This document shows, piece after piece, positions 1 to 41,872 of a stretch of 41,872 nucleotides of DNA (position 1 is its first letter; each line of letters begins with the position of its first letter). Made by a program: the position numbers and the translations under genes. The stretch lies in assembly GCA_018303885.1 (NCBI GenBank), contig JAGVXG010000005.1:1-41872 (forward strand). Direction: 5' to 3'. Origin of the DNA: Candidatus Pacearchaeota archaeon (GTDB taxonomy: Archaea; Nanobdellota; Nanobdellia; Pacearchaeales; GW2011-AR1). Below the pieces are notes generated by a model. It searched no databases. It was not told where the DNA came from and saw only the letters and a list, made by a program, of their open reading frames with translations.

Positions 1-20
1 GTGATAAATTTAAATTATTA

Positions 21-147
21 AACTAAGATGATTAAAAAAAGAAATCTATCACTAAGTGACTGCTTCTACATACTTCATACCTTAATGCTTTTCGAAAACG
101 AAATCATCGAATGAATTATGCACATTTTTAAGGCACTCATCTTAGTT
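21..147. ncRNA. possible structured RNA (nested inverted repeats)
   Basis: No protein gene is visible in the first 205 bases. An 11-bp perfect inverted repeat (AACTAAGATGA at 21-31, TCATCTTAGTT at 137-147) closes a 105-nt interior. Nested inside are CCTTAA (80-85) against TTAAGG (128-133), TGC (86-88) against GCA (120-122), and a small hairpin TCAC-TAA-GTGA near 49-59. Such nesting suits a folded RNA, but the elements are short and AT-rich and the strand is undetermined. I do not recognise the family. It could equally be a pair of short inverted repeats with no transcript. Confidence 0.25.
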
Positions 148-205
148 AACAACAATTAAGATTTTTGAGAGTATTTAAAGGTTTCGCGGGTGTTTTATTA
201 AAATA

Positions 206-535
206 TTAGAATAAGGGATTAAAATAAATTCGCATAGGACTCACTGAAGAAGAGATTATAACAGCCCCATCTTGCCATTTATCATATCTTGAAGAAATTT
301 CATATTTAGAAAGTAATTGTTCAAAATCATTTACGGATAGAGGATTTTTAAATCTTACACAAAAAGCGCCAGCATTATAATAAACTTGACTAACCTTCTC
401 GTCAGTCTTCATCCAAGCCAATTTTCCAATTAATGTTAGTTGTTCTTCTCCAATCCCAAGCTGCTCAAACAAAAATCTCTGCCCATCTGCAAGTATATTT
501 GAGCCGCCGGCAATTTTTTGAGATAAATCTGACAT
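206..535 (-). CDS. hypothetical protein, 109 aa
   Basis: Not recognised. A 109-residue soluble protein with no signal peptide or membrane segment. It starts MSDLSQ and has a mixed alpha/beta-looking sequence with one Cys. It lies 56 bp downstream of an XRE-type regulator on the same strand, so the two could be co-transcribed and the regulator could act on it. No catalytic motif is visible and function is unknown. Confidence 0.55.
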   Translation of the reverse strand: MSDLSQKIAGGSNILADGQRFLFEQLGIGEEQLTLIGKLAWMKTDEKVSQVYYNAGAFCVRFKNPLSVNDFEQLLSKYEISSRYDKWQDGAVIISSSVSPMRIYFNPLF

Positions 536-591
536 ATCTTTCTATAATTTAACGGTTTTTAAGAATTATTGTATCGCAGTTTTCTCAAGCT

Positions 592-861
592 TCAAGAAAA
601 CTTTTCCCTGATATATTTTCTAAGATCTGTTGAGGACTTAACTTCTAATAATTTTCCTGGTGTTGTTCCAAGAGCATTTGCTATCTTTACTAATTTTTCT
701 AAAGAAGGCGATTTTTGAGCATCTCCACTTTCTAAAGTAGCAATATATTGTGGAGTAATTCCTACTCTTCTTGCAAGTTCTGCTCTACTATATTTACGAT
801 GCTGACGCAATAAACGAAGATTATGCCTAAAATTTTCCAGGTAGTCCACTCTTTCTGTCAT
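592..861 (-). CDS. XRE/Cro-type helix-turn-helix regulator
   Basis: An 89-residue protein consisting almost wholly of one HTH_3 (Cro/C1) domain, residues about 10-72. It shows the family pattern: NLRLLRQHRKYSRAELARR, then GITPQYIATLESG as turn and recognition helix, then a PSLEKLVKIANALG helix pair. It is expected to bind an operator as a dimer. Small stand-alone members often repress their own operon or act as antitoxins. The 109-aa gene that follows on the same strand is the likely partner or target, but no toxin fold is evident there. The regulator assignment is firm and the target is inference. Confidence 0.85.
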   Translation of the reverse strand: MTERVDYLENFRHNLRLLRQHRKYSRAELARRVGITPQYIATLESGDAQKSPSLEKLVKIANALGTTPGKLLEVKSSTDLRKYIREKFS

Positions 862-951
862 TAAATCACTTCATGTCGCTTATTTTTATTAATTTCTATC
901 CTGAAGAATAATCAAAAATATTTTTAAATTGCCTTTCATTTAATTTTATCT

Positions 952-1191
952 ATGGACGAGATACACCACAGACAAAAAGAGCAGGAAGAAATGCAAAGAT
1001 CTGACGCGTTCGTCGATATTTTCTCAAAAGTTGTTTCTGGCGGAAAAGCAGGATATAAAACAGTTGTTCAGGTAAAGCCGATAACGACAAAATGCAAGAG
1101 CTGCGGCGCTGTTCTCGACGAAAAGCAAAAATTTTGCCATGAATGCGGCACCAAGAATGAGGCTCTTGAAAAAAAAGAAGAGAAAAAATAA
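952..1191 (+). CDS. small zinc-ribbon protein
   Basis: A 79-residue protein with a hydrophilic N-terminal half and a C-terminal zinc ribbon made of two CxxC knuckles (CKSCG near residue 47 and CHECG near 62), followed by a Lys/Glu tail. Single zinc ribbons like this occur in many small archaeal proteins of unknown role and probably bind one Zn ion. The ATG follows an AT-rich TATA-like stretch (TTTTTAAATTG around 918-928) by about 25 nt, so the transcript is probably almost leaderless. Partner and function cannot be told from sequence. Confidence 0.7.
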   Translation: MDEIHHRQKEQEEMQRSDAFVDIFSKVVSGGKAGYKTVVQVKPITTKCKSCGAVLDEKQKFCHECGTKNEALEKKEEKK

Positions 1192-1240
1192 TTTTATTAA
1201 AATACTTTTATCAAAAATTTAAATGAGGTAAATAAAATAT

Positions 1241-1945
1241 ATGGACGTTACAGCCAGAATAAACGATGTCTATGGTGAAATCGCAAAGATAAACGGAAAA
1301 TCCAGAAAAACTCATGTTTTTGATCATAATGGCTATCCTATTTATGCCTTTCAATACGGCAGAAATCCAGAAGTATTTGTTTCTTCTGGAATGCATTGCG
1401 ATGAATGGACAGAAATTTACGCTCATTTATTTTTTCTTCATAATTTAGGAACAAGAAGAAATTTCCCCCCTTTTGTAAGTATACCATTTATCAACCCAGT
1501 AGGATTAACAAAATACCCAAAGAGAGATCGTTCAAACCGTCGTTGGGGGGGAAAAGCAAAAACAGAAGGCATATTGCAAAGAACAATAAGAAATTATCTT
1601 TCTCGTTTCAATTTTCAGGATAGTTTAGACATGCATGAAGACACAGATATGCGTAGAGCATATGTCTATGAAAGATTCAGAAACGGAAAAGCCAGTTTGG
1701 CGCGTAAAATTCTTGATAGCCTTCATTATCCTGTTTTAAAGGCAGAAGAAATTTATAAGGAGGAGTGTGTAGAAGGTGTTGTTCCAAGTAATCATATAGA
1801 AGAAAACACCTTGGAGAGTATGATGTTCCACGATTTCGAAACAAATCATTCCTTAACAAGCGAAGTTCCAGGAAAATTGTCCAGAGAACACAGAGTTAAA
1901 TGCGGAACTCAAATCTTAACTCTTTTCATGAAACATTTGCATTAA
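1241..1945 (+). CDS. M14-like zinc carboxypeptidase / AstE-AspA-type hydrolase
   Basis: 234 residues with the zinc-carboxypeptidase layout. GMHCDEW gives the HxxE pair (His52, Glu55). FINPVGL followed by RDRSNRR resembles the substrate-binding Arg/Asn region (about 84-100). SLDMHED supplies the third zinc ligand (His132). TSEVPG carries the likely catalytic Glu208. The family removes C-terminal residues or acyl groups (carboxypeptidase, succinylglutamate desuccinylase, aspartoacylase). At 234 aa this is a minimal domain with no signal peptide, so it should act in the cytoplasm. GAGGTAA upstream may be its ribosome-binding site. The substrate is unknown. Confidence 0.75.
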   Translation: MDVTARINDVYGEIAKINGKSRKTHVFDHNGYPIYAFQYGRNPEVFVSSGMHCDEWTEIYAHLFFLHNLGTRRNFPPFVSIPFINPVGLTKYPKRDRSNRRWGGKAKTEGILQRTIRNYLSRFNFQDSLDMHEDTDMRRAYVYERFRNGKASLARKILDSLHYPVLKAEEIYKEECVEGVVPSNHIEENTLESMMFHDFETNHSLTSEVPGKLSREHRVKCGTQILTLFMKHLH

Positions 1946-1984
1946 CAACATAAATTTAATAATTCTAAGTTCTTTACTTAACCA

Positions 1985-2437
1985 ATGGAAAATTCATTAA
2001 AAACATACAAAACTAAAAGAAAATTCTCAGAAACACCAGAGCCAAAAGGTAAAGTTCTTAAGAAGAAAGAGAAAAAACTAATCTTCGTTGTTCACAAACA
2101 TTTCGCGAGAAATTTACACTACGATTTAAGATTAGAAATGAACGGTACTCTTGCAAGCTGGGCTGTTCCAAAAGAACCGCCGATAACAAAAGAACATAAA
2201 AGATTGGCAATTCAAGTTGAAGATCATCCTCTAGCATACGCGAAATTCCGCGGAGTTATCCCAGAAGGAAATTACGGCGCAGGAAAAGTTGAAATCTTGG
2301 ACAATGGCAATTACGAATTAAAATATGCAGATTCCAAGAAAATTGAATTTATTCTTCATGGAAAAAAACTCAAAGGCAATTATGTTTTAATAAAAACCAG
2401 CTATGTAAAAAACGGCTGGTTATGGTTTAAGGTTTAG
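1985..2437 (+). CDS. stand-alone LigD-type DNA 3'-phosphoesterase
   Basis: 150 residues matching the LigD phosphoesterase (PE) domain almost end to end. It has FVVHKHFARNLHYDLRLE (His-rich catalytic strand, about 34-51), the SWAVPK segment (about 58-63), HPLAYAKFRGVIPEGNYGAG (about 81-100) and a final GNYVLIK strand. PE enzymes clean 3'-phosphates and 3'-ribonucleotides off broken DNA ends. Bacteria fuse the domain to ligase, while archaea often encode it alone as here. No ligase or Ku is adjacent. Its last nine codons lie inside a 32-bp sequence repeated at 3175-3206, which suggests the 3' end was rebuilt by an insertion. Confidence 0.9.
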   Translation: MENSLKTYKTKRKFSETPEPKGKVLKKKEKKLIFVVHKHFARNLHYDLRLEMNGTLASWAVPKEPPITKEHKRLAIQVEDHPLAYAKFRGVIPEGNYGAGKVEILDNGNYELKYADSKKIEFILHGKKLKGNYVLIKTSYVKNGWLWFKV

Positions 2438-2439
2438 AA
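2408..2439 (+). repeat. direct repeat, copy A: 3' end of LigD-PE gene
   Basis: A 32-bp direct repeat partner of 3175-3206 with 30 of 32 identities. It encodes the functional C-terminus KNGWLWFKV plus stop. The two mismatches (positions 2420 and 2422, inside TTA versus CTG) are synonymous Leu codons. Confidence 0.85.
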
Positions 2440-2446
2440 ATATAAA

Positions 2447-2517
2447 TCTCCCTAGCAGGACTCGAACCTGCATACATCGGGCTACGGCCAATTGCTCTAC
2501 CCTTGAGCTATAGGGAG
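2447..2517 (-). tRNA. tRNA-Tyr (anticodon GTA)
   Basis: Read on the minus strand this folds as a complete cloverleaf. The acceptor stem CTCCCTA pairs with TAGGGAG and the discriminator is A. The D stem is GCTC/GAGC. The anticodon stem ATTGG/CCGAT encloses the loop CCGTAGC. The variable region is 4 nt. The T arm is GCAGG-TTCGAGT-CCTGC. The middle of the 7-nt loop gives GTA (Tyr). The C1-G72 pair and A73 are the known archaeal tyrosine identity elements, which supports the call. Position 33 is C rather than the nearly universal U. No CCA is encoded and no intron is seen. Confidence 0.92.
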
Positions 2518-2638
2518 AGAATTTTTTAATAGAATTCTGAGTTATAACTATAAAAATTGATTAATTCGCAAATATTTAGATTAGGTTTATTAGCCATACC
2601 TTACTAAGATTTATAACATATTTAAACTTGTTGCCTCT

Positions 2639-2935
2639 ATGGACCATATTTTTGAAATAACTGATAAAACAGGGAGAAAAATAAGACTAACTAAAAAACA
2701 ATGGACTCATATTACTTCCCCAACTTCTCCACATGCTTATATGACAAATTATTTAGAAGAGATTAAAGAAACTTTAATTAATCCAGATAAAATGGTTAAT
2801 AGTTTAAGTGATGATCAAAAAGTAAATTATTATAAATATTACAAAAAAAGAGAAAGATACCTCAAAAACATAGTTAATTATTTAAATGGAAACGGCTTTG
2901 TTATTTCAGCATATTTTGTAAAAAGTATTAATTAA
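2639..2935 (+). CDS. putative PBECR-type nuclease / toxin-like protein paired with DUF2283
   Basis: A 98-residue basic protein. It opens with the IFEITDKTGRKIRLTKKQWTHI pattern seen in small Barnase-EndoU-ColicinE5/RelE-like (PBECR) nuclease-fold proteins that are commonly encoded just upstream of DUF2283 genes. That same arrangement occurs here with a gap of about 13 bp. No experimental role is known to me. By context the pair looks like a toxin-antitoxin or nuclease-inhibitor module. A TATA-like CATATTTAAAC ends about 10 nt before the ATG. The usual HPE-type catalytic stretch is not obvious (HITSPTSPH here), so activity is uncertain. Confidence 0.55.
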   Translation: MDHIFEITDKTGRKIRLTKKQWTHITSPTSPHAYMTNYLEEIKETLINPDKMVNSLSDDQKVNYYKYYKKRERYLKNIVNYLNGNGFVISAYFVKSIN

Positions 2936-2948
2936 AATGGAAGGAAAA

Positions 2949-3176
2949 ATGAGTATTTATTATGACGAAGAAGGAGATTATTTAGAAATCTTCATAGAAG
3001 GAAAAAGTCCAACATATGGGGAAGACCTTGGGGATGATGTAACATTATTCAAAAAAGAAGAAACTGATGAAGTTGTTGGTGTGGGGGTTCTTAATTTCAG
3101 AAAAAGAACAAAAAACCTAGATGAAATAAAGCTTAATTTACCCTTCAAAGTTAATTTTTCTTCGCTGAAAATTTAA
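2949..3176 (+). CDS. DUF2283 family protein (putative antitoxin partner)
   Basis: A DUF2283 protein: SIYYDEEGDYLEIFI, an Asp-rich loop, then VVGVGVLNFRKR, the two-strand core of the family. I chose ATG 2949 because family members begin M-x-I-x-Y-D and GGAAGG lies 5 nt upstream. An in-frame ATG at 2937 would add MEGK. It follows the nuclease-like gene directly and is probably translated with it. In other genomes DUF2283 genes repeatedly accompany small nuclease-fold genes, hence the antitoxin suggestion, which is inference. Confidence 0.75.
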   Translation: MSIYYDEEGDYLEIFIEGKSPTYGEDLGDDVTLFKKEETDEVVGVGVLNFRKRTKNLDEIKLNLPFKVNFSSLKI

Positions 3177-3206
3177 AAACGGCTGGCTGTGGTTTAAGGT
3201 TTAGAA
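3175..3206 (+). repeat. direct repeat, copy B: relic of LigD-PE 3' end
   Basis: This repeats the terminal codons and stop of the LigD-PE gene (KNGWLWFKV in the same frame) but has no reading frame upstream, so it is a relic. The two differences from 2408-2439 form one synonymous Leu codon. Together the repeats bracket 735 bp holding tRNA-Tyr and the nuclease/DUF2283 pair. Confidence 0.85.
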
Positions 3207-3209
3207 TTT

Positions 3210-3992
3210 TCATTCATAAACAGCGGCTTTTTCTCTTTCTTCAGGATCATATATCGCTGCTTTTGTTTCTAAATCTATATCATATAATTCTAAAGCAGAA
3301 ACCTTATCCTCATCTCTTTCGTAACGACTAGACAAAACATGACCTTTAAACGCTTCAGCAACAAATGGCGCCAAAGTCTTTTTTATTCCTTTTCTTTTAT
3401 AATTTCTAAACTTTTCAAAAACAAAATTATCAATTTCTACATTTACTCGCTTATAGTCCACGCTAGCCACAGCTTCAGTTTGACGCATATCAATTACCCA
3501 TTCTGAATCGGGAATATACAAACCAGGAGGCAAATCTCTTAGCTTTTTTACTCCAAATGACAAAACAACACCATTTGCATTTTCATACCATGTTTTTTCA
3601 ATTGTCATATCACCACGATCAGATCTTAGAGTAATCATGTCTGTCTGAGGAATCCACCAGTCTATTCCATTTTCATAATTTTCAACGCCAAATTTTTCAT
3701 CCAAGACTATTACATCAACGTCTTTATGTTCGTATAAATCGTCTCTGCGCCTGTCTTTATGCCAAACAGCTTCAGACAACCCTCCAATAAGTAACCCTGC
3801 AGACTCTTGTTGTTGTAATAATTGGTGTGCTACTAACATCCCCTCTAAACCTTGAGCTGCACCTGGAAATTCTGGGTCTTTAAGCTTGAGACTTAAAGAG
3901 AGCAGTAATTTTAACCCAAGTCTTTGACTATGATTTAAACCAAATTTTTGTTCTAGTCTTTGATAATTTACCAAACCCATTCCTAATTTCAT
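3210..3992 (-). CDS. nucleotidyltransferase-fold protein, 260 aa
   Basis: A soluble 260-residue protein. GLLIGGLSEAVW (about 66-77) followed by HKDVDVIVLD (about 89-98) fits the Pol-beta-superfamily nucleotidyltransferase signature hGG-x-D-h-D. The two Asp residues would bind metal. The rest has no recognised domain and the C-terminus is charged. Substrate is unknown. Relatives act on tRNA, antibiotics or toxin partners (MNT, AbiEii-like). A TTTATAAAGG promoter-like box lies upstream. It heads a run of minus-strand accessory genes but is well separated from the next. Confidence 0.55.
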   Translation of the reverse strand: MKLGMGLVNYQRLEQKFGLNHSQRLGLKLLLSLSLKLKDPEFPGAAQGLEGMLVAHQLLQQQESAGLLIGGLSEAVWHKDRRRDDLYEHKDVDVIVLDEKFGVENYENGIDWWIPQTDMITLRSDRGDMTIEKTWYENANGVVLSFGVKKLRDLPPGLYIPDSEWVIDMRQTEAVASVDYKRVNVEIDNFVFEKFRNYKRKGIKKTLAPFVAEAFKGHVLSSRYERDEDKVSALELYDIDLETKAAIYDPEEREKAAVYE

Positions 3993-4022
3993 TTTTTTAG
4001 AATAAATTATTCCTTTATAAAT

Positions 4023-4952
4023 TTATTTTTCTTTTCCTAGCCCAGCTCTTTCAACCAAAGCCTCTAATTTTTCAGGATTTCTTAAAAGATGTCCTTCATA
4101 AGCCTGGATTCCTTCTGGTCCAGCTATTTCCTCAGGATGTTCTATATATCTATTTTGGAAATCTTTTATTCCTCTTCTCTGAATACGTCTTGCAAAATAT
4201 CCAGGCCTTCCTCTACGACCCCAATAACTTCCAAGATACATTGCCATAGCAGAAGCCGTAACTAAAGATGCAGCAGCTACACCCAAAGTATAACCAATTT
4301 CGTCTGTAGCTAAATTGTCTGCAAAATTATGAAGTGCTTCGAAGAAAGGATTCATATCTACTTGCTTTAATGCTTCTATTGCAGGTCCAGCTGTTTCTGT
4401 AAATTGGTCTTTTCCAGCATTAATATTTGTAGCTGCAGCCTCCATTGTCCTTACACCATCTCCAAGAGAATGATAGGCACTTATGGGATCAAAAGGCTTA
4501 TCTCCTCCAGGCCACAAGTAATCTCGAGCCTCTCTGAATATCTCCCACCCCCTTTTTACTTCAGTTGCTCCAGCTTGTAATAATCTTCCAGAACGTCCAA
4601 GTTCTTCAGCAACTTCTGGGCCTCTTTCCCTTAAATATTGAAAAGCAGCATCAGTTTTTCTTGCATACTCAGGAGCATGAATGTAATGATCAATAGAACT
4701 CACTATTCCTTTAGGTATTGCAGTGACAGCATCTCCTAACTTTTGAACTAAAGTTTCTCCATTTCCAACAAAAACACCAGCTATACCAGCCCCGCCAGCT
4801 AATTTTATTGATATAGAAGCTGCAATAGCAACAGGCCTTCTTCTACGAGGCTTTTCTAAGAATCTGTCTACGGCTTTAACAGCCTTGCTATTATGAACTT
4901 TTCCTACATATTTTCCAACAATTTTAAACGGACTTTTCATTTTTATCTCCAT
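4023..4952 (-). CDS. hypothetical membrane protein, 309 aa
   Basis: Not recognised. The N-terminus is basic (about 1-45, many Lys/Arg), followed by a Gly/Ala-rich weakly hydrophobic stretch (about 46-75). A long helical region follows with Ala, Glu and Arg typical of amphipathic helices (about 90-205), then one clear membrane segment (about 218-243), a very basic GRRGRPGYFARRIQRRG patch and a charged tail. The start could instead be ATG 4940 (residue 5), which has GGAG at Shine-Dalgarno distance. Its promoter shares a TATA-plus-TGTAACTACTAAA arrangement with the next gene upstream (5034-5717), so the two may be co-regulated. Confidence 0.55.
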   Translation of the reverse strand: MEIKMKSPFKIVGKYVGKVHNSKAVKAVDRFLEKPRRRRPVAIAASISIKLAGGAGIAGVFVGNGETLVQKLGDAVTAIPKGIVSSIDHYIHAPEYARKTDAAFQYLRERGPEVAEELGRSGRLLQAGATEVKRGWEIFREARDYLWPGGDKPFDPISAYHSLGDGVRTMEAAATNINAGKDQFTETAGPAIEALKQVDMNPFFEALHNFADNLATDEIGYTLGVAAASLVTASAMAMYLGSYWGRRGRPGYFARRIQRRGIKDFQNRYIEHPEEIAGPEGIQAYEGHLLRNPEKLEALVERAGLGKEK

Positions 4953-4964
4953 TATTTCTTACTT

Positions 4965-4990
4965 TTTAGTAGTTACAGTTGTATATAAAC
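4965..4990 (-). promoter_or_regulatory. promoter with TATATA and TGTAACTACTAAA motif
   Basis: Read on the minus strand, a TATATA box (4982-4990 region) is followed after 4 nt by TGTAACTACTAAA (4977 down to 4965), just before the 309-aa gene. The same 13-mer at the same spacing occurs at 5729-5754. Confidence 0.5.
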
Positions 4991-5033
4991 TTTTTGGTTT
5001 TATAAAAATCTTAAATTTTTTGAGAGAATCAAA

Positions 5034-5717
5034 TCATTGCTTTTCTTCATCCATCATCCTTAAAATTCTTTCTCTGTAACCCTTGTGATCCTTCATATCT
5101 CTCTTTTTTGGAGGATTTTTAATCAGAAATTCTATTCCCCTATCAATGCTTTGATCAAGAATTGGTGCAACAATTTCATACCCAACTGCTGCGTAGCCAT
5201 ATTCATATCTTGGATATCCTTCAAAATCACTGTGCCAAAGATTTCTTTTTGAGCTATCTCCAAAGGTTCTGTATTCAAAATAGGCTGCTATGCCCTCGGA
5301 TATTACTTTTTCCCTCTTCTTTTTAAAAAATTTCCAAATCGATGGCCAACTTCCATTTCCCAAACTTTCGCTTAATTTATCAGCGTACCAATGTCCTAAT
5401 TCGTGAGCTATCGTGATACTGTCTTCTTCTGACTCTCTAACCCAAACATTATCATAAAAAGTGCTGTATCTGCCTACTAAAGCGTCCTGTCTTGGTGCAT
5501 CTAATGTTATTCTAGGTTCACCAAAATGTCTTATTCCCAATGTTTTTTCCTGTCTTCTAACCACATTTTCAATTTTTTTTCTTAGAAATACAGACTCAAT
5601 AGGATCTGCCGTGCTTCTAGAAATAATTCCCAGAATGTTTAACCCAGCAATCCCCCATGCTACTCCAATTAAGGTCGGCATCACAGTTCTTCTAAAACCT
5701 CTGCTTATTCTTCCCAT
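5034..5717 (-). CDS. HExxH gluzincin-like metalloprotein, 227 aa
   Basis: An N-terminal hydrophobic segment (about 9-33) acts as signal or anchor. The exposed domain carries HELGHWYADKLSE (HExxH near residue 105) and, about 36 residues on, SEGIAAYFEYR, whose Glu is the likely third zinc ligand. This is the peptidase-MA/gluzincin arrangement, so I infer a membrane-anchored zinc peptidase facing outward. The C-terminus (ILDQSIDRGIEFLIKNPPK, then YRERILRMM) is shared with the adjacent paralog at 5792-6466. Cofactor and fold are supported by motif; the substrate is unknown. Confidence 0.65.
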   Translation of the reverse strand: MGRISRGFRRTVMPTLIGVAWGIAGLNILGIISRSTADPIESVFLRKKIENVVRRQEKTLGIRHFGEPRITLDAPRQDALVGRYSTFYDNVWVRESEEDSITIAHELGHWYADKLSESLGNGSWPSIWKFFKKKREKVISEGIAAYFEYRTFGDSSKRNLWHSDFEGYPRYEYGYAAVGYEIVAPILDQSIDRGIEFLIKNPPKKRDMKDHKGYRERILRMMDEEKQ

Positions 5718-5728
5718 TTTCTTAATTA

Positions 5729-5754
5729 TTTAGTAGTTACACTCCTATATAAGC
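5729..5754 (-). promoter_or_regulatory. promoter with TATATA and TGTAACTACTAAA motif
   Basis: The minus-strand TATATA box (5746-5754) lies 4 nt before TGTAACTACTAAA (5741 down to 5729), and the ATG is at 5717. It is identical in motif and spacing to the promoter at 4965-4990. Confidence 0.5.
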
Positions 5755-5791
5755 TTTTCTACGAGCCAGTCTTAAAAGATAGTTATAGAAT

Positions 5792-6466
5792 TTAATGCCC
5801 AATTTCCATCATTCTTAAAATTCTTTCTCTATACCTTACCAAATCTTTCAAATCTCTTCTTTTTGGAGGATTTTTAATGAGAGTTTCTATTCCTTCATTG
5901 ATATTCTGATCAAGAATTGGAGCAACTACTTTCGGGCCAATTTCATAATAAACAAACTCCGCCTTTTCACCTTTATACCTATCTTCTTTAAAGTAATCTT
6001 CAAGGTCTCTATGATCTAATTCAGGGTTAATGTCAATACCTCTTGTTCTAAGCTCAAAATAATTAGCTATTCCTTCAGAAAGCAACAGAGTACCTTTATT
6101 ATTTTCATTACCTGGCCAGCTGCCGTTCCCCATTCTTTCACTTAATCCATCAATATGACAATGGGCTGCTTCATGGGATAAGGTATTAATATCATATTTA
6201 CCCTCATCAAGCAAGATTATATTGCTGTTATAAAGATACCATCCAATCTTAGGGATCTTGCTTTTTGTTCTTGGGCGTAAATTTTCATCAAATGATATGC
6301 TTACAGGATCACAAAGATTTTTTATTCCAAGTATTTTTTCCTGGGCTTCGACTGCTTCTCTGAACTCCCTTCTTACCTTAATTTCATTGCCTAAAACTCT
6401 GTCTCTTGCAATTAATGAGCCTAAAAGTAAAATTGCTCCTGTTGAAAATCTTCTAAAATTCATCAT
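5792..6466 (-). CDS. HExxH gluzincin-like metalloprotein, paralog, 224 aa
   Basis: A paralog of the preceding gene. An N-terminal hydrophobic segment precedes DINTLSHEAAHCHIDGLSE (HExxH) and LLSEGIANYFELRTRG with the presumed Glu ligand. Both proteins share GNGSWP between these motifs and an almost identical C-terminal block. I place the start at ATG 6466 (or 6463, MNFRRF). A longer open frame reaching 6598 overlaps uS2 and lacks similarity to the paralog there. Its promoter does not carry the TGTAACTACTAAA motif. A tandem duplication followed by divergence is the simplest explanation. Confidence 0.65.
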   Translation of the reverse strand: MMNFRRFSTGAILLLGSLIARDRVLGNEIKVRREFREAVEAQEKILGIKNLCDPVSISFDENLRPRTKSKIPKIGWYLYNSNIILLDEGKYDINTLSHEAAHCHIDGLSERMGNGSWPGNENNKGTLLLSEGIANYFELRTRGIDINPELDHRDLEDYFKEDRYKGEKAEFVYYEIGPKVVAPILDQNINEGIETLIKNPPKRRDLKDLVRYRERILRMMEIGH

Positions 6467-6510
6467 AAAAAAATATAATAGTGTATTATAAAGATTGTTA
6501 TAACAGAGAT

Positions 6511-7407
6511 TTATACCCCAAACTGCGCGCCAGGCTCTGCAAGAACTTGCATTGGTTTCTTTCTCTCTTCTCTTCTTTCTTCTTCGCCAACCCACCATTC
6601 TAAATCAGGAATATTTGCTTTAATCCCTCGCGCTTTGCAATATTCTCTTGCAAGAAGATAAAAAATAAGCCCAAGACTTCTGTCATGCTTGTTGTTTCCT
6701 ATGATAACTACATCAGCGCCTTTAGAAAAATTATTTGTATCGCAAATCATCAGAACTTTTTTGCCGGCCTTTAAAGTATCATTTAAGGCATTTTTATCAA
6801 CCCATTGGTCTGTAATTATTGTCAATTCATTTTCAAAAAAATCTGGCAGGATTTTGTTTGTTAGAATTCCAGCAGGGTATTTTTTTGTGAAGACTCTTAT
6901 TCCAGTAATCTCAGAGAATTTTTCAGCAACCTTCCATCCAGCCGGTCTCTTACAAACTAAAATTACGTCTTCTGGAGCAAACTTTGAAAAAAATTCAATT
7001 CCTTCCTTTAGTTTTTCATCAATCAAATCTGTATTGAAAATAGCAAGCCCGTCAGCTCTTCTTCTGTAGACAAAAGGCTTCATGTTTGGCGTTACAACAC
7101 GGGTTCCAAGGTAAATTCCTGCTTTGACATATTCGTCAAGAGGAACAAGCATGTCTGATTTTTTCTTAGCCCTTACTTTTTCTTTGAGCTCCTCTGACGT
7201 TATCTCGCCTGTTGAAACCTTTTCCTTAAGTTTCTTTACCTTTTCCAAAAGTGCCTTTTTCTTTTCCGCGATGCTTTTTTCGCCAGTTGTTGATTCGGCT
7301 TCTGCAGCTTTTTCTAAAGATTTTTTCAATTTCTTTCTAGTTTTCTCCTCAGTCTTTTCTGCTTCGTCTTTAACAACATCATTAATTTCATCAACCATTT
7401 CTGCCAT
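6511..7407 (-). CDS. rpsB: 30S ribosomal protein uS2
   Basis: 298 residues. The C-terminal ~200 match archaeal uS2: KAGIYLGTRVVTPNMKPFVYRRR near 113, then IFNTDLIDEKL, VCKRPAGWK, FTKKYPAGILTN, DTNNFSKGADVVI and RSLGLIFYLLAREYCKARG. The first ~95 residues are a Lys/Glu-rich, coiled-coil-like extension not present in typical archaeal uS2 (about 200 aa). A TTTTTAAACT box sits about 22 nt upstream of the ATG, implying a short leader. The usual archaeal neighbours (uS9, uL13, RpoN, enolase) are absent immediately here, although enolase is 1 kb downstream and rpoK 2.3 kb away. Confidence 0.95.
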   Translation of the reverse strand: MAEMVDEINDVVKDEAEKTEEKTRKKLKKSLEKAAEAESTTGEKSIAEKKKALLEKVKKLKEKVSTGEITSEELKEKVRAKKKSDMLVPLDEYVKAGIYLGTRVVTPNMKPFVYRRRADGLAIFNTDLIDEKLKEGIEFFSKFAPEDVILVCKRPAGWKVAEKFSEITGIRVFTKKYPAGILTNKILPDFFENELTIITDQWVDKNALNDTLKAGKKVLMICDTNNFSKGADVVIIGNNKHDRSLGLIFYLLAREYCKARGIKANIPDLEWWVGEEERREERKKPMQVLAEPGAQFGV

Positions 7408-7457
7408 AAGAAACCTTGTTGGATTTAGTTTAAAAAGGTTTTCAATTCTTAGAATTA

Positions 7458-7676
7458 TTATCTTAAGCCAATACCATGCTCTTGAGCATACTGTTGAATT
7501 TCTGTAAAATGATAAAACTTGTCCATTTTATCTATAAAACTTTTTGGAGCAACTAAATCCGCAACAATTACACTTCCCATCAATGCTATGGTAATAAGAG
7601 TGCTAACCCTAAATTCTTTCCTTTCTTGTTTTACTTCCTCTTCAGTTTCATTTACACTGTTATATCTTATTTTCAT
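7458..7676 (-). CDS. small single-pass membrane protein, 72 aa
   Basis: Not recognised. A hydrophilic Glu/Lys-rich N-terminus (1-24) is followed by one hydrophobic helix (STLITIALMGSVIVADLV, about 25-42) and a short polar tail. It has its own CTTAAATAC TATA-like box about 25 nt before the ATG and lies 50 bp upstream of uS2 on the same strand. It could be a real microprotein. The evidence is the clean frame, the promoter and the membrane helix. Confidence 0.5.
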   Translation of the reverse strand: MKIRYNSVNETEEEVKQERKEFRVSTLITIALMGSVIVADLVAPKSFIDKMDKFYHFTEIQQYAQEHGIGLR

Positions 7677-7730
7677 AAAATTAGTAAATAAAAATAGTAT
7701 TTAAGCATTATGCAAATTAAAAATATCTTT

Positions 7731-7964
7731 TCAATCCCTTTTTATGAAAACAACTGCTTTTTTTCCCGCAAACTCTTTTGGAAGTATTATGTGAGCAGCG
7801 TTCCCAAAAGGCTTAACATCTACATTTTTAACAGCATGAGGCACCATCATCTTCATAGAATCGTAAGCTTTGGAAACGTCTTTTTGCAGCTGTTCGAGAT
7901 TTACTCTCAGTTCTTTAGAACTTATTTCTATTCTTTTTCCAGATTTTTCTTTCCCTTTTTTCAT
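7731..7964 (-). CDS. DUF2080 family (transposon-associated) AbrB-like protein
   Basis: 77 residues. A basic helical N-terminal half precedes a C-terminal KPFGNAAHIILPKEFAGKKAVVFI, the signature of DUF2080 'putative transposon-encoded protein', a SpoVT/AbrB-like swapped-hairpin DNA-binding fold. Archaeal family members usually accompany IS200/IS605-type elements, but no transposase or IS end is visible here, so this is an orphan or domesticated copy. An 18-bp palindrome overlaps the start codon and may be an autoregulatory operator. Confidence 0.7.
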   Translation of the reverse strand: MKKGKEKSGKRIEISSKELRVNLEQLQKDVSKAYDSMKMMVPHAVKNVDVKPFGNAAHIILPKEFAGKKAVVFIKRD

Positions 7965-7981
7965 ATATACAAATGTATATA
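7964..7981. promoter_or_regulatory. palindrome at start of DUF2080 gene (putative operator)
   Basis: TATATACA (7964-7971) and its reverse complement TGTATATA (7974-7981) are separated by AA, placed between the minus-strand TATA-like CTTATAAATA (about 7983-7992) and the ATG ending at 7964. The position suits repression of this gene by a dimeric protein, perhaps its own product. Confidence 0.4.
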
Positions 7982-8039
7982 CATATTTATAAGCTTTTCT
8001 GTATAATAATCTTTAAAAGTAATAACAATTTAGAGTAAT

Positions 8040-8387
8040 ATGGTTGCAACTTCTAGAATTTATGATTCTACATCTTTAAGCTTATTGTGGATTATTGATA
8101 ATAGGAGATTGAAGCTTGCTGAAAGAAGTCTTAAGCAGAGATATGGGGAATGTGACAAAAATGGGCACCGTATATTTAAAGAAAATATTTGCCAACACTG
8201 TTATAGGAGACGAGAATACACACCAGAATTGGTTGAATTGATTAAGAAAACAGAACCAATAGTCTTCCCCCCATTATCAATTAAACTAACTTCTGATTTA
8301 ATTGACGAAATAAATGGTGATATAGAATCTTTGAAAAGAAGAGATTATGCAACTGGCTTAGCGAAAATTCTTATTCAATTGCAATAA
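8040..8387 (+). CDS. hypothetical protein with CxxC motif, 115 aa
   Basis: Not recognised. CDKNGHRIFKENICQHCYRR (about 38-57) could bind zinc through two or three Cys and His. The flanks look helical and no membrane segment is seen. It is divergent from the DUF2080 gene and ends at the base immediately before the enolase stop codon on the other strand, so the convergent genes touch with no spacer. Confidence 0.5.
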   Translation: MVATSRIYDSTSLSLLWIIDNRRLKLAERSLKQRYGECDKNGHRIFKENICQHCYRRREYTPELVELIKKTEPIVFPPLSIKLTSDLIDEINGDIESLKRRDYATGLAKILIQLQ

Positions 8388-9554
8388 TTATTTTCTTAGC
8401 TTATTTTCAATCTCAATCAATCTTCTTATTTTTGCTTCACGCTCTTTACCAGTAATCCCACATTTGAAGAAGTCGGCGCCGAAACCAAAAGCCAAGTCAG
8501 CAAGAATATTTTCTTCTGTTTCTCCGCTTCTATGCGAGAAGACAATTTTTATGTTGTTTTTTCTTGCAAGTTCGCATAAACTCTTTACTTTAATTAAAGA
8601 GCCATTTTGATTAGGTTTCACAATTATTGCATTTATGCTCTTATTGTCAATGGCTTTTTGTAGTCTTTTGATATTTGTTGCTGTTAAGTCATCTCCAACA
8701 ACCATCGCATTTGGATATTTTTTAAGAAGTTTTGCAAAACTCGCGAAGTCATCTTCATCAAAAGGATCTTCTATATAAAAAAGACCAAAATTTTTTATTA
8801 GGTTCCCCATATAAGAAAACTGCTCCTCTACTGTGCGTTCAAGTACAGGATTTTGATAATGGTACTTTTTTCTTTTGTAGAAACCAGAAGCAGCGACATC
8901 AACGCCTAAAGGTAATTTTAAACCATTTAAAATTTCTAAAACTTCTTTTTCATTTAATGAAGTCTTCCAAGCATCTTCATCATTTTTCTTATTTTCAAAT
9001 TTTTCGTCTTTTCTTTTTAAAAAACCAGCTATTTCTTTTTTTGCTTTCTTGTTTATCTCAAAGGCTTCTTTAACAGAATCTGTCTTTGGTATAAGAAGAA
9101 ATTCCTGAAAATCAGGTTTCTTTTTTGTATCAGGGCCAGAATGTTTTCCACCGCCGATGCAGTTTCCGACTAATCTTGGAAACTTTCTTGCATTTTGATT
9201 GATAATCTGCCAGACTTCTTTCTTTTTTTCTTTCGCGAGAGCTTTTAAAATTGCTGATTCAAGTGCAAAAAGAGAATTTGCCCCAATATGCCCTTCAACC
9301 GTGTCTTCAATTCTTCTTAAATCATTGAAATCATCTACCACATCATCAGAAAAATAATCCTTGAATTTTTTCAAAGTTTCAATATCTTTTTCAAGATCTT
9401 TTTTATAGGGGCTTGCTTCGTGCTTGCCGGTTGATTTTCCATTTGGCGCACTCGCAGAAAATTTTCCCGCGTTCGTATTGATAGAAACGAGAATTGTTTT
9501 TTCTCCGCGCGAATCAAGAAGATGTTTTGCCGACACACTCTTTACAACGACCAT
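8388..9554 (-). CDS. eno: enolase (divergent)
   Basis: 388 residues, short for enolase (about 410-430). Fold markers and catalytic residues remain: LGVDVAAS for the first metal Asp, YIEDPFDEDD for the metal Glu, VGDDLTATN for the third metal Asp, KPNQNGS for the base Lys, FSHRSGETEEN for the substrate loop, and FKCG with the second Lys. It departs from the usual enzyme at several conserved places: the mobile loop SGASTG is NGKSTG, DVAASEF is DVAASGF, KVNQIGT is KPNQNGS, and the KTGAPxRSER block is altered. It should convert 2-phosphoglycerate to PEP. A specialised paralog is possible. TATATAAACT lies about 25 nt upstream of the ATG. Confidence 0.88.
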   Translation of the reverse strand: MVVVKSVSAKHLLDSRGEKTILVSINTNAGKFSASAPNGKSTGKHEASPYKKDLEKDIETLKKFKDYFSDDVVDDFNDLRRIEDTVEGHIGANSLFALESAILKALAKEKKKEVWQIINQNARKFPRLVGNCIGGGKHSGPDTKKKPDFQEFLLIPKTDSVKEAFEINKKAKKEIAGFLKRKDEKFENKKNDEDAWKTSLNEKEVLEILNGLKLPLGVDVAASGFYKRKKYHYQNPVLERTVEEQFSYMGNLIKNFGLFYIEDPFDEDDFASFAKLLKKYPNAMVVGDDLTATNIKRLQKAIDNKSINAIIVKPNQNGSLIKVKSLCELARKNNIKIVFSHRSGETEENILADLAFGFGADFFKCGITGKEREAKIRRLIEIENKLRK

Positions 9555-9696
9555 GAAAAGGAAAAGCGAAAATTAGTTTATATAGTTTTTTAAAAATTAA
9601 TTATTAAATAAAAATTAATTATAATTCCTACTTAAATTAACAATCTTGCCAATATTGTGAACGAGTTTATGAGTGAACGTATTTTTAGAACTAAAT

Positions 9697-10077
9697 TTAT
9701 TCCCTTTCCCCTTCGTCTCCGCCAAGCTCATTTTCTTCCATTTCATCTTCTGGATTAACAAGTTCCATTATTTCCCCTTCCTTTGCAATCTCCTGCTCTT
9801 CTTCGGATTTTCTTTCATCGATTTTTTCATCGCTGATTTTTTCCTTTATTCTCTTCAGCTTCTCCTCTTTCTTACCTGGGAAAGGCTTTTTTACAGATAT
9901 AGGCAAGACTCCGGATTCAAATTCAATTTCTGCTATTTTGAGAGCATCGTACTTTACTCTTTCCAAATCTTCTTTGCTTAATTTAATCAGCAATGGAGCG
10001 TTCATCGCGATTTGTAGGGCTCTTGCCCCAAGAATCCTCGCAGTTTCGTATTTGCTGAAATCTTCTGGTTTTGCCAT
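9697..10077 (-). CDS. rpoK: RNA polymerase subunit K (omega homologue)
   Basis: The N-terminal ~65 residues are the RpoK/Rpb6/omega domain: KYETARILGARALQIAMNAP (about 9-28), then DALKIAEIEFESGVLPISVKKP. The subunit clamps the largest subunit during polymerase assembly. A 60-residue Lys/Glu-rich acidic tail follows, making the protein about twice the size of compact archaeal RpoK. It is the last gene of the exosome operon, 1 nt after the cupin gene (TAA-A-ATG), a placement seen in other archaea. Confidence 0.92.
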   Translation of the reverse strand: MAKPEDFSKYETARILGARALQIAMNAPLLIKLSKEDLERVKYDALKIAEIEFESGVLPISVKKPFPGKKEEKLKRIKEKISDEKIDERKSEEEQEIAKEGEIMELVNPEDEMEENELGGDEGERE

Positions 10078-10078
10078 T

Positions 10079-10411
10079 TTATTTTGTATAAAACAACGCT
10101 AGCCAAACAGTCCCTTGTTTAGTTTTAATTACACGATGTTTTAAATGTGCTGGTATATATGTATAGTCTCCATCTATCATCTTGACTTTATTCCATGCTC
10201 CCCTCTCATCTTCAAATTCTAATTCTGCATATCCTCTTGCTATCATAACGAACTCATCTTCATCTTGATCGTATATTCTACTAGGAGTTTCTGATTCTGG
10301 GGAAATCACCCCCTCTAGTCTAACAATATTGCCTGCTGAAATAAGAATATTAACTAACTCTTCTTTTAATCCTACTCCATCATTTGCAAAAATATTCTCT
10401 AATTGTACCAT
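10079..10411 (-). CDS. small cupin-domain protein
   Basis: A 110-residue single cupin barrel. SRIYDQDEDEFVMIARGYAEL corresponds to cupin motif 1, with Glu/Asp residues replacing some of the usual His ligands, and GDYTYIPAHLKHRV to motif 2, with two His residues. Such one-domain cupins bind a metal and act as isomerases, dioxygenases or sugar/sensor proteins. The ligand cannot be told. It is embedded in the exosome operon between rrp42 and rpoK with 1-nt junctions, so it is co-expressed, though I know of no link to RNA decay. Confidence 0.8.
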   Translation of the reverse strand: MVQLENIFANDGVGLKEELVNILISAGNIVRLEGVISPESETPSRIYDQDEDEFVMIARGYAELEFEDERGAWNKVKMIDGDYTYIPAHLKHRVIKTKQGTVWLALFYTK

Positions 10412-10412
10412 T

Positions 10413-11213
10413 TTATTCTAAAAACTTTTCAATCTTTAAAAAAACTTTCTTTCTTATTTTTTCAGTGAGATCAAGAATTTCATGAACTTCTTCTATGCTT
10501 AATTCAGCAGGACTGCCTTTTTGCATAGAGGAAATTACGCCATCTGGAGTCGCGCCTATCGTGATTTTCGCCTCGCTGACATCTTCCTCTTCCAGCGTAG
10601 GATCGACAATTATCGTACCGTCTATTTTATGTGCAGTTATGCAGATAGGAATATCTTTTGCAAGAGGTATTTTTTTGTCTGTAGGTTCATCATAGATAAC
10701 TTTTCCTTCTTTTTCGTCATACTTTGGCATTTTAGTCCATTTTAATGCAGCAACTGCGGCGATTCCTGCGGCGTCCACGAGATTTCCATCGTCATTTATT
10801 GAATAAATATCTATGAAAACAGACCAGACTTTTTCTCCTTCTTTTATGCAAAGTTTCTCGAAATCTATAAACTTGCTTTCTCTTATTGCCCTATCAACAA
10901 GTCTCCCAAGTTCAACTGCAGGAAATCTAGGTGGGCCACTTTCAAATCTCGGCGAACTTAAAGGAAGCAGCTCTGCAGTTACCATTAAATTCCCTTTATT
11001 TGGAGAATCAGGGTAAGGTTCTGCAACACCCATTTTTATTCCGACAATAACTTCTGTTTTTCCTAATCTGACTCGAGCAGAGCCTTCTGCTTTGTTGGAC
11101 ACATTTCCTTCTATAGAAATCTCTCTAAAGTCTTCTGGCTTACGTCCGTCAAATCTTTTTCCCTGTGCCAGATATTCCCTTATTCTCTCTGCTGTTAGTC
11201 TTGGTGTTTCCAT
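10413..11213 (-). CDS. rrp42: exosome complex subunit Rrp42
   Basis: A 266-residue RNase PH-fold protein, the catalytically inactive partner of Rrp41 in the archaeal hexameric exosome ring. Diagnostic stretches are KRFDGRKPEDFREI (about 19-32), GSARVRLGKTEVIVGIK, SGPPRFPAVELGRLVDRAIRES and KVWSVFIDIYSINDDGNLVDAAG. The phosphate and catalytic residues of Rrp41 are missing, as expected. The operon position right after rrp41 (here separated by two small unknown genes) is conserved in archaea. Confidence 0.95.
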   Translation of the reverse strand: METPRLTAERIREYLAQGKRFDGRKPEDFREISIEGNVSNKAEGSARVRLGKTEVIVGIKMGVAEPYPDSPNKGNLMVTAELLPLSSPRFESGPPRFPAVELGRLVDRAIRESKFIDFEKLCIKEGEKVWSVFIDIYSINDDGNLVDAAGIAAVAALKWTKMPKYDEKEGKVIYDEPTDKKIPLAKDIPICITAHKIDGTIIVDPTLEEEDVSEAKITIGATPDGVISSMQKGSPAELSIEEVHEILDLTEKIRKKVFLKIEKFLE

Positions 11214-11214
11214 T

Positions 11215-11496
11215 TTAATGTATCATACTCCTATTTATTTGATAATAATGAGAACGAATATCTGCATAACTAAAATGTCTTTGAAAGCCCATTCTTCTTA
11301 AAGTATAGCCAAATCCAAGAAACCTTATAATTCTTTTATTCTTTAAGACTTTTAATCGTCTTTCATCTATTCCACTTATTCTCGTATACCATGTTCCATT
11401 ATCTCTAAAGCCAAATCTTTGCGCAAAATCTCTAATAAAGTCTGAGTCTATATCTTCAGTCGGACTCTGATTTAAATCTTCTAAAGTTGTTTCCAT
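11215..11496 (-). CDS. hypothetical protein in exosome operon, 93 aa
   Basis: Not recognised. An acidic N-terminus is followed by a basic, aromatic-rich C-terminal half (FGFRDNGTWYTRI, then RIIRFLGFGYTLRRMGFQ), which suggests nucleic-acid or protein binding. It overlaps the upstream 111-aa gene by 16 nt and leads into rrp42 through a TAA-A-ATG junction, so it is surely transcribed with the exosome genes. No homologue is known to me. Confidence 0.5.
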   Translation of the reverse strand: METTLEDLNQSPTEDIDSDFIRDFAQRFGFRDNGTWYTRISGIDERRLKVLKNKRIIRFLGFGYTLRRMGFQRHFSYADIRSHYYQINRSMIH

Positions 11497-11816
11497 TTTT
11501 GATGTCGATAAAATTTAATTTTTTGTGGAGTCAAAATCCAAAAATGCCATAAAAATTTACTAAATAACGATTGAGAGAACCCTACTGTTCTGGTAACACC
11601 AATTAAGTCTTCAATAGTATACAATGCGTCATTGCTAGTTAAGTCTCCCCTAACATCTCCATCATAAAATTCTTCATTATCCGAACCCATTAAACTAATT
11701 TTTTCATCAGAAGTTCTTAATTCTAAACTTTCTCCTTTATAATTTCTTAAACGATAAGCTACCACTTCTCTAAATCTTTCTCTTACTTCTGAATCTGGAG
11801 TATCATATCTTGTCAT
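11481..11816 (-). CDS. hypothetical protein in exosome operon, 111 aa
   Basis: Not recognised. It begins MTRYDTPDSEVRERF and is charged for the first 70 residues, then becomes more hydrophobic and aromatic (SLFSKFLWHFWILTP, about 84-98) with a basic end. It sits 1 nt after rrp41 (TAA-A-ATG) and overlaps the following 93-aa gene by 16 nt. The junction style implies co-translation with rrp41. Function is unknown. Confidence 0.5.
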   Translation of the reverse strand: MTRYDTPDSEVRERFREVVAYRLRNYKGESLELRTSDEKISLMGSDNEEFYDGDVRGDLTSNDALYTIEDLIGVTRTVGFSQSLFSKFLWHFWILTPQKIKFYRHQKWKQL

Positions 11817-11817
11817 T

Positions 11818-12525
11818 TTATTCTTTTAGCGACTCTTTTAGCGCTTTTTTTTGAACTTCATAAATTTCTTTTGCGGCTTTTCTTGCAAGTTCAATTGCTT
11901 CTTTTAATTCTTTTGATGTGATTTTTCCGTCTAGCTGAAGATGTGTTATCATTCCATTCGGAGTCATGGTAATTGGAATGTCTGTTGCTCCTTCGCCTTC
12001 TTCCCAGTCTTCTTCGTCTTTATTTACATCGACAACAAGCTGCTTGTCGAGTTTTCCTATTGAAACGCTTGAAACCATTTCCCTCATAGGAATTCCCGCA
12101 TGTGCAAGCGCAAGGGCAGCCGCATTTATTCCAGCACATCTTGTTGAAGCATTTGCCTGCAGAATATTGATGTGAACATCTATCACCATATTTGGATATC
12201 TCTTAATCATGAGAATTGGTTCTAAAGCCCATTCTGTTATCTTGCTGATTTCCATGCTTCTTCTGCTTGGCCCTGGCTTGATTCTGTCTGAAACAGAAAA
12301 ACTAAGCATACTATAAGTGCATCTCAATGTTCCTTTCTCAGGATCTTGCTGATGCTGCGGGTGCATTTTTCTCGGGCCGTAAACAGCAGCAATTGCAATC
12401 GTGTCTCCAAAAGAAAACATCGCGCTTCCATCTGCATTTGGCACGATTCCCACTTTCGCTTCCATTTTTCTCATTTCGTCCACTTTTCTTCCGTCTGGTC
12501 GCTCAAAGCCTTTTTGTTTTGTCAT
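11818..12525 (-). CDS. rrp41: exosome complex catalytic subunit Rrp41
   Basis: A 235-residue RNase PH-fold phosphorolytic 3'-5' exoribonuclease. It has FERPDGRKVDEMRKMEAKVG at the N-terminus, GDTIAIAAVYGPRKM, the phosphate-site region PGPSRRSMEISK (about 93-104) and VDVNKDEEDWEEGEGATDIPI with the catalytic Asp region. It pairs with Rrp42 in a hexameric ring capped by Rrp4 and degrades or tails RNA. Its ATG overlaps the stop of the preceding 89-aa gene (ATGA), so translation is coupled. Confidence 0.96.
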   Translation of the reverse strand: MTKQKGFERPDGRKVDEMRKMEAKVGIVPNADGSAMFSFGDTIAIAAVYGPRKMHPQHQQDPEKGTLRCTYSMLSFSVSDRIKPGPSRRSMEISKITEWALEPILMIKRYPNMVIDVHINILQANASTRCAGINAAALALAHAGIPMREMVSSVSIGKLDKQLVVDVNKDEEDWEEGEGATDIPITMTPNGMITHLQLDGKITSKELKEAIELARKAAKEIYEVQKKALKESLKE

Positions 12526-12791
12526 TTTGTTCCCACCATTTGCACATATTCTTTATGTTCTTGAATCATTCCTTCTAAATTTCCAATTACCTCCAGATTT
12601 GTATCCAATAAAGTAACCTTGCATCCTCTGATTGTTATTTTTTCAACCTTTTTTCCTCTTGTTTCAGTGTAATAAACATGTGTTCCAAAAAACGTATACC
12701 TTTCATTCATGCCAAGGCCGCTTAAATAGGCTAATACTTTTGGCATCAAATGTGGATTAAATTCCAATTCTCTGTAGCTTTTCTGTGTCAT
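12522..12791 (-). CDS. hypothetical protein between rrp4 and rrp41, 89 aa
   Basis: Not recognised. It begins MTQKSYRELEFNPHLMPKVL. It is a compact soluble protein with a probable beta-rich C-terminal half (RYTFFGTHVYYTETRGKKVEKITIRG). It overlaps rrp4 upstream and rrp41 downstream with ATGA junctions on both sides, the tightest coupling in the operon. That makes it a good candidate for an exosome-associated small protein. This is inference from position only. Confidence 0.55.
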   Translation of the reverse strand: MTQKSYRELEFNPHLMPKVLAYLSGLGMNERYTFFGTHVYYTETRGKKVEKITIRGCKVTLLDTNLEVIGNLEGMIQEHKEYVQMVGTK

Positions 12792-13471
12792 TTTCCTTTC
12801 TCCCCTTCAAACCATTCTTTTACTTCTTCTGTTAAGCCGCTCGTGAAAGATTTTTCAGTTATGAACATGATCGCTTTTTTTACAAGCAATTCGTCTTCTA
12901 TCTTATTTCCCTTTATCCAGATTAATCCATTTTGCCCGACAGTAACATTACACCCTGATTCTTCTTTTATAAGATTTATCATACTCCCTTCTTTTCCAAT
13001 TACCCTTGGAACTTTGTTTGAGTTTATTTTTATAATCAATCCATCTTCTATTTTACCTAAACCCCGCAATTTTATAGTAAGATCTATTCCTCTCCCGCCT
13101 ATTCCTATTATTTTTGCAGCAACCATATCTCCAATATCCATTATTTCAGCCAAACCATCTTTGCTTACAAAGCCAGGAACTTCTTGCAACGGCAAAAAAG
13201 CGCCCTCTGGAGAATCAATATCTATAACCCATCCATAAAAAGTTAAGTTCTCAACCTTTCCGATTACAACATTCCCCCTTCTTGGCTGATAAACACCAGA
13301 CAATGAAATTACCTTTACAAGACCATTTGATTCTTCTGCCAAACCATATTTTATAGCAACTATCTCATCACCCCGTTTTTCTGTTCCTTCGCCAGGCAGA
13401 TAATCTTCTCCCTTGAAAATAACTTCCCCAGGAATTACTACTTTTCTTTCTGAATGTTCGCTTTTTGCCAT
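12788..13471 (-). CDS. rrp4: exosome complex RNA-binding subunit Rrp4
   Basis: About 227 residues with the three Rrp4 domains: an N-terminal beta domain (VVIPGEVIFKGEDYLPGEGTEKRGDEIVA), an S1 domain (VIGKVENLTFYGWVIDID, then GDMVAAKI) and a C-terminal KH domain with GxxG as IGKEGSM. It caps the Rrp41-Rrp42 ring and feeds RNA in. I prefer ATG 13471 over 13483 because it follows the upstream stop as TAA-A-ATG, the junction used throughout this operon. Confidence 0.95.
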   Translation of the reverse strand: MAKSEHSERKVVIPGEVIFKGEDYLPGEGTEKRGDEIVAIKYGLAEESNGLVKVISLSGVYQPRRGNVVIGKVENLTFYGWVIDIDSPEGAFLPLQEVPGFVSKDGLAEIMDIGDMVAAKIIGIGGRGIDLTIKLRGLGKIEDGLIIKINSNKVPRVIGKEGSMINLIKEESGCNVTVGQNGLIWIKGNKIEDELLVKKAIMFITEKSFTSGLTEEVKEWFEGEKGK

Positions 13472-13472
13472 T

Positions 13473-13673
13473 TTATTCGCCATCCTCTTCTAGTTTTAAT
13501 TTTTTTACCAATTGTGACAGTTTTTCTTCTGCTTCTCTATCTATTGGGTCGTCTAATAAATCCCTAGCATACTCTCTTAGCCGAGAATAATCATGACACA
13601 CGCCCCTATTTTCCACATCCAAAGGAGCCTTTAAGTGTGCTAGTCTGTTTAAGTAATCCCTACTAAAATTCAT
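13473..13673 (-). CDS. hypothetical protein between SBDS and rrp4 genes, about 66 aa
   Basis: Not recognised. From ATG 13673 the protein is MNFSRDYLNRLAHLKAP and onward. It is all-helical in appearance, with paired acidic and basic residues and a Lys/Glu C-terminus (LSQLVKKLKLEEDGE). I chose this start because it lies 1 nt after the SBDS stop and 13715 would overlap SBDS by 41 nt. It is co-translated with SBDS and rrp4. Function is unknown. Confidence 0.5.
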   Translation of the reverse strand: MNFSRDYLNRLAHLKAPLDVENRGVCHDYSRLREYARDLLDDPIDREAEEKLSQLVKKLKLEEDGE

Positions 13674-13674
13674 T

Positions 13675-14355
13675 TTAACTTCCATTTTTAACCTCTTCTG
13701 ACATAACAGAGCCATGAGTTGCCGAATTTAATTTATCATAAAAATCCATTACAAGTCCTGCAGGTATTTTTAATGTGGCTTCCAAGTCTCCGTTATTCAT
13801 CCAATTTTCACTTTCTTTGTAAGGATTTAGTATTCCATAAGCTTTTCCAGTGTGGATTGCAGGAACAATCACCTTTATTTTTTTTGTTTCTAGTTTTACT
13901 GGCAGGATTGCACTTATTTTTTCAATAATGTCATTTATTTGGCTTTCTATCGGCGCATTTTTTATGTTAACTTGAGCCTGCTCCAATGCTGTTTTTATTC
14001 TTTCTGCAGTATGCGGGTTTCCTGTTTTAGGGTCAACAGCATTTCTCGAAAGGAAGTCAACAACCTGTTTTATTTTTTTATCTTGCTCCCCTTCCCTATA
14101 ATCTTGCGTTGTAAGTATCTCGCCGCTTTTCACTATTTTACCGACGACAGAATTTAAATCAGTTGTTCCAAAAGCCTCTGTGAGCTCTTTTTCAGGAGCG
14201 GCAAGCCCCTTTTTTGAGTCAGTAAAAACCCTGTCTATTTCCAAGAAATCTATGTTTGAAGACTCGCCCTTTCTGAACTTCAAAGCCTTGTCAAGGTCCA
14301 CAATAATTTCAAAATGTTTTCCATGCTGTTTAATTCTTGCTGTGGTCTGGGTCAT
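13675..14355 (-). CDS. sdo1: ribosome maturation protein SBDS
   Basis: About 226 residues of the three-domain SBDS family: an N-terminal FYSH domain (ARIKQHGKHFEIIVDLDKALKFRKG, then LEIDRVFTDSKKG), a central helical domain (NPHTAERIKTALEQAQVNI) and a C-terminal ferredoxin-like domain (LPVKLETKKIKVIVPA). It helps release the anti-association factor aIF6 from the large subunit. The ATG at 14355 overlaps the stop of the previous small gene (ATGA). Placement between psmA and rrp4 is the standard archaeal superoperon order. Confidence 0.95.
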   Translation of the reverse strand: MTQTTARIKQHGKHFEIIVDLDKALKFRKGESSNIDFLEIDRVFTDSKKGLAAPEKELTEAFGTTDLNSVVGKIVKSGEILTTQDYREGEQDKKIKQVVDFLSRNAVDPKTGNPHTAERIKTALEQAQVNIKNAPIESQINDIIEKISAILPVKLETKKIKVIVPAIHTGKAYGILNPYKESENWMNNGDLEATLKIPAGLVMDFYDKLNSATHGSVMSEEVKNGS

Positions 14356-14558
14356 TTTAAATCTTCCCAAAAAATTTTAAAGTCAAGGCCCTTAACCTTA
14401 GGATTAGTCAAAATTCTAATTTGATTTAAGCCGAGTCTATTTATTAACATTCTTAAATCTCTAGGAAGAACAGAACTAACCGGCTTGCCATTATAAATTA
14501 GTTCAGGTGAATATCCTCCATCCTGCCTTCTTTTAGCCAATAATCTGTACTCAGTCAT
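14352..14558 (-). CDS. hypothetical protein between psmA and SBDS genes, about 68 aa
   Basis: Not recognised. It begins MTEYRLLAKRRQDGGYSPEL and is basic, with a probable helix near LPRDLRMLINRLGLNQI and no membrane segment. ATG 14558 is preferred because it gives a TGA-TTAAA-ATG junction with psmA; a GTG at 14567 is possible. It overlaps the SBDS start (ATGA) and is therefore translationally coupled. Function is unknown. Confidence 0.5.
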   Translation of the reverse strand: MTEYRLLAKRRQDGGYSPELIYNGKPVSSVLPRDLRMLINRLGLNQIRILTNPKVKGLDFKIFWEDLK

Positions 14559-14563
14559 TTTAA

Positions 14564-15289
14564 TCACTTAATAAAATCCTTTAATCCGTCCCCAACAACT
14601 CGTTTGATTTTTCCTTCCTCACCTTTGATATATGCAAGTTCAAATTGGTCTAGATTAAAGTTTTTCTCCTGAATTTCTTTGAATATGTCTAAGGCAATCT
14701 TTACCCCTTTCTTTATGTTAAGTTCTGGACTATGCCTTTCCCGAAGTTTTTCTTTTATTTTCTCGTCGTTTTCCCCTATAGAATTTGCATGATAAGCAAA
14801 ATAATTTCCGGTTATGTCGCTTGTGTAAAGCTCTGGTTTTTTGTCTTTGATTCCCGCAATCATCAAAGAAACACCGAAAGGACGCGCACCACCATATTGA
14901 GTAAATTGCTGCTTTATGTTGGAAATATCTTTGATTACAAGTTCAGGCTCTATTGGAGAATCATATGTTATTCTGTTCTGCTGGGCAATTAACTGCGCCC
15001 TTTCAATCAAGACACGTGCGTCAGAGACCATTCCTGCACTGCTTGCGATTATATGCGAATCAATTTCATAAATTTTGTTTGCAGAATTCTCGACAATTAA
15101 CTTATCTTTTATTCTTTTATCAGCCAGAATAAACACGCCGTCAGAGCACGTCATTCCGATGCTCGCGCTTCCAAGTCTGACCATCTTTTCTGCATATTCC
15201 ACCTGAAGCAAATGTCCCTCAGGAGAAAACATCGTTGCAGTTCTATCATAGCCCATGGCTTGATGCTGCATGTCTATTGGCATGTCCAT
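14564..15289 (-). CDS. psmA: proteasome subunit alpha
   Basis: A 241-residue alpha-type subunit. The N-terminal gate/H0 helix region YDRTATMFSPEGHLLQVEYAEKMV (about 14-37) is diagnostic, followed by GSASIGMTCSDGVFILADKR and the usual GGARPFGVSLMIAG. Seven copies form each outer ring of the 20S proteasome that admits unfolded protein to the beta chambers. The beta gene is 11 kb away at 26680. It begins the exosome superoperon and has its own promoter about 22-37 nt before the ATG. Confidence 0.96.
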   Translation of the reverse strand: MDMPIDMQHQAMGYDRTATMFSPEGHLLQVEYAEKMVRLGSASIGMTCSDGVFILADKRIKDKLIVENSANKIYEIDSHIIASSAGMVSDARVLIERAQLIAQQNRITYDSPIEPELVIKDISNIKQQFTQYGGARPFGVSLMIAGIKDKKPELYTSDITGNYFAYHANSIGENDEKIKEKLRERHSPELNIKKGVKIALDIFKEIQEKNFNLDQFELAYIKGEEGKIKRVVGDGLKDFIK

Positions 15290-15311
15290 TTTCTGTAATT
15301 TAGGAGAAGTG

Positions 15312-15326
15312 TATAATATATTTAAT
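15312..15326 (-). promoter_or_regulatory. TATA-like promoter of psmA-exosome operon
   Basis: Minus-strand ATTAAATATATTATAC lies about 22-37 nt upstream of the psmA ATG. At archaeal TATA-to-start spacing (about 25 nt) this predicts an almost leaderless transcript for the whole psmA-to-rpoK operon. Confidence 0.5.
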
Positions 15327-15413
15327 TTTCTGTCTTCTCAACCAGCAATTAAAAAATTTTGATATTTAAAAGGTTTTCGGCGAAGGCCTTTTTTGGTCTT
15401 TCGTGGTTAAACC

Positions 15414-15683
15414 TTACTTCCTCAACCCCTTCAGCGTCCCAGAAACCCTTTCTACAGTAATCTTTTCTGGCCAGATTGCGAAACAGGCACGAACAGAGTC
15501 CACAGCTTCCCGATTTACACCTATGATTGCAAAGTCTTTTCCTGTTTTTATTTTTGAAAACCCTAATTTTGACATTCCTAGAACACCAATTCCATCATAA
15601 ATTGCTTTTTCGATATCGGAAACCGCACCACGTACAAGAAGATATCTTTTCTTTTCGCGCATTGTTGGCTTTAGGGATTTCAT
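15414..15683 (-). CDS. rnp2: RNase P protein component 2 (Pop5)
   Basis: 89 residues beginning MKSLKPTMREKKRYLLVR, the Pop5/Rnp2 hallmark (LxPTxREKKRY). An RNA-recognition-like core follows with FAIIGVNREAVDSVRACFAIW. Pop5 pairs with Rpp30 to support the catalytic domain of RNase P RNA in 5'-tRNA maturation. Rpp30 (rnp3), often adjacent in archaea, is not in this window. It lies 124 bp upstream of psmA, with a separate psmA promoter between. At 89 aa it is shorter than the usual ~110-120. Confidence 0.85.
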   Translation of the reverse strand: MKSLKPTMREKKRYLLVRGAVSDIEKAIYDGIGVLGMSKLGFSKIKTGKDFAIIGVNREAVDSVRACFAIWPEKITVERVSGTLKGLRK

Positions 15684-15716
15684 AAACCAAAGAGGATAAA
15701 AAGGTTTATTAATTTT

Positions 15717-16055
15717 TCAATTTGTGCTTGCAAATCTTTCAGGAGAGGCAGCAAATATATCTTTTAAAGAAGTACCGTCTTTTAGTTTTTTATCTAAGCC
15801 ACTTTCTTCCAATCTTTCACCAAATTCCATATCTCTTATTTGTGCAGCCACAAAAGAACCCCTATCTCCATCGCCGCAAATAAAAGGAAGAGCCTCGGAA
15901 TATAAAACCCATGTTGTTCGGATTAAATCTTGACCATGCCCACGATAAAATTCAGGCCACTTTTCTCTGAAAACTTCTCTTTCTTGTTGAGTTAAATTCG
16001 TAAGTCTTAAATATGTCAAAATTTTCAGACCATCTTCGGAAGTATAATCAACCAT
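15717..16055 (-). CDS. hypothetical protein, paralog A, about 112 aa
   Basis: Not recognised, but clearly related to the next gene upstream (16106-16381). Both have YT-x-E-x-GL-x-IL-x-Y near the N-terminus, an 'exW' turn before a YR motif, a GDG loop (CGDGDRGS here, HGDGNGG there) and a matching RLEESGLDKKL/KLKESGLDAML end. ATG 16055 aligns with the paralog's start and a TTG at 16064 is the alternative. A CTTTAAATAAG box lies about 22 nt upstream. It is mostly helical and soluble. Confidence 0.55.
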   Translation of the reverse strand: MVDYTSEDGLKILTYLRLTNLTQQEREVFREKWPEFYRGHGQDLIRTTWVLYSEALPFICGDGDRGSFVAAQIRDMEFGERLEESGLDKKLKDGTSLKDIFAASPERFASTN

Positions 16056-16105
16056 AAAAAACAAAGAATAATTTCTTATTTAAAGATTATTGTGATAATC
16101 TTCAA

Positions 16106-16381
16106 TCAAGCGCCCCTTAACATTGCATCTAAGCCACTTTCTTTTAATTTCCTATCAAATTCTTCAGCCCTGCTTTTTGCAAGATCAATCGCCCCGCCGT
16201 TTCCGTCGCCGTGAGTAAGATGGAGATTAGAATAAATTTCTCTGGCTGACGCAACAGGATCTCCCTTTCTTCTATAAACAAGAGGCCAGCTTCCTAAAAA
16301 AGACACTCTTTCTTGTTCGCTTATTGGTAAGCCCATGTATTCTAAAATATCCAACCCTTGTTCTGCAGTATACTCGTTCAT
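16106..16381 (-). CDS. hypothetical protein, paralog B, about 91 aa
   Basis: Not recognised. Starts MNEYTAEQGLDILEYMGLP and ends ESGLDAMLRGA, parallel to the 15717-16055 protein. The open frame runs upstream to 16555, but that part lacks similarity to the paralog and overlaps the end of the next gene, so ATG 16381 is chosen. The shared GDG loop might bind a ligand or metal, though nothing proves it. Confidence 0.5.
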   Translation of the reverse strand: MNEYTAEQGLDILEYMGLPISEQERVSFLGSWPLVYRRKGDPVASAREIYSNLHLTHGDGNGGAIDLAKSRAEEFDRKLKESGLDAMLRGA

Positions 16382-16539
16382 CTTTCTAAAATAAAGTAGT
16401 TTATTCAGAAGAATATATTTTTTAAATATTATGTTTTTTCGCGATTTCAAATGAAAATCCACAACAGCCGTATTTTTGAAAAATCTTTTGTCGACGTGGA
16501 AAACCATGTGGCTTAGTTTTTTATTTAAGCGTAAAAATT

Positions 16540-17073
16540 TTATTGGTAACCGCATCTTTTTAAGTAATTCATTACATTACTTACCAGAAATATATTTTCT
16601 TGATAATTTGGGTGCTGAGAAAAGACATCTTCTTCACTTGCCAGAAATATATTTTCTTGATAATTTGGGTGCTGAGAAAAGACATCTTCTTCAGGCTCAA
16701 GCGCAAAAACAAATTCTTTCCATTCTGGTGTATCTGGACGAGTTCTAAGCCATTCTTCATGAGATTTTTTATCTAATATTAAACCCTCAGCTGGCGTAAT
16801 AATCTTCCCTTTATTTCTAATAATTTGTCGTCTTAAATCACCCACATCGTTAACTTCTATATCATTATTATTGTTTATTAGAACTAAATCTCCTGGCAAA
16901 TTAAAAAACATTCTTCCAGGAACTTCTATTCTATAATATAATCTATTTCCTCCATCACCTCTTAAACCACTTGCTCTGTGACAAAAAAGAGCACTATCTT
17001 CAAAATGCCTTGCCTCCAAGATTTCTTCTATAGTCATAAATCTCGAATCAGCTAAAAAATAGCTTGTTGTCAT
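16540..17073 (-). CDS. hypothetical protein with duplicated 19-aa C-terminal segment, 177 aa
   Basis: Not recognised. A soluble protein with no signal peptide. It contains an Asn-rich VLINNNNDIEVND loop (about 64-76). Near the C-terminus the segment EEDVFSQHPNYQENIFLAS occurs twice in direct tandem (about 128-165), encoded by a 57-bp duplication with one mismatch. ATTTAAATAG lies 24 nt before the ATG, so translation is probably leaderless. It may share a context with the two small paralogs downstream, all being Trp/Glu-rich and of unknown role. Confidence 0.5.
   Translation of the reverse strand: MTTSYFLADSRFMTIEEILEARHFEDSALFCHRASGLRGDGGNRLYYRIEVPGRMFFNLPGDLVLINNNNDIEVNDVGDLRRQIIRNKGKIITPAEGLILDKKSHEEWLRTRPDTPEWKEFVFALEPEEDVFSQHPNYQENIFLASEEDVFSQHPNYQENIFLVSNVMNYLKRCGYQ
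16579..16692 (-). repeat. 57-bp in-frame tandem duplication (two copies)
   Basis: Copies at 16579-16635 and 16636-16692 match at 56 of 57 positions (mismatch at 16583/16640). The unit is exactly 19 codons, so the reading frame of the surrounding gene is kept. The near identity points to a recent event. Confidence 0.9.
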
Positions 17074-17139
17074 AAGTCTATTTAAGAAAATTCTCTCTAT
17101 TTAAATCTTTTTAAACTATATTTGCTTATTTTTTAGAAA

Positions 17140-19854
17140 ATGGAAGTTTGCACAATAGGCGGATTCGAGGAAGTAGGAAAAAACATGACTGCGGTGAAAG
17201 TTGGAGAAGATGTTTTTATTTTTGACGCAGGGCTTTTTCTTCCTCCTGTCATAGAAATGCAGGAAACAGAACCGCAAACACCTGGTCAGGGTTATAGTGA
17301 GCAAAAACTGAGAAAAATAGGAGCAATCGCAGACGATCTTGTTCTTGATAAATTAGGCTGGAGAAATAAAGTCCGCGCGATAATCATAGGACACGCCCAC
17401 CTAGACCATATTGGCGGTTTACCTTATATAACAAACAGATATCCCGACGCACAAATAATAGCGACACCATTCACAATGGCTTTTTTCAATGCGCTTCTGG
17501 AAGATAATAGAATGGCTTCAAAAAATAAACAAACCATTCTCAAAGGAAACTCTTCCATGAAAATAAAAGGACAAAGCGAAGAATACACCTTAGAATTTAT
17601 TCACGTTACCCACTCAACCCTTCAATGCGTTCTATGTGCTTTGCATACAAAAGAAGGCGTGTTTTTTTATGCATTGGATTACAAGTTCGACAACTATCCT
17701 GTTATGGAACCTGTTACAAATTACAAAAGAATTAAAGAAATCGGAAGAAAAGGTGTTAAAGTTCTTGTCGTTGAAGCTTTATATTCGGGCGTTGAGCGTA
17801 GAACTCCTAGTGAAAGAATAGCAAGAAACATGGTAGAAGACGCATTCTCTAGGATAAAACATACAAATTCTGCAGTCTTTGTTGCAACCTTCTCTTCACA
17901 TATTGCAAGGTTGAAAAGTATCGTGGATTTTGGAAAAAGAACAAACAGAAAAATTGTATTTTTAGGCAGAAGCCTTAACAAATATGTAACCTGCGCGGTA
18001 AAAGTTGGTGAATGCCCTTTCAAAAAAGACGTAATGCTGTTCAAATACAGAAAACAAGTTGATGGTTTTCTCAGAAAATTAGATAAAGAAAGAGGAAAAT
18101 ATCTTATTGTTTGTACAGGGCATCAAGCAGAACCAAACTCTATTCTCGACAGAATCGTTAACGACACAACTCCTTTCAAATTTAGGCCAAACGACAATGT
18201 TATTTTTGCCTCAAGTATCATTCCTACACCAGTAAATATACATGCTCGAGATAAAATGGATAAGAAACTCATGAGGAAAGGCGTCAGAATTCAAACAGAT
18301 GTCCATGTTTCAGTTTTACCAAATACAGAAGTTGTTTTCAATGATAGCAAAGGAATTAAAATAAAAGAAATAGGAAGCATAGAAGACGAAAAAGAATTAA
18401 AAATTCCTGCCTTTGATCCAAAGGATTTGAAAATTAAATGGTACGATGCAGAGGTCATAAAGCATCCATACAAAGGAAAAATTTTCAATATTACAACAAA
18501 ATCAGGTAGAAGCGTCTCAATAACTTCCGGGCATAGCTTGTTTAAGCTTGAAAAAGGCGAAATCGTAACTGAAAAAGGAGAGAATCTTAAGTTAGGAGAT
18601 TATTTAGCCATTCCAAAAAAGTTTTCATGGTACAAAACTATTGATGAAATAAATGTACTTGATTATATTAATTTAAAAAGTTATTTCAAAATAAAAGAAG
18701 ACCGTATTTATTATAATAATATACTTCTGTCTAATACAAAGATTAAATTAACAAAAGGTTTTGCAAAGTTATTAGGATATTATCTCGCAGAAGGATCTGC
18801 TCCAAGGCATATATCGCTGGTTATAAGCAAAAATGAAAAAGATTTGCTTGAAGATATTAAAAGTTCAGTATCAAAAGTTTTTCCTTCTAAAATTAATGTA
18901 AATGAAAGGGGAAATGCACTTGAAATAACATTTGGAGCAAGGATGTTAAAACATTTGTTTAAATCGTGGTTTGGTGAAAATGCTAAAACAAAGAAAATAC
19001 CTAAGTTTGTGTTCTCTGCGTCAGATGAGTTTAAACTTAATTTTATTGGAGCTTATATTAATGGTGATGGTTGTATAGATAAAGGAACTAATCATTTTAG
19101 AATAAGGATAAAAACCGCCTCTAAAAAACTTGCATCAGACTTGCTTTATCTATTTTCTCAACTTGGGATATGCGCTAAATTTGATCATATTGAAATAGAC
19201 GAGAGAAAAATAATTGCTAGCAATAAAAAAATAACTCCTATTACTTTCGCATATGTGATAAGAATACAAGATTATGAGCATTTGGCTAAACTAAAAGACT
19301 TCTTATCTGATAAGTTTAAGTCTCAAATTGATGAAAAATTATCTCAAGGAGCCAGTTCCATACACTTCCCTCCAGAAGCCTTGCCCATTAAAAAAATTAA
19401 TTTAGATGAAATTGAACCCAAAAAAGGCACTTTACTTTATACTATAAAAAACTACAAAACTAAAAAAATAAGAAATCATGTTGGAAGAAATGTATTGCTT
19501 CAACAATCAAATTCTGTTACAGGATTTACAAATAAAATTTTAAATGGAGAATTATTATTTGATCCTATTAAAAAAATAACGATATCTGAATATGAAGGAC
19601 CTGTTTTTGATTTTACTGTTCCAGGGCCAGAAAACTTCATAGGTGGTTTTGGGGGAATAATGTTGCATAATTCAGGTCATGCAGGACGCGAAGACTTAAG
19701 AGATATAATTGAAATGTTAAAACCAAAACATGTCATCCCCGCTCATGGAACTCTTCAGCAGGAAACTCCATTAATTGAACTCGCAAAAGAACTCGGCTAT
19801 AAGTTCGGTGAAACCTCACACCTATCGCCTAATGGAAAGGTTTTGAAGTTCTAG
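17140..19854 (+). CDS. rnj: archaeal RNase J (beta-CASP ribonuclease) containing an intein
   Basis: The 904-residue precursor is two exteins (390 + 60 aa, together a normal ~450-aa archaeal RNase J) around a 454-aa intein. The metallo-beta-lactamase part shows GHAHLDH (His85, His87, Asp89, His90), a VTHST motif and ALDYKFDN. The beta-CASP part has ATFSSHIARL and, after the intein, SGHAGREDL and VIPAHGT. The intein splits VHV from SGHAG, so the spliced enzyme regains TDVHVSGHAGRED. It degrades RNA 5'-to-3'. Until splicing, a key beta-CASP His loop is displaced, so activity should depend on excision. TTTTTAAAC lies about 25 nt upstream of the ATG. Confidence 0.93.
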   Translation: MEVCTIGGFEEVGKNMTAVKVGEDVFIFDAGLFLPPVIEMQETEPQTPGQGYSEQKLRKIGAIADDLVLDKLGWRNKVRAIIIGHAHLDHIGGLPYITNRYPDAQIIATPFTMAFFNALLEDNRMASKNKQTILKGNSSMKIKGQSEEYTLEFIHVTHSTLQCVLCALHTKEGVFFYALDYKFDNYPVMEPVTNYKRIKEIGRKGVKVLVVEALYSGVERRTPSERIARNMVEDAFSRIKHTNSAVFVATFSSHIARLKSIVDFGKRTNRKIVFLGRSLNKYVTCAVKVGECPFKKDVMLFKYRKQVDGFLRKLDKERGKYLIVCTGHQAEPNSILDRIVNDTTPFKFRPNDNVIFASSIIPTPVNIHARDKMDKKLMRKGVRIQTDVHVSVLPNTEVVFNDSKGIKIKEIGSIEDEKELKIPAFDPKDLKIKWYDAEVIKHPYKGKIFNITTKSGRSVSITSGHSLFKLEKGEIVTEKGENLKLGDYLAIPKKFSWYKTIDEINVLDYINLKSYFKIKEDRIYYNNILLSNTKIKLTKGFAKLLGYYLAEGSAPRHISLVISKNEKDLLEDIKSSVSKVFPSKINVNERGNALEITFGARMLKHLFKSWFGENAKTKKIPKFVFSASDEFKLNFIGAYINGDGCIDKGTNHFRIRIKTASKKLASDLLYLFSQLGICAKFDHIEIDERKIIASNKKITPITFAYVIRIQDYEHLAKLKDFLSDKFKSQIDEKLSQGASSIHFPPEALPIKKINLDEIEPKKGTLLYTIKNYKTKKIRNHVGRNVLLQQSNSVTGFTNKILNGELLFDPIKKITISEYEGPVFDFTVPGPENFIGGFGGIMLHNSGHAGREDLRDIIEMLKPKHVIPAHGTLQQETPLIELAKELGYKFGETSHLSPNGKVLKF
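18310..19671 (+). mobile_element. LAGLIDADG intein inside RNase J (454 aa)
   Basis: Precursor residues 391-844. Block A is SVLPNTEV with Ser1 as nucleophile. Block B is TSGH (462-465). The LAGLIDADG helices are LLGYYLAEG (544-552) and FIGAYINGDG (635-644). Block F is VFDFTVPGPENFIGG. Block G is IMLHN followed by Ser845, so the His-Asn/Ser+1 splicing signals are intact. It therefore looks able both to splice and to home into intein-less alleles. Insertion falls exactly before the SGHAG motif, the typical choice of a highly conserved active-site codon run. Confidence 0.93.
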
Positions 19855-19856
19855 GG

Positions 19857-19863
19857 TTTTTTT
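19857..19863 (+). terminator. U-rich terminator after RNase J
   Basis: A run of seven T directly after the RNase J stop codon, followed by AT-rich sequence. Archaeal termination uses such U-tracts, helped by aCPSF1/FttA, which is itself encoded in this window. Confidence 0.4.
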
Positions 19864-20010
19864 ATAAATAAAAAATAGATTTTAATAAAGAGCTAACTTA
19901 ATTTATACAATTTCTTATTAATTGACATTTATAACATTATTTAAGAAATGAAAATAACATAAAACAATTTTTAAATCTACTCTTCTTTATATAAGAATGA
20001 TAAATAAAAG

Positions 20011-20041
20011 GGAAAATCGAAAAAAACCGCAGGTTGTTTTC
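20011..20041 (+). promoter_or_regulatory. conserved 31-nt leader hairpin, copy 1
   Basis: GGAAAATCG, seven A, CC, loop GCA, GG, TTGTTTTC. The stem G20019-C28 pairs with G32-C41: 9 canonical pairs of 10 with one A-G mismatch and a 3-nt loop. It ends 1 nt before the ATG of the Gln-rich protein and buries the AGGT that could act as Shine-Dalgarno. Identical to copy 2 (20631-20661). Confidence 0.75.
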
Positions 20042-20042
20042 A

Positions 20043-20531
20043 ATGGCTAAAGAGGAGATTGTCGAGGGTTTGAAAGCAGCGATTGCACGGGGTGAGAGTT
20101 TGAACAAAGCCATGATGAGTTTTTATAATTCTGGTTATGCTAAACAAGATGTCGAAGATGCTGCTAAACTGTTAGACGCACCACAGCTTCAACAAAGCCA
20201 AACCTCACAACCGCAATCACAACCCCTTAAAACAACAATATCAAAACTCCCGCAACAAGCTCAAACACAAACTTCCCAACCTGAGATACACTCTGTGCCG
20301 CAGCCTTTAAATTCACAATCGCCACAAACTGAAACGCAAACTCAACAATTTCTGCCTTTGCAACAAACACAATCAATTCAAAAAGTCTCAAACTACGGCG
20401 GAAAACCAAATCCCTTAGGCGCAGTTGCGATTTTTGTCCTGGTTTTCTTCCTTTTGGTTTTAGTAGGAGTTTTAATCGCTGTTTTCCTTTTCAAGGACGA
20501 ACTCGCAGGCTTATTTAACGGACTTTTATAG
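20043..20531 (+). CDS. Gln-rich protein with N-terminal helical domain and C-terminal membrane anchor, about 162 aa
   Basis: Not assigned to a named family. Residues about 1-40 (MAKEEIVEGLKAAIARGESLNKAM and on to QDVEDAAKLLD) form a small helical domain. Its pattern is 'long helix, GxS, then aG(Y/W)...V..A', also present at the C-terminus of the PKD protein at 38129. About 80 residues of Gln/Ser/Thr/Pro-rich linker follow, then a strong membrane helix (AVAIFVLVFFLLVLVGVLIAV) and a short tail, a tail-anchored layout with the linker on the cytoplasmic side. The start is ATG 20043, just behind leader-hairpin copy 1. Confidence 0.65.
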   Translation: MAKEEIVEGLKAAIARGESLNKAMMSFYNSGYAKQDVEDAAKLLDAPQLQQSQTSQPQSQPLKTTISKLPQQAQTQTSQPEIHSVPQPLNSQSPQTETQTQQFLPLQQTQSIQKVSNYGGKPNPLGAVAIFVLVFFLLVLVGVLIAVFLFKDELAGLFNGLL

Positions 20532-20598
20532 ACCAAATCACAATCAATTTTATATACTTCTTCTATACTTGTAAAACTATAAAAAAATGGTGATTTAA

Positions 20599-20670
20599 AT
20601 GAAATTAAAAAGTGGTTTAAAGTCTTCAAGGGAAAATCGAAAAAAACCGCAGGTTGTTTTCAATGGTTAA
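20599..20670 (+). CDS. upstream mini-ORF (23 aa) overlapping mre11 start
   Basis: ATG 20599 is preceded at ideal distance by GGTGAT (20589-20594), the best Shine-Dalgarno in the neighbourhood. The frame reads through leader-hairpin copy 2 and ends ...QVVFNG-stop at 20670, 8 nt inside mre11. Translation would unfold the hairpin and could couple to mre11. A similar 17-codon frame (19997-20050) precedes the Gln-rich gene. The same frame is closed in the third leader copy, so the peptide itself may not matter. Confidence 0.4.
   Translation: MKLKSGLKSSRENRKKPQVVFNG
20631..20661 (+). promoter_or_regulatory. conserved 31-nt leader hairpin, copy 2
   Basis: Identical to copy 1; the identity extends over 39 nt (20628-20666) into the start codon region of mre11. 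Same hairpin and same 1-nt gap to the ATG at 20663. Confidence 0.75.
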
Positions 20671-21829
20671 ATTTGCTCATATTGCTGATGTTCATTTGGG
20701 AGGCTGGAAGCAACAGCCTCTTCAGGAACTGAACCTACAATCATTTAAAAAAGCGATAGAAACCTGCATAAAAGAAAAGGTTGAATTTGTCTTAATTGCC
20801 GGAGATTTATTTGATTCTGCGTTTCCGTCGATTGATATCTTGAAAGAGGCGTTTTCTGAATTCAGAAAACTAAAAGAATCAGGAATTCCTTGTTTTCTTA
20901 TAGCAGGCTCACATGATTATTCTGTCTCTGGAAAAACATTTCTTGATGTGCTCGAAAAAGCAGGTTTTTGCAAAAATGTAGAGAGTTTTGAAGAAAGGGC
21001 AGGGAAACTGCTATTGAATCCAACTATTTACAAAGGCGTCGCAATCTATGGTTATCCTGGAAAAACTTCCAGCCTCGAGTTAAATGATTTAAAACGTGCA
21101 GAATTAAACGAGGCTCCAGGAATGTTCAAAATTTTCATGCTCCACACAACAATTGACAAGGCAAAAGGTGACCTTCCAATAGACGCTTTAGAAACATCAA
21201 AAGTTCCTTATGCAGATTATTATGCAATGGGGCACCTTCACATAGACTTCCAATACGAAAACTTTGTATACCCTGGCCCTATTTTCCCGAATAATTTTCA
21301 GGAACTCGAAGATCTAGAATATGGGAGGTTTATAATTGTAGATACAAATGCTAATCCCGAAAGACAACTAAAAAAAATCACACTGAAAATAAAAGAGGTT
21401 GTCTCATTTGACATAGAAGTAAAAAACGCCCCTTTGGCTACTGAAAAAATAATTTCTGAATTAGAAAAAAAAGACATAGAAGACAAGATAGTTCTTTTGA
21501 GAATTCGCGGCGTTTTAGAAAACGGCAAAAACTCTGACATAAAGTTTCTTCAGATAGAAGAGGCAGTAAGAAAGAAGAAAGCTTATTTCATGCTTAGAAA
21601 CACGCACGAATTAATAACACAAGAAACCGAAATTGATTTCAAAATAGAGGAAACCGAGAATGTTGAAGAGGAAACAATAAAAGTCTTTTCCGAGCAAAAC
21701 CTTTCTGATTTAAACAAGACAATTCCTCAGCTGATGAACTCATTTTCAACAGAAAAACAAGAAGGAGAAACAACAGAAAGTTTCACATCAAGACTCATGG
21801 ATGAAGCAAAAAAAATCCTGAGCTTTTGA
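20663..21829 (+). CDS. mre11: DNA double-strand break nuclease Mre11
   Basis: 388 residues with the calcineurin-like nuclease motifs in order: IADVHLGG (Asp9, His11), IAGDLFDS, AGSHDYS, MLHTTI and MGHLHIDF. The C-terminal part is helical and acidic and should hold the Rad50-binding region. With Rad50 it senses and trims DNA ends. It is shorter than some archaeal Mre11 but complete. rad50 follows 126 bp later. ATG 20663 is preferred to an in-frame TTG at 20654. Translation initiation is likely governed by leader-hairpin copy 2 and the overlapping 23-codon upstream frame. The HerA-NurA partners common in archaea are not in this window. Confidence 0.95.
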   Translation: MVKFAHIADVHLGGWKQQPLQELNLQSFKKAIETCIKEKVEFVLIAGDLFDSAFPSIDILKEAFSEFRKLKESGIPCFLIAGSHDYSVSGKTFLDVLEKAGFCKNVESFEERAGKLLLNPTIYKGVAIYGYPGKTSSLELNDLKRAELNEAPGMFKIFMLHTTIDKAKGDLPIDALETSKVPYADYYAMGHLHIDFQYENFVYPGPIFPNNFQELEDLEYGRFIIVDTNANPERQLKKITLKIKEVVSFDIEVKNAPLATEKIISELEKKDIEDKIVLLRIRGVLENGKNSDIKFLQIEEAVRKKKAYFMLRNTHELITQETEIDFKIEETENVEEETIKVFSEQNLSDLNKTIPQLMNSFSTEKQEGETTESFTSRLMDEAKKILSF

Positions 21830-21851
21830 GCGAAATAAATTATAGCCAAAA

Positions 21852-21959
21852 ATGAATAAGGAATATAGAAAAAACTTGAATGTAAGTTCATCAAAGTTAA
21901 GTGTTGCTCCCAATATTAACATTTCAAGATTAAATCACTGTTTTGATAAAAGAAAATGA
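21852..21959 (+). CDS. possible 35-aa leader ORF coupled to rad50
   Basis: This short frame (MNKEYRKNLNVSSSK and on to CFDKRK) fills most of the mre11-rad50 gap. Its stop overlaps the rad50 start as ATGA, the standard coupling junction. No Shine-Dalgarno is obvious and the peptide is not recognised. It may carry ribosomes to rad50 rather than make a functional peptide. Confidence 0.35.
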   Translation: MNKEYRKNLNVSSSKLSVAPNINISRLNHCFDKRK

Positions 21960-24016
21960 TCTTAAAAAAAATCACGTTGAACAACATAAGAAGCTACAAC
22001 AACCAGACTATTGAGTTTCCAGAAGGCTCCACGCTTCTTTCAGGAGACATTGGTTCAGGAAAAACTTCTGTTCTTCTTGGAATAGAATTTGCCTTGTTTG
22101 GTTTGCAGCCCGGCCAGCGGGGAAGCGCGCTGCTGAAAAACGGAGAAAAAGAAGGAAGTGTTACAATGGAGTTTGAAGTCGATGACAAAAAAATCCTCGT
22201 CGAAAGAAAGCTTAAAAGAGGAAAAACAATCTCTCAAGAATATTGTTCAATAACCATTGATGGAGATAAGCGTGAATTTTCAGTTACAGAACTTAAAGAC
22301 AAAGTACTGGAAATACTTAGCTATCCAAAAGAGTTCTCCAAAAGACAAAATCTTCTGTATAAGTTCACGATTTACACACCCCAGGAAGAAATGAAGCAAA
22401 TAATCCTGGAAGATCCGGAAACAAGAACAAACACCTTAAGGTATGTTTTTGGAATAGACAAATACAAAAAGATTCTTGAGAATGTTTCAATTCTTGCTTC
22501 ACGCTTAAGAGAAGAAAAAAGAATAAAGGAAGCAATGCTTGAAAACATGGAGCAGGACAAAGCAAATTTAATTTCTAAGGAAGAAGAAATAGAGGCGAAA
22601 CATTACAACCTTGTTTCCGTGGAGAAAGAGCTTTTCATCAAAACAGAGGAGCGTAAAAAGGTACAAGAAGAAAAAGAACAGGTTTTATCTAAGATTGAGG
22701 AAAAGAAAAAGCTTCAGCAGGAAATCGAAAAGACAAAAATAATGGTTTTAAACAAAAAAGAATCCACAAACAATAATGTTAAAACCATTGAACAGCTTAG
22801 ACTTCAAATAAACGAGCTTTCCACACTTAAGTTCGATGAAAATCAAATAAGCAGCGCTGAACAGCAAATAGCCCTTTTAAAAAAAGAAAAAGAAAAACTT
22901 AACGAAGAGAATTTAAAAATATACTCTCAAATTCATTCGCTTACTGGAAAAAATCAGGAAAGCCAGGCAATTAAAGAAAATATAAAGCATATTGAAATCT
23001 GTCCAACTTGCTTACAGGGTATTGGCCCGGTTTATAGAGGAAATGTCGTTAATAAGCTTGATTCAGATATCGCAGAAAACATGAAAAAGATAGAAGAATT
23101 TTCCATTGAGAAGAAAACCATAACCGAAAACATTAAAAAAACCGAGGAACAAATTTCATTAGCTGAAAAAATGGTTAACGACTTGAAAATATTAAAGATA
23201 AAACTTGAGGACGTTGAAGAAAAAAAGAAAAGAATGTCGGAAATTGAAAAAACAAACGCATTGACTCAAAAAGACCTGGAACTTTTGGATGGTCATATAA
23301 AAATCCTGAACAATTCTGTCTTTGAATTAAATAAATTTGACAGCATTTTTGACGCCAAGCAGCGGCAATTCGAAAATTCTTTGCGTGAGGAAAGGAACGC
23401 CGAAATAAAGGTTGCAGAATTAAGAAAGGAAATTGAAGTCTTTTCCAGGCAGATAGAAGAGTTTAGGGAAAGGATAAAAAAGACAGAAGAAATGAAAAAA
23501 AAGGTTGACCACTTGATTAAGATTGAAGCCTGGCTTTCAAAAGACTTTACTTCTCTTATATCTACAATTGAAAAAAACGTTATGATAAAACTTAAGGTAG
23601 AGTTCTCGAAATTATTTGCCAAATGGTTCTCAATGTTGGTTTCTGATGTTTTTGACGTGAGACTCGACGATGATTTCACGCCAATAATAGAACACCAAGA
23701 TTATGAAATTGATTACTCGCATCTTTCTGGCGGAGAACGCACTGCAATTGCCCTCGCATACCGCCTTTCTTTAAATCAAGTTGTTCATTCTCTTCTCAGC
23801 AAGGTTAAAACAAGAGATTTAGTGATTCTTGACGAGCCTACAGATGGTTTTTCAGAGCAACAGCTTGATAAAATGAGGGATATCTTCCGCCAAATGGAAG
23901 TCAGACAGCTTATAATTGTCAGCCACGAACAAAAAATCGAGAGCTTTGTTGAAAACGTGATTCGTTTCAGGAAAGACAATGGCATTTCAAGGGTTGAAAG
24001 TGTGGCTGTGATGTGA
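21956..24016 (+). CDS. rad50: DNA double-strand break repair ATPase Rad50
   Basis: 686 residues with SMC-family ATPase halves: Walker A GDIGSGKTS (30-38), signature LSGGER (590-595) and Walker B DLVILDEPTDG (Asp626, Glu627). Between them are two coiled-coil arms meeting at the zinc hook CPTC (349-352). The arms are short: archaeal Rad50 is usually about 850-900 aa. Together with Mre11 it tethers and processes broken DNA ends. Its ATG overlaps the stop of a 35-codon frame. It is convergent with the aminopeptidase gene, whose end is 34 bp away. Confidence 0.95.
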   Translation: MILKKITLNNIRSYNNQTIEFPEGSTLLSGDIGSGKTSVLLGIEFALFGLQPGQRGSALLKNGEKEGSVTMEFEVDDKKILVERKLKRGKTISQEYCSITIDGDKREFSVTELKDKVLEILSYPKEFSKRQNLLYKFTIYTPQEEMKQIILEDPETRTNTLRYVFGIDKYKKILENVSILASRLREEKRIKEAMLENMEQDKANLISKEEEIEAKHYNLVSVEKELFIKTEERKKVQEEKEQVLSKIEEKKKLQQEIEKTKIMVLNKKESTNNNVKTIEQLRLQINELSTLKFDENQISSAEQQIALLKKEKEKLNEENLKIYSQIHSLTGKNQESQAIKENIKHIEICPTCLQGIGPVYRGNVVNKLDSDIAENMKKIEEFSIEKKTITENIKKTEEQISLAEKMVNDLKILKIKLEDVEEKKKRMSEIEKTNALTQKDLELLDGHIKILNNSVFELNKFDSIFDAKQRQFENSLREERNAEIKVAELRKEIEVFSRQIEEFRERIKKTEEMKKKVDHLIKIEAWLSKDFTSLISTIEKNVMIKLKVEFSKLFAKWFSMLVSDVFDVRLDDDFTPIIEHQDYEIDYSHLSGGERTAIALAYRLSLNQVVHSLLSKVKTRDLVILDEPTDGFSEQQLDKMRDIFRQMEVRQLIIVSHEQKIESFVENVIRFRKDNGISRVESVAVM

Positions 24017-24050
24017 ATTTTAGGATTTCTGAGAATACCCCAAACAGTTT

Positions 24051-26576
24051 TTATTCGTACTTCTTAATAATTTTCAATGCTCTTTCTAAATCATCAAGTC
24101 CTTCCTTAAGATATTTATTGAGGAGTTTGTTTGGCCGCCCAAGTTCTTCTAAATGTTTTTTTATTTTGTTTAATAAATCATCTTCAACATAAATTCCTGG
24201 GAACAAACGCAGGAAAAAATGTTTTAAATAATCATTATCATGTTTTTCAAATAGGCTATTTATATCTTTTAAAAATAAGTCTATATACTCTCTTAAATTT
24301 TCTTTCTGATGCCTCCAATAAAAACCTCCCATGGCATCTTTTAAATAATCAGAACTCTTTTCTTTCCCAAATAAGAACATATCCCAAAATTCTTTCTTGT
24401 TTTTCAGGGAAGAAGCTTTTGCAACCGCGGCTTTTTTTTGACCCCTGTCACTTTTATCAACATCCATCTCTTTCTCCAAAATATCATTAGCATTTTCATG
24501 CCCAATAGAATTAAGAACAGCAATAGAATTCCATCTTTTGTCCTGATCAAACTCAAAATTCTTAAAATTAATTTCGCCATTTAAAATCATTAAAAGAGTA
24601 TCTGCTTTTTTCCTATCTGAAACCCCCGTCACAGAAAAATTTAATAAACTAAACCAAACACTTTTTTTATCCATATCTATATCAGAGCCCATCATTTGCA
24701 AAGATAGTTCAAAAAGCCTTTCACAGTTATCTTTGAATGTTTTATCGTTAGCGTAATATGTTAAAATAGTCTTTATTTTTAAGGCCATTCTCTCTAGGAG
24801 AAGCAAATCCTTTTCACTAGGAGCGTTTTTTATGAGCAAATTGAAAAACTCTTTTGGGCTGAATTCAGCATCCTTTACAATTTCCCATAAACTTCCATAA
24901 ATCACGTGCCTTGTGAGTGAATTATCTATGCTGTTTACATTTTCCAGGATATTCTTCATTGAATGGCTGTCAAACTTGCTTTTTGAATAATCCCAGTCTT
25001 CATGGTTCAATAAAACAAATTTAAAACCTTTTTCATGGGCATTTAAATTTTCAACCTTTGTTTCACTGCCACTATAATTGACTTCTTTTATTATTTCAGG
25101 ATTCAGAACCCCGGGCTCACCACCATAAAAAAAAGCAATCTTTGTTTTATGATTCCTTAGCAAATTATTGTCTTTGGAAGGTTCTTGAATTATCTTAAAA
25201 TTAATTATTTTTTCACCTGAAAAATCAAAGTTGGAAAGTGTGGAATTTACTCCCGTTGTTTTTATCCAGGCATCAAACCATTCTTTCAATTCTTGATTGC
25301 AAGCTTTCTCAAAACAACCCAGAAAATCTTTTAGCTCTGTATTTTGCCACTCGTACTTTTTGAAATAATCCCGAATCCCTTTCCTAAAATTTTCTTCACC
25401 AACATAAAATAAAAGTTGCTTCAAAACACTTGCGCCCTTTGCATAGCTTATCCCATCAAAATTGCTAAAAGCCACATCTGTATCTTCTGCATTAGCAGCA
25501 ATTGGGTGTGTAGTCCTTAGTTGATCCTGATAATAGGCCCAAGATTTTCTAACATAAAAATCTCCCCAAGCATCTGTAAATTCTGTTGCTTTGACCATCA
25601 CAAAATGAGCCATAAAATCAGCGAAACTTTCATTTAGCCATAAATCATCCCACCATTTCATTGTTACCAGGTCTCCAAACCACATATGAGCCATTTCATG
25701 AATTAATGTATTTGCGAGCGCAGCCCGGTCTGTTCTTGTTGGTTTGTGCCTCACTAAATATCGCTCTGAAAAAGTAATTGCCCCTGGATTTTCCATTGCT
25801 CCGCTATTGAACTCTGGAACAAAAAGCTGATCATATTTATCAAATGGATAAGGATAATCAAAAAAATCAGAATAGAAATCCAGACCCTGCCTTGTCCAAT
25901 TAAATATATCTTCTTTTGGAACGTACTTTTCCACCGATTTCCTAAAATAAATTCTCATCCTCATACCTTTGTAAAATTCCTCAAAATATCTATATTTTCC
26001 AAGGCTTAAATGGAAAAGATAAGTGCTTAGCTTTTTTGTTTCTTTAAACGAAACAATCTTTTTATCGCCTTTTTTTTCTTCAGTTCCAAGCTCATTAGAA
26101 ACAGATTCCCATTCATGCGGTATTTCTATAGTTAATTTTAGCACAGCTTTTAAATCTGGCTGGTCAAAACAAGGAAACATTCTGTGAGCATCATAAGGTT
26201 CAAAATTACTGTAAATGTATTCGTTTCCATCTTCAGGATCTATAAATTGATGCAGTCCGTCACCAGTATGATCATATTTGGCTTCATATTCCACTTCAAT
26301 TTCATTCTCCTTTCCTTCCTCTAAACCCTCTTCCAGCATAACGAATGCGCCATTTCTTTGATATTTAGCTTCTTTGCCGTTAACCCAAATTTTTTTTATA
26401 TCACTGATGCTTTCAAAAGAAATCCCTTTACCTTTGTTTTTTAGATAAAATTTTATTTTGCAGTTTCCACTATACTTATCTGATTTTGGCTCAAAACGCA
26501 GAGACAAATCATAGTATATATCTCCAATTTGTTTTTTTCTGGATTCTGCAAATTCTCTTTCAAGCACACTTTTCAT
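24051..26576 (-). CDS. M1 family aminopeptidase
   Basis: 841 residues with the full M1 layout: an N-terminal beta domain ending in MFPCFDQPDLKA, exopeptidase motif GAMENPGAITF (259-263 for GAMEN), zinc site HEMAHMWFGD (His293, His297) with Glu316 in LWLNESFAD, and a long helical C-terminal domain. It removes N-terminal residues from peptides, probably finishing products of the proteasome whose beta subunit is encoded divergently 100 bp away. Size and domains resemble PepN and tricorn-interacting factors F2/F3. There is no signal peptide, so it is cytoplasmic. TTTTAAAGC lies about 25-33 nt upstream of the ATG. Confidence 0.94.
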   Translation of the reverse strand: MKSVLEREFAESRKKQIGDIYYDLSLRFEPKSDKYSGNCKIKFYLKNKGKGISFESISDIKKIWVNGKEAKYQRNGAFVMLEEGLEEGKENEIEVEYEAKYDHTGDGLHQFIDPEDGNEYIYSNFEPYDAHRMFPCFDQPDLKAVLKLTIEIPHEWESVSNELGTEEKKGDKKIVSFKETKKLSTYLFHLSLGKYRYFEEFYKGMRMRIYFRKSVEKYVPKEDIFNWTRQGLDFYSDFFDYPYPFDKYDQLFVPEFNSGAMENPGAITFSERYLVRHKPTRTDRAALANTLIHEMAHMWFGDLVTMKWWDDLWLNESFADFMAHFVMVKATEFTDAWGDFYVRKSWAYYQDQLRTTHPIAANAEDTDVAFSNFDGISYAKGASVLKQLLFYVGEENFRKGIRDYFKKYEWQNTELKDFLGCFEKACNQELKEWFDAWIKTTGVNSTLSNFDFSGEKIINFKIIQEPSKDNNLLRNHKTKIAFFYGGEPGVLNPEIIKEVNYSGSETKVENLNAHEKGFKFVLLNHEDWDYSKSKFDSHSMKNILENVNSIDNSLTRHVIYGSLWEIVKDAEFSPKEFFNLLIKNAPSEKDLLLLERMALKIKTILTYYANDKTFKDNCERLFELSLQMMGSDIDMDKKSVWFSLLNFSVTGVSDRKKADTLLMILNGEINFKNFEFDQDKRWNSIAVLNSIGHENANDILEKEMDVDKSDRGQKKAAVAKASSLKNKKEFWDMFLFGKEKSSDYLKDAMGGFYWRHQKENLREYIDLFLKDINSLFEKHDNDYLKHFFLRLFPGIYVEDDLLNKIKKHLEELGRPNKLLNKYLKEGLDDLERALKIIKKYE

Positions 26577-26679
26577 TTTAAAAAAATAACATGGTGCTTT
26601 AAAACAATTTCTATGTAAAAAGCCCCTTCCGAAAACTTTATAAAATGCAATTATCTATAAAATCTATAGGATTATTCTG

Positions 26680-27426
26680 GTGAAATTAGGTGGATTTAAC
26701 TTAAAGAATAAAATCAAACCCAAAATAAAAATGGAAATGGACGCAGAATTAAAAAACTCAATTTTAAAGACAGGAACTACAATACTCGGAATTGTCTGCA
26801 GAGACGGCGTTGTAATGGCTGCCGATAGGCAGATTACTATGGGCCATGTTGTTTATAGAAAAGATGAGAGAAAAGTTTTCCAAGTTAATGATTATATTGT
26901 GATGGCTGGCTGTGGAATTGCAGGAGATATTCAAAGAGTCCCAAAATTTATCTCCGCAGAATTGAAACTTAAAGAGCTTAGGTCAAAATCACGACCTACC
27001 GTAAAACAAGCAGCAAGCTTACTAAATAATATTAGCTATAATGGAATAAGACAACCCTCGATGATTCCCCAACAAGCTGGATTTTTAATAGGTGGCTTTA
27101 ATGAGGACGGTTCTGCTGAACTTTATAGTGTGGAGGCTGCTGGAAGTGTTTCACATGTTACTGATTATGATGCAAATCAAGGAAGTGGAATGCCTTATGT
27201 TATCGGTCTTCTTGAAAGGCAATACAAACCAGGAATGTCTGTAAAAGAAGGCGTGGAGCTGGCAGTTGAAGCAATAAAGTCTTCCACACAAAGAGACACT
27301 GGTTCTGGTCATGGTATCGACGTTTTCACAATAACAAAATCTGGAATTCAAAAAGTGATTGACCAAGAAATTCTTCCAGAATACAGAGATAAAGAAAAGG
27401 TAAAGGTTGTTGCAGAGAAGAAATGA
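26680..27426 (+). CDS. psmB: proteasome subunit beta
   Basis: The catalytic beta subunit. The propeptide ends ILKTG and the mature protein starts with the nucleophile Thr (TTILGIVCRDGVVMAADRQITMG). SGSGMPYVIGLLE and STQRDTGSGHGIDV further identify the beta type. The frame opens with GTG 26680, giving a 32-residue propeptide. ATG 26731 would leave about 15 residues, closer to other archaea, so the start is unsettled. An ACTTTATAAAATG box lies 36-44 nt before the GTG. The alpha partner is psmA at 14564. Confidence 0.95.
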   Translation: MKLGGFNLKNKIKPKIKMEMDAELKNSILKTGTTILGIVCRDGVVMAADRQITMGHVVYRKDERKVFQVNDYIVMAGCGIAGDIQRVPKFISAELKLKELRSKSRPTVKQAASLLNNISYNGIRQPSMIPQQAGFLIGGFNEDGSAELYSVEAAGSVSHVTDYDANQGSGMPYVIGLLERQYKPGMSVKEGVELAVEAIKSSTQRDTGSGHGIDVFTITKSGIQKVIDQEILPEYRDKEKVKVVAEKK

Positions 27427-27547
27427 TTTTGATAAAAACAATTTGATAAAAAATATGATATCTACTGTTAATTAGATAAATTAAGATGATAAAAATAAGA
27501 CTCTTAGCAATTTAAATTTTACTTAAATCATTCATAAATTAAACAAA

Positions 27548-27578
27548 GGAAAATCGAAAAAAACCATAGGTTGTTTTC
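27548..27578 (+). promoter_or_regulatory. conserved 31-nt leader hairpin, copy 3
   Basis: Matches copies 1 and 2 at 29 of 31 positions. The only two changes are in the 3-nt loop (GCA becomes ATA), leaving every stem position intact. It abuts the ATG of aCPSF1 directly. AATTTAAATTTT at about 27510 would start transcription close to the element's 5' end. The frame used by the upstream peptides has TAA before and TAG inside, so this copy cannot encode them. Confidence 0.72.
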
Positions 27579-29465
27579 ATGACAGACATTCTTAAGCATA
27601 TAACTGATAAGCTGGAAGGCAAAATAACTGAAGCCAATTTTGAAGGAGCAAACATAGTTCTCTACACGGAAAATGAAAAATTCTTCAAAGAAGGCGAGCC
27701 TAAGATTAAGGAACTTGTCGATGAATTGAAAAAAAGAATAGAGCTGAGAGCAGATCAGAAGATTCTTCTAGACCAGGAAAAAACCAAAGAAGAAATAAAA
27801 AAAATCGTTCCAGAAGAAGCTGAAATAACAAATATCATCCTTGATTTTCACAGAAGTATTGTCATAATCGAGGCAAAGCGGCCTGGAATGGTTATCGGAA
27901 AACAAGGTTCTATCCTGGATGAAATTAAAAAAGCAACCTTATGGACACCGCAAATTAGAAGATCTCCTGCAATAAAAAGCCAAATCACAGAAAACATAAG
28001 AGAAGTTTTGTATGCAAATAACAATTACAGAAGAAAATTCTTAAATGACGTCGGGAAAAAAATATACAAAGAATGGAATCCTGAAAAAGTCGAGGAATGG
28101 GTAAGATTGACATTCTTAGGCTCTGCCAGGGAAGTAGGAAGAAGCTGCCTTCTTTTGCAAACACCAAACTCTAAAATTCTGCTTGACTGTGGAATAAATG
28201 TTGCCGGGCATGGAAAAGATAAGTTCCCTTATTTTGATATCCCTGAATTTGACATAAGAAACATAGACGCGGTAATATTAAGCCACGCACACCTAGACCA
28301 TGTTGGTTTATTGCCTTACTTGTACAAAATGGGCTACAAAGGCCCAACATACATGACACATCCAACAATGGATCTTGCTGCACTTACTTCTTTAGATTTT
28401 ATCGGCGTTGCTTACAAACAAGCAGCAACGCCTTTGTTTAGTTCCAAAGACGTCAAGGAAATGGTAAAACACACAATCTGCCTTAATTTTAATGAAGTTA
28501 CTGATGTCACGCCAGATGTAAGAATAACAATGTATAATTCAGGACATGCATTGGGAAGCGCAATGGTGCATTTTAACATAGGAAATGGTTTGCATAACTT
28601 CCTTTACAGCGCAGATTACAAATACACTAAAACACGGCTGTTAGATCCGGCGGTGACTTCTTTCCCAAGAGTAGAATCTGTTTTGACAGAAGCAACTTAT
28701 GGTGCAAAGACAGATATTTTGCCCCCGAGAATCGAGTCAGAAGAAAAACTGATTGAGCTAATAAACAAAACTATTGAACGAGGCGGAAAAGTCTTAATAC
28801 CAGAGCTTGGACTCGGTCGTGCACAAGAAACCATGTTAATAATTGAAGATGCAATCGCTTCAGGAAAAATGAAGAAAATTCCTGTTTATATCGATGGAAT
28901 GATATGGGACATCAATGCAATTCATACAGCCTATCCTGATTTTTTAAGCACACAAGTTAGATCCTTAATCTTCCAGGACAAAAATCCTTTTGTTTCTGAA
29001 ATTTTTTCACGTGTTGGAAGTCCGCATGAAAGAAAAAATGTCATTGAAGGAGGCCCTTGCTTAGTTCTCGCAACTTCGGGAATGCTTGTCGGAGGAGCTT
29101 CTGTGGAATACTTCAGGCATTTTTCAGACAGCGAAAAAAATTCAATGATTTTTGTTTGTTATCAAGGCGTCGGTTCTCTAGGAAGACAGGTTCAGGAAGG
29201 CTTGAAAGAAACAAGAATGATGGTTGACGGTCGCGAAGAATCTGTAAAAGTTAATATGGAAGTTCATACAATTACAGGGCTCAGCGCCCATGCAGGAAGA
29301 AACGAAATAATGAGTTTTTTCAACAACATGAGGCCAAGGCCAAAAAGAATCATGATAAATCACGGCGAAGTTTCAAAATGCCTGGATTTGGCTTCTGCTC
29401 TTTACAAACTAAGCCATGTAGAAACAAATGTCCCAAGAATTCTGGAAACATTAAGGCTGAGATGA
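27579..29465 (+). CDS. fttA: aCPSF1 / FttA, transcription-termination ribonuclease
   Basis: 628 residues: two N-terminal KH-like domains (GxxG as IGKQG at 106-110), then a metallo-beta-lactamase domain with LSHAHLDHVG (His236, His238, Asp240, His241), NSGHALGSA and SADYKYT, then beta-CASP motifs VLIPELGLGRAQE, ATSGMLVGG and TGLSAHAGRNE, ending with RIMINHGE. It cleaves nascent RNA at U-rich sites and releases polymerase in archaea. The length agrees with the family (about 630-640). Initiation falls directly behind leader-hairpin copy 3, which raises the possibility of shared or auto-regulation with mre11 and the Gln-rich gene. Confidence 0.96.
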   Translation: MTDILKHITDKLEGKITEANFEGANIVLYTENEKFFKEGEPKIKELVDELKKRIELRADQKILLDQEKTKEEIKKIVPEEAEITNIILDFHRSIVIIEAKRPGMVIGKQGSILDEIKKATLWTPQIRRSPAIKSQITENIREVLYANNNYRRKFLNDVGKKIYKEWNPEKVEEWVRLTFLGSAREVGRSCLLLQTPNSKILLDCGINVAGHGKDKFPYFDIPEFDIRNIDAVILSHAHLDHVGLLPYLYKMGYKGPTYMTHPTMDLAALTSLDFIGVAYKQAATPLFSSKDVKEMVKHTICLNFNEVTDVTPDVRITMYNSGHALGSAMVHFNIGNGLHNFLYSADYKYTKTRLLDPAVTSFPRVESVLTEATYGAKTDILPPRIESEEKLIELINKTIERGGKVLIPELGLGRAQETMLIIEDAIASGKMKKIPVYIDGMIWDINAIHTAYPDFLSTQVRSLIFQDKNPFVSEIFSRVGSPHERKNVIEGGPCLVLATSGMLVGGASVEYFRHFSDSEKNSMIFVCYQGVGSLGRQVQEGLKETRMMVDGREESVKVNMEVHTITGLSAHAGRNEIMSFFNNMRPRPKRIMINHGEVSKCLDLASALYKLSHVETNVPRILETLRLR

Positions 29466-29526
29466 TTTTCTTGTATAATTTGTTTCATCTCACCCACCTA
29501 ACCAAATTTTAATATAAGAATAATAA

Positions 29527-29588
29527 ATTAACTTTCTAATAAATATAACCTGTTTAACTTAACTTTCTAATAAATATAACCTGTTTAA
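29527..29588. repeat. 31-bp intergenic tandem repeat (two copies plus partial)
   Basis: A 31-bp unit (core CTTTCTAATAAATATAACC) occurs twice back to back with a third partial TTAACT. It lies in the 270-bp gap between aCPSF1 and the GxGD protease. The rest of that gap holds T-rich runs, a GCGAGTTTACGAGCGAG stretch near 29639-29655 and TATA-like CTTTATAAGC near 29680, and no gene. Confidence 0.85.
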
Positions 29589-29735
29589 CTTAACTACCTC
29601 ATATTAATTCTTACTTATTAGCAACTTAAATATTTCGGGCGAGTTTACGAGCGAGTTCATTAGTGAGCAAACACACTAAACTTTATAAGCATTTTTTCCA
29701 TTAACATTTATAATTTATAAAATAAAGAGAATCAT

Positions 29736-30674
29736 ATGAAACACAATCCAAAAATAACAGCCATTCTTCTGGCAATGTTTATAGTAACTCAGTTAATTGG
29801 AATTTATGTTGTTAGTTATTATTCTCCTGTCAAAGTCGTGAACCAACAAGTTACAGAAGTTACAAATGCGCCTTCGTTGCCACTTGGACTGGAAACACCA
29901 AGAGTCGAAAAAGAATCCCAATATCCAGGGCTTTTTTTAGGAATAGTAGTAGCATTTATTTTTGCGATTTTATTATTTCTTCTTCTTACCAGATTTAAGG
30001 TAGAATTTGTCCTTAAACTTTGGTTTTTTATTGTCGTCGTAATAGCGCTTTCAGTTTCTTTCCTTAGCATTCTCTCTCCGTTTATCACTAAAGCATTGAT
30101 GATCTCTGTTATTCTTGCCTTTATTCTCGCAATGGCAAAAATCTACGGAAGAAACTTTATTGTTCACAACGCTACAGAACTTTTTATCTACCCCGGAATC
30201 GCAGCTGTCTTTGTCCCGATTCTGAATGTCTGGACAATCGTGGCTTTGTTGATTTTAATTTCAGTTTACGATGCCTGGGCTGTTTGGCATTCTGGAATCA
30301 TGCAGAAAATGGCAAAATACCAGATAAATCAACTGAAAATTTTCTCTGGATTTTTTGTTCCTTATTTTGCTAAAGGCGTAAGGCGTAAAATAGCGAATTG
30401 GAAGAAAACGCTAAGCAAAACTCAGTTAAGAAAGAAAAAAATCAAAGTAAGCATCGCAATCCTCGGCGGGGGCGACGTAGTATTCCCAATTATAACAGCA
30501 GGAGTCATGCTTAAGACTTTAGGATTAACATCAGCGCTATTTGTAATTGCTGGAGCAACTCTTGGGCTTGCATACCTGTTTTTCTTTTCAAAAAAGAAGA
30601 AATTTTATCCTGCAATGCCATTCATAACAGCAGGAATTTTGCTTGGTATTGCGGTTAGTTATTTAGTTTTGTGA
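29736..30674 (+). CDS. presenilin/SPP-type GxGD intramembrane aspartyl protease
   Basis: A 312-residue polytopic protein with about nine hydrophobic segments, the first at 8-28. The two catalytic Asp residues are in SVYDAW (Asp179) and LGGGDVVFP (GxGD, Asp247), and YPAMPF (291-294 PAMP) takes the place of the PAL motif. This fits the archaeal presenilin-like A22 family (DUF1119 / SPP_2). It should cut transmembrane helices, for example leftover signal peptides. A long polar loop (about 30-64) lies outside. It has its own TATA-like promoters and is not in an operon. Confidence 0.9.
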   Translation: MKHNPKITAILLAMFIVTQLIGIYVVSYYSPVKVVNQQVTEVTNAPSLPLGLETPRVEKESQYPGLFLGIVVAFIFAILLFLLLTRFKVEFVLKLWFFIVVVIALSVSFLSILSPFITKALMISVILAFILAMAKIYGRNFIVHNATELFIYPGIAAVFVPILNVWTIVALLILISVYDAWAVWHSGIMQKMAKYQINQLKIFSGFFVPYFAKGVRRKIANWKKTLSKTQLRKKKIKVSIAILGGGDVVFPIITAGVMLKTLGLTSALFVIAGATLGLAYLFFFSKKKKFYPAMPFITAGILLGIAVSYLVL

Positions 30675-30705
30675 TCTAAGAAATGTTTTAAGAGTTTAAG
30701 AATTC

Positions 30706-31044
30706 TTAATTTCTTTTAAAAATTTCGCACAATTTTCTCTCAACTTCAATTATTTTTTCTTTTTTTAAAGAACCAAATTTATAGATTATTAGCTTTTTTC
30801 TAAGTGTAAATAGCCTAGAAGGCCTAATAAAACTTTTTATTTTCAGACTTCCAGATTCTATATCTTTCATATTTAGCTCAATTTTATCTTTATCAGCTCT
30901 CTCTTTTGTAGTAATTTCACAGAGAATTATATCATCTCCATCCAAGTTTGCAACGACTAAAGCAGGCCTTTTTATTACCGATGTTAAGTCAGTAAATGGA
31001 AAATAAGTCACAATGATATCTCCTTTAGTATAAATTTGTTTCAT
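30706..31044 (-). CDS. MazF/PemK-type endoribonuclease toxin
   Basis: 112 residues with the MazF fold: KGDIIVTYFPFTDLTSVIKRPALVV (basic substrate strand, Arg-Pro), an ILCEITTKE strand carrying the conserved Ser/Thr position, SFIRPSRLFTL and a final KLCEIFK helix. MazF enzymes cut mRNA at short motifs and halt growth. It is encoded 27 bp after a ribbon-helix-helix protein, the usual antitoxin-first order. The partner is RHH-type rather than MazE-type, a known mixture. Confidence 0.9.
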   Translation of the reverse strand: MKQIYTKGDIIVTYFPFTDLTSVIKRPALVVANLDGDDIILCEITTKERADKDKIELNMKDIESGSLKIKSFIRPSRLFTLRKKLIIYKFGSLKKEKIIEVERKLCEIFKRN

Positions 31045-31071
31045 TTTTTATAATAACGGAATTTTAGATTT

Positions 31072-31296
31072 TTACAAATCTTTCCAAGCCTCATTATCTT
31101 CTTCACTTAGCCAATCCTCTGCTAAAAGTTCCTGATCAGCCAATATAGGAGATTTTTCACTAATAATTTCTAATTTTTCAAGCTGCTCTACTCGACCTTC
31201 AATAATTTTTCTAACAAATTCACTCCATTTTATTTCAGAGTACCTTTTCATTTTTTTGTAAACTTTATCATCTATGGAAAGAGTTATATTCGTCAT
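31072..31296 (-). CDS. ribbon-helix-helix antitoxin
   Basis: 74 residues. An N-terminal RHH DNA-binding domain (NITLSIDDKVYKKMKRYSEI, then WSEFVRKIIEGRVEQLE) precedes an acidic C-terminal tail (LLAEDWLSEEDNEAWKDL) that should wrap the toxin. It is the first gene of the pair with the MazF-type toxin. A palindrome between its TATA box and ATG is the probable self-operator. Confidence 0.85.
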   Translation of the reverse strand: MTNITLSIDDKVYKKMKRYSEIKWSEFVRKIIEGRVEQLEKLEIISEKSPILADQELLAEDWLSEEDNEAWKDL

Positions 31297-31301
31297 AATG
31301 T

Positions 31302-31321
31302 AATAAGTGGGCTCACTTATT
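31302..31321. promoter_or_regulatory. palindromic operator of toxin-antitoxin operon
   Basis: AATAAGTG (31302-31309) and CACTTATT (31314-31321) are perfect inverted arms 4 nt apart. They sit 6 nt before the antitoxin ATG and overlap the minus-strand TATA-like GATTTAAAT. This is the expected place for autorepression by the RHH dimer. Confidence 0.6.
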
Positions 31322-31361
31322 TAAATCTTTCTGTATTAATAAAGTTTGGTTTTGAAAAAAA

Positions 31362-32009
31362 CTAAACTAATAATTCAAGTCGAGGAAGTCCTCTTAGTTG
31401 CTTTAGTCTGGACAAATCACCCATAGTATGTGTATAAGCATGTTCTGCCTCGTATCCTATTAAATTGCCTGGATTAGAAACGACAAAATATCCTAAAGGA
31501 ATCATGTTCCAAGAGCGAATTTCTGCGCAGCCAACATTTGCAAAAACCCCTCTTTTCAAATGCCCGTCTGTCATTTTTCCCAAATCATGCCAATTTACAG
31601 GCCCATCAGACGCAACCCATGTATGGTAATCTGCGTGTCCAACAACAAAAATATTTCCAAAATCTGTATCTTGAACTACCTGTCTTAAATCCTCAGAAGA
31701 AGCTCGTTCAACCAAATCAACTTTTCTTCTAAAACTAAATTTTCCCCTCTTTTTTTCCAATTCAAATTTTAATCCAGAAGCCGCGACTAAGTTATGATAA
31801 TGGTCTATACTACTTTCACATCCATCTCCGCCACAACTTGAAACCAAAATTGCAGTTTTATCTCCTTTATTCGTTCTCTCAAGTAACCTTAATGCAAGAT
31901 ATTTGGGTAGAAGCTCTCTAACTAGCTTTTTCTCTCTTTCTTCAATGCCTGTTTTATAATTACTAGGTAAAAGAAAATCTATGTTTTTGTCTGGATATAA
32001 AATACTCAT
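31362..32009 (-). CDS. putative caspase/CHAT-like cysteine peptidase-fold protein, 215 aa
   Basis: Not assigned to a family with certainty. The order of motifs resembles clan CD (caspase, CHAT, gingipain): strand KTAILVSSCGGDG (about 51-63), a helical stretch, strand NIFVVGHADYHTW with candidate catalytic His125, then RGVFANVGCAEIRSW with candidate Cys161, 36 residues later. There is no signal peptide and no partner domain. ATG 32009 is preferred to 32030 because AGCTTATATA (32031-32040) would place transcription start near 32010. Neighbours are a MazF pair and a divergent lipoprotein operon. Confidence 0.5.
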   Translation of the reverse strand: MSILYPDKNIDFLLPSNYKTGIEEREKKLVRELLPKYLALRLLERTNKGDKTAILVSSCGGDGCESSIDHYHNLVAASGLKFELEKKRGKFSFRRKVDLVERASSEDLRQVVQDTDFGNIFVVGHADYHTWVASDGPVNWHDLGKMTDGHLKRGVFANVGCAEIRSWNMIPLGYFVVSNPGNLIGYEAEHAYTHTMGDLSRLKQLRGLPRLELLV

Positions 32010-32112
32010 AAAAAATCTAAAATTTTTCATTATATAAGCTTTTCCCTTATGTTGTCACTTCAGAAAAGCAACATACAGAAAGATTTAAATACCTGCTATT
32101 TCTGAAAAAACT

Positions 32113-32571
32113 ATGAGAAAAACACTAAGAAGTTTACTTGGGATTGCTACGGTTGGTTTAGCTTTGGCTGGATGTGAACTAGAAGGTTTCAGAGATGTAA
32201 CAAGAGAAGAATTCAATAAAGCTGGGGCAGTTGTTAATTTAATTTACCCAGCCGTGGGGGATACTTTTTATAACTCTGGCCCATCAACTGGCACTTACAT
32301 TGAAAGAGATTTGTCAATAGTGGACGTAGATGGAAACGGAACTGCAGATATAATCAAAGGTGAATTTGGCTTATCTATCAAATTTGTAGCTGATGAGTTT
32401 GCTAACCGAAAAATTGGCCGACTTGAAACTAACTACGCTAGATTAATGACTCCAGAAATGAGGGAAGCGGCAACAAGAGCGCTAAAAGCAGATCAAGATT
32501 TAGCTTATTTAATAGCTAAAAAAAATTATAAAGTATACCTAGAAATAAAAAGAAAGGAAGGTAAACAATAA
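32113..32571 (+). CDS. lipoprotein, 152 aa
   Basis: A signal peptide with lipobox LALAGC (Cys about residue 21) directs it to the outer face of the membrane by lipid attachment. The exported part carries IVDVDGNGTADII, an EF-hand/dockerin-like calcium loop, and a helical basic C-terminus. The function is not recognised. It is the first gene of a six-gene run (32113-34614) with tiny gaps. GATTTAAATAC lies about 25 nt upstream of the ATG. Confidence 0.65.
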   Translation: MRKTLRSLLGIATVGLALAGCELEGFRDVTREEFNKAGAVVNLIYPAVGDTFYNSGPSTGTYIERDLSIVDVDGNGTADIIKGEFGLSIKFVADEFANRKIGRLETNYARLMTPEMREAATRALKADQDLAYLIAKKNYKVYLEIKRKEGKQ

Positions 32572-32575
32572 AAAA

Positions 32576-33385
32576 ATGCTCGTAAAACAAGATTTAATAA
32601 ACAGAATTAAGGATTACTTTGACCTTAACATCTATGAAACAAAAGTTTGGCTGGCTTTGCTTGGAAAAGGCGTGGCTTCTGCAGGGCAAATCGCGGTAAT
32701 ATCTAATGTTCCTCGTTCAAGAACCTATGATGTCCTTGAAAGTCTTGAGAAAAAGGGCTTTGCAATTGTGAAGCTCGGAAAGCCTGTAAAATACCTTGGA
32801 GTAAAGCCATACATGATTCTTGAAAAATTAAAGAACAATGTAAGAAGCGATGCAGAAGAAAAAATAATAACTCTTTCAAACATAAAAAGCACAGACGAAT
32901 TCCAAAAACTTGAAGAAATGTACAAAGGCGGCTTAGAACCAGTGAAGCGTGAAGATGTTTCTGCTGCATTAAAAGGAAAGTCAAACATTACAAATCATTT
33001 GAGAGATATCCTTCAAAACGCATCCAAGGAAGTAATAATGTGCACGAATGTAAGAGAAATGGGTTCAAAGTTAAAACTCTTCCAGCAAACAATTGAAAAC
33101 CTTAAAAAAGCCAACATAAAAATAAGAGTTGCCTTGTCAGGAGACGAAAAACTCATCAAAAAAATGGAAGATGACTTACAGGTAAAAATCAAAAAAGTCA
33201 ATGTAGATGCAAAGTTCTTCATAATTGACAGGAAAGAAATGCTCTTTTACATATCAAAAGATTCAAAAGAACCTGGCCAGTCCTTAAAGAACAAAAACCA
33301 GGAAGACATCGCCATTTGGCTTAATTCTGAATTTTTCGCCGGAGCATTCGCAACTCTTTTCGAAAAGGCTGTCGGTGGTGATTGA
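32576..33385 (+). CDS. TrmB-family transcriptional regulator
   Basis: 269 residues. The N-terminal winged helix (FDLNIYETKVWLALLGKGVASAGQIA, then VPRSRTYDVLESLEKKGF) is the TrmB signature, followed by a C-terminal PLD-like sensor domain (ASKEVIMCTNV, later KFFIIDRKEMLF and IAIWLNSEFFAG). TrmB proteins sense sugars or other ligands and repress or activate nearby genes. It is 4 bp after a lipoprotein gene and overlaps nothing, so it probably controls the operon it lies in. The ligand is unknown. Confidence 0.88.
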   Translation: MLVKQDLINRIKDYFDLNIYETKVWLALLGKGVASAGQIAVISNVPRSRTYDVLESLEKKGFAIVKLGKPVKYLGVKPYMILEKLKNNVRSDAEEKIITLSNIKSTDEFQKLEEMYKGGLEPVKREDVSAALKGKSNITNHLRDILQNASKEVIMCTNVREMGSKLKLFQQTIENLKKANIKIRVALSGDEKLIKKMEDDLQVKIKKVNVDAKFFIIDRKEMLFYISKDSKEPGQSLKNKNQEDIAIWLNSEFFAGAFATLFEKAVGGD

Positions 33386-33387
33386 GA

Positions 33388-33606
33388 ATGGCGGACGACG
33401 ACTTCATTCCAAGAGCAATGAGAAGTTGTTTTTCTTCAAGAGAACTTGAGAGAATGACAGAGTTTTTTGATAAAAATTTTGATGGTTTAAATCTTAAAGA
33501 TTTGCCAGAATATAGAACAGTAGTTAATGCTATGGGTGCTTATGCTGAAGCAGTAGCTTCACGTTATGTTACTGCTAAAGCTCAAAATCAAGGAGGGGAA
33601 AAATAA
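33388..33606 (+). CDS. hypothetical protein, 72 aa
   Basis: Not recognised. A small helical acidic protein starting MADDDFIPRAM with no membrane segment. ATG 33388 lies 2 nt after the TrmB stop; a TTG at 33382 would overlap it. It is co-transcribed in the lipoprotein-TrmB operon. Confidence 0.5.
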   Translation: MADDDFIPRAMRSCFSSRELERMTEFFDKNFDGLNLKDLPEYRTVVNAMGAYAEAVASRYVTAKAQNQGGEK

Positions 33607-33607
33607 A

Positions 33608-33859
33608 ATGACAAGAAAATTAGAAAAATTACTGATCGGATTTGGAGCGGTTGGCGTTGGTACAGGAATGGTTTTATCATATTTACCAAATGCCAAAGAG
33701 AACCCAGAGTATATAGTTGGATCAATTTTAGCCGGAGCAATTTCCACCCTTGTGGGAAGTTGGATTTATTCTGGAAATGAACAAAAAGCAATAGAAGAGG
33801 TTTATCGAAGATACCAGCAAGCAGCTCTTGAAGCAACTAAACAAAGAGAGCGAACTTAA
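33608..33859 (+). CDS. small membrane protein, 83 aa
   Basis: Not recognised. It starts MTRKLEKLLIGFGAVGVGTGM and has two Gly-rich hydrophobic helices (about 7-24 and 35-54), then a charged helix ending in RERT. The ATG follows the previous stop after 1 nt (TAA-A-ATG). An upstream in-frame start would overlap the 72-aa gene. It could anchor the operon's soluble proteins at the membrane, which is inference. Confidence 0.55.
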   Translation: MTRKLEKLLIGFGAVGVGTGMVLSYLPNAKENPEYIVGSILAGAISTLVGSWIYSGNEQKAIEEVYRRYQQAALEATKQRERT

Positions 33860-33860
33860 A

Positions 33861-34262
33861 ATGACAAACACAATAGAAGAAAGATTAATCGCTGAAGCAA
33901 ATTTTGGCGATTTAGTAGAAGTTACTTTAAGAGAAGGTAACTTTTGCGCTCTGCATACTGAAGGTGGAATAACTATCTTTGAATCAAACGCTAAAGAATT
34001 ACCTGTAGATGAACATAGAATTCTACATGCGGTTGGTTATTATGGTGGAATGACGGACACTAAATATGAAGATCAAGGAACTCAAATGGTTGAACATGCT
34101 GGGGGAGAAATATTAGTATGTTTAAATCCTACAGTTCATGATATAAATGCTGTTAGTCAAATACATTCTACTGGTGCAGGATACGTAAAAGTACCTCTTT
34201 CAGCTATAGAATCTTATTCAATTAAAGGAAAAGAGAGAAGAGGATTGAGGGTAGTAAATTAA
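33861..34262 (+). CDS. hypothetical protein, 133 aa
   Basis: Not recognised. A soluble, probably beta-rich protein (FGDLVEVTLREGNFCALHTEGG) with several His residues and no signal. The ATG is 1 nt behind the previous stop. The surrounding TTAAAATGACAAACACA is repeated exactly at the start of the next gene, so the two begin with the same four codons (MTNT). Confidence 0.55.
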   Translation: MTNTIEERLIAEANFGDLVEVTLREGNFCALHTEGGITIFESNAKELPVDEHRILHAVGYYGGMTDTKYEDQGTQMVEHAGGEILVCLNPTVHDINAVSQIHSTGAGYVKVPLSAIESYSIKGKERRGLRVVN

Positions 34263-34263
34263 A

Positions 34264-34614
34264 ATGACAAACACATTACTAAGTTTAGCACTTGCTGGTG
34301 CAGTTGGCTTAGCTTCTGTTGGATGCAAGGATAAATTTACATTAAAGGGAGAATTAATAAAAGATTACGTCCATAAAATGCAACCAGAAGGCTATGTTTA
34401 TAGAATAGTTGTCCAAAATTCTGAAGGAATAGTCACTTATCCGGTAATTGGAGATTCGGCAGAACTTGCAAGATTAGAAAGATATTTTGTGAGCAGAGAA
34501 GATAATGGTGTTAAAGGCGACTCTATAGCAATTAATCCAGAAAGCGTTATTTTTTCTTTAGATGAAGTAATTTTATTGCCAGAAAACATAAAAAAGATTA
34601 GACAACAGAAATAA
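34264..34614 (+). CDS. lipoprotein, 116 aa
   Basis: A signal peptide of about 20 residues with lipobox LASVGC, so it is lipid-anchored outside the cell. The mature part (about 95 aa) looks like a small beta-barrel (FTLKGELIKDYV, YVYRIVVQNSEG) but is not recognised. It is the last gene of the operon headed by another lipoprotein, so the operon encodes two surface lipoproteins plus a regulator. Confidence 0.65.
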   Translation: MTNTLLSLALAGAVGLASVGCKDKFTLKGELIKDYVHKMQPEGYVYRIVVQNSEGIVTYPVIGDSAELARLERYFVSREDNGVKGDSIAINPESVIFSLDEVILLPENIKKIRQQK

Positions 34615-34635
34615 TTTCTTAAAAAAACTAAACTC

Positions 34636-35931
34636 CTAAACTTTAAAACTTACAATGTACATCTCTTTAATCTTGTCTGTATTTGACTTTTTCCAGCGGG
34701 CAATGAATTCTCTTAGACTGAAACTTATGTTTTCTTTAGCATAAATCCTACCGCTTTTGATAAAAGTTTTTTTGTGCCGTGCCTTAAACCTCTTTAGATT
34801 CTCTTTATCATCTGTTTTTGGGCCTTGGAGCAGAATTTCTTTTTTCGGCTTTACTGCAAAAGCGAATTTTGCTGTTTTATTGTCATTATATTGAAAACCT
34901 TTTTCTTTTACTTCAAAATATCCACTTAGTTCTTCGGCTAGGTGATTGTAAAATTTCAAGAGCTTGCTTCCGGCAATGTCTCCTTCTTGCCTGTCTGTCA
35001 TTGCCTCCAGCAAGATAAACTCATTTTTCCTCTTTTTGGCGCTCTCCTTCAAGGTTTCAAAATCAACACCTTGGTTTTCAAAAGACTTTATACTTGGATT
35101 CTTTAAAAAATCAGTGCACGCTTTTTGGAATTTCTTAAAAGTTTCTTCAGACAATGCAGCAAGCACATTTCTCTGTTTATGCGTCGGGTCTATAAGAACT
35201 ACCGGCGATTGCAATTTTGCAGCATTAACATCCATTAAAACAATGTTTTTGTTCTTATACTGTTTCTCGATGTCTATGACAAGCTTTTCTCTCGCATTAA
35301 CTTTAGCCATGGCTGCTATGAATTTTAGAAAGCTTCCGTAATGGTAAATCAAAAGCTCCAAGCCATAACCTGAAAATCCCTTTATGTAAGATTCAGCGCC
35401 GTAACAGCCGTTTGCATGACAAAAAGCCTTGGCGAGCCTTACTTCATCCAAGAGATTTCCTTTTAATTTTCTTTTAACATAATTAACATGAAAATACGAT
35501 AAATCGGTAATGTTCTCTGCTTCTTTCTGGTTTTTGATTTTTTTAACAGGGACAACCTCAAAGAACAGGTTTTTTGAAGCTTTGATTCTGAAATAATCTC
35601 TTGAGCCGTGAATTCTTTGCTTATTCTTGGTATTTTTCAGCATTTTTTCAGTTAAATCCGAGACATTGCTTTTTTTATCATTGCCAAAATACTTTTTATC
35701 AAATCTTATGAAAACATCTATGTCATAATGTTCTTTTTTTATTAGAGTCCTTTTGGCAGAGCTTCCCCCGACAAAAATCTCTGCGGCAATTCCTAGCGTT
35801 TTTCTGTTTTTTTCAAGACCTATGAGAAATTTTTCAAGAAGAATATTGATATTTTTTAGTCCTTCTTCCTTGGGTTTCACTTTTTCCAGCGCCTCTTTTA
35901 AAATAGAACTAATGTTTCTCTTTTTCTTCAT
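34636..35931 (-). CDS. cca: CCA-adding tRNA nucleotidyltransferase (archaeal class I)
   Basis: 431 residues. The nucleotidyltransferase head has FVGGSSAKRTLIKKEHYDIDVFIRF (GGS at 55-57, metal Asp70 and Asp72), followed by the central KGFSGYGLELLIYHYGSF and VVLIDPTHKQRNV blocks and the tail domain. It adds CCA to tRNA 3' ends, needed because tRNA genes such as the tRNA-Tyr here lack CCA. Length and domain order are normal for class I. CTTATAAATATT upstream is shared with the divergent SemiSWEET gene. Confidence 0.95.
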   Translation of the reverse strand: MKKKRNISSILKEALEKVKPKEEGLKNINILLEKFLIGLEKNRKTLGIAAEIFVGGSSAKRTLIKKEHYDIDVFIRFDKKYFGNDKKSNVSDLTEKMLKNTKNKQRIHGSRDYFRIKASKNLFFEVVPVKKIKNQKEAENITDLSYFHVNYVKRKLKGNLLDEVRLAKAFCHANGCYGAESYIKGFSGYGLELLIYHYGSFLKFIAAMAKVNAREKLVIDIEKQYKNKNIVLMDVNAAKLQSPVVLIDPTHKQRNVLAALSEETFKKFQKACTDFLKNPSIKSFENQGVDFETLKESAKKRKNEFILLEAMTDRQEGDIAGSKLLKFYNHLAEELSGYFEVKEKGFQYNDNKTAKFAFAVKPKKEILLQGPKTDDKENLKRFKARHKKTFIKSGRIYAKENISFSLREFIARWKKSNTDKIKEMYIVSFKV

Positions 35932-35982
35932 GTCAAAATCAAGGTAATAATATTTATAAGGTTACCTCCATATAGACAATAA

Positions 35983-36243
35983 ATGTGGATAGAAATTCTA
36001 AATTTACTTGTGACTCTTATGGGAGTTTTAATGAGTTTAGGGCATTTTCCCCAAGCTTATAAAATATATAAAAGGAAAAGTTCTAAAGATATCAGTTTGG
36101 TAACTTATTCTATATTTACTTTTGGCTCTATTATCTGGCTGGCTTATGGGATAACCTTGAATCAATTGCCAATAGTTATAACTTTTATTATTGCAGTCAT
36201 AGGGACTTTAAGCGTTATGATTTTAGCTTTAAAATATAGGTAG
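35983..36243 (+). CDS. SemiSWEET / PQ-loop family sugar transporter
   Basis: 86 residues with three membrane helices (about 5-22, 40-58, 62-82) and the PQ-loop motif HFPQAYKIYKRKSSKDISL. This is the minimal triple-helix unit that dimerises to move sugars across the membrane. The divergent promoter region with cca is 51 bp. The substrate cannot be deduced. Confidence 0.88.
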   Translation: MWIEILNLLVTLMGVLMSLGHFPQAYKIYKRKSSKDISLVTYSIFTFGSIIWLAYGITLNQLPIVITFIIAVIGTLSVMILALKYR

Positions 36244-36245
36244 AA

Positions 36246-36677
36246 TCATTTTTTTCTCACATCAATCTCGTCTTCATCGGGATTCCGGATTTCTTTCAGG
36301 TCTTTCAGATTCACCCTAAGCGTTGAGGCAAGGTCAATTATGTATTTTCCTTCTTCAAGTTTGTAAATCAACGGGCGGTCTCTCCTGAATAATTTCGCAA
36401 GGTCAAGCTCAAATTTCCCCTCTCCTGTAACTCTTATAGATTCTATGTCGAGTATGACTGGAGCTTCTTCGTCCGTGATTCCAGCCATTTCTCTTATGTC
36501 TTTTTCGATTGATTTTCTTTGCTCTGCAGGAATCTCAATAATCCTTTCATTTATCTCTTCTAATTGCTCGTCCTTTATGTAAAAGAAAAAACGCCCCTTG
36601 CATTCTTTACAACCTTCAAGTATCTCCTTGCTTCCCTGAGGAATTATTCTTGAACACCTGACACATTGATGGGACAT
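36246..36677 (-). CDS. archaeal Zn-ribbon protein of Era-GTPase operon
   Basis: 143 residues. An N-terminal zinc ribbon (CVRCSRIIPQGSKEILEG, then CKECKG) is followed by an alpha/beta domain ending in DLKEIRNPDEDEIDV. This matches the conserved archaeal Zn-ribbon protein (COG3364-like) usually encoded next to a DUF2073 protein and an Era-like GTPase, as found here. The trio is conserved in archaea and suspected to act in translation or ribosome assembly. I know of no proven role. Confidence 0.8.
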   Translation of the reverse strand: MSHQCVRCSRIIPQGSKEILEGCKECKGRFFFYIKDEQLEEINERIIEIPAEQRKSIEKDIREMAGITDEEAPVILDIESIRVTGEGKFELDLAKLFRRDRPLIYKLEEGKYIIDLASTLRVNLKDLKEIRNPDEDEIDVRKK

Positions 36678-36734
36678 TTAAACTCAATGAAAAGCAGAAT
36701 TATAAATTTTGTGGGGATAGAATTTGTGTATTGT

Positions 36735-37136
36735 CTACTTCTTCAGCAACAGCTCAATCTTCTTCGGATTCCTTTTTATTTCTTTTACTATTGTTGCAGG
36801 CCCGACTATCGTAACAGCACCCAAATCACCGCCGGCAATGGCCTTTACAAGCCCCGTTCTCATTTTTCCAAATATTCCCTCTTTGTCATTGCCGCCGATT
36901 ACAGCGAGCTCAATCCCCTTGAAGTTTTTTAGATGCTTGATCATTGCCATTGTGTCTTCAATAAGCCTCGATTCCTCGTCAGCTTCCAAACGCCCCTGAA
37001 TTAATAAAATATTATTTGCAAGAACAATATCAAGTATTTTTTTGATTCTTTGAGCGCTGGTTAAGCCGCGTATTTCCGAATATGGCAGAAATTGAATGCT
37101 GAAACCCTTTATCTTACCAAGATTTTTTCTGACCAT
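36735..37136 (-). CDS. DUF2073 protein
   Basis: 133 residues matching DUF2073: IQFLPYSEIRGLTSAQRIKKILD near the start, LLIQGRLEADEESRLIEDTM, then ELAVIGGNDKEG. It is a soluble alpha/beta protein that accompanies the Era-like GTPase and Zn-ribbon protein in many archaea. It starts 1 nt after a small membrane protein gene that interrupts the usual order. Function is unknown. Confidence 0.85.
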   Translation of the reverse strand: MVRKNLGKIKGFSIQFLPYSEIRGLTSAQRIKKILDIVLANNILLIQGRLEADEESRLIEDTMAMIKHLKNFKGIELAVIGGNDKEGIFGKMRTGLVKAIAGGDLGAVTIVGPATIVKEIKRNPKKIELLLKK

Positions 37137-37137
37137 T

Positions 37138-37395
37138 TTAATTTTCTTCTGATATATTTATTAAACCTTGAGTTATGAATAATAAAGATAAGATAAAGGA
37201 TGTAATAAATATCACAGCAAAGCCTATTATAATATTTAATTGCATAGAGATCGTAATTAATTCTACACTCGGCGAGTAAGTTTCTTTTAAATTATTATAT
37301 GGGATATATGTTAAAACTCCTCCAGCCACTGATATTATTAATAAAATTATTCCAATCCATAACTGAATTTTTCCTGCTACCCTCTTTTTGACCAT
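37138..37395 (-). CDS. small two-helix membrane protein, 85 aa
   Basis: Not recognised. A basic start (MVKKRVAGK) precedes two long hydrophobic helices (about 11-32 and 50-77) and an acidic end. It sits between the Era-like GTPase and DUF2073 genes, with a TAA-A-ATG junction to the latter and its own AT-rich upstream region. It may tether the complex to the membrane. That is inference. Confidence 0.6.
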   Translation of the reverse strand: MVKKRVAGKIQLWIGIILLIISVAGGVLTYIPYNNLKETYSPSVELITISMQLNIIIGFAVIFITSFILSLLFITQGLINISEEN

Positions 37396-37452
37396 TTTCT
37401 TTTATTATTGTTTTCTATTATATATGTTGTAATATATACTTTTAAATTTTAT

Positions 37453-38094
37453 TTAAACCCTTTTTGCAAGCTTGAAGACAGACTCGTAAAACTCCTCCAA
37501 GTTTTTCCCATACTTTGCGCTAATGCCAACAACGTCATATTCAGGGAAAGCAGCCTCAACCTTTTTTATGTTCGCTTTTTTCATGTCAATTTTGTTGGCA
37601 ACTATTAAAACAGGAATTTTTCTTGCAACAAGATTTCCTATTATCGTGATGTTTACCTGATTGTAAGGATTCTGCGTTGCGTCCAAGACAACAACAACAA
37701 CATCCATGTCATCCAGCCACTTTATGCTTTCAACAACTCCTTGGGTTGCTTCTTTTGCCCTTGTTTTTGCCTCACCCTTCTTTAACTTATATTTTAAAAA
37801 ATCTTCATAGTCTATTTTTGTGGCAATTCCAGGAGTATCGACTATTTTAAAAGTCATGGTTTTTCCTTTATAAGAAATTTCTACTTTTTCCTTGAATTGT
37901 ACAGCTCTCGTTTCATGGGGTATCTTGCTGACATTTCCTATTTCTTCTCCGGTAAAATCTTTGCAGATTCTATTTGCAAGCGAAGTTTTCCCAGCGTTCG
38001 GCGGCCCGTAAAATCCAAGCTTCAGTTCCCTTTTCTGGCTAAACAAATTCGAAAAAATTCTCTTAAAGAAATTCTTAAGCGCCTTTGCCACCAT
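37453..38094 (-). CDS. Era-like GTPase
   Basis: 213 residues with the small GTPase motifs: G1 GPPNAGKTS (30-38), a switch region with HETRAVQF, G3 DTPG (86-89), G4 ANKIDM and G5 ISAKYG. The N-terminal KNFFKRIFSNLF is a basic amphipathic helix. There is no KH domain as in bacterial Era. It is first in the operon with the small membrane protein, DUF2073 and the Zn-ribbon. A ribosome-linked role is plausible but unproven. Confidence 0.9.
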   Translation of the reverse strand: MVAKALKNFFKRIFSNLFSQKRELKLGFYGPPNAGKTSLANRICKDFTGEEIGNVSKIPHETRAVQFKEKVEISYKGKTMTFKIVDTPGIATKIDYEDFLKYKLKKGEAKTRAKEATQGVVESIKWLDDMDVVVVVLDATQNPYNQVNITIIGNLVARKIPVLIVANKIDMKKANIKKVEAAFPEYDVVGISAKYGKNLEEFYESVFKLAKRV

Positions 38095-38128
38095 ATTAAA
38101 TTTTGTTAAGCAGACTTATTAAAGTTTT

Positions 38129-40789
38129 TTATAATCCTTTAACATTTCCAGTTCCATATGTTTTTGGATTCTTTTTGAATAAGCTTGTTATAGGAATTTC
38201 AAACATGCCTGTTCTTTCACCAGCGTATTTTTTCATGGCATAATTTACTTGTTCAGAGCCCCATTTGGCTTTTTTCAGGTTCTCTGAAATGTCTTTATTG
38301 CTGAGCCCTTTCTTTTTAGAATTATGAATGTAGTTAGCCATGTTATAAAGATCGTTCCTATTTTTGAAAAGATAGTTTTCGTATCTTTTTCTGTACCATT
38401 CTTGGAGAATAACGTAAACAATGAATGCCGCGATTACTAGAAAGATAATAACAAGAATAAAGATAACCCATTTAGGCTTTTCTTCTCCAGGTATAGATTC
38501 CCCGGTATTGGTCAGAGAAAGCCTGTTAATTCCAGGAGATATGAATGCTGGAAGATTTGTAAAATCCACAGCGTCTGTTGTGTAAAATGAAATTCTTTCC
38601 ATGTTGGTTATGTCAACATAAACATATCCTTGATCTTCACGAACAAGAACACCTCTTTCAAACCCAAGGCCTTCTAATTTCGGCATAATCAGGAAGTAAC
38701 TGTCGCCAGTTCCTTTGTTTGCTACTTCTAATTCAAATACCTTAACAATAGACCTCAAGTCACCGTCGTAACTCCCGATGAATTCCTTGAAAGTTACTTT
38801 TGAGTCGATATTTTCTTGATTCCAGCTTATCACTGCATCAACATAACTGTCTTGATTATTGGAATCGTAGTCTCCGCCCGCCGCGTTTTTTATAACTTCT
38901 AAGTTTATGCTTTCTCTTTCAGGAGAAAAAGTGATTGACGTCGCAGTTTTTGTTTCAGAAATTGACTTTGGAAAAACTGGCAATTTTAAAAGCCTGGTTA
39001 CAATTTGATTGTATTCTGCATCAGATTGTGCAGAGTTAAATCTGGTTTCGAGTGTTGCAATTTCTTGCGTCGTGTTTTCAATTCTTAAAACAGAGTCTAT
39101 GCTTTCCTGGGAAAACACGTCGAAATTTGCCATTTGAGTGTTTATTCTATCAAGGTTATCTTTTGTTTTAATGATAGTTGTGTTTATGAGATTTTTAGGC
39201 GAGCGCACGCTTATGTTAAAGGTTTTTGAAGAGCTTAAGTTTCTGGTGTCTGTTACTGTCAGGGTAATTTTATAGTTTCCTGTTGCGTTGTAAGTATATC
39301 TTGTCGAGTTTGTCGTTGTTATCTGTGTTTTATTGTCTCCAAAATCCCAAAAGTATTTTTTTATGCCTGCTGCCGAATTTACAGAGGCTATAAAATCAGT
39401 TGGATATACAGAAGCAGTCGTTGTTGGATTTAACGAAACAATTCTTGGTATGTCTGTAACATTTACCTCTTGAGAAACCACATTCCTGCTCCCTAATTTA
39501 AGAGAGAAATTATACGATCCTACTGCTTCAGGAACAGAAAAGCTTCCATCGTTCAAATAAATAGGTTTAAATCCAGAACTTATTCTTGCCGGAGTTTCGC
39601 TTAGTTCATAAAACCTGTTTTCTGACACAAGCCCGGTTGTTTTCTGGTAGCTCATAGAAAGTTCTGTTATTGTTATTCTCTGGTTTGCTCCTGAAGTGAA
39701 TTTTATTGGAACAACACATTCTGGATTGCAGTTGAGATTTCCATACTTGCTTAATATGTAGTTGTAAACCAGGCTTCCGAAATTTATTCCACTTGGCAGA
39801 GAGTTTTGAATTTGTAAGTTTCCTACAGGAGCAAAGCCTTTACCTTCTGCAAAAATCTCATATGCTCCTGGCGTCGAAGATGGTATTGGATTTCCGAAAA
39901 ATCCACAGCCTTGAACAGGCGACGGATTTCCTCTTATTCTATAATCTCCTACACCAGAAACAGAATTTACACAAACATAAAATCTTCTCGGCGAAATCAC
40001 AGAATAGTTGACATCACATGAAACTTCCTCAAAATTTCCGCTGGCATTTGAAAGCACACAGTTTGCAACTCTTGAATTATCCTCATAAATAACTGCTTCT
40101 AAAGTTCTTGAGCCACTGTTTTTCTTGACAAATGCCCCAATTTTAAACCCTTGGGAATTTGAGAGATTTATTCTTTGGCAATATGGCGTTTCTGATATAA
40201 GATTCTCTTCTTTTTCGATATTAGAATTATAACATCCATAAGTCCTTAGACTAGAACAGCTTGCAGAACCAACTTTGTTATTTACTACATCAACTTCTCC
40301 GTTGCTTAATATATCAATTGTTATCTGATTTTCACAGGATTCTAAGGCATCGCTGTTTAAATTGAAATTTATAGAATTTACTTGCGTGACATCTCCGGTG
40401 AATCTCAAGCCTAATGTTTTTGATTGTCCTATGCTTAAGTTGAAAGTTTTTGAAACCTCTCCACTAGCCGACGCATATCCTGTAGAACAATTAGTGGGCG
40501 AACACGAATAAACATAGCTGCTATTTTTCTTTAATAGGTCAATTAGTGTTATTGAATTGTTCCTTGAATCCTGAAAAAGAGAGTTTATCGGCTCATTAAT
40601 CAGGCTGATGTTTACCCATCCTTTAACTGTTTCAGACTGCCCATACCGCGTTTCTATTGAATGGCTTTTGTTTCCAACAGCAAAATCAGCAGAAACCAAA
40701 TTTACAAATAAAACTACAAAAAGCGCCAACAAAAAAAATGCAAACAATCCCTTAAAATACCTTTTAAAATATCCTCTATTTTTCACCAT
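38129..40789 (-). CDS. large PKD-domain surface protein with cytoplasmic helical domain
   Basis: 886 residues. A signal segment (about 10-33, FAFFLLALFVVLFVNLVSA) leads a long extracellular part rich in Asn/Ser/Thr and several Cys pairs. A PKD domain lies near 450-530 (KYFWDFGDNKTQ, then GNYKITLTVTDT). A helical region follows, then a second beta region, one membrane helix (WVIFILVIIFLVIAAFIVYVI) and a basic cytoplasmic tail. That tail contains the small helical domain pattern (GLSNKDISENLKKAKWGSEQV) also found in the Gln-rich protein at 20043. It is probably a cell-surface structural or adhesion protein. Two direct repeats precede its ATG. Confidence 0.8.
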   Translation of the reverse strand: MVKNRGYFKRYFKGLFAFFLLALFVVLFVNLVSADFAVGNKSHSIETRYGQSETVKGWVNISLINEPINSLFQDSRNNSITLIDLLKKNSSYVYSCSPTNCSTGYASASGEVSKTFNLSIGQSKTLGLRFTGDVTQVNSINFNLNSDALESCENQITIDILSNGEVDVVNNKVGSASCSSLRTYGCYNSNIEKEENLISETPYCQRINLSNSQGFKIGAFVKKNSGSRTLEAVIYEDNSRVANCVLSNASGNFEEVSCDVNYSVISPRRFYVCVNSVSGVGDYRIRGNPSPVQGCGFFGNPIPSSTPGAYEIFAEGKGFAPVGNLQIQNSLPSGINFGSLVYNYILSKYGNLNCNPECVVPIKFTSGANQRITITELSMSYQKTTGLVSENRFYELSETPARISSGFKPIYLNDGSFSVPEAVGSYNFSLKLGSRNVVSQEVNVTDIPRIVSLNPTTTASVYPTDFIASVNSAAGIKKYFWDFGDNKTQITTTNSTRYTYNATGNYKITLTVTDTRNLSSSKTFNISVRSPKNLINTTIIKTKDNLDRINTQMANFDVFSQESIDSVLRIENTTQEIATLETRFNSAQSDAEYNQIVTRLLKLPVFPKSISETKTATSITFSPERESINLEVIKNAAGGDYDSNNQDSYVDAVISWNQENIDSKVTFKEFIGSYDGDLRSIVKVFELEVANKGTGDSYFLIMPKLEGLGFERGVLVREDQGYVYVDITNMERISFYTTDAVDFTNLPAFISPGINRLSLTNTGESIPGEEKPKWVIFILVIIFLVIAAFIVYVILQEWYRKRYENYLFKNRNDLYNMANYIHNSKKKGLSNKDISENLKKAKWGSEQVNYAMKKYAGERTGMFEIPITSLFKKNPKTYGTGNVKGL

Positions 40790-40790
40790 C

Positions 40791-40814
40791 TTTTAACCCG
40801 ACTTTTTAACCCGA
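40791..40814 (-). repeat. two 11-bp direct repeats before the PKD gene
   Basis: TTTTAACCCGA at 40791-40801 and again at 40804-40814 (minus strand TCGGGTTAAAA), 13 bp apart, ending 1 nt before the ATG. This suits a tandem regulator or ribosome-access site. The remaining 180 bp up to 40995 is AT-rich with no gene seen. Confidence 0.6.
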
Positions 40815-40995
40815 ATTTATTTCTATGAAAGTCAGAAGATATTTATAAATATTCTTAGTTGCCTTTTAAAATAGCCAATATAAAATGTTTAATGTTAACT
40901 ATGATATACTATGCAAAATAACTTTAACTTTATTAGAGATATTTTGACCTTTAATTAGCCAATTTAAAACTATCCTGTATTCTGTAAATCCATCA

Positions 40996-41109
40996 TCATT
41001 CCTTAAGAAATTTGACCAATCTCACAGCAAAGGCAAATGGAAGAATCAAAATCAGCCCAGCTGCCATAAAGAATATTTCCATTGGTTCACTAAAATCTTT
41101 GAATTCCAT
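40996..41109 (-). CDS. 37-aa single-pass membrane microprotein
   Basis: The frame MEFKDFSEPMEIFFMAAG and on to RLVKFLKE encodes an acidic N-terminus, one hydrophobic helix (FFMAAGLILILPFAFAV) and a basic end, the ideal positive-inside topology. It starts 20 nt after the larger membrane protein gene on the same strand, so it could be translated from the same transcript. It is not recognised and could be chance, but composition and position favour a real gene. Confidence 0.45.
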   Translation of the reverse strand: MEFKDFSEPMEIFFMAAGLILILPFAFAVRLVKFLKE

Positions 41110-41129
41110 AGAATTCAGCGCAAAAAACA

Positions 41130-41872
41130 CTATTTAAATTTATTTCCTTGCTTAAATCTGGAGTTCTTTCTTCTTCCAAATTTCTTCATCGCCAAAACCC
41201 AGTAAATTAAACCAATGACAATTACGGCAACTATCAAATTATAGAAACTAAAGAAAGGAAGAGCAATTTGTGCAGGGCATTCAGCTATTCTTGAGCCGCT
41301 TACACACCGCAAGTGAAGTCCTTCAGGGTCATCTGCAGCAGTCTTTCCAGAAAACCATGTCCATCGTGTAGTCCAGCTGAATGTCAAAAATCCGTCGCTA
41401 CAATCATCAGTTGTTTGCTGTGTGTAAACACACATTCCGACTGGTCCACTGACATTTGCATCACAATTGTTTGTTGTTGTGTTCCACGCGCATGAACAAT
41501 CTACGTTTGGATAGTCGCAATCCACGCCGCTTGGGACACTATTCTCAGCTACATTGCATACATCATCATTACATGAACCAGAGTCAATATAATTACCACA
41601 TGTTGCAATATCGCTACATTGAAAGATAACTGTACTTTGATTCACATGAAGCAGCTGGTTGTCTAATGTTCCGCTTGAAAGAGGCGAGTTTCCAGCACCA
41701 GAAACACTCGCTAAGAAATAATATTCTGGGTCATTGCCAAGAATTCCATCATCCTGCCATTCTGCTGCCCAGTTTCCTGTTGCAGTATTCCCAGAAAATG
41801 CAACACTAACAGGATTTACATTTACAGCGTCGTCAGTGCTTGTAGTATCGTCCTCCCAAACTACAAAAGAAA
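41130..41872 (-). CDS. Cys-rich membrane-anchored surface protein (5' end outside window)
   Basis: The frame stays open to the window edge, so the gene is partial, with at least 246 codons here. A GTG at 41645 is internal, since sequence before it (WEDDTTSTDDAVNV, GNWAAEWQDDG) reads on without a stop. The extracellular part has many Cys residues (CSDIATCGNY, GSCNDDVC, DCSCAW), likely disulfides. One membrane helix near the end (LIVAVIVIGLIYWVLAM) is followed by a basic cytoplasmic tail (KKFGRRKNSRFKQGNKFK). It is probably a surface protein related in style to the PKD protein. Confidence 0.7.
   Translation of the reverse strand, partial: SFVVWEDDTTSTDDAVNVNPVSVAFSGNTATGNWAAEWQDDGILGNDPEYYFLASVSGAGNSPLSSGTLDNQLLHVNQSTVIFQCSDIATCGNYIDSGSCNDDVCNVAENSVPSGVDCDYPNVDCSCAWNTTTNNCDANVSGPVGMCVYTQQTTDDCSDGFLTFSWTTRWTWFSGKTAADDPEGLHLRCVSGSRIAECPAQIALPFFSFYNLIVAVIVIGLIYWVLAMKKFGRRKNSRFKQGNKFK

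Follow-up and report, generated by a model that had tools for sequence, protein, structure and literature searches.

A stand-alone cytosolic cysteine peptidase with a caspase (clan-CD-type) fold, made up of roughly the minimal caspase/haemoglobinase core and a short helical N-terminus, is the probable product of a small gene in the window, the 41,872-nucleotide stretch of archaeal DNA that was analysed here and that comes from a draft genome (G000) of 0.72 Mb. The analysis showed a promoter-bearing coding gene, a His/Cys family of 31 members, a predicted topology of the caspase core, caspases as the top structural matches of the models and a position in a variable slot. The family appears to have been unnamed until now. 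It is scattered through archaea with tiny genomes and is missed by Pfam, NCBIfam and PADLOC. No publication naming it was found in the open literature on archaeal and DPANN caspase-like proteins, and the available text of PMC10907252 and PMC12669027 mentions caspases and DPANN and does not describe this family.

The coordinates of the gene and of the features around it are listed in Table 1. The earlier note had picked out this frame from the letters, and it proved to be real, with an open frame, a TATA box of its own and homologues elsewhere. The longest form of the frame starts at 32030 and encodes 222 aa. Among the 54 genes of the window, the TATA-like hexamers peaked at −27 and −29 relative to the start codon, with 10 genes each. 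The TATA-like sequence GCTTATATAA was located at −30 to −21 of the 32009 start, and none was so placed for the 32030 start. Since only the 32009 start possessed a correctly placed TATA-like hexamer, the 215-aa form was preferred, and the numbering His125/Cys161 was therefore kept (His132 and Cys168 in the 222-aa frame). In this numbering, the motifs VVGHADYH and FANVGCAE yielded His125 and Cys161 with the spacing of 36 residues that had been claimed, and the proposed N-terminal strand, AILVSSCGGDG, corresponded to the first strand.

Table 1. Positions in the window of the caspase-fold gene, its key codons and the neighbouring features.
Feature	Position	Strand	Basis
Presenilin-like signal peptide peptidase, conserved left border of the slot	29736..30674	+	PF06550, E 2.6e-12; synteny
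PemK/MazF-like toxin gene, 112 aa	30706..31044	-	PF02452, E 2.6e-10, above cut-off
RHH-type antitoxin-like gene, 74 aa	31072..31296	-	PF12651, E 0.0052, below curated cut-off
Promoter region of the RHH gene	31305..31325	-	TATA box TTTAAATA at 31318-31325, position -29
Caspase-fold gene	31362..32009	-	215 aa; homologues in other genomes
Codon of the putative nucleophile Cys161, which follows strand b4	31527..31529	-	28/31; alignments to caspases
Codon of Asp135, region of the small beta hairpin (A-S-D-G-P-V)	31605..31607	-	Asp in 23/31
Codon of the putative catalytic residue His125, where strand b3 ends	31635..31637	-	27/31; predicted strand
TATA-like box fitting the 32009 start	32031..32038	-	survey of hexamer positions
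Small lipoprotein-like ORF, divergent, 152 aa	32113..32571	+	no family match
TrmB-like regulator, conserved right border of the slot	32576..33385	+	PF01978, E 8.7e-16; 8/8 same-genus stretches

The window protein as a query gave no match in Pfam at E ≤ 5, and, searched alone, it gave none in genome_contigs, viral contigs, plasmids or phages. PDB sequences returned chance rows only, in both the single-sequence and the profile search, and tblastn of a central relative found no match in plasmids. Searched for as a single sequence, the protein had matches in 3 of 93 relatives (the own genome and the dropped L003 included) and in 10 of 378 genomes of the class. With a profile of ten core sequences and a threshold of E ≤ 0.001, matches were obtained in 21 of the 371 genomes searched from the phylum, counting the own genome, and a 25-row profile gave matches in 7 of 200 from the order, including one judged false. 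In total, the family comprised 31 distinct members including the window protein, all in the same archaeal phylum: 25 in alignment A3, together with L037, L040 and L106–L109. Two candidates were dropped, namely L003 (E 0.009), which by eye lay within a glycosyltransferase-like ORF, and L110 (E 2e-4), inside a frame of 3702 aa resembling a surface protein. The loci L001, L019 and L105 correspond to the gene in the window itself, and duplicates were counted once (L036=L021, L038=L014, L039=L016, L041=L017, L042=L025, L015=L004, L005=L012, L006=L014, L008=L017, L009=L013, L010=L016, L011=L018, L002=L020 and L104=L027). Five of the seven named family records belonged to Candidatus Woesearchaeota, and the other two were named only "archaeon". 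A scan of the 25 A3 members with Pfam, NCBIfam and PADLOC at E ≤ 1 gave no recognised clan-CD match; one of them matched DUF4347 at E 0.19.

The common motifs of the family were G-H-G/A, an aromatic residue (mostly Trp), A-x-D-G-x-V, K-x-G and T/G-C. The residue after the His was Ala126 in the window protein and Gly in most relatives. The His was present in 27 of the 31 members and the Cys in 28. The earlier note had asked whether the two are conserved in homologues, and the pair was intact in 26 of 31, a conservation that is more than chance.

AlphaFold2 models of the window protein and of its relative L041 were both obtained from the same set of eight sequences. The window model had a pLDDT of 51.5, with 88 in the best block of ten and values below 50 beyond residue 168 of the 222-aa form, and the L041 model had a pLDDT of 65, with blocks of at least 90 around the dyad. 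Both models displayed the topology b1-a-b2-a-b3(His)-hairpin-a-b4(Cys), so that their secondary structure followed the clan-CD strand and helix order b1-a1-b2-a2-b3-(small beta section)-a3-b4, and in both the His was at the end of b3 and the Cys at the end of b4. According to the available part of PMC4357240, the minimal caspase/haemoglobinase core consists of four strands and three helices with the dyad at the b3 and b4 ends. A parallel sheet of the order 2-1-3-4 would be expected from the alignments of the models to caspases.

In the Foldseek search of the PDB with L041, caspase-3 was the best match (E 4.9e-5), 47 chains had E ≤ 0.001, and, among the matches listed, 50 of 50 were caspases or SAVED-CHAT. 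With the window model, the best E was 1.8e-3 and none was at E ≤ 0.001; rows 1–19 were caspases or SAVED-CHAT, and lumazine synthase was at rank 20. VIA gave L041 a best Z of 8.7 for the caspase-3 complex 7xn4 (rmsd 3.4, 124 aligned), and further rows were 7zoq (Z 8.1) and 8rot (DdvA, Z 7.8). For the window model, the best row was 8tl0, a SAVED-CHAT (Z 6.8, rmsd 5.3, 132 aligned), and caspase-7 had a Z of 6.7 (rmsd 4.0, 107 aligned), all below the Z of 8 under which, by VIA's own guidance, a match may reflect a common arrangement. The search of viral structures in BFVD gave weak rows, some of which were viral caspases. A comparison with the caspase alpha-beta-alpha fold had been proposed as a check, and it turned out in favour of that fold: the predicted topology matched, and the best structural matches of the models were caspases and SAVED-CHAT. 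A shared fold by itself shows no function.

Many of the VIA alignments stopped at the Cys+5 position of the model, and the matching ends were residue 290 in caspase-1, 259 in caspase-11, 168 in caspase-3 and 191 in caspase-7. The catalytic Cys is C285 in caspase-1 and C254 in caspase-11 according to the structure titles, and the available text of PMC4357240 gives C186 for caspase-7. In caspase-3, the catalytic Cys is C163. Because the alignments end at Cys+5 on both sides, the Cys of the models is placed in register with those of caspases-1, -3, -7 and -11.

The relation of the family to the known clan-CD peptidases was considered in three comparisons. Caspases (C14A) are proteases of animal programmed cell death, and the family resembled them in the b1-a-b2-a-b3(His)-small beta section-a-b4(Cys) order, the top structural matches and the Cys register, whereas the models were without a clear p10-like extension, no site of caspase-type processing was apparent and the identity in structural alignments was about 6–16%. 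Like the orthocaspases and metacaspases (C14B, PF00656), some of which (MaOC1) also lie beside toxin-antitoxin modules, the models had a p20-type core with a His/Cys dyad. However, PF00656 was not matched by the window protein at E ≤ 5 or by any of the 25 members at E ≤ 1. Moreover, the Asp two residues before the Cys, which makes the basic-P1 pocket of C14B, was found in 0 of 31 members, as was Glu (0/31), and most relatives carried His, Tyr or Phe there. In the comparison set of 11 C14 proteins from the phylum, from which the twelfth locus L074 was left out, the residue was Asp in 10 and Glu in 1. Since the Pfam match and the Asp (missing in 31/31) were both lacking, the window protein was not assigned to the C14 orthocaspases. 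CHAT proteins (SAVED-CHAT, TPR-CHAT) resembled it through 8tl0, and SAVED-CHAT rows were intermixed with caspases among the best structural matches, while the window protein had neither a CHAT Pfam match nor a sensor or repeat domain. No match to PF12770 (CHAT), PF01650 (C13 legumain) or PF01364 (C25 gingipain) was obtained for the window protein or the 25 members, and none of 111 class genomes had CHAT. Of the clan-CD likeness suggested earlier, the predicted fold topology and the His/Cys dyad held, and an identity with CHAT or gingipain was not supported (no match to these Pfam families at E ≤ 1 in 25 members). The predicted fold and the dyad suggest clan CD, and the hallmarks of C14 were not found. 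In the same-size sample, C14 occurred in 12 of 371 phylum genomes, compared with 21 of 371 for this family.

The family was also compared with the 11 C14 proteins by HHalign, in which His was paired with His and Cys with Cys (E 0.0038, score 25.2). The reversed C14 profile scored 27.8, and the score of the true pair was reached by 1 of 100 block shuffles and 0 of 100 column shuffles. The score therefore proves nothing, and the match was rejected as evidence. This result and the low pLDDT of the window model would be in agreement with an unrelated alpha/beta fold in which the His and Cys had arisen by convergence. Such a fold is very unlikely in view of the two models, the conserved pair, the clan-CD order, the matching topology and the Cys register to four caspases.

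In the tree, the window protein formed a clade with L004, L109 and L028 (support 97/98), and its identity was 42% to L004 and 31% to L109. H125, D135, G160 and C161 were invariant when the window protein, L004 and L109 were aligned, and all three had His-Ala and Gly-Cys. Substitutions at the His/Cys positions were found in L012 (Q/C), L013 (Y/C), L007 (P/V) and L031 (M/A). These four His-less members fell in one other clade (support 92/92), and the tree program flagged L007 and L031 as long branches. The L020 gene was frame-broken before the Cys motif, with HTCG in the next frame (L050:5685-6967). The dyad-less L007 adjoins an intact gene of a C13-type peptidase lipoprotein (PF01650, E 1.4e-7; L062:326-1891).

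Further observations were made at single loci. The Tyr-for-His member (L044, genome G214) was located in a signalling neighbourhood of FecR-type genes and a gene for a CHASE2-adenylate cyclase, and the Gln-for-His member (L043, genome G203) between two protein kinase genes of the same strand with touching ends. Close to another member was a protein whose His...Cys pattern was weakly C25-like (E 0.22; L048:7153-9403).

The broken members bear on whether the window protein might be a caspase fold without protease activity, namely a pseudo-enzyme or binding scaffold of the pseudo-orthocaspase or cFLIP type. The dyad was not intact in 5 of 31 members (L012, L013, L007, L031 and L020), the pairing of L007 with the C13-type gene resembles that of a pseudo-enzyme with an enzyme, and the window protein has Ala instead of Gly after the His. 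However, the window protein and the rest of its clade retained both His and Cys, and the four losses of His were confined to a different clade, in which L007 and L031 are the long branches. This alternative thus deserves some weight and is fairly improbable for the window protein. Like pseudo-orthocaspases, some relatives carried other residues in the dyad, Tyr replacing His in one of them, whereas the four His-lacking archaeal relatives belong to a different family. The part available of PMC6426788 reports no pseudo-orthocaspase among its 93 archaeal sequences, with the dyad intact in all.

In the N-terminal regions, 22 of the 27 members tested had a hydrophobic segment ahead of the domain (mean hydropathy of at least 1.4 over 17 residues), which was clearly missing from the window protein and from L004, its closest relative. 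From the sequences, most relatives look membrane-tethered, whereas these two do not. In addition, six long members (L014, L016, L020, L021, L029 and L037) carried the twin-arginine-like motif [STG]-RR-x-F-[LF], located after an N-terminal region of 140–200 aa and before the hydrophobic segment and the caspase-fold domain. TatC was found in 1 of 26 genomes (G485), compared with 11 of 14 control genomes, and was absent from the 5 tested genomes of the motif-bearing long members. Tat export of these members was rejected because of this absence.

The caspase-fold gene was indeed next to a toxin-antitoxin pair in position, being followed on the same strand by the RHH-like gene and then the PemK toxin gene. 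An inverted repeat read by eye, AAGTG-N4-CACTT (31305-31318), touches the TATA box of the RHH gene and is a possible autoregulatory operator, judging from its letters. By raw count, a TA-type gene was the immediate neighbour in 3 of 27 loci read (the window, L049 and L060), and the families differed: L049 adjoined a VapB antitoxin (PF02697), and L060 adjoined UPF0175 (PF03683) and DUF3368 (PF11848). A weak ParE-like match lay farther away at L112. In Microcystis, according to the available text of PMC7935541, the MaOC1 gene precedes a TA pair, and MaOC1 cleaves the ParD-like antitoxin of this neighbouring pair and stops the growth of E. coli, while an inactive mutant does not stop it. By analogy, the window protein could cleave the RHH antitoxin and so free the PemK RNase. 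The caspase homologue, the antitoxin (below the cut-off) and the toxin share the order and strand described for the MaOC1 module in that part of PMC7935541, and TA-type genes also directly adjoin L049 and L060. However, the RHH gene has its own TATA box and possible operator, TA-type neighbours of differing families occurred in just 3 of 27 loci, and at the closest relatives the adjoining gene is that of a nucleotidyltransferase. This analogy was given little credence because it is based on one locus. A broader proposal was considered equally improbable, according to which DPANN own a minimal caspase-fold protease family, commoner than C14 here and with membrane-tethered and pseudo-enzyme forms, and the window copy would be a convergent death switch destroying the RHH antitoxin and freeing the PemK RNase. 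The TA neighbour is real and probably incidental, since the RHH gene is served by a separate promoter, the slot varies in eight genomes and no TA pair is present there in the closest relatives.

The nucleotidyltransferase of about 600 aa flanked two closest relatives (L046:7304-9127 and L111:4151-5932, in opposite order and 37% identical; PF01909, E 1.1e-6 for the L111 copy). It was found in 292 of 296 class genomes, the window's own included (on another contig), and is therefore a core gene. It was rejected as a dedicated partner, and that two of the four clade members have it alongside is a lead only.

The gene order in the same genus was presenilin-like peptidase, slot, TrmB-like regulator, slot and CCA enzyme. 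The peptidase (one cut by the contig end) and the regulator were found in 8 of 8 same-genus stretches, and the CCA gene was absent from the G002 stretch. The content of the first slot differed in each of the eight same-genus genomes and was reduced to about 140 bp in G006. In the window, it holds the PemK, RHH and caspase-fold genes and the small lipoprotein-like ORF; the caspase-fold gene was in that slot in 0 of 8 same-genus genomes. The description as an accessory stretch was thus confirmed, the slot holding different small genes or almost nothing in the eight genomes and never this gene. Moreover, the whole region from the presenilin-like peptidase to the CCA enzyme (window 29736-35931), in which hypervariable slots flank the TrmB-like regulator, is a hotspot of small unknown genes.

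For the defence scan, 80 near genes were searched with PADLOC and Pfam, and 100 far genes, sampled from 203, with PADLOC. Among the best 25 of 66 PADLOC families of the near genes, the matches were mainly kinase-type models hit by two proteins. The far control set gave single matches to 18 families. The identified neighbours were mostly housekeeping genes (Pfam, best 25 of 59 families). No recurring defence partner was found among the near genes (PADLOC best 25 of 66, Pfam best 25 of 59), and the defence-island reading was rejected on these scans, among the matches listed. An abortive-infection or other antiviral effector would fit the sporadic presence (21/371 phylum genomes), the variable slot and the structural likeness to SAVED-CHAT and to the 7zoq chain, whose title names a complex of a CRISPR effector and a caspase regulator. 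It is nevertheless unlikely, as the protein has no sensor domain and, among the matches listed, no recurring defence neighbour, the near-gene PADLOC rows were mainly kinase-type (best 25 of 66) compared with the single matches of the far controls to 18 families, and nothing was found in phages, plasmids or viral contigs. The hint of the earlier note at defence and cell death was therefore not supported: among the matches listed the neighbours were mostly housekeeping genes without a recurring defence partner, and the TA pair is separately promoted and not a common neighbour of the family.

The preferred reading is that of a peptidase. The window protein is best read as a compact His/Cys cysteine peptidase of clan-CD type that is probably active. 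In this mechanism, His125 would activate Cys161, which would then attack the scissile carbonyl of a substrate protein, and the oxyanion hole may be provided by backbone NH groups near Ala126 and Cys161. Arg or Lys is probably not preferred at P1, since the protein lacks the Asp found in the pocket of orthocaspases. The protein would probably act as a conditional regulatory or stress protease.

Archaeal caspase-like proteases have been thought rare; the available part of PMC6426788 counts 93 archaeal p20 proteins among 11,208. In our study, 21 of the 371 genomes sampled from one phylum carried a separate family, which includes archaeal members with a broken dyad. If active, the window protein would be a caspase-type enzyme that is very compact and whose substrate pocket is uncommon, and direct tests of the role of such proteases in cells with very small genomes would become possible.
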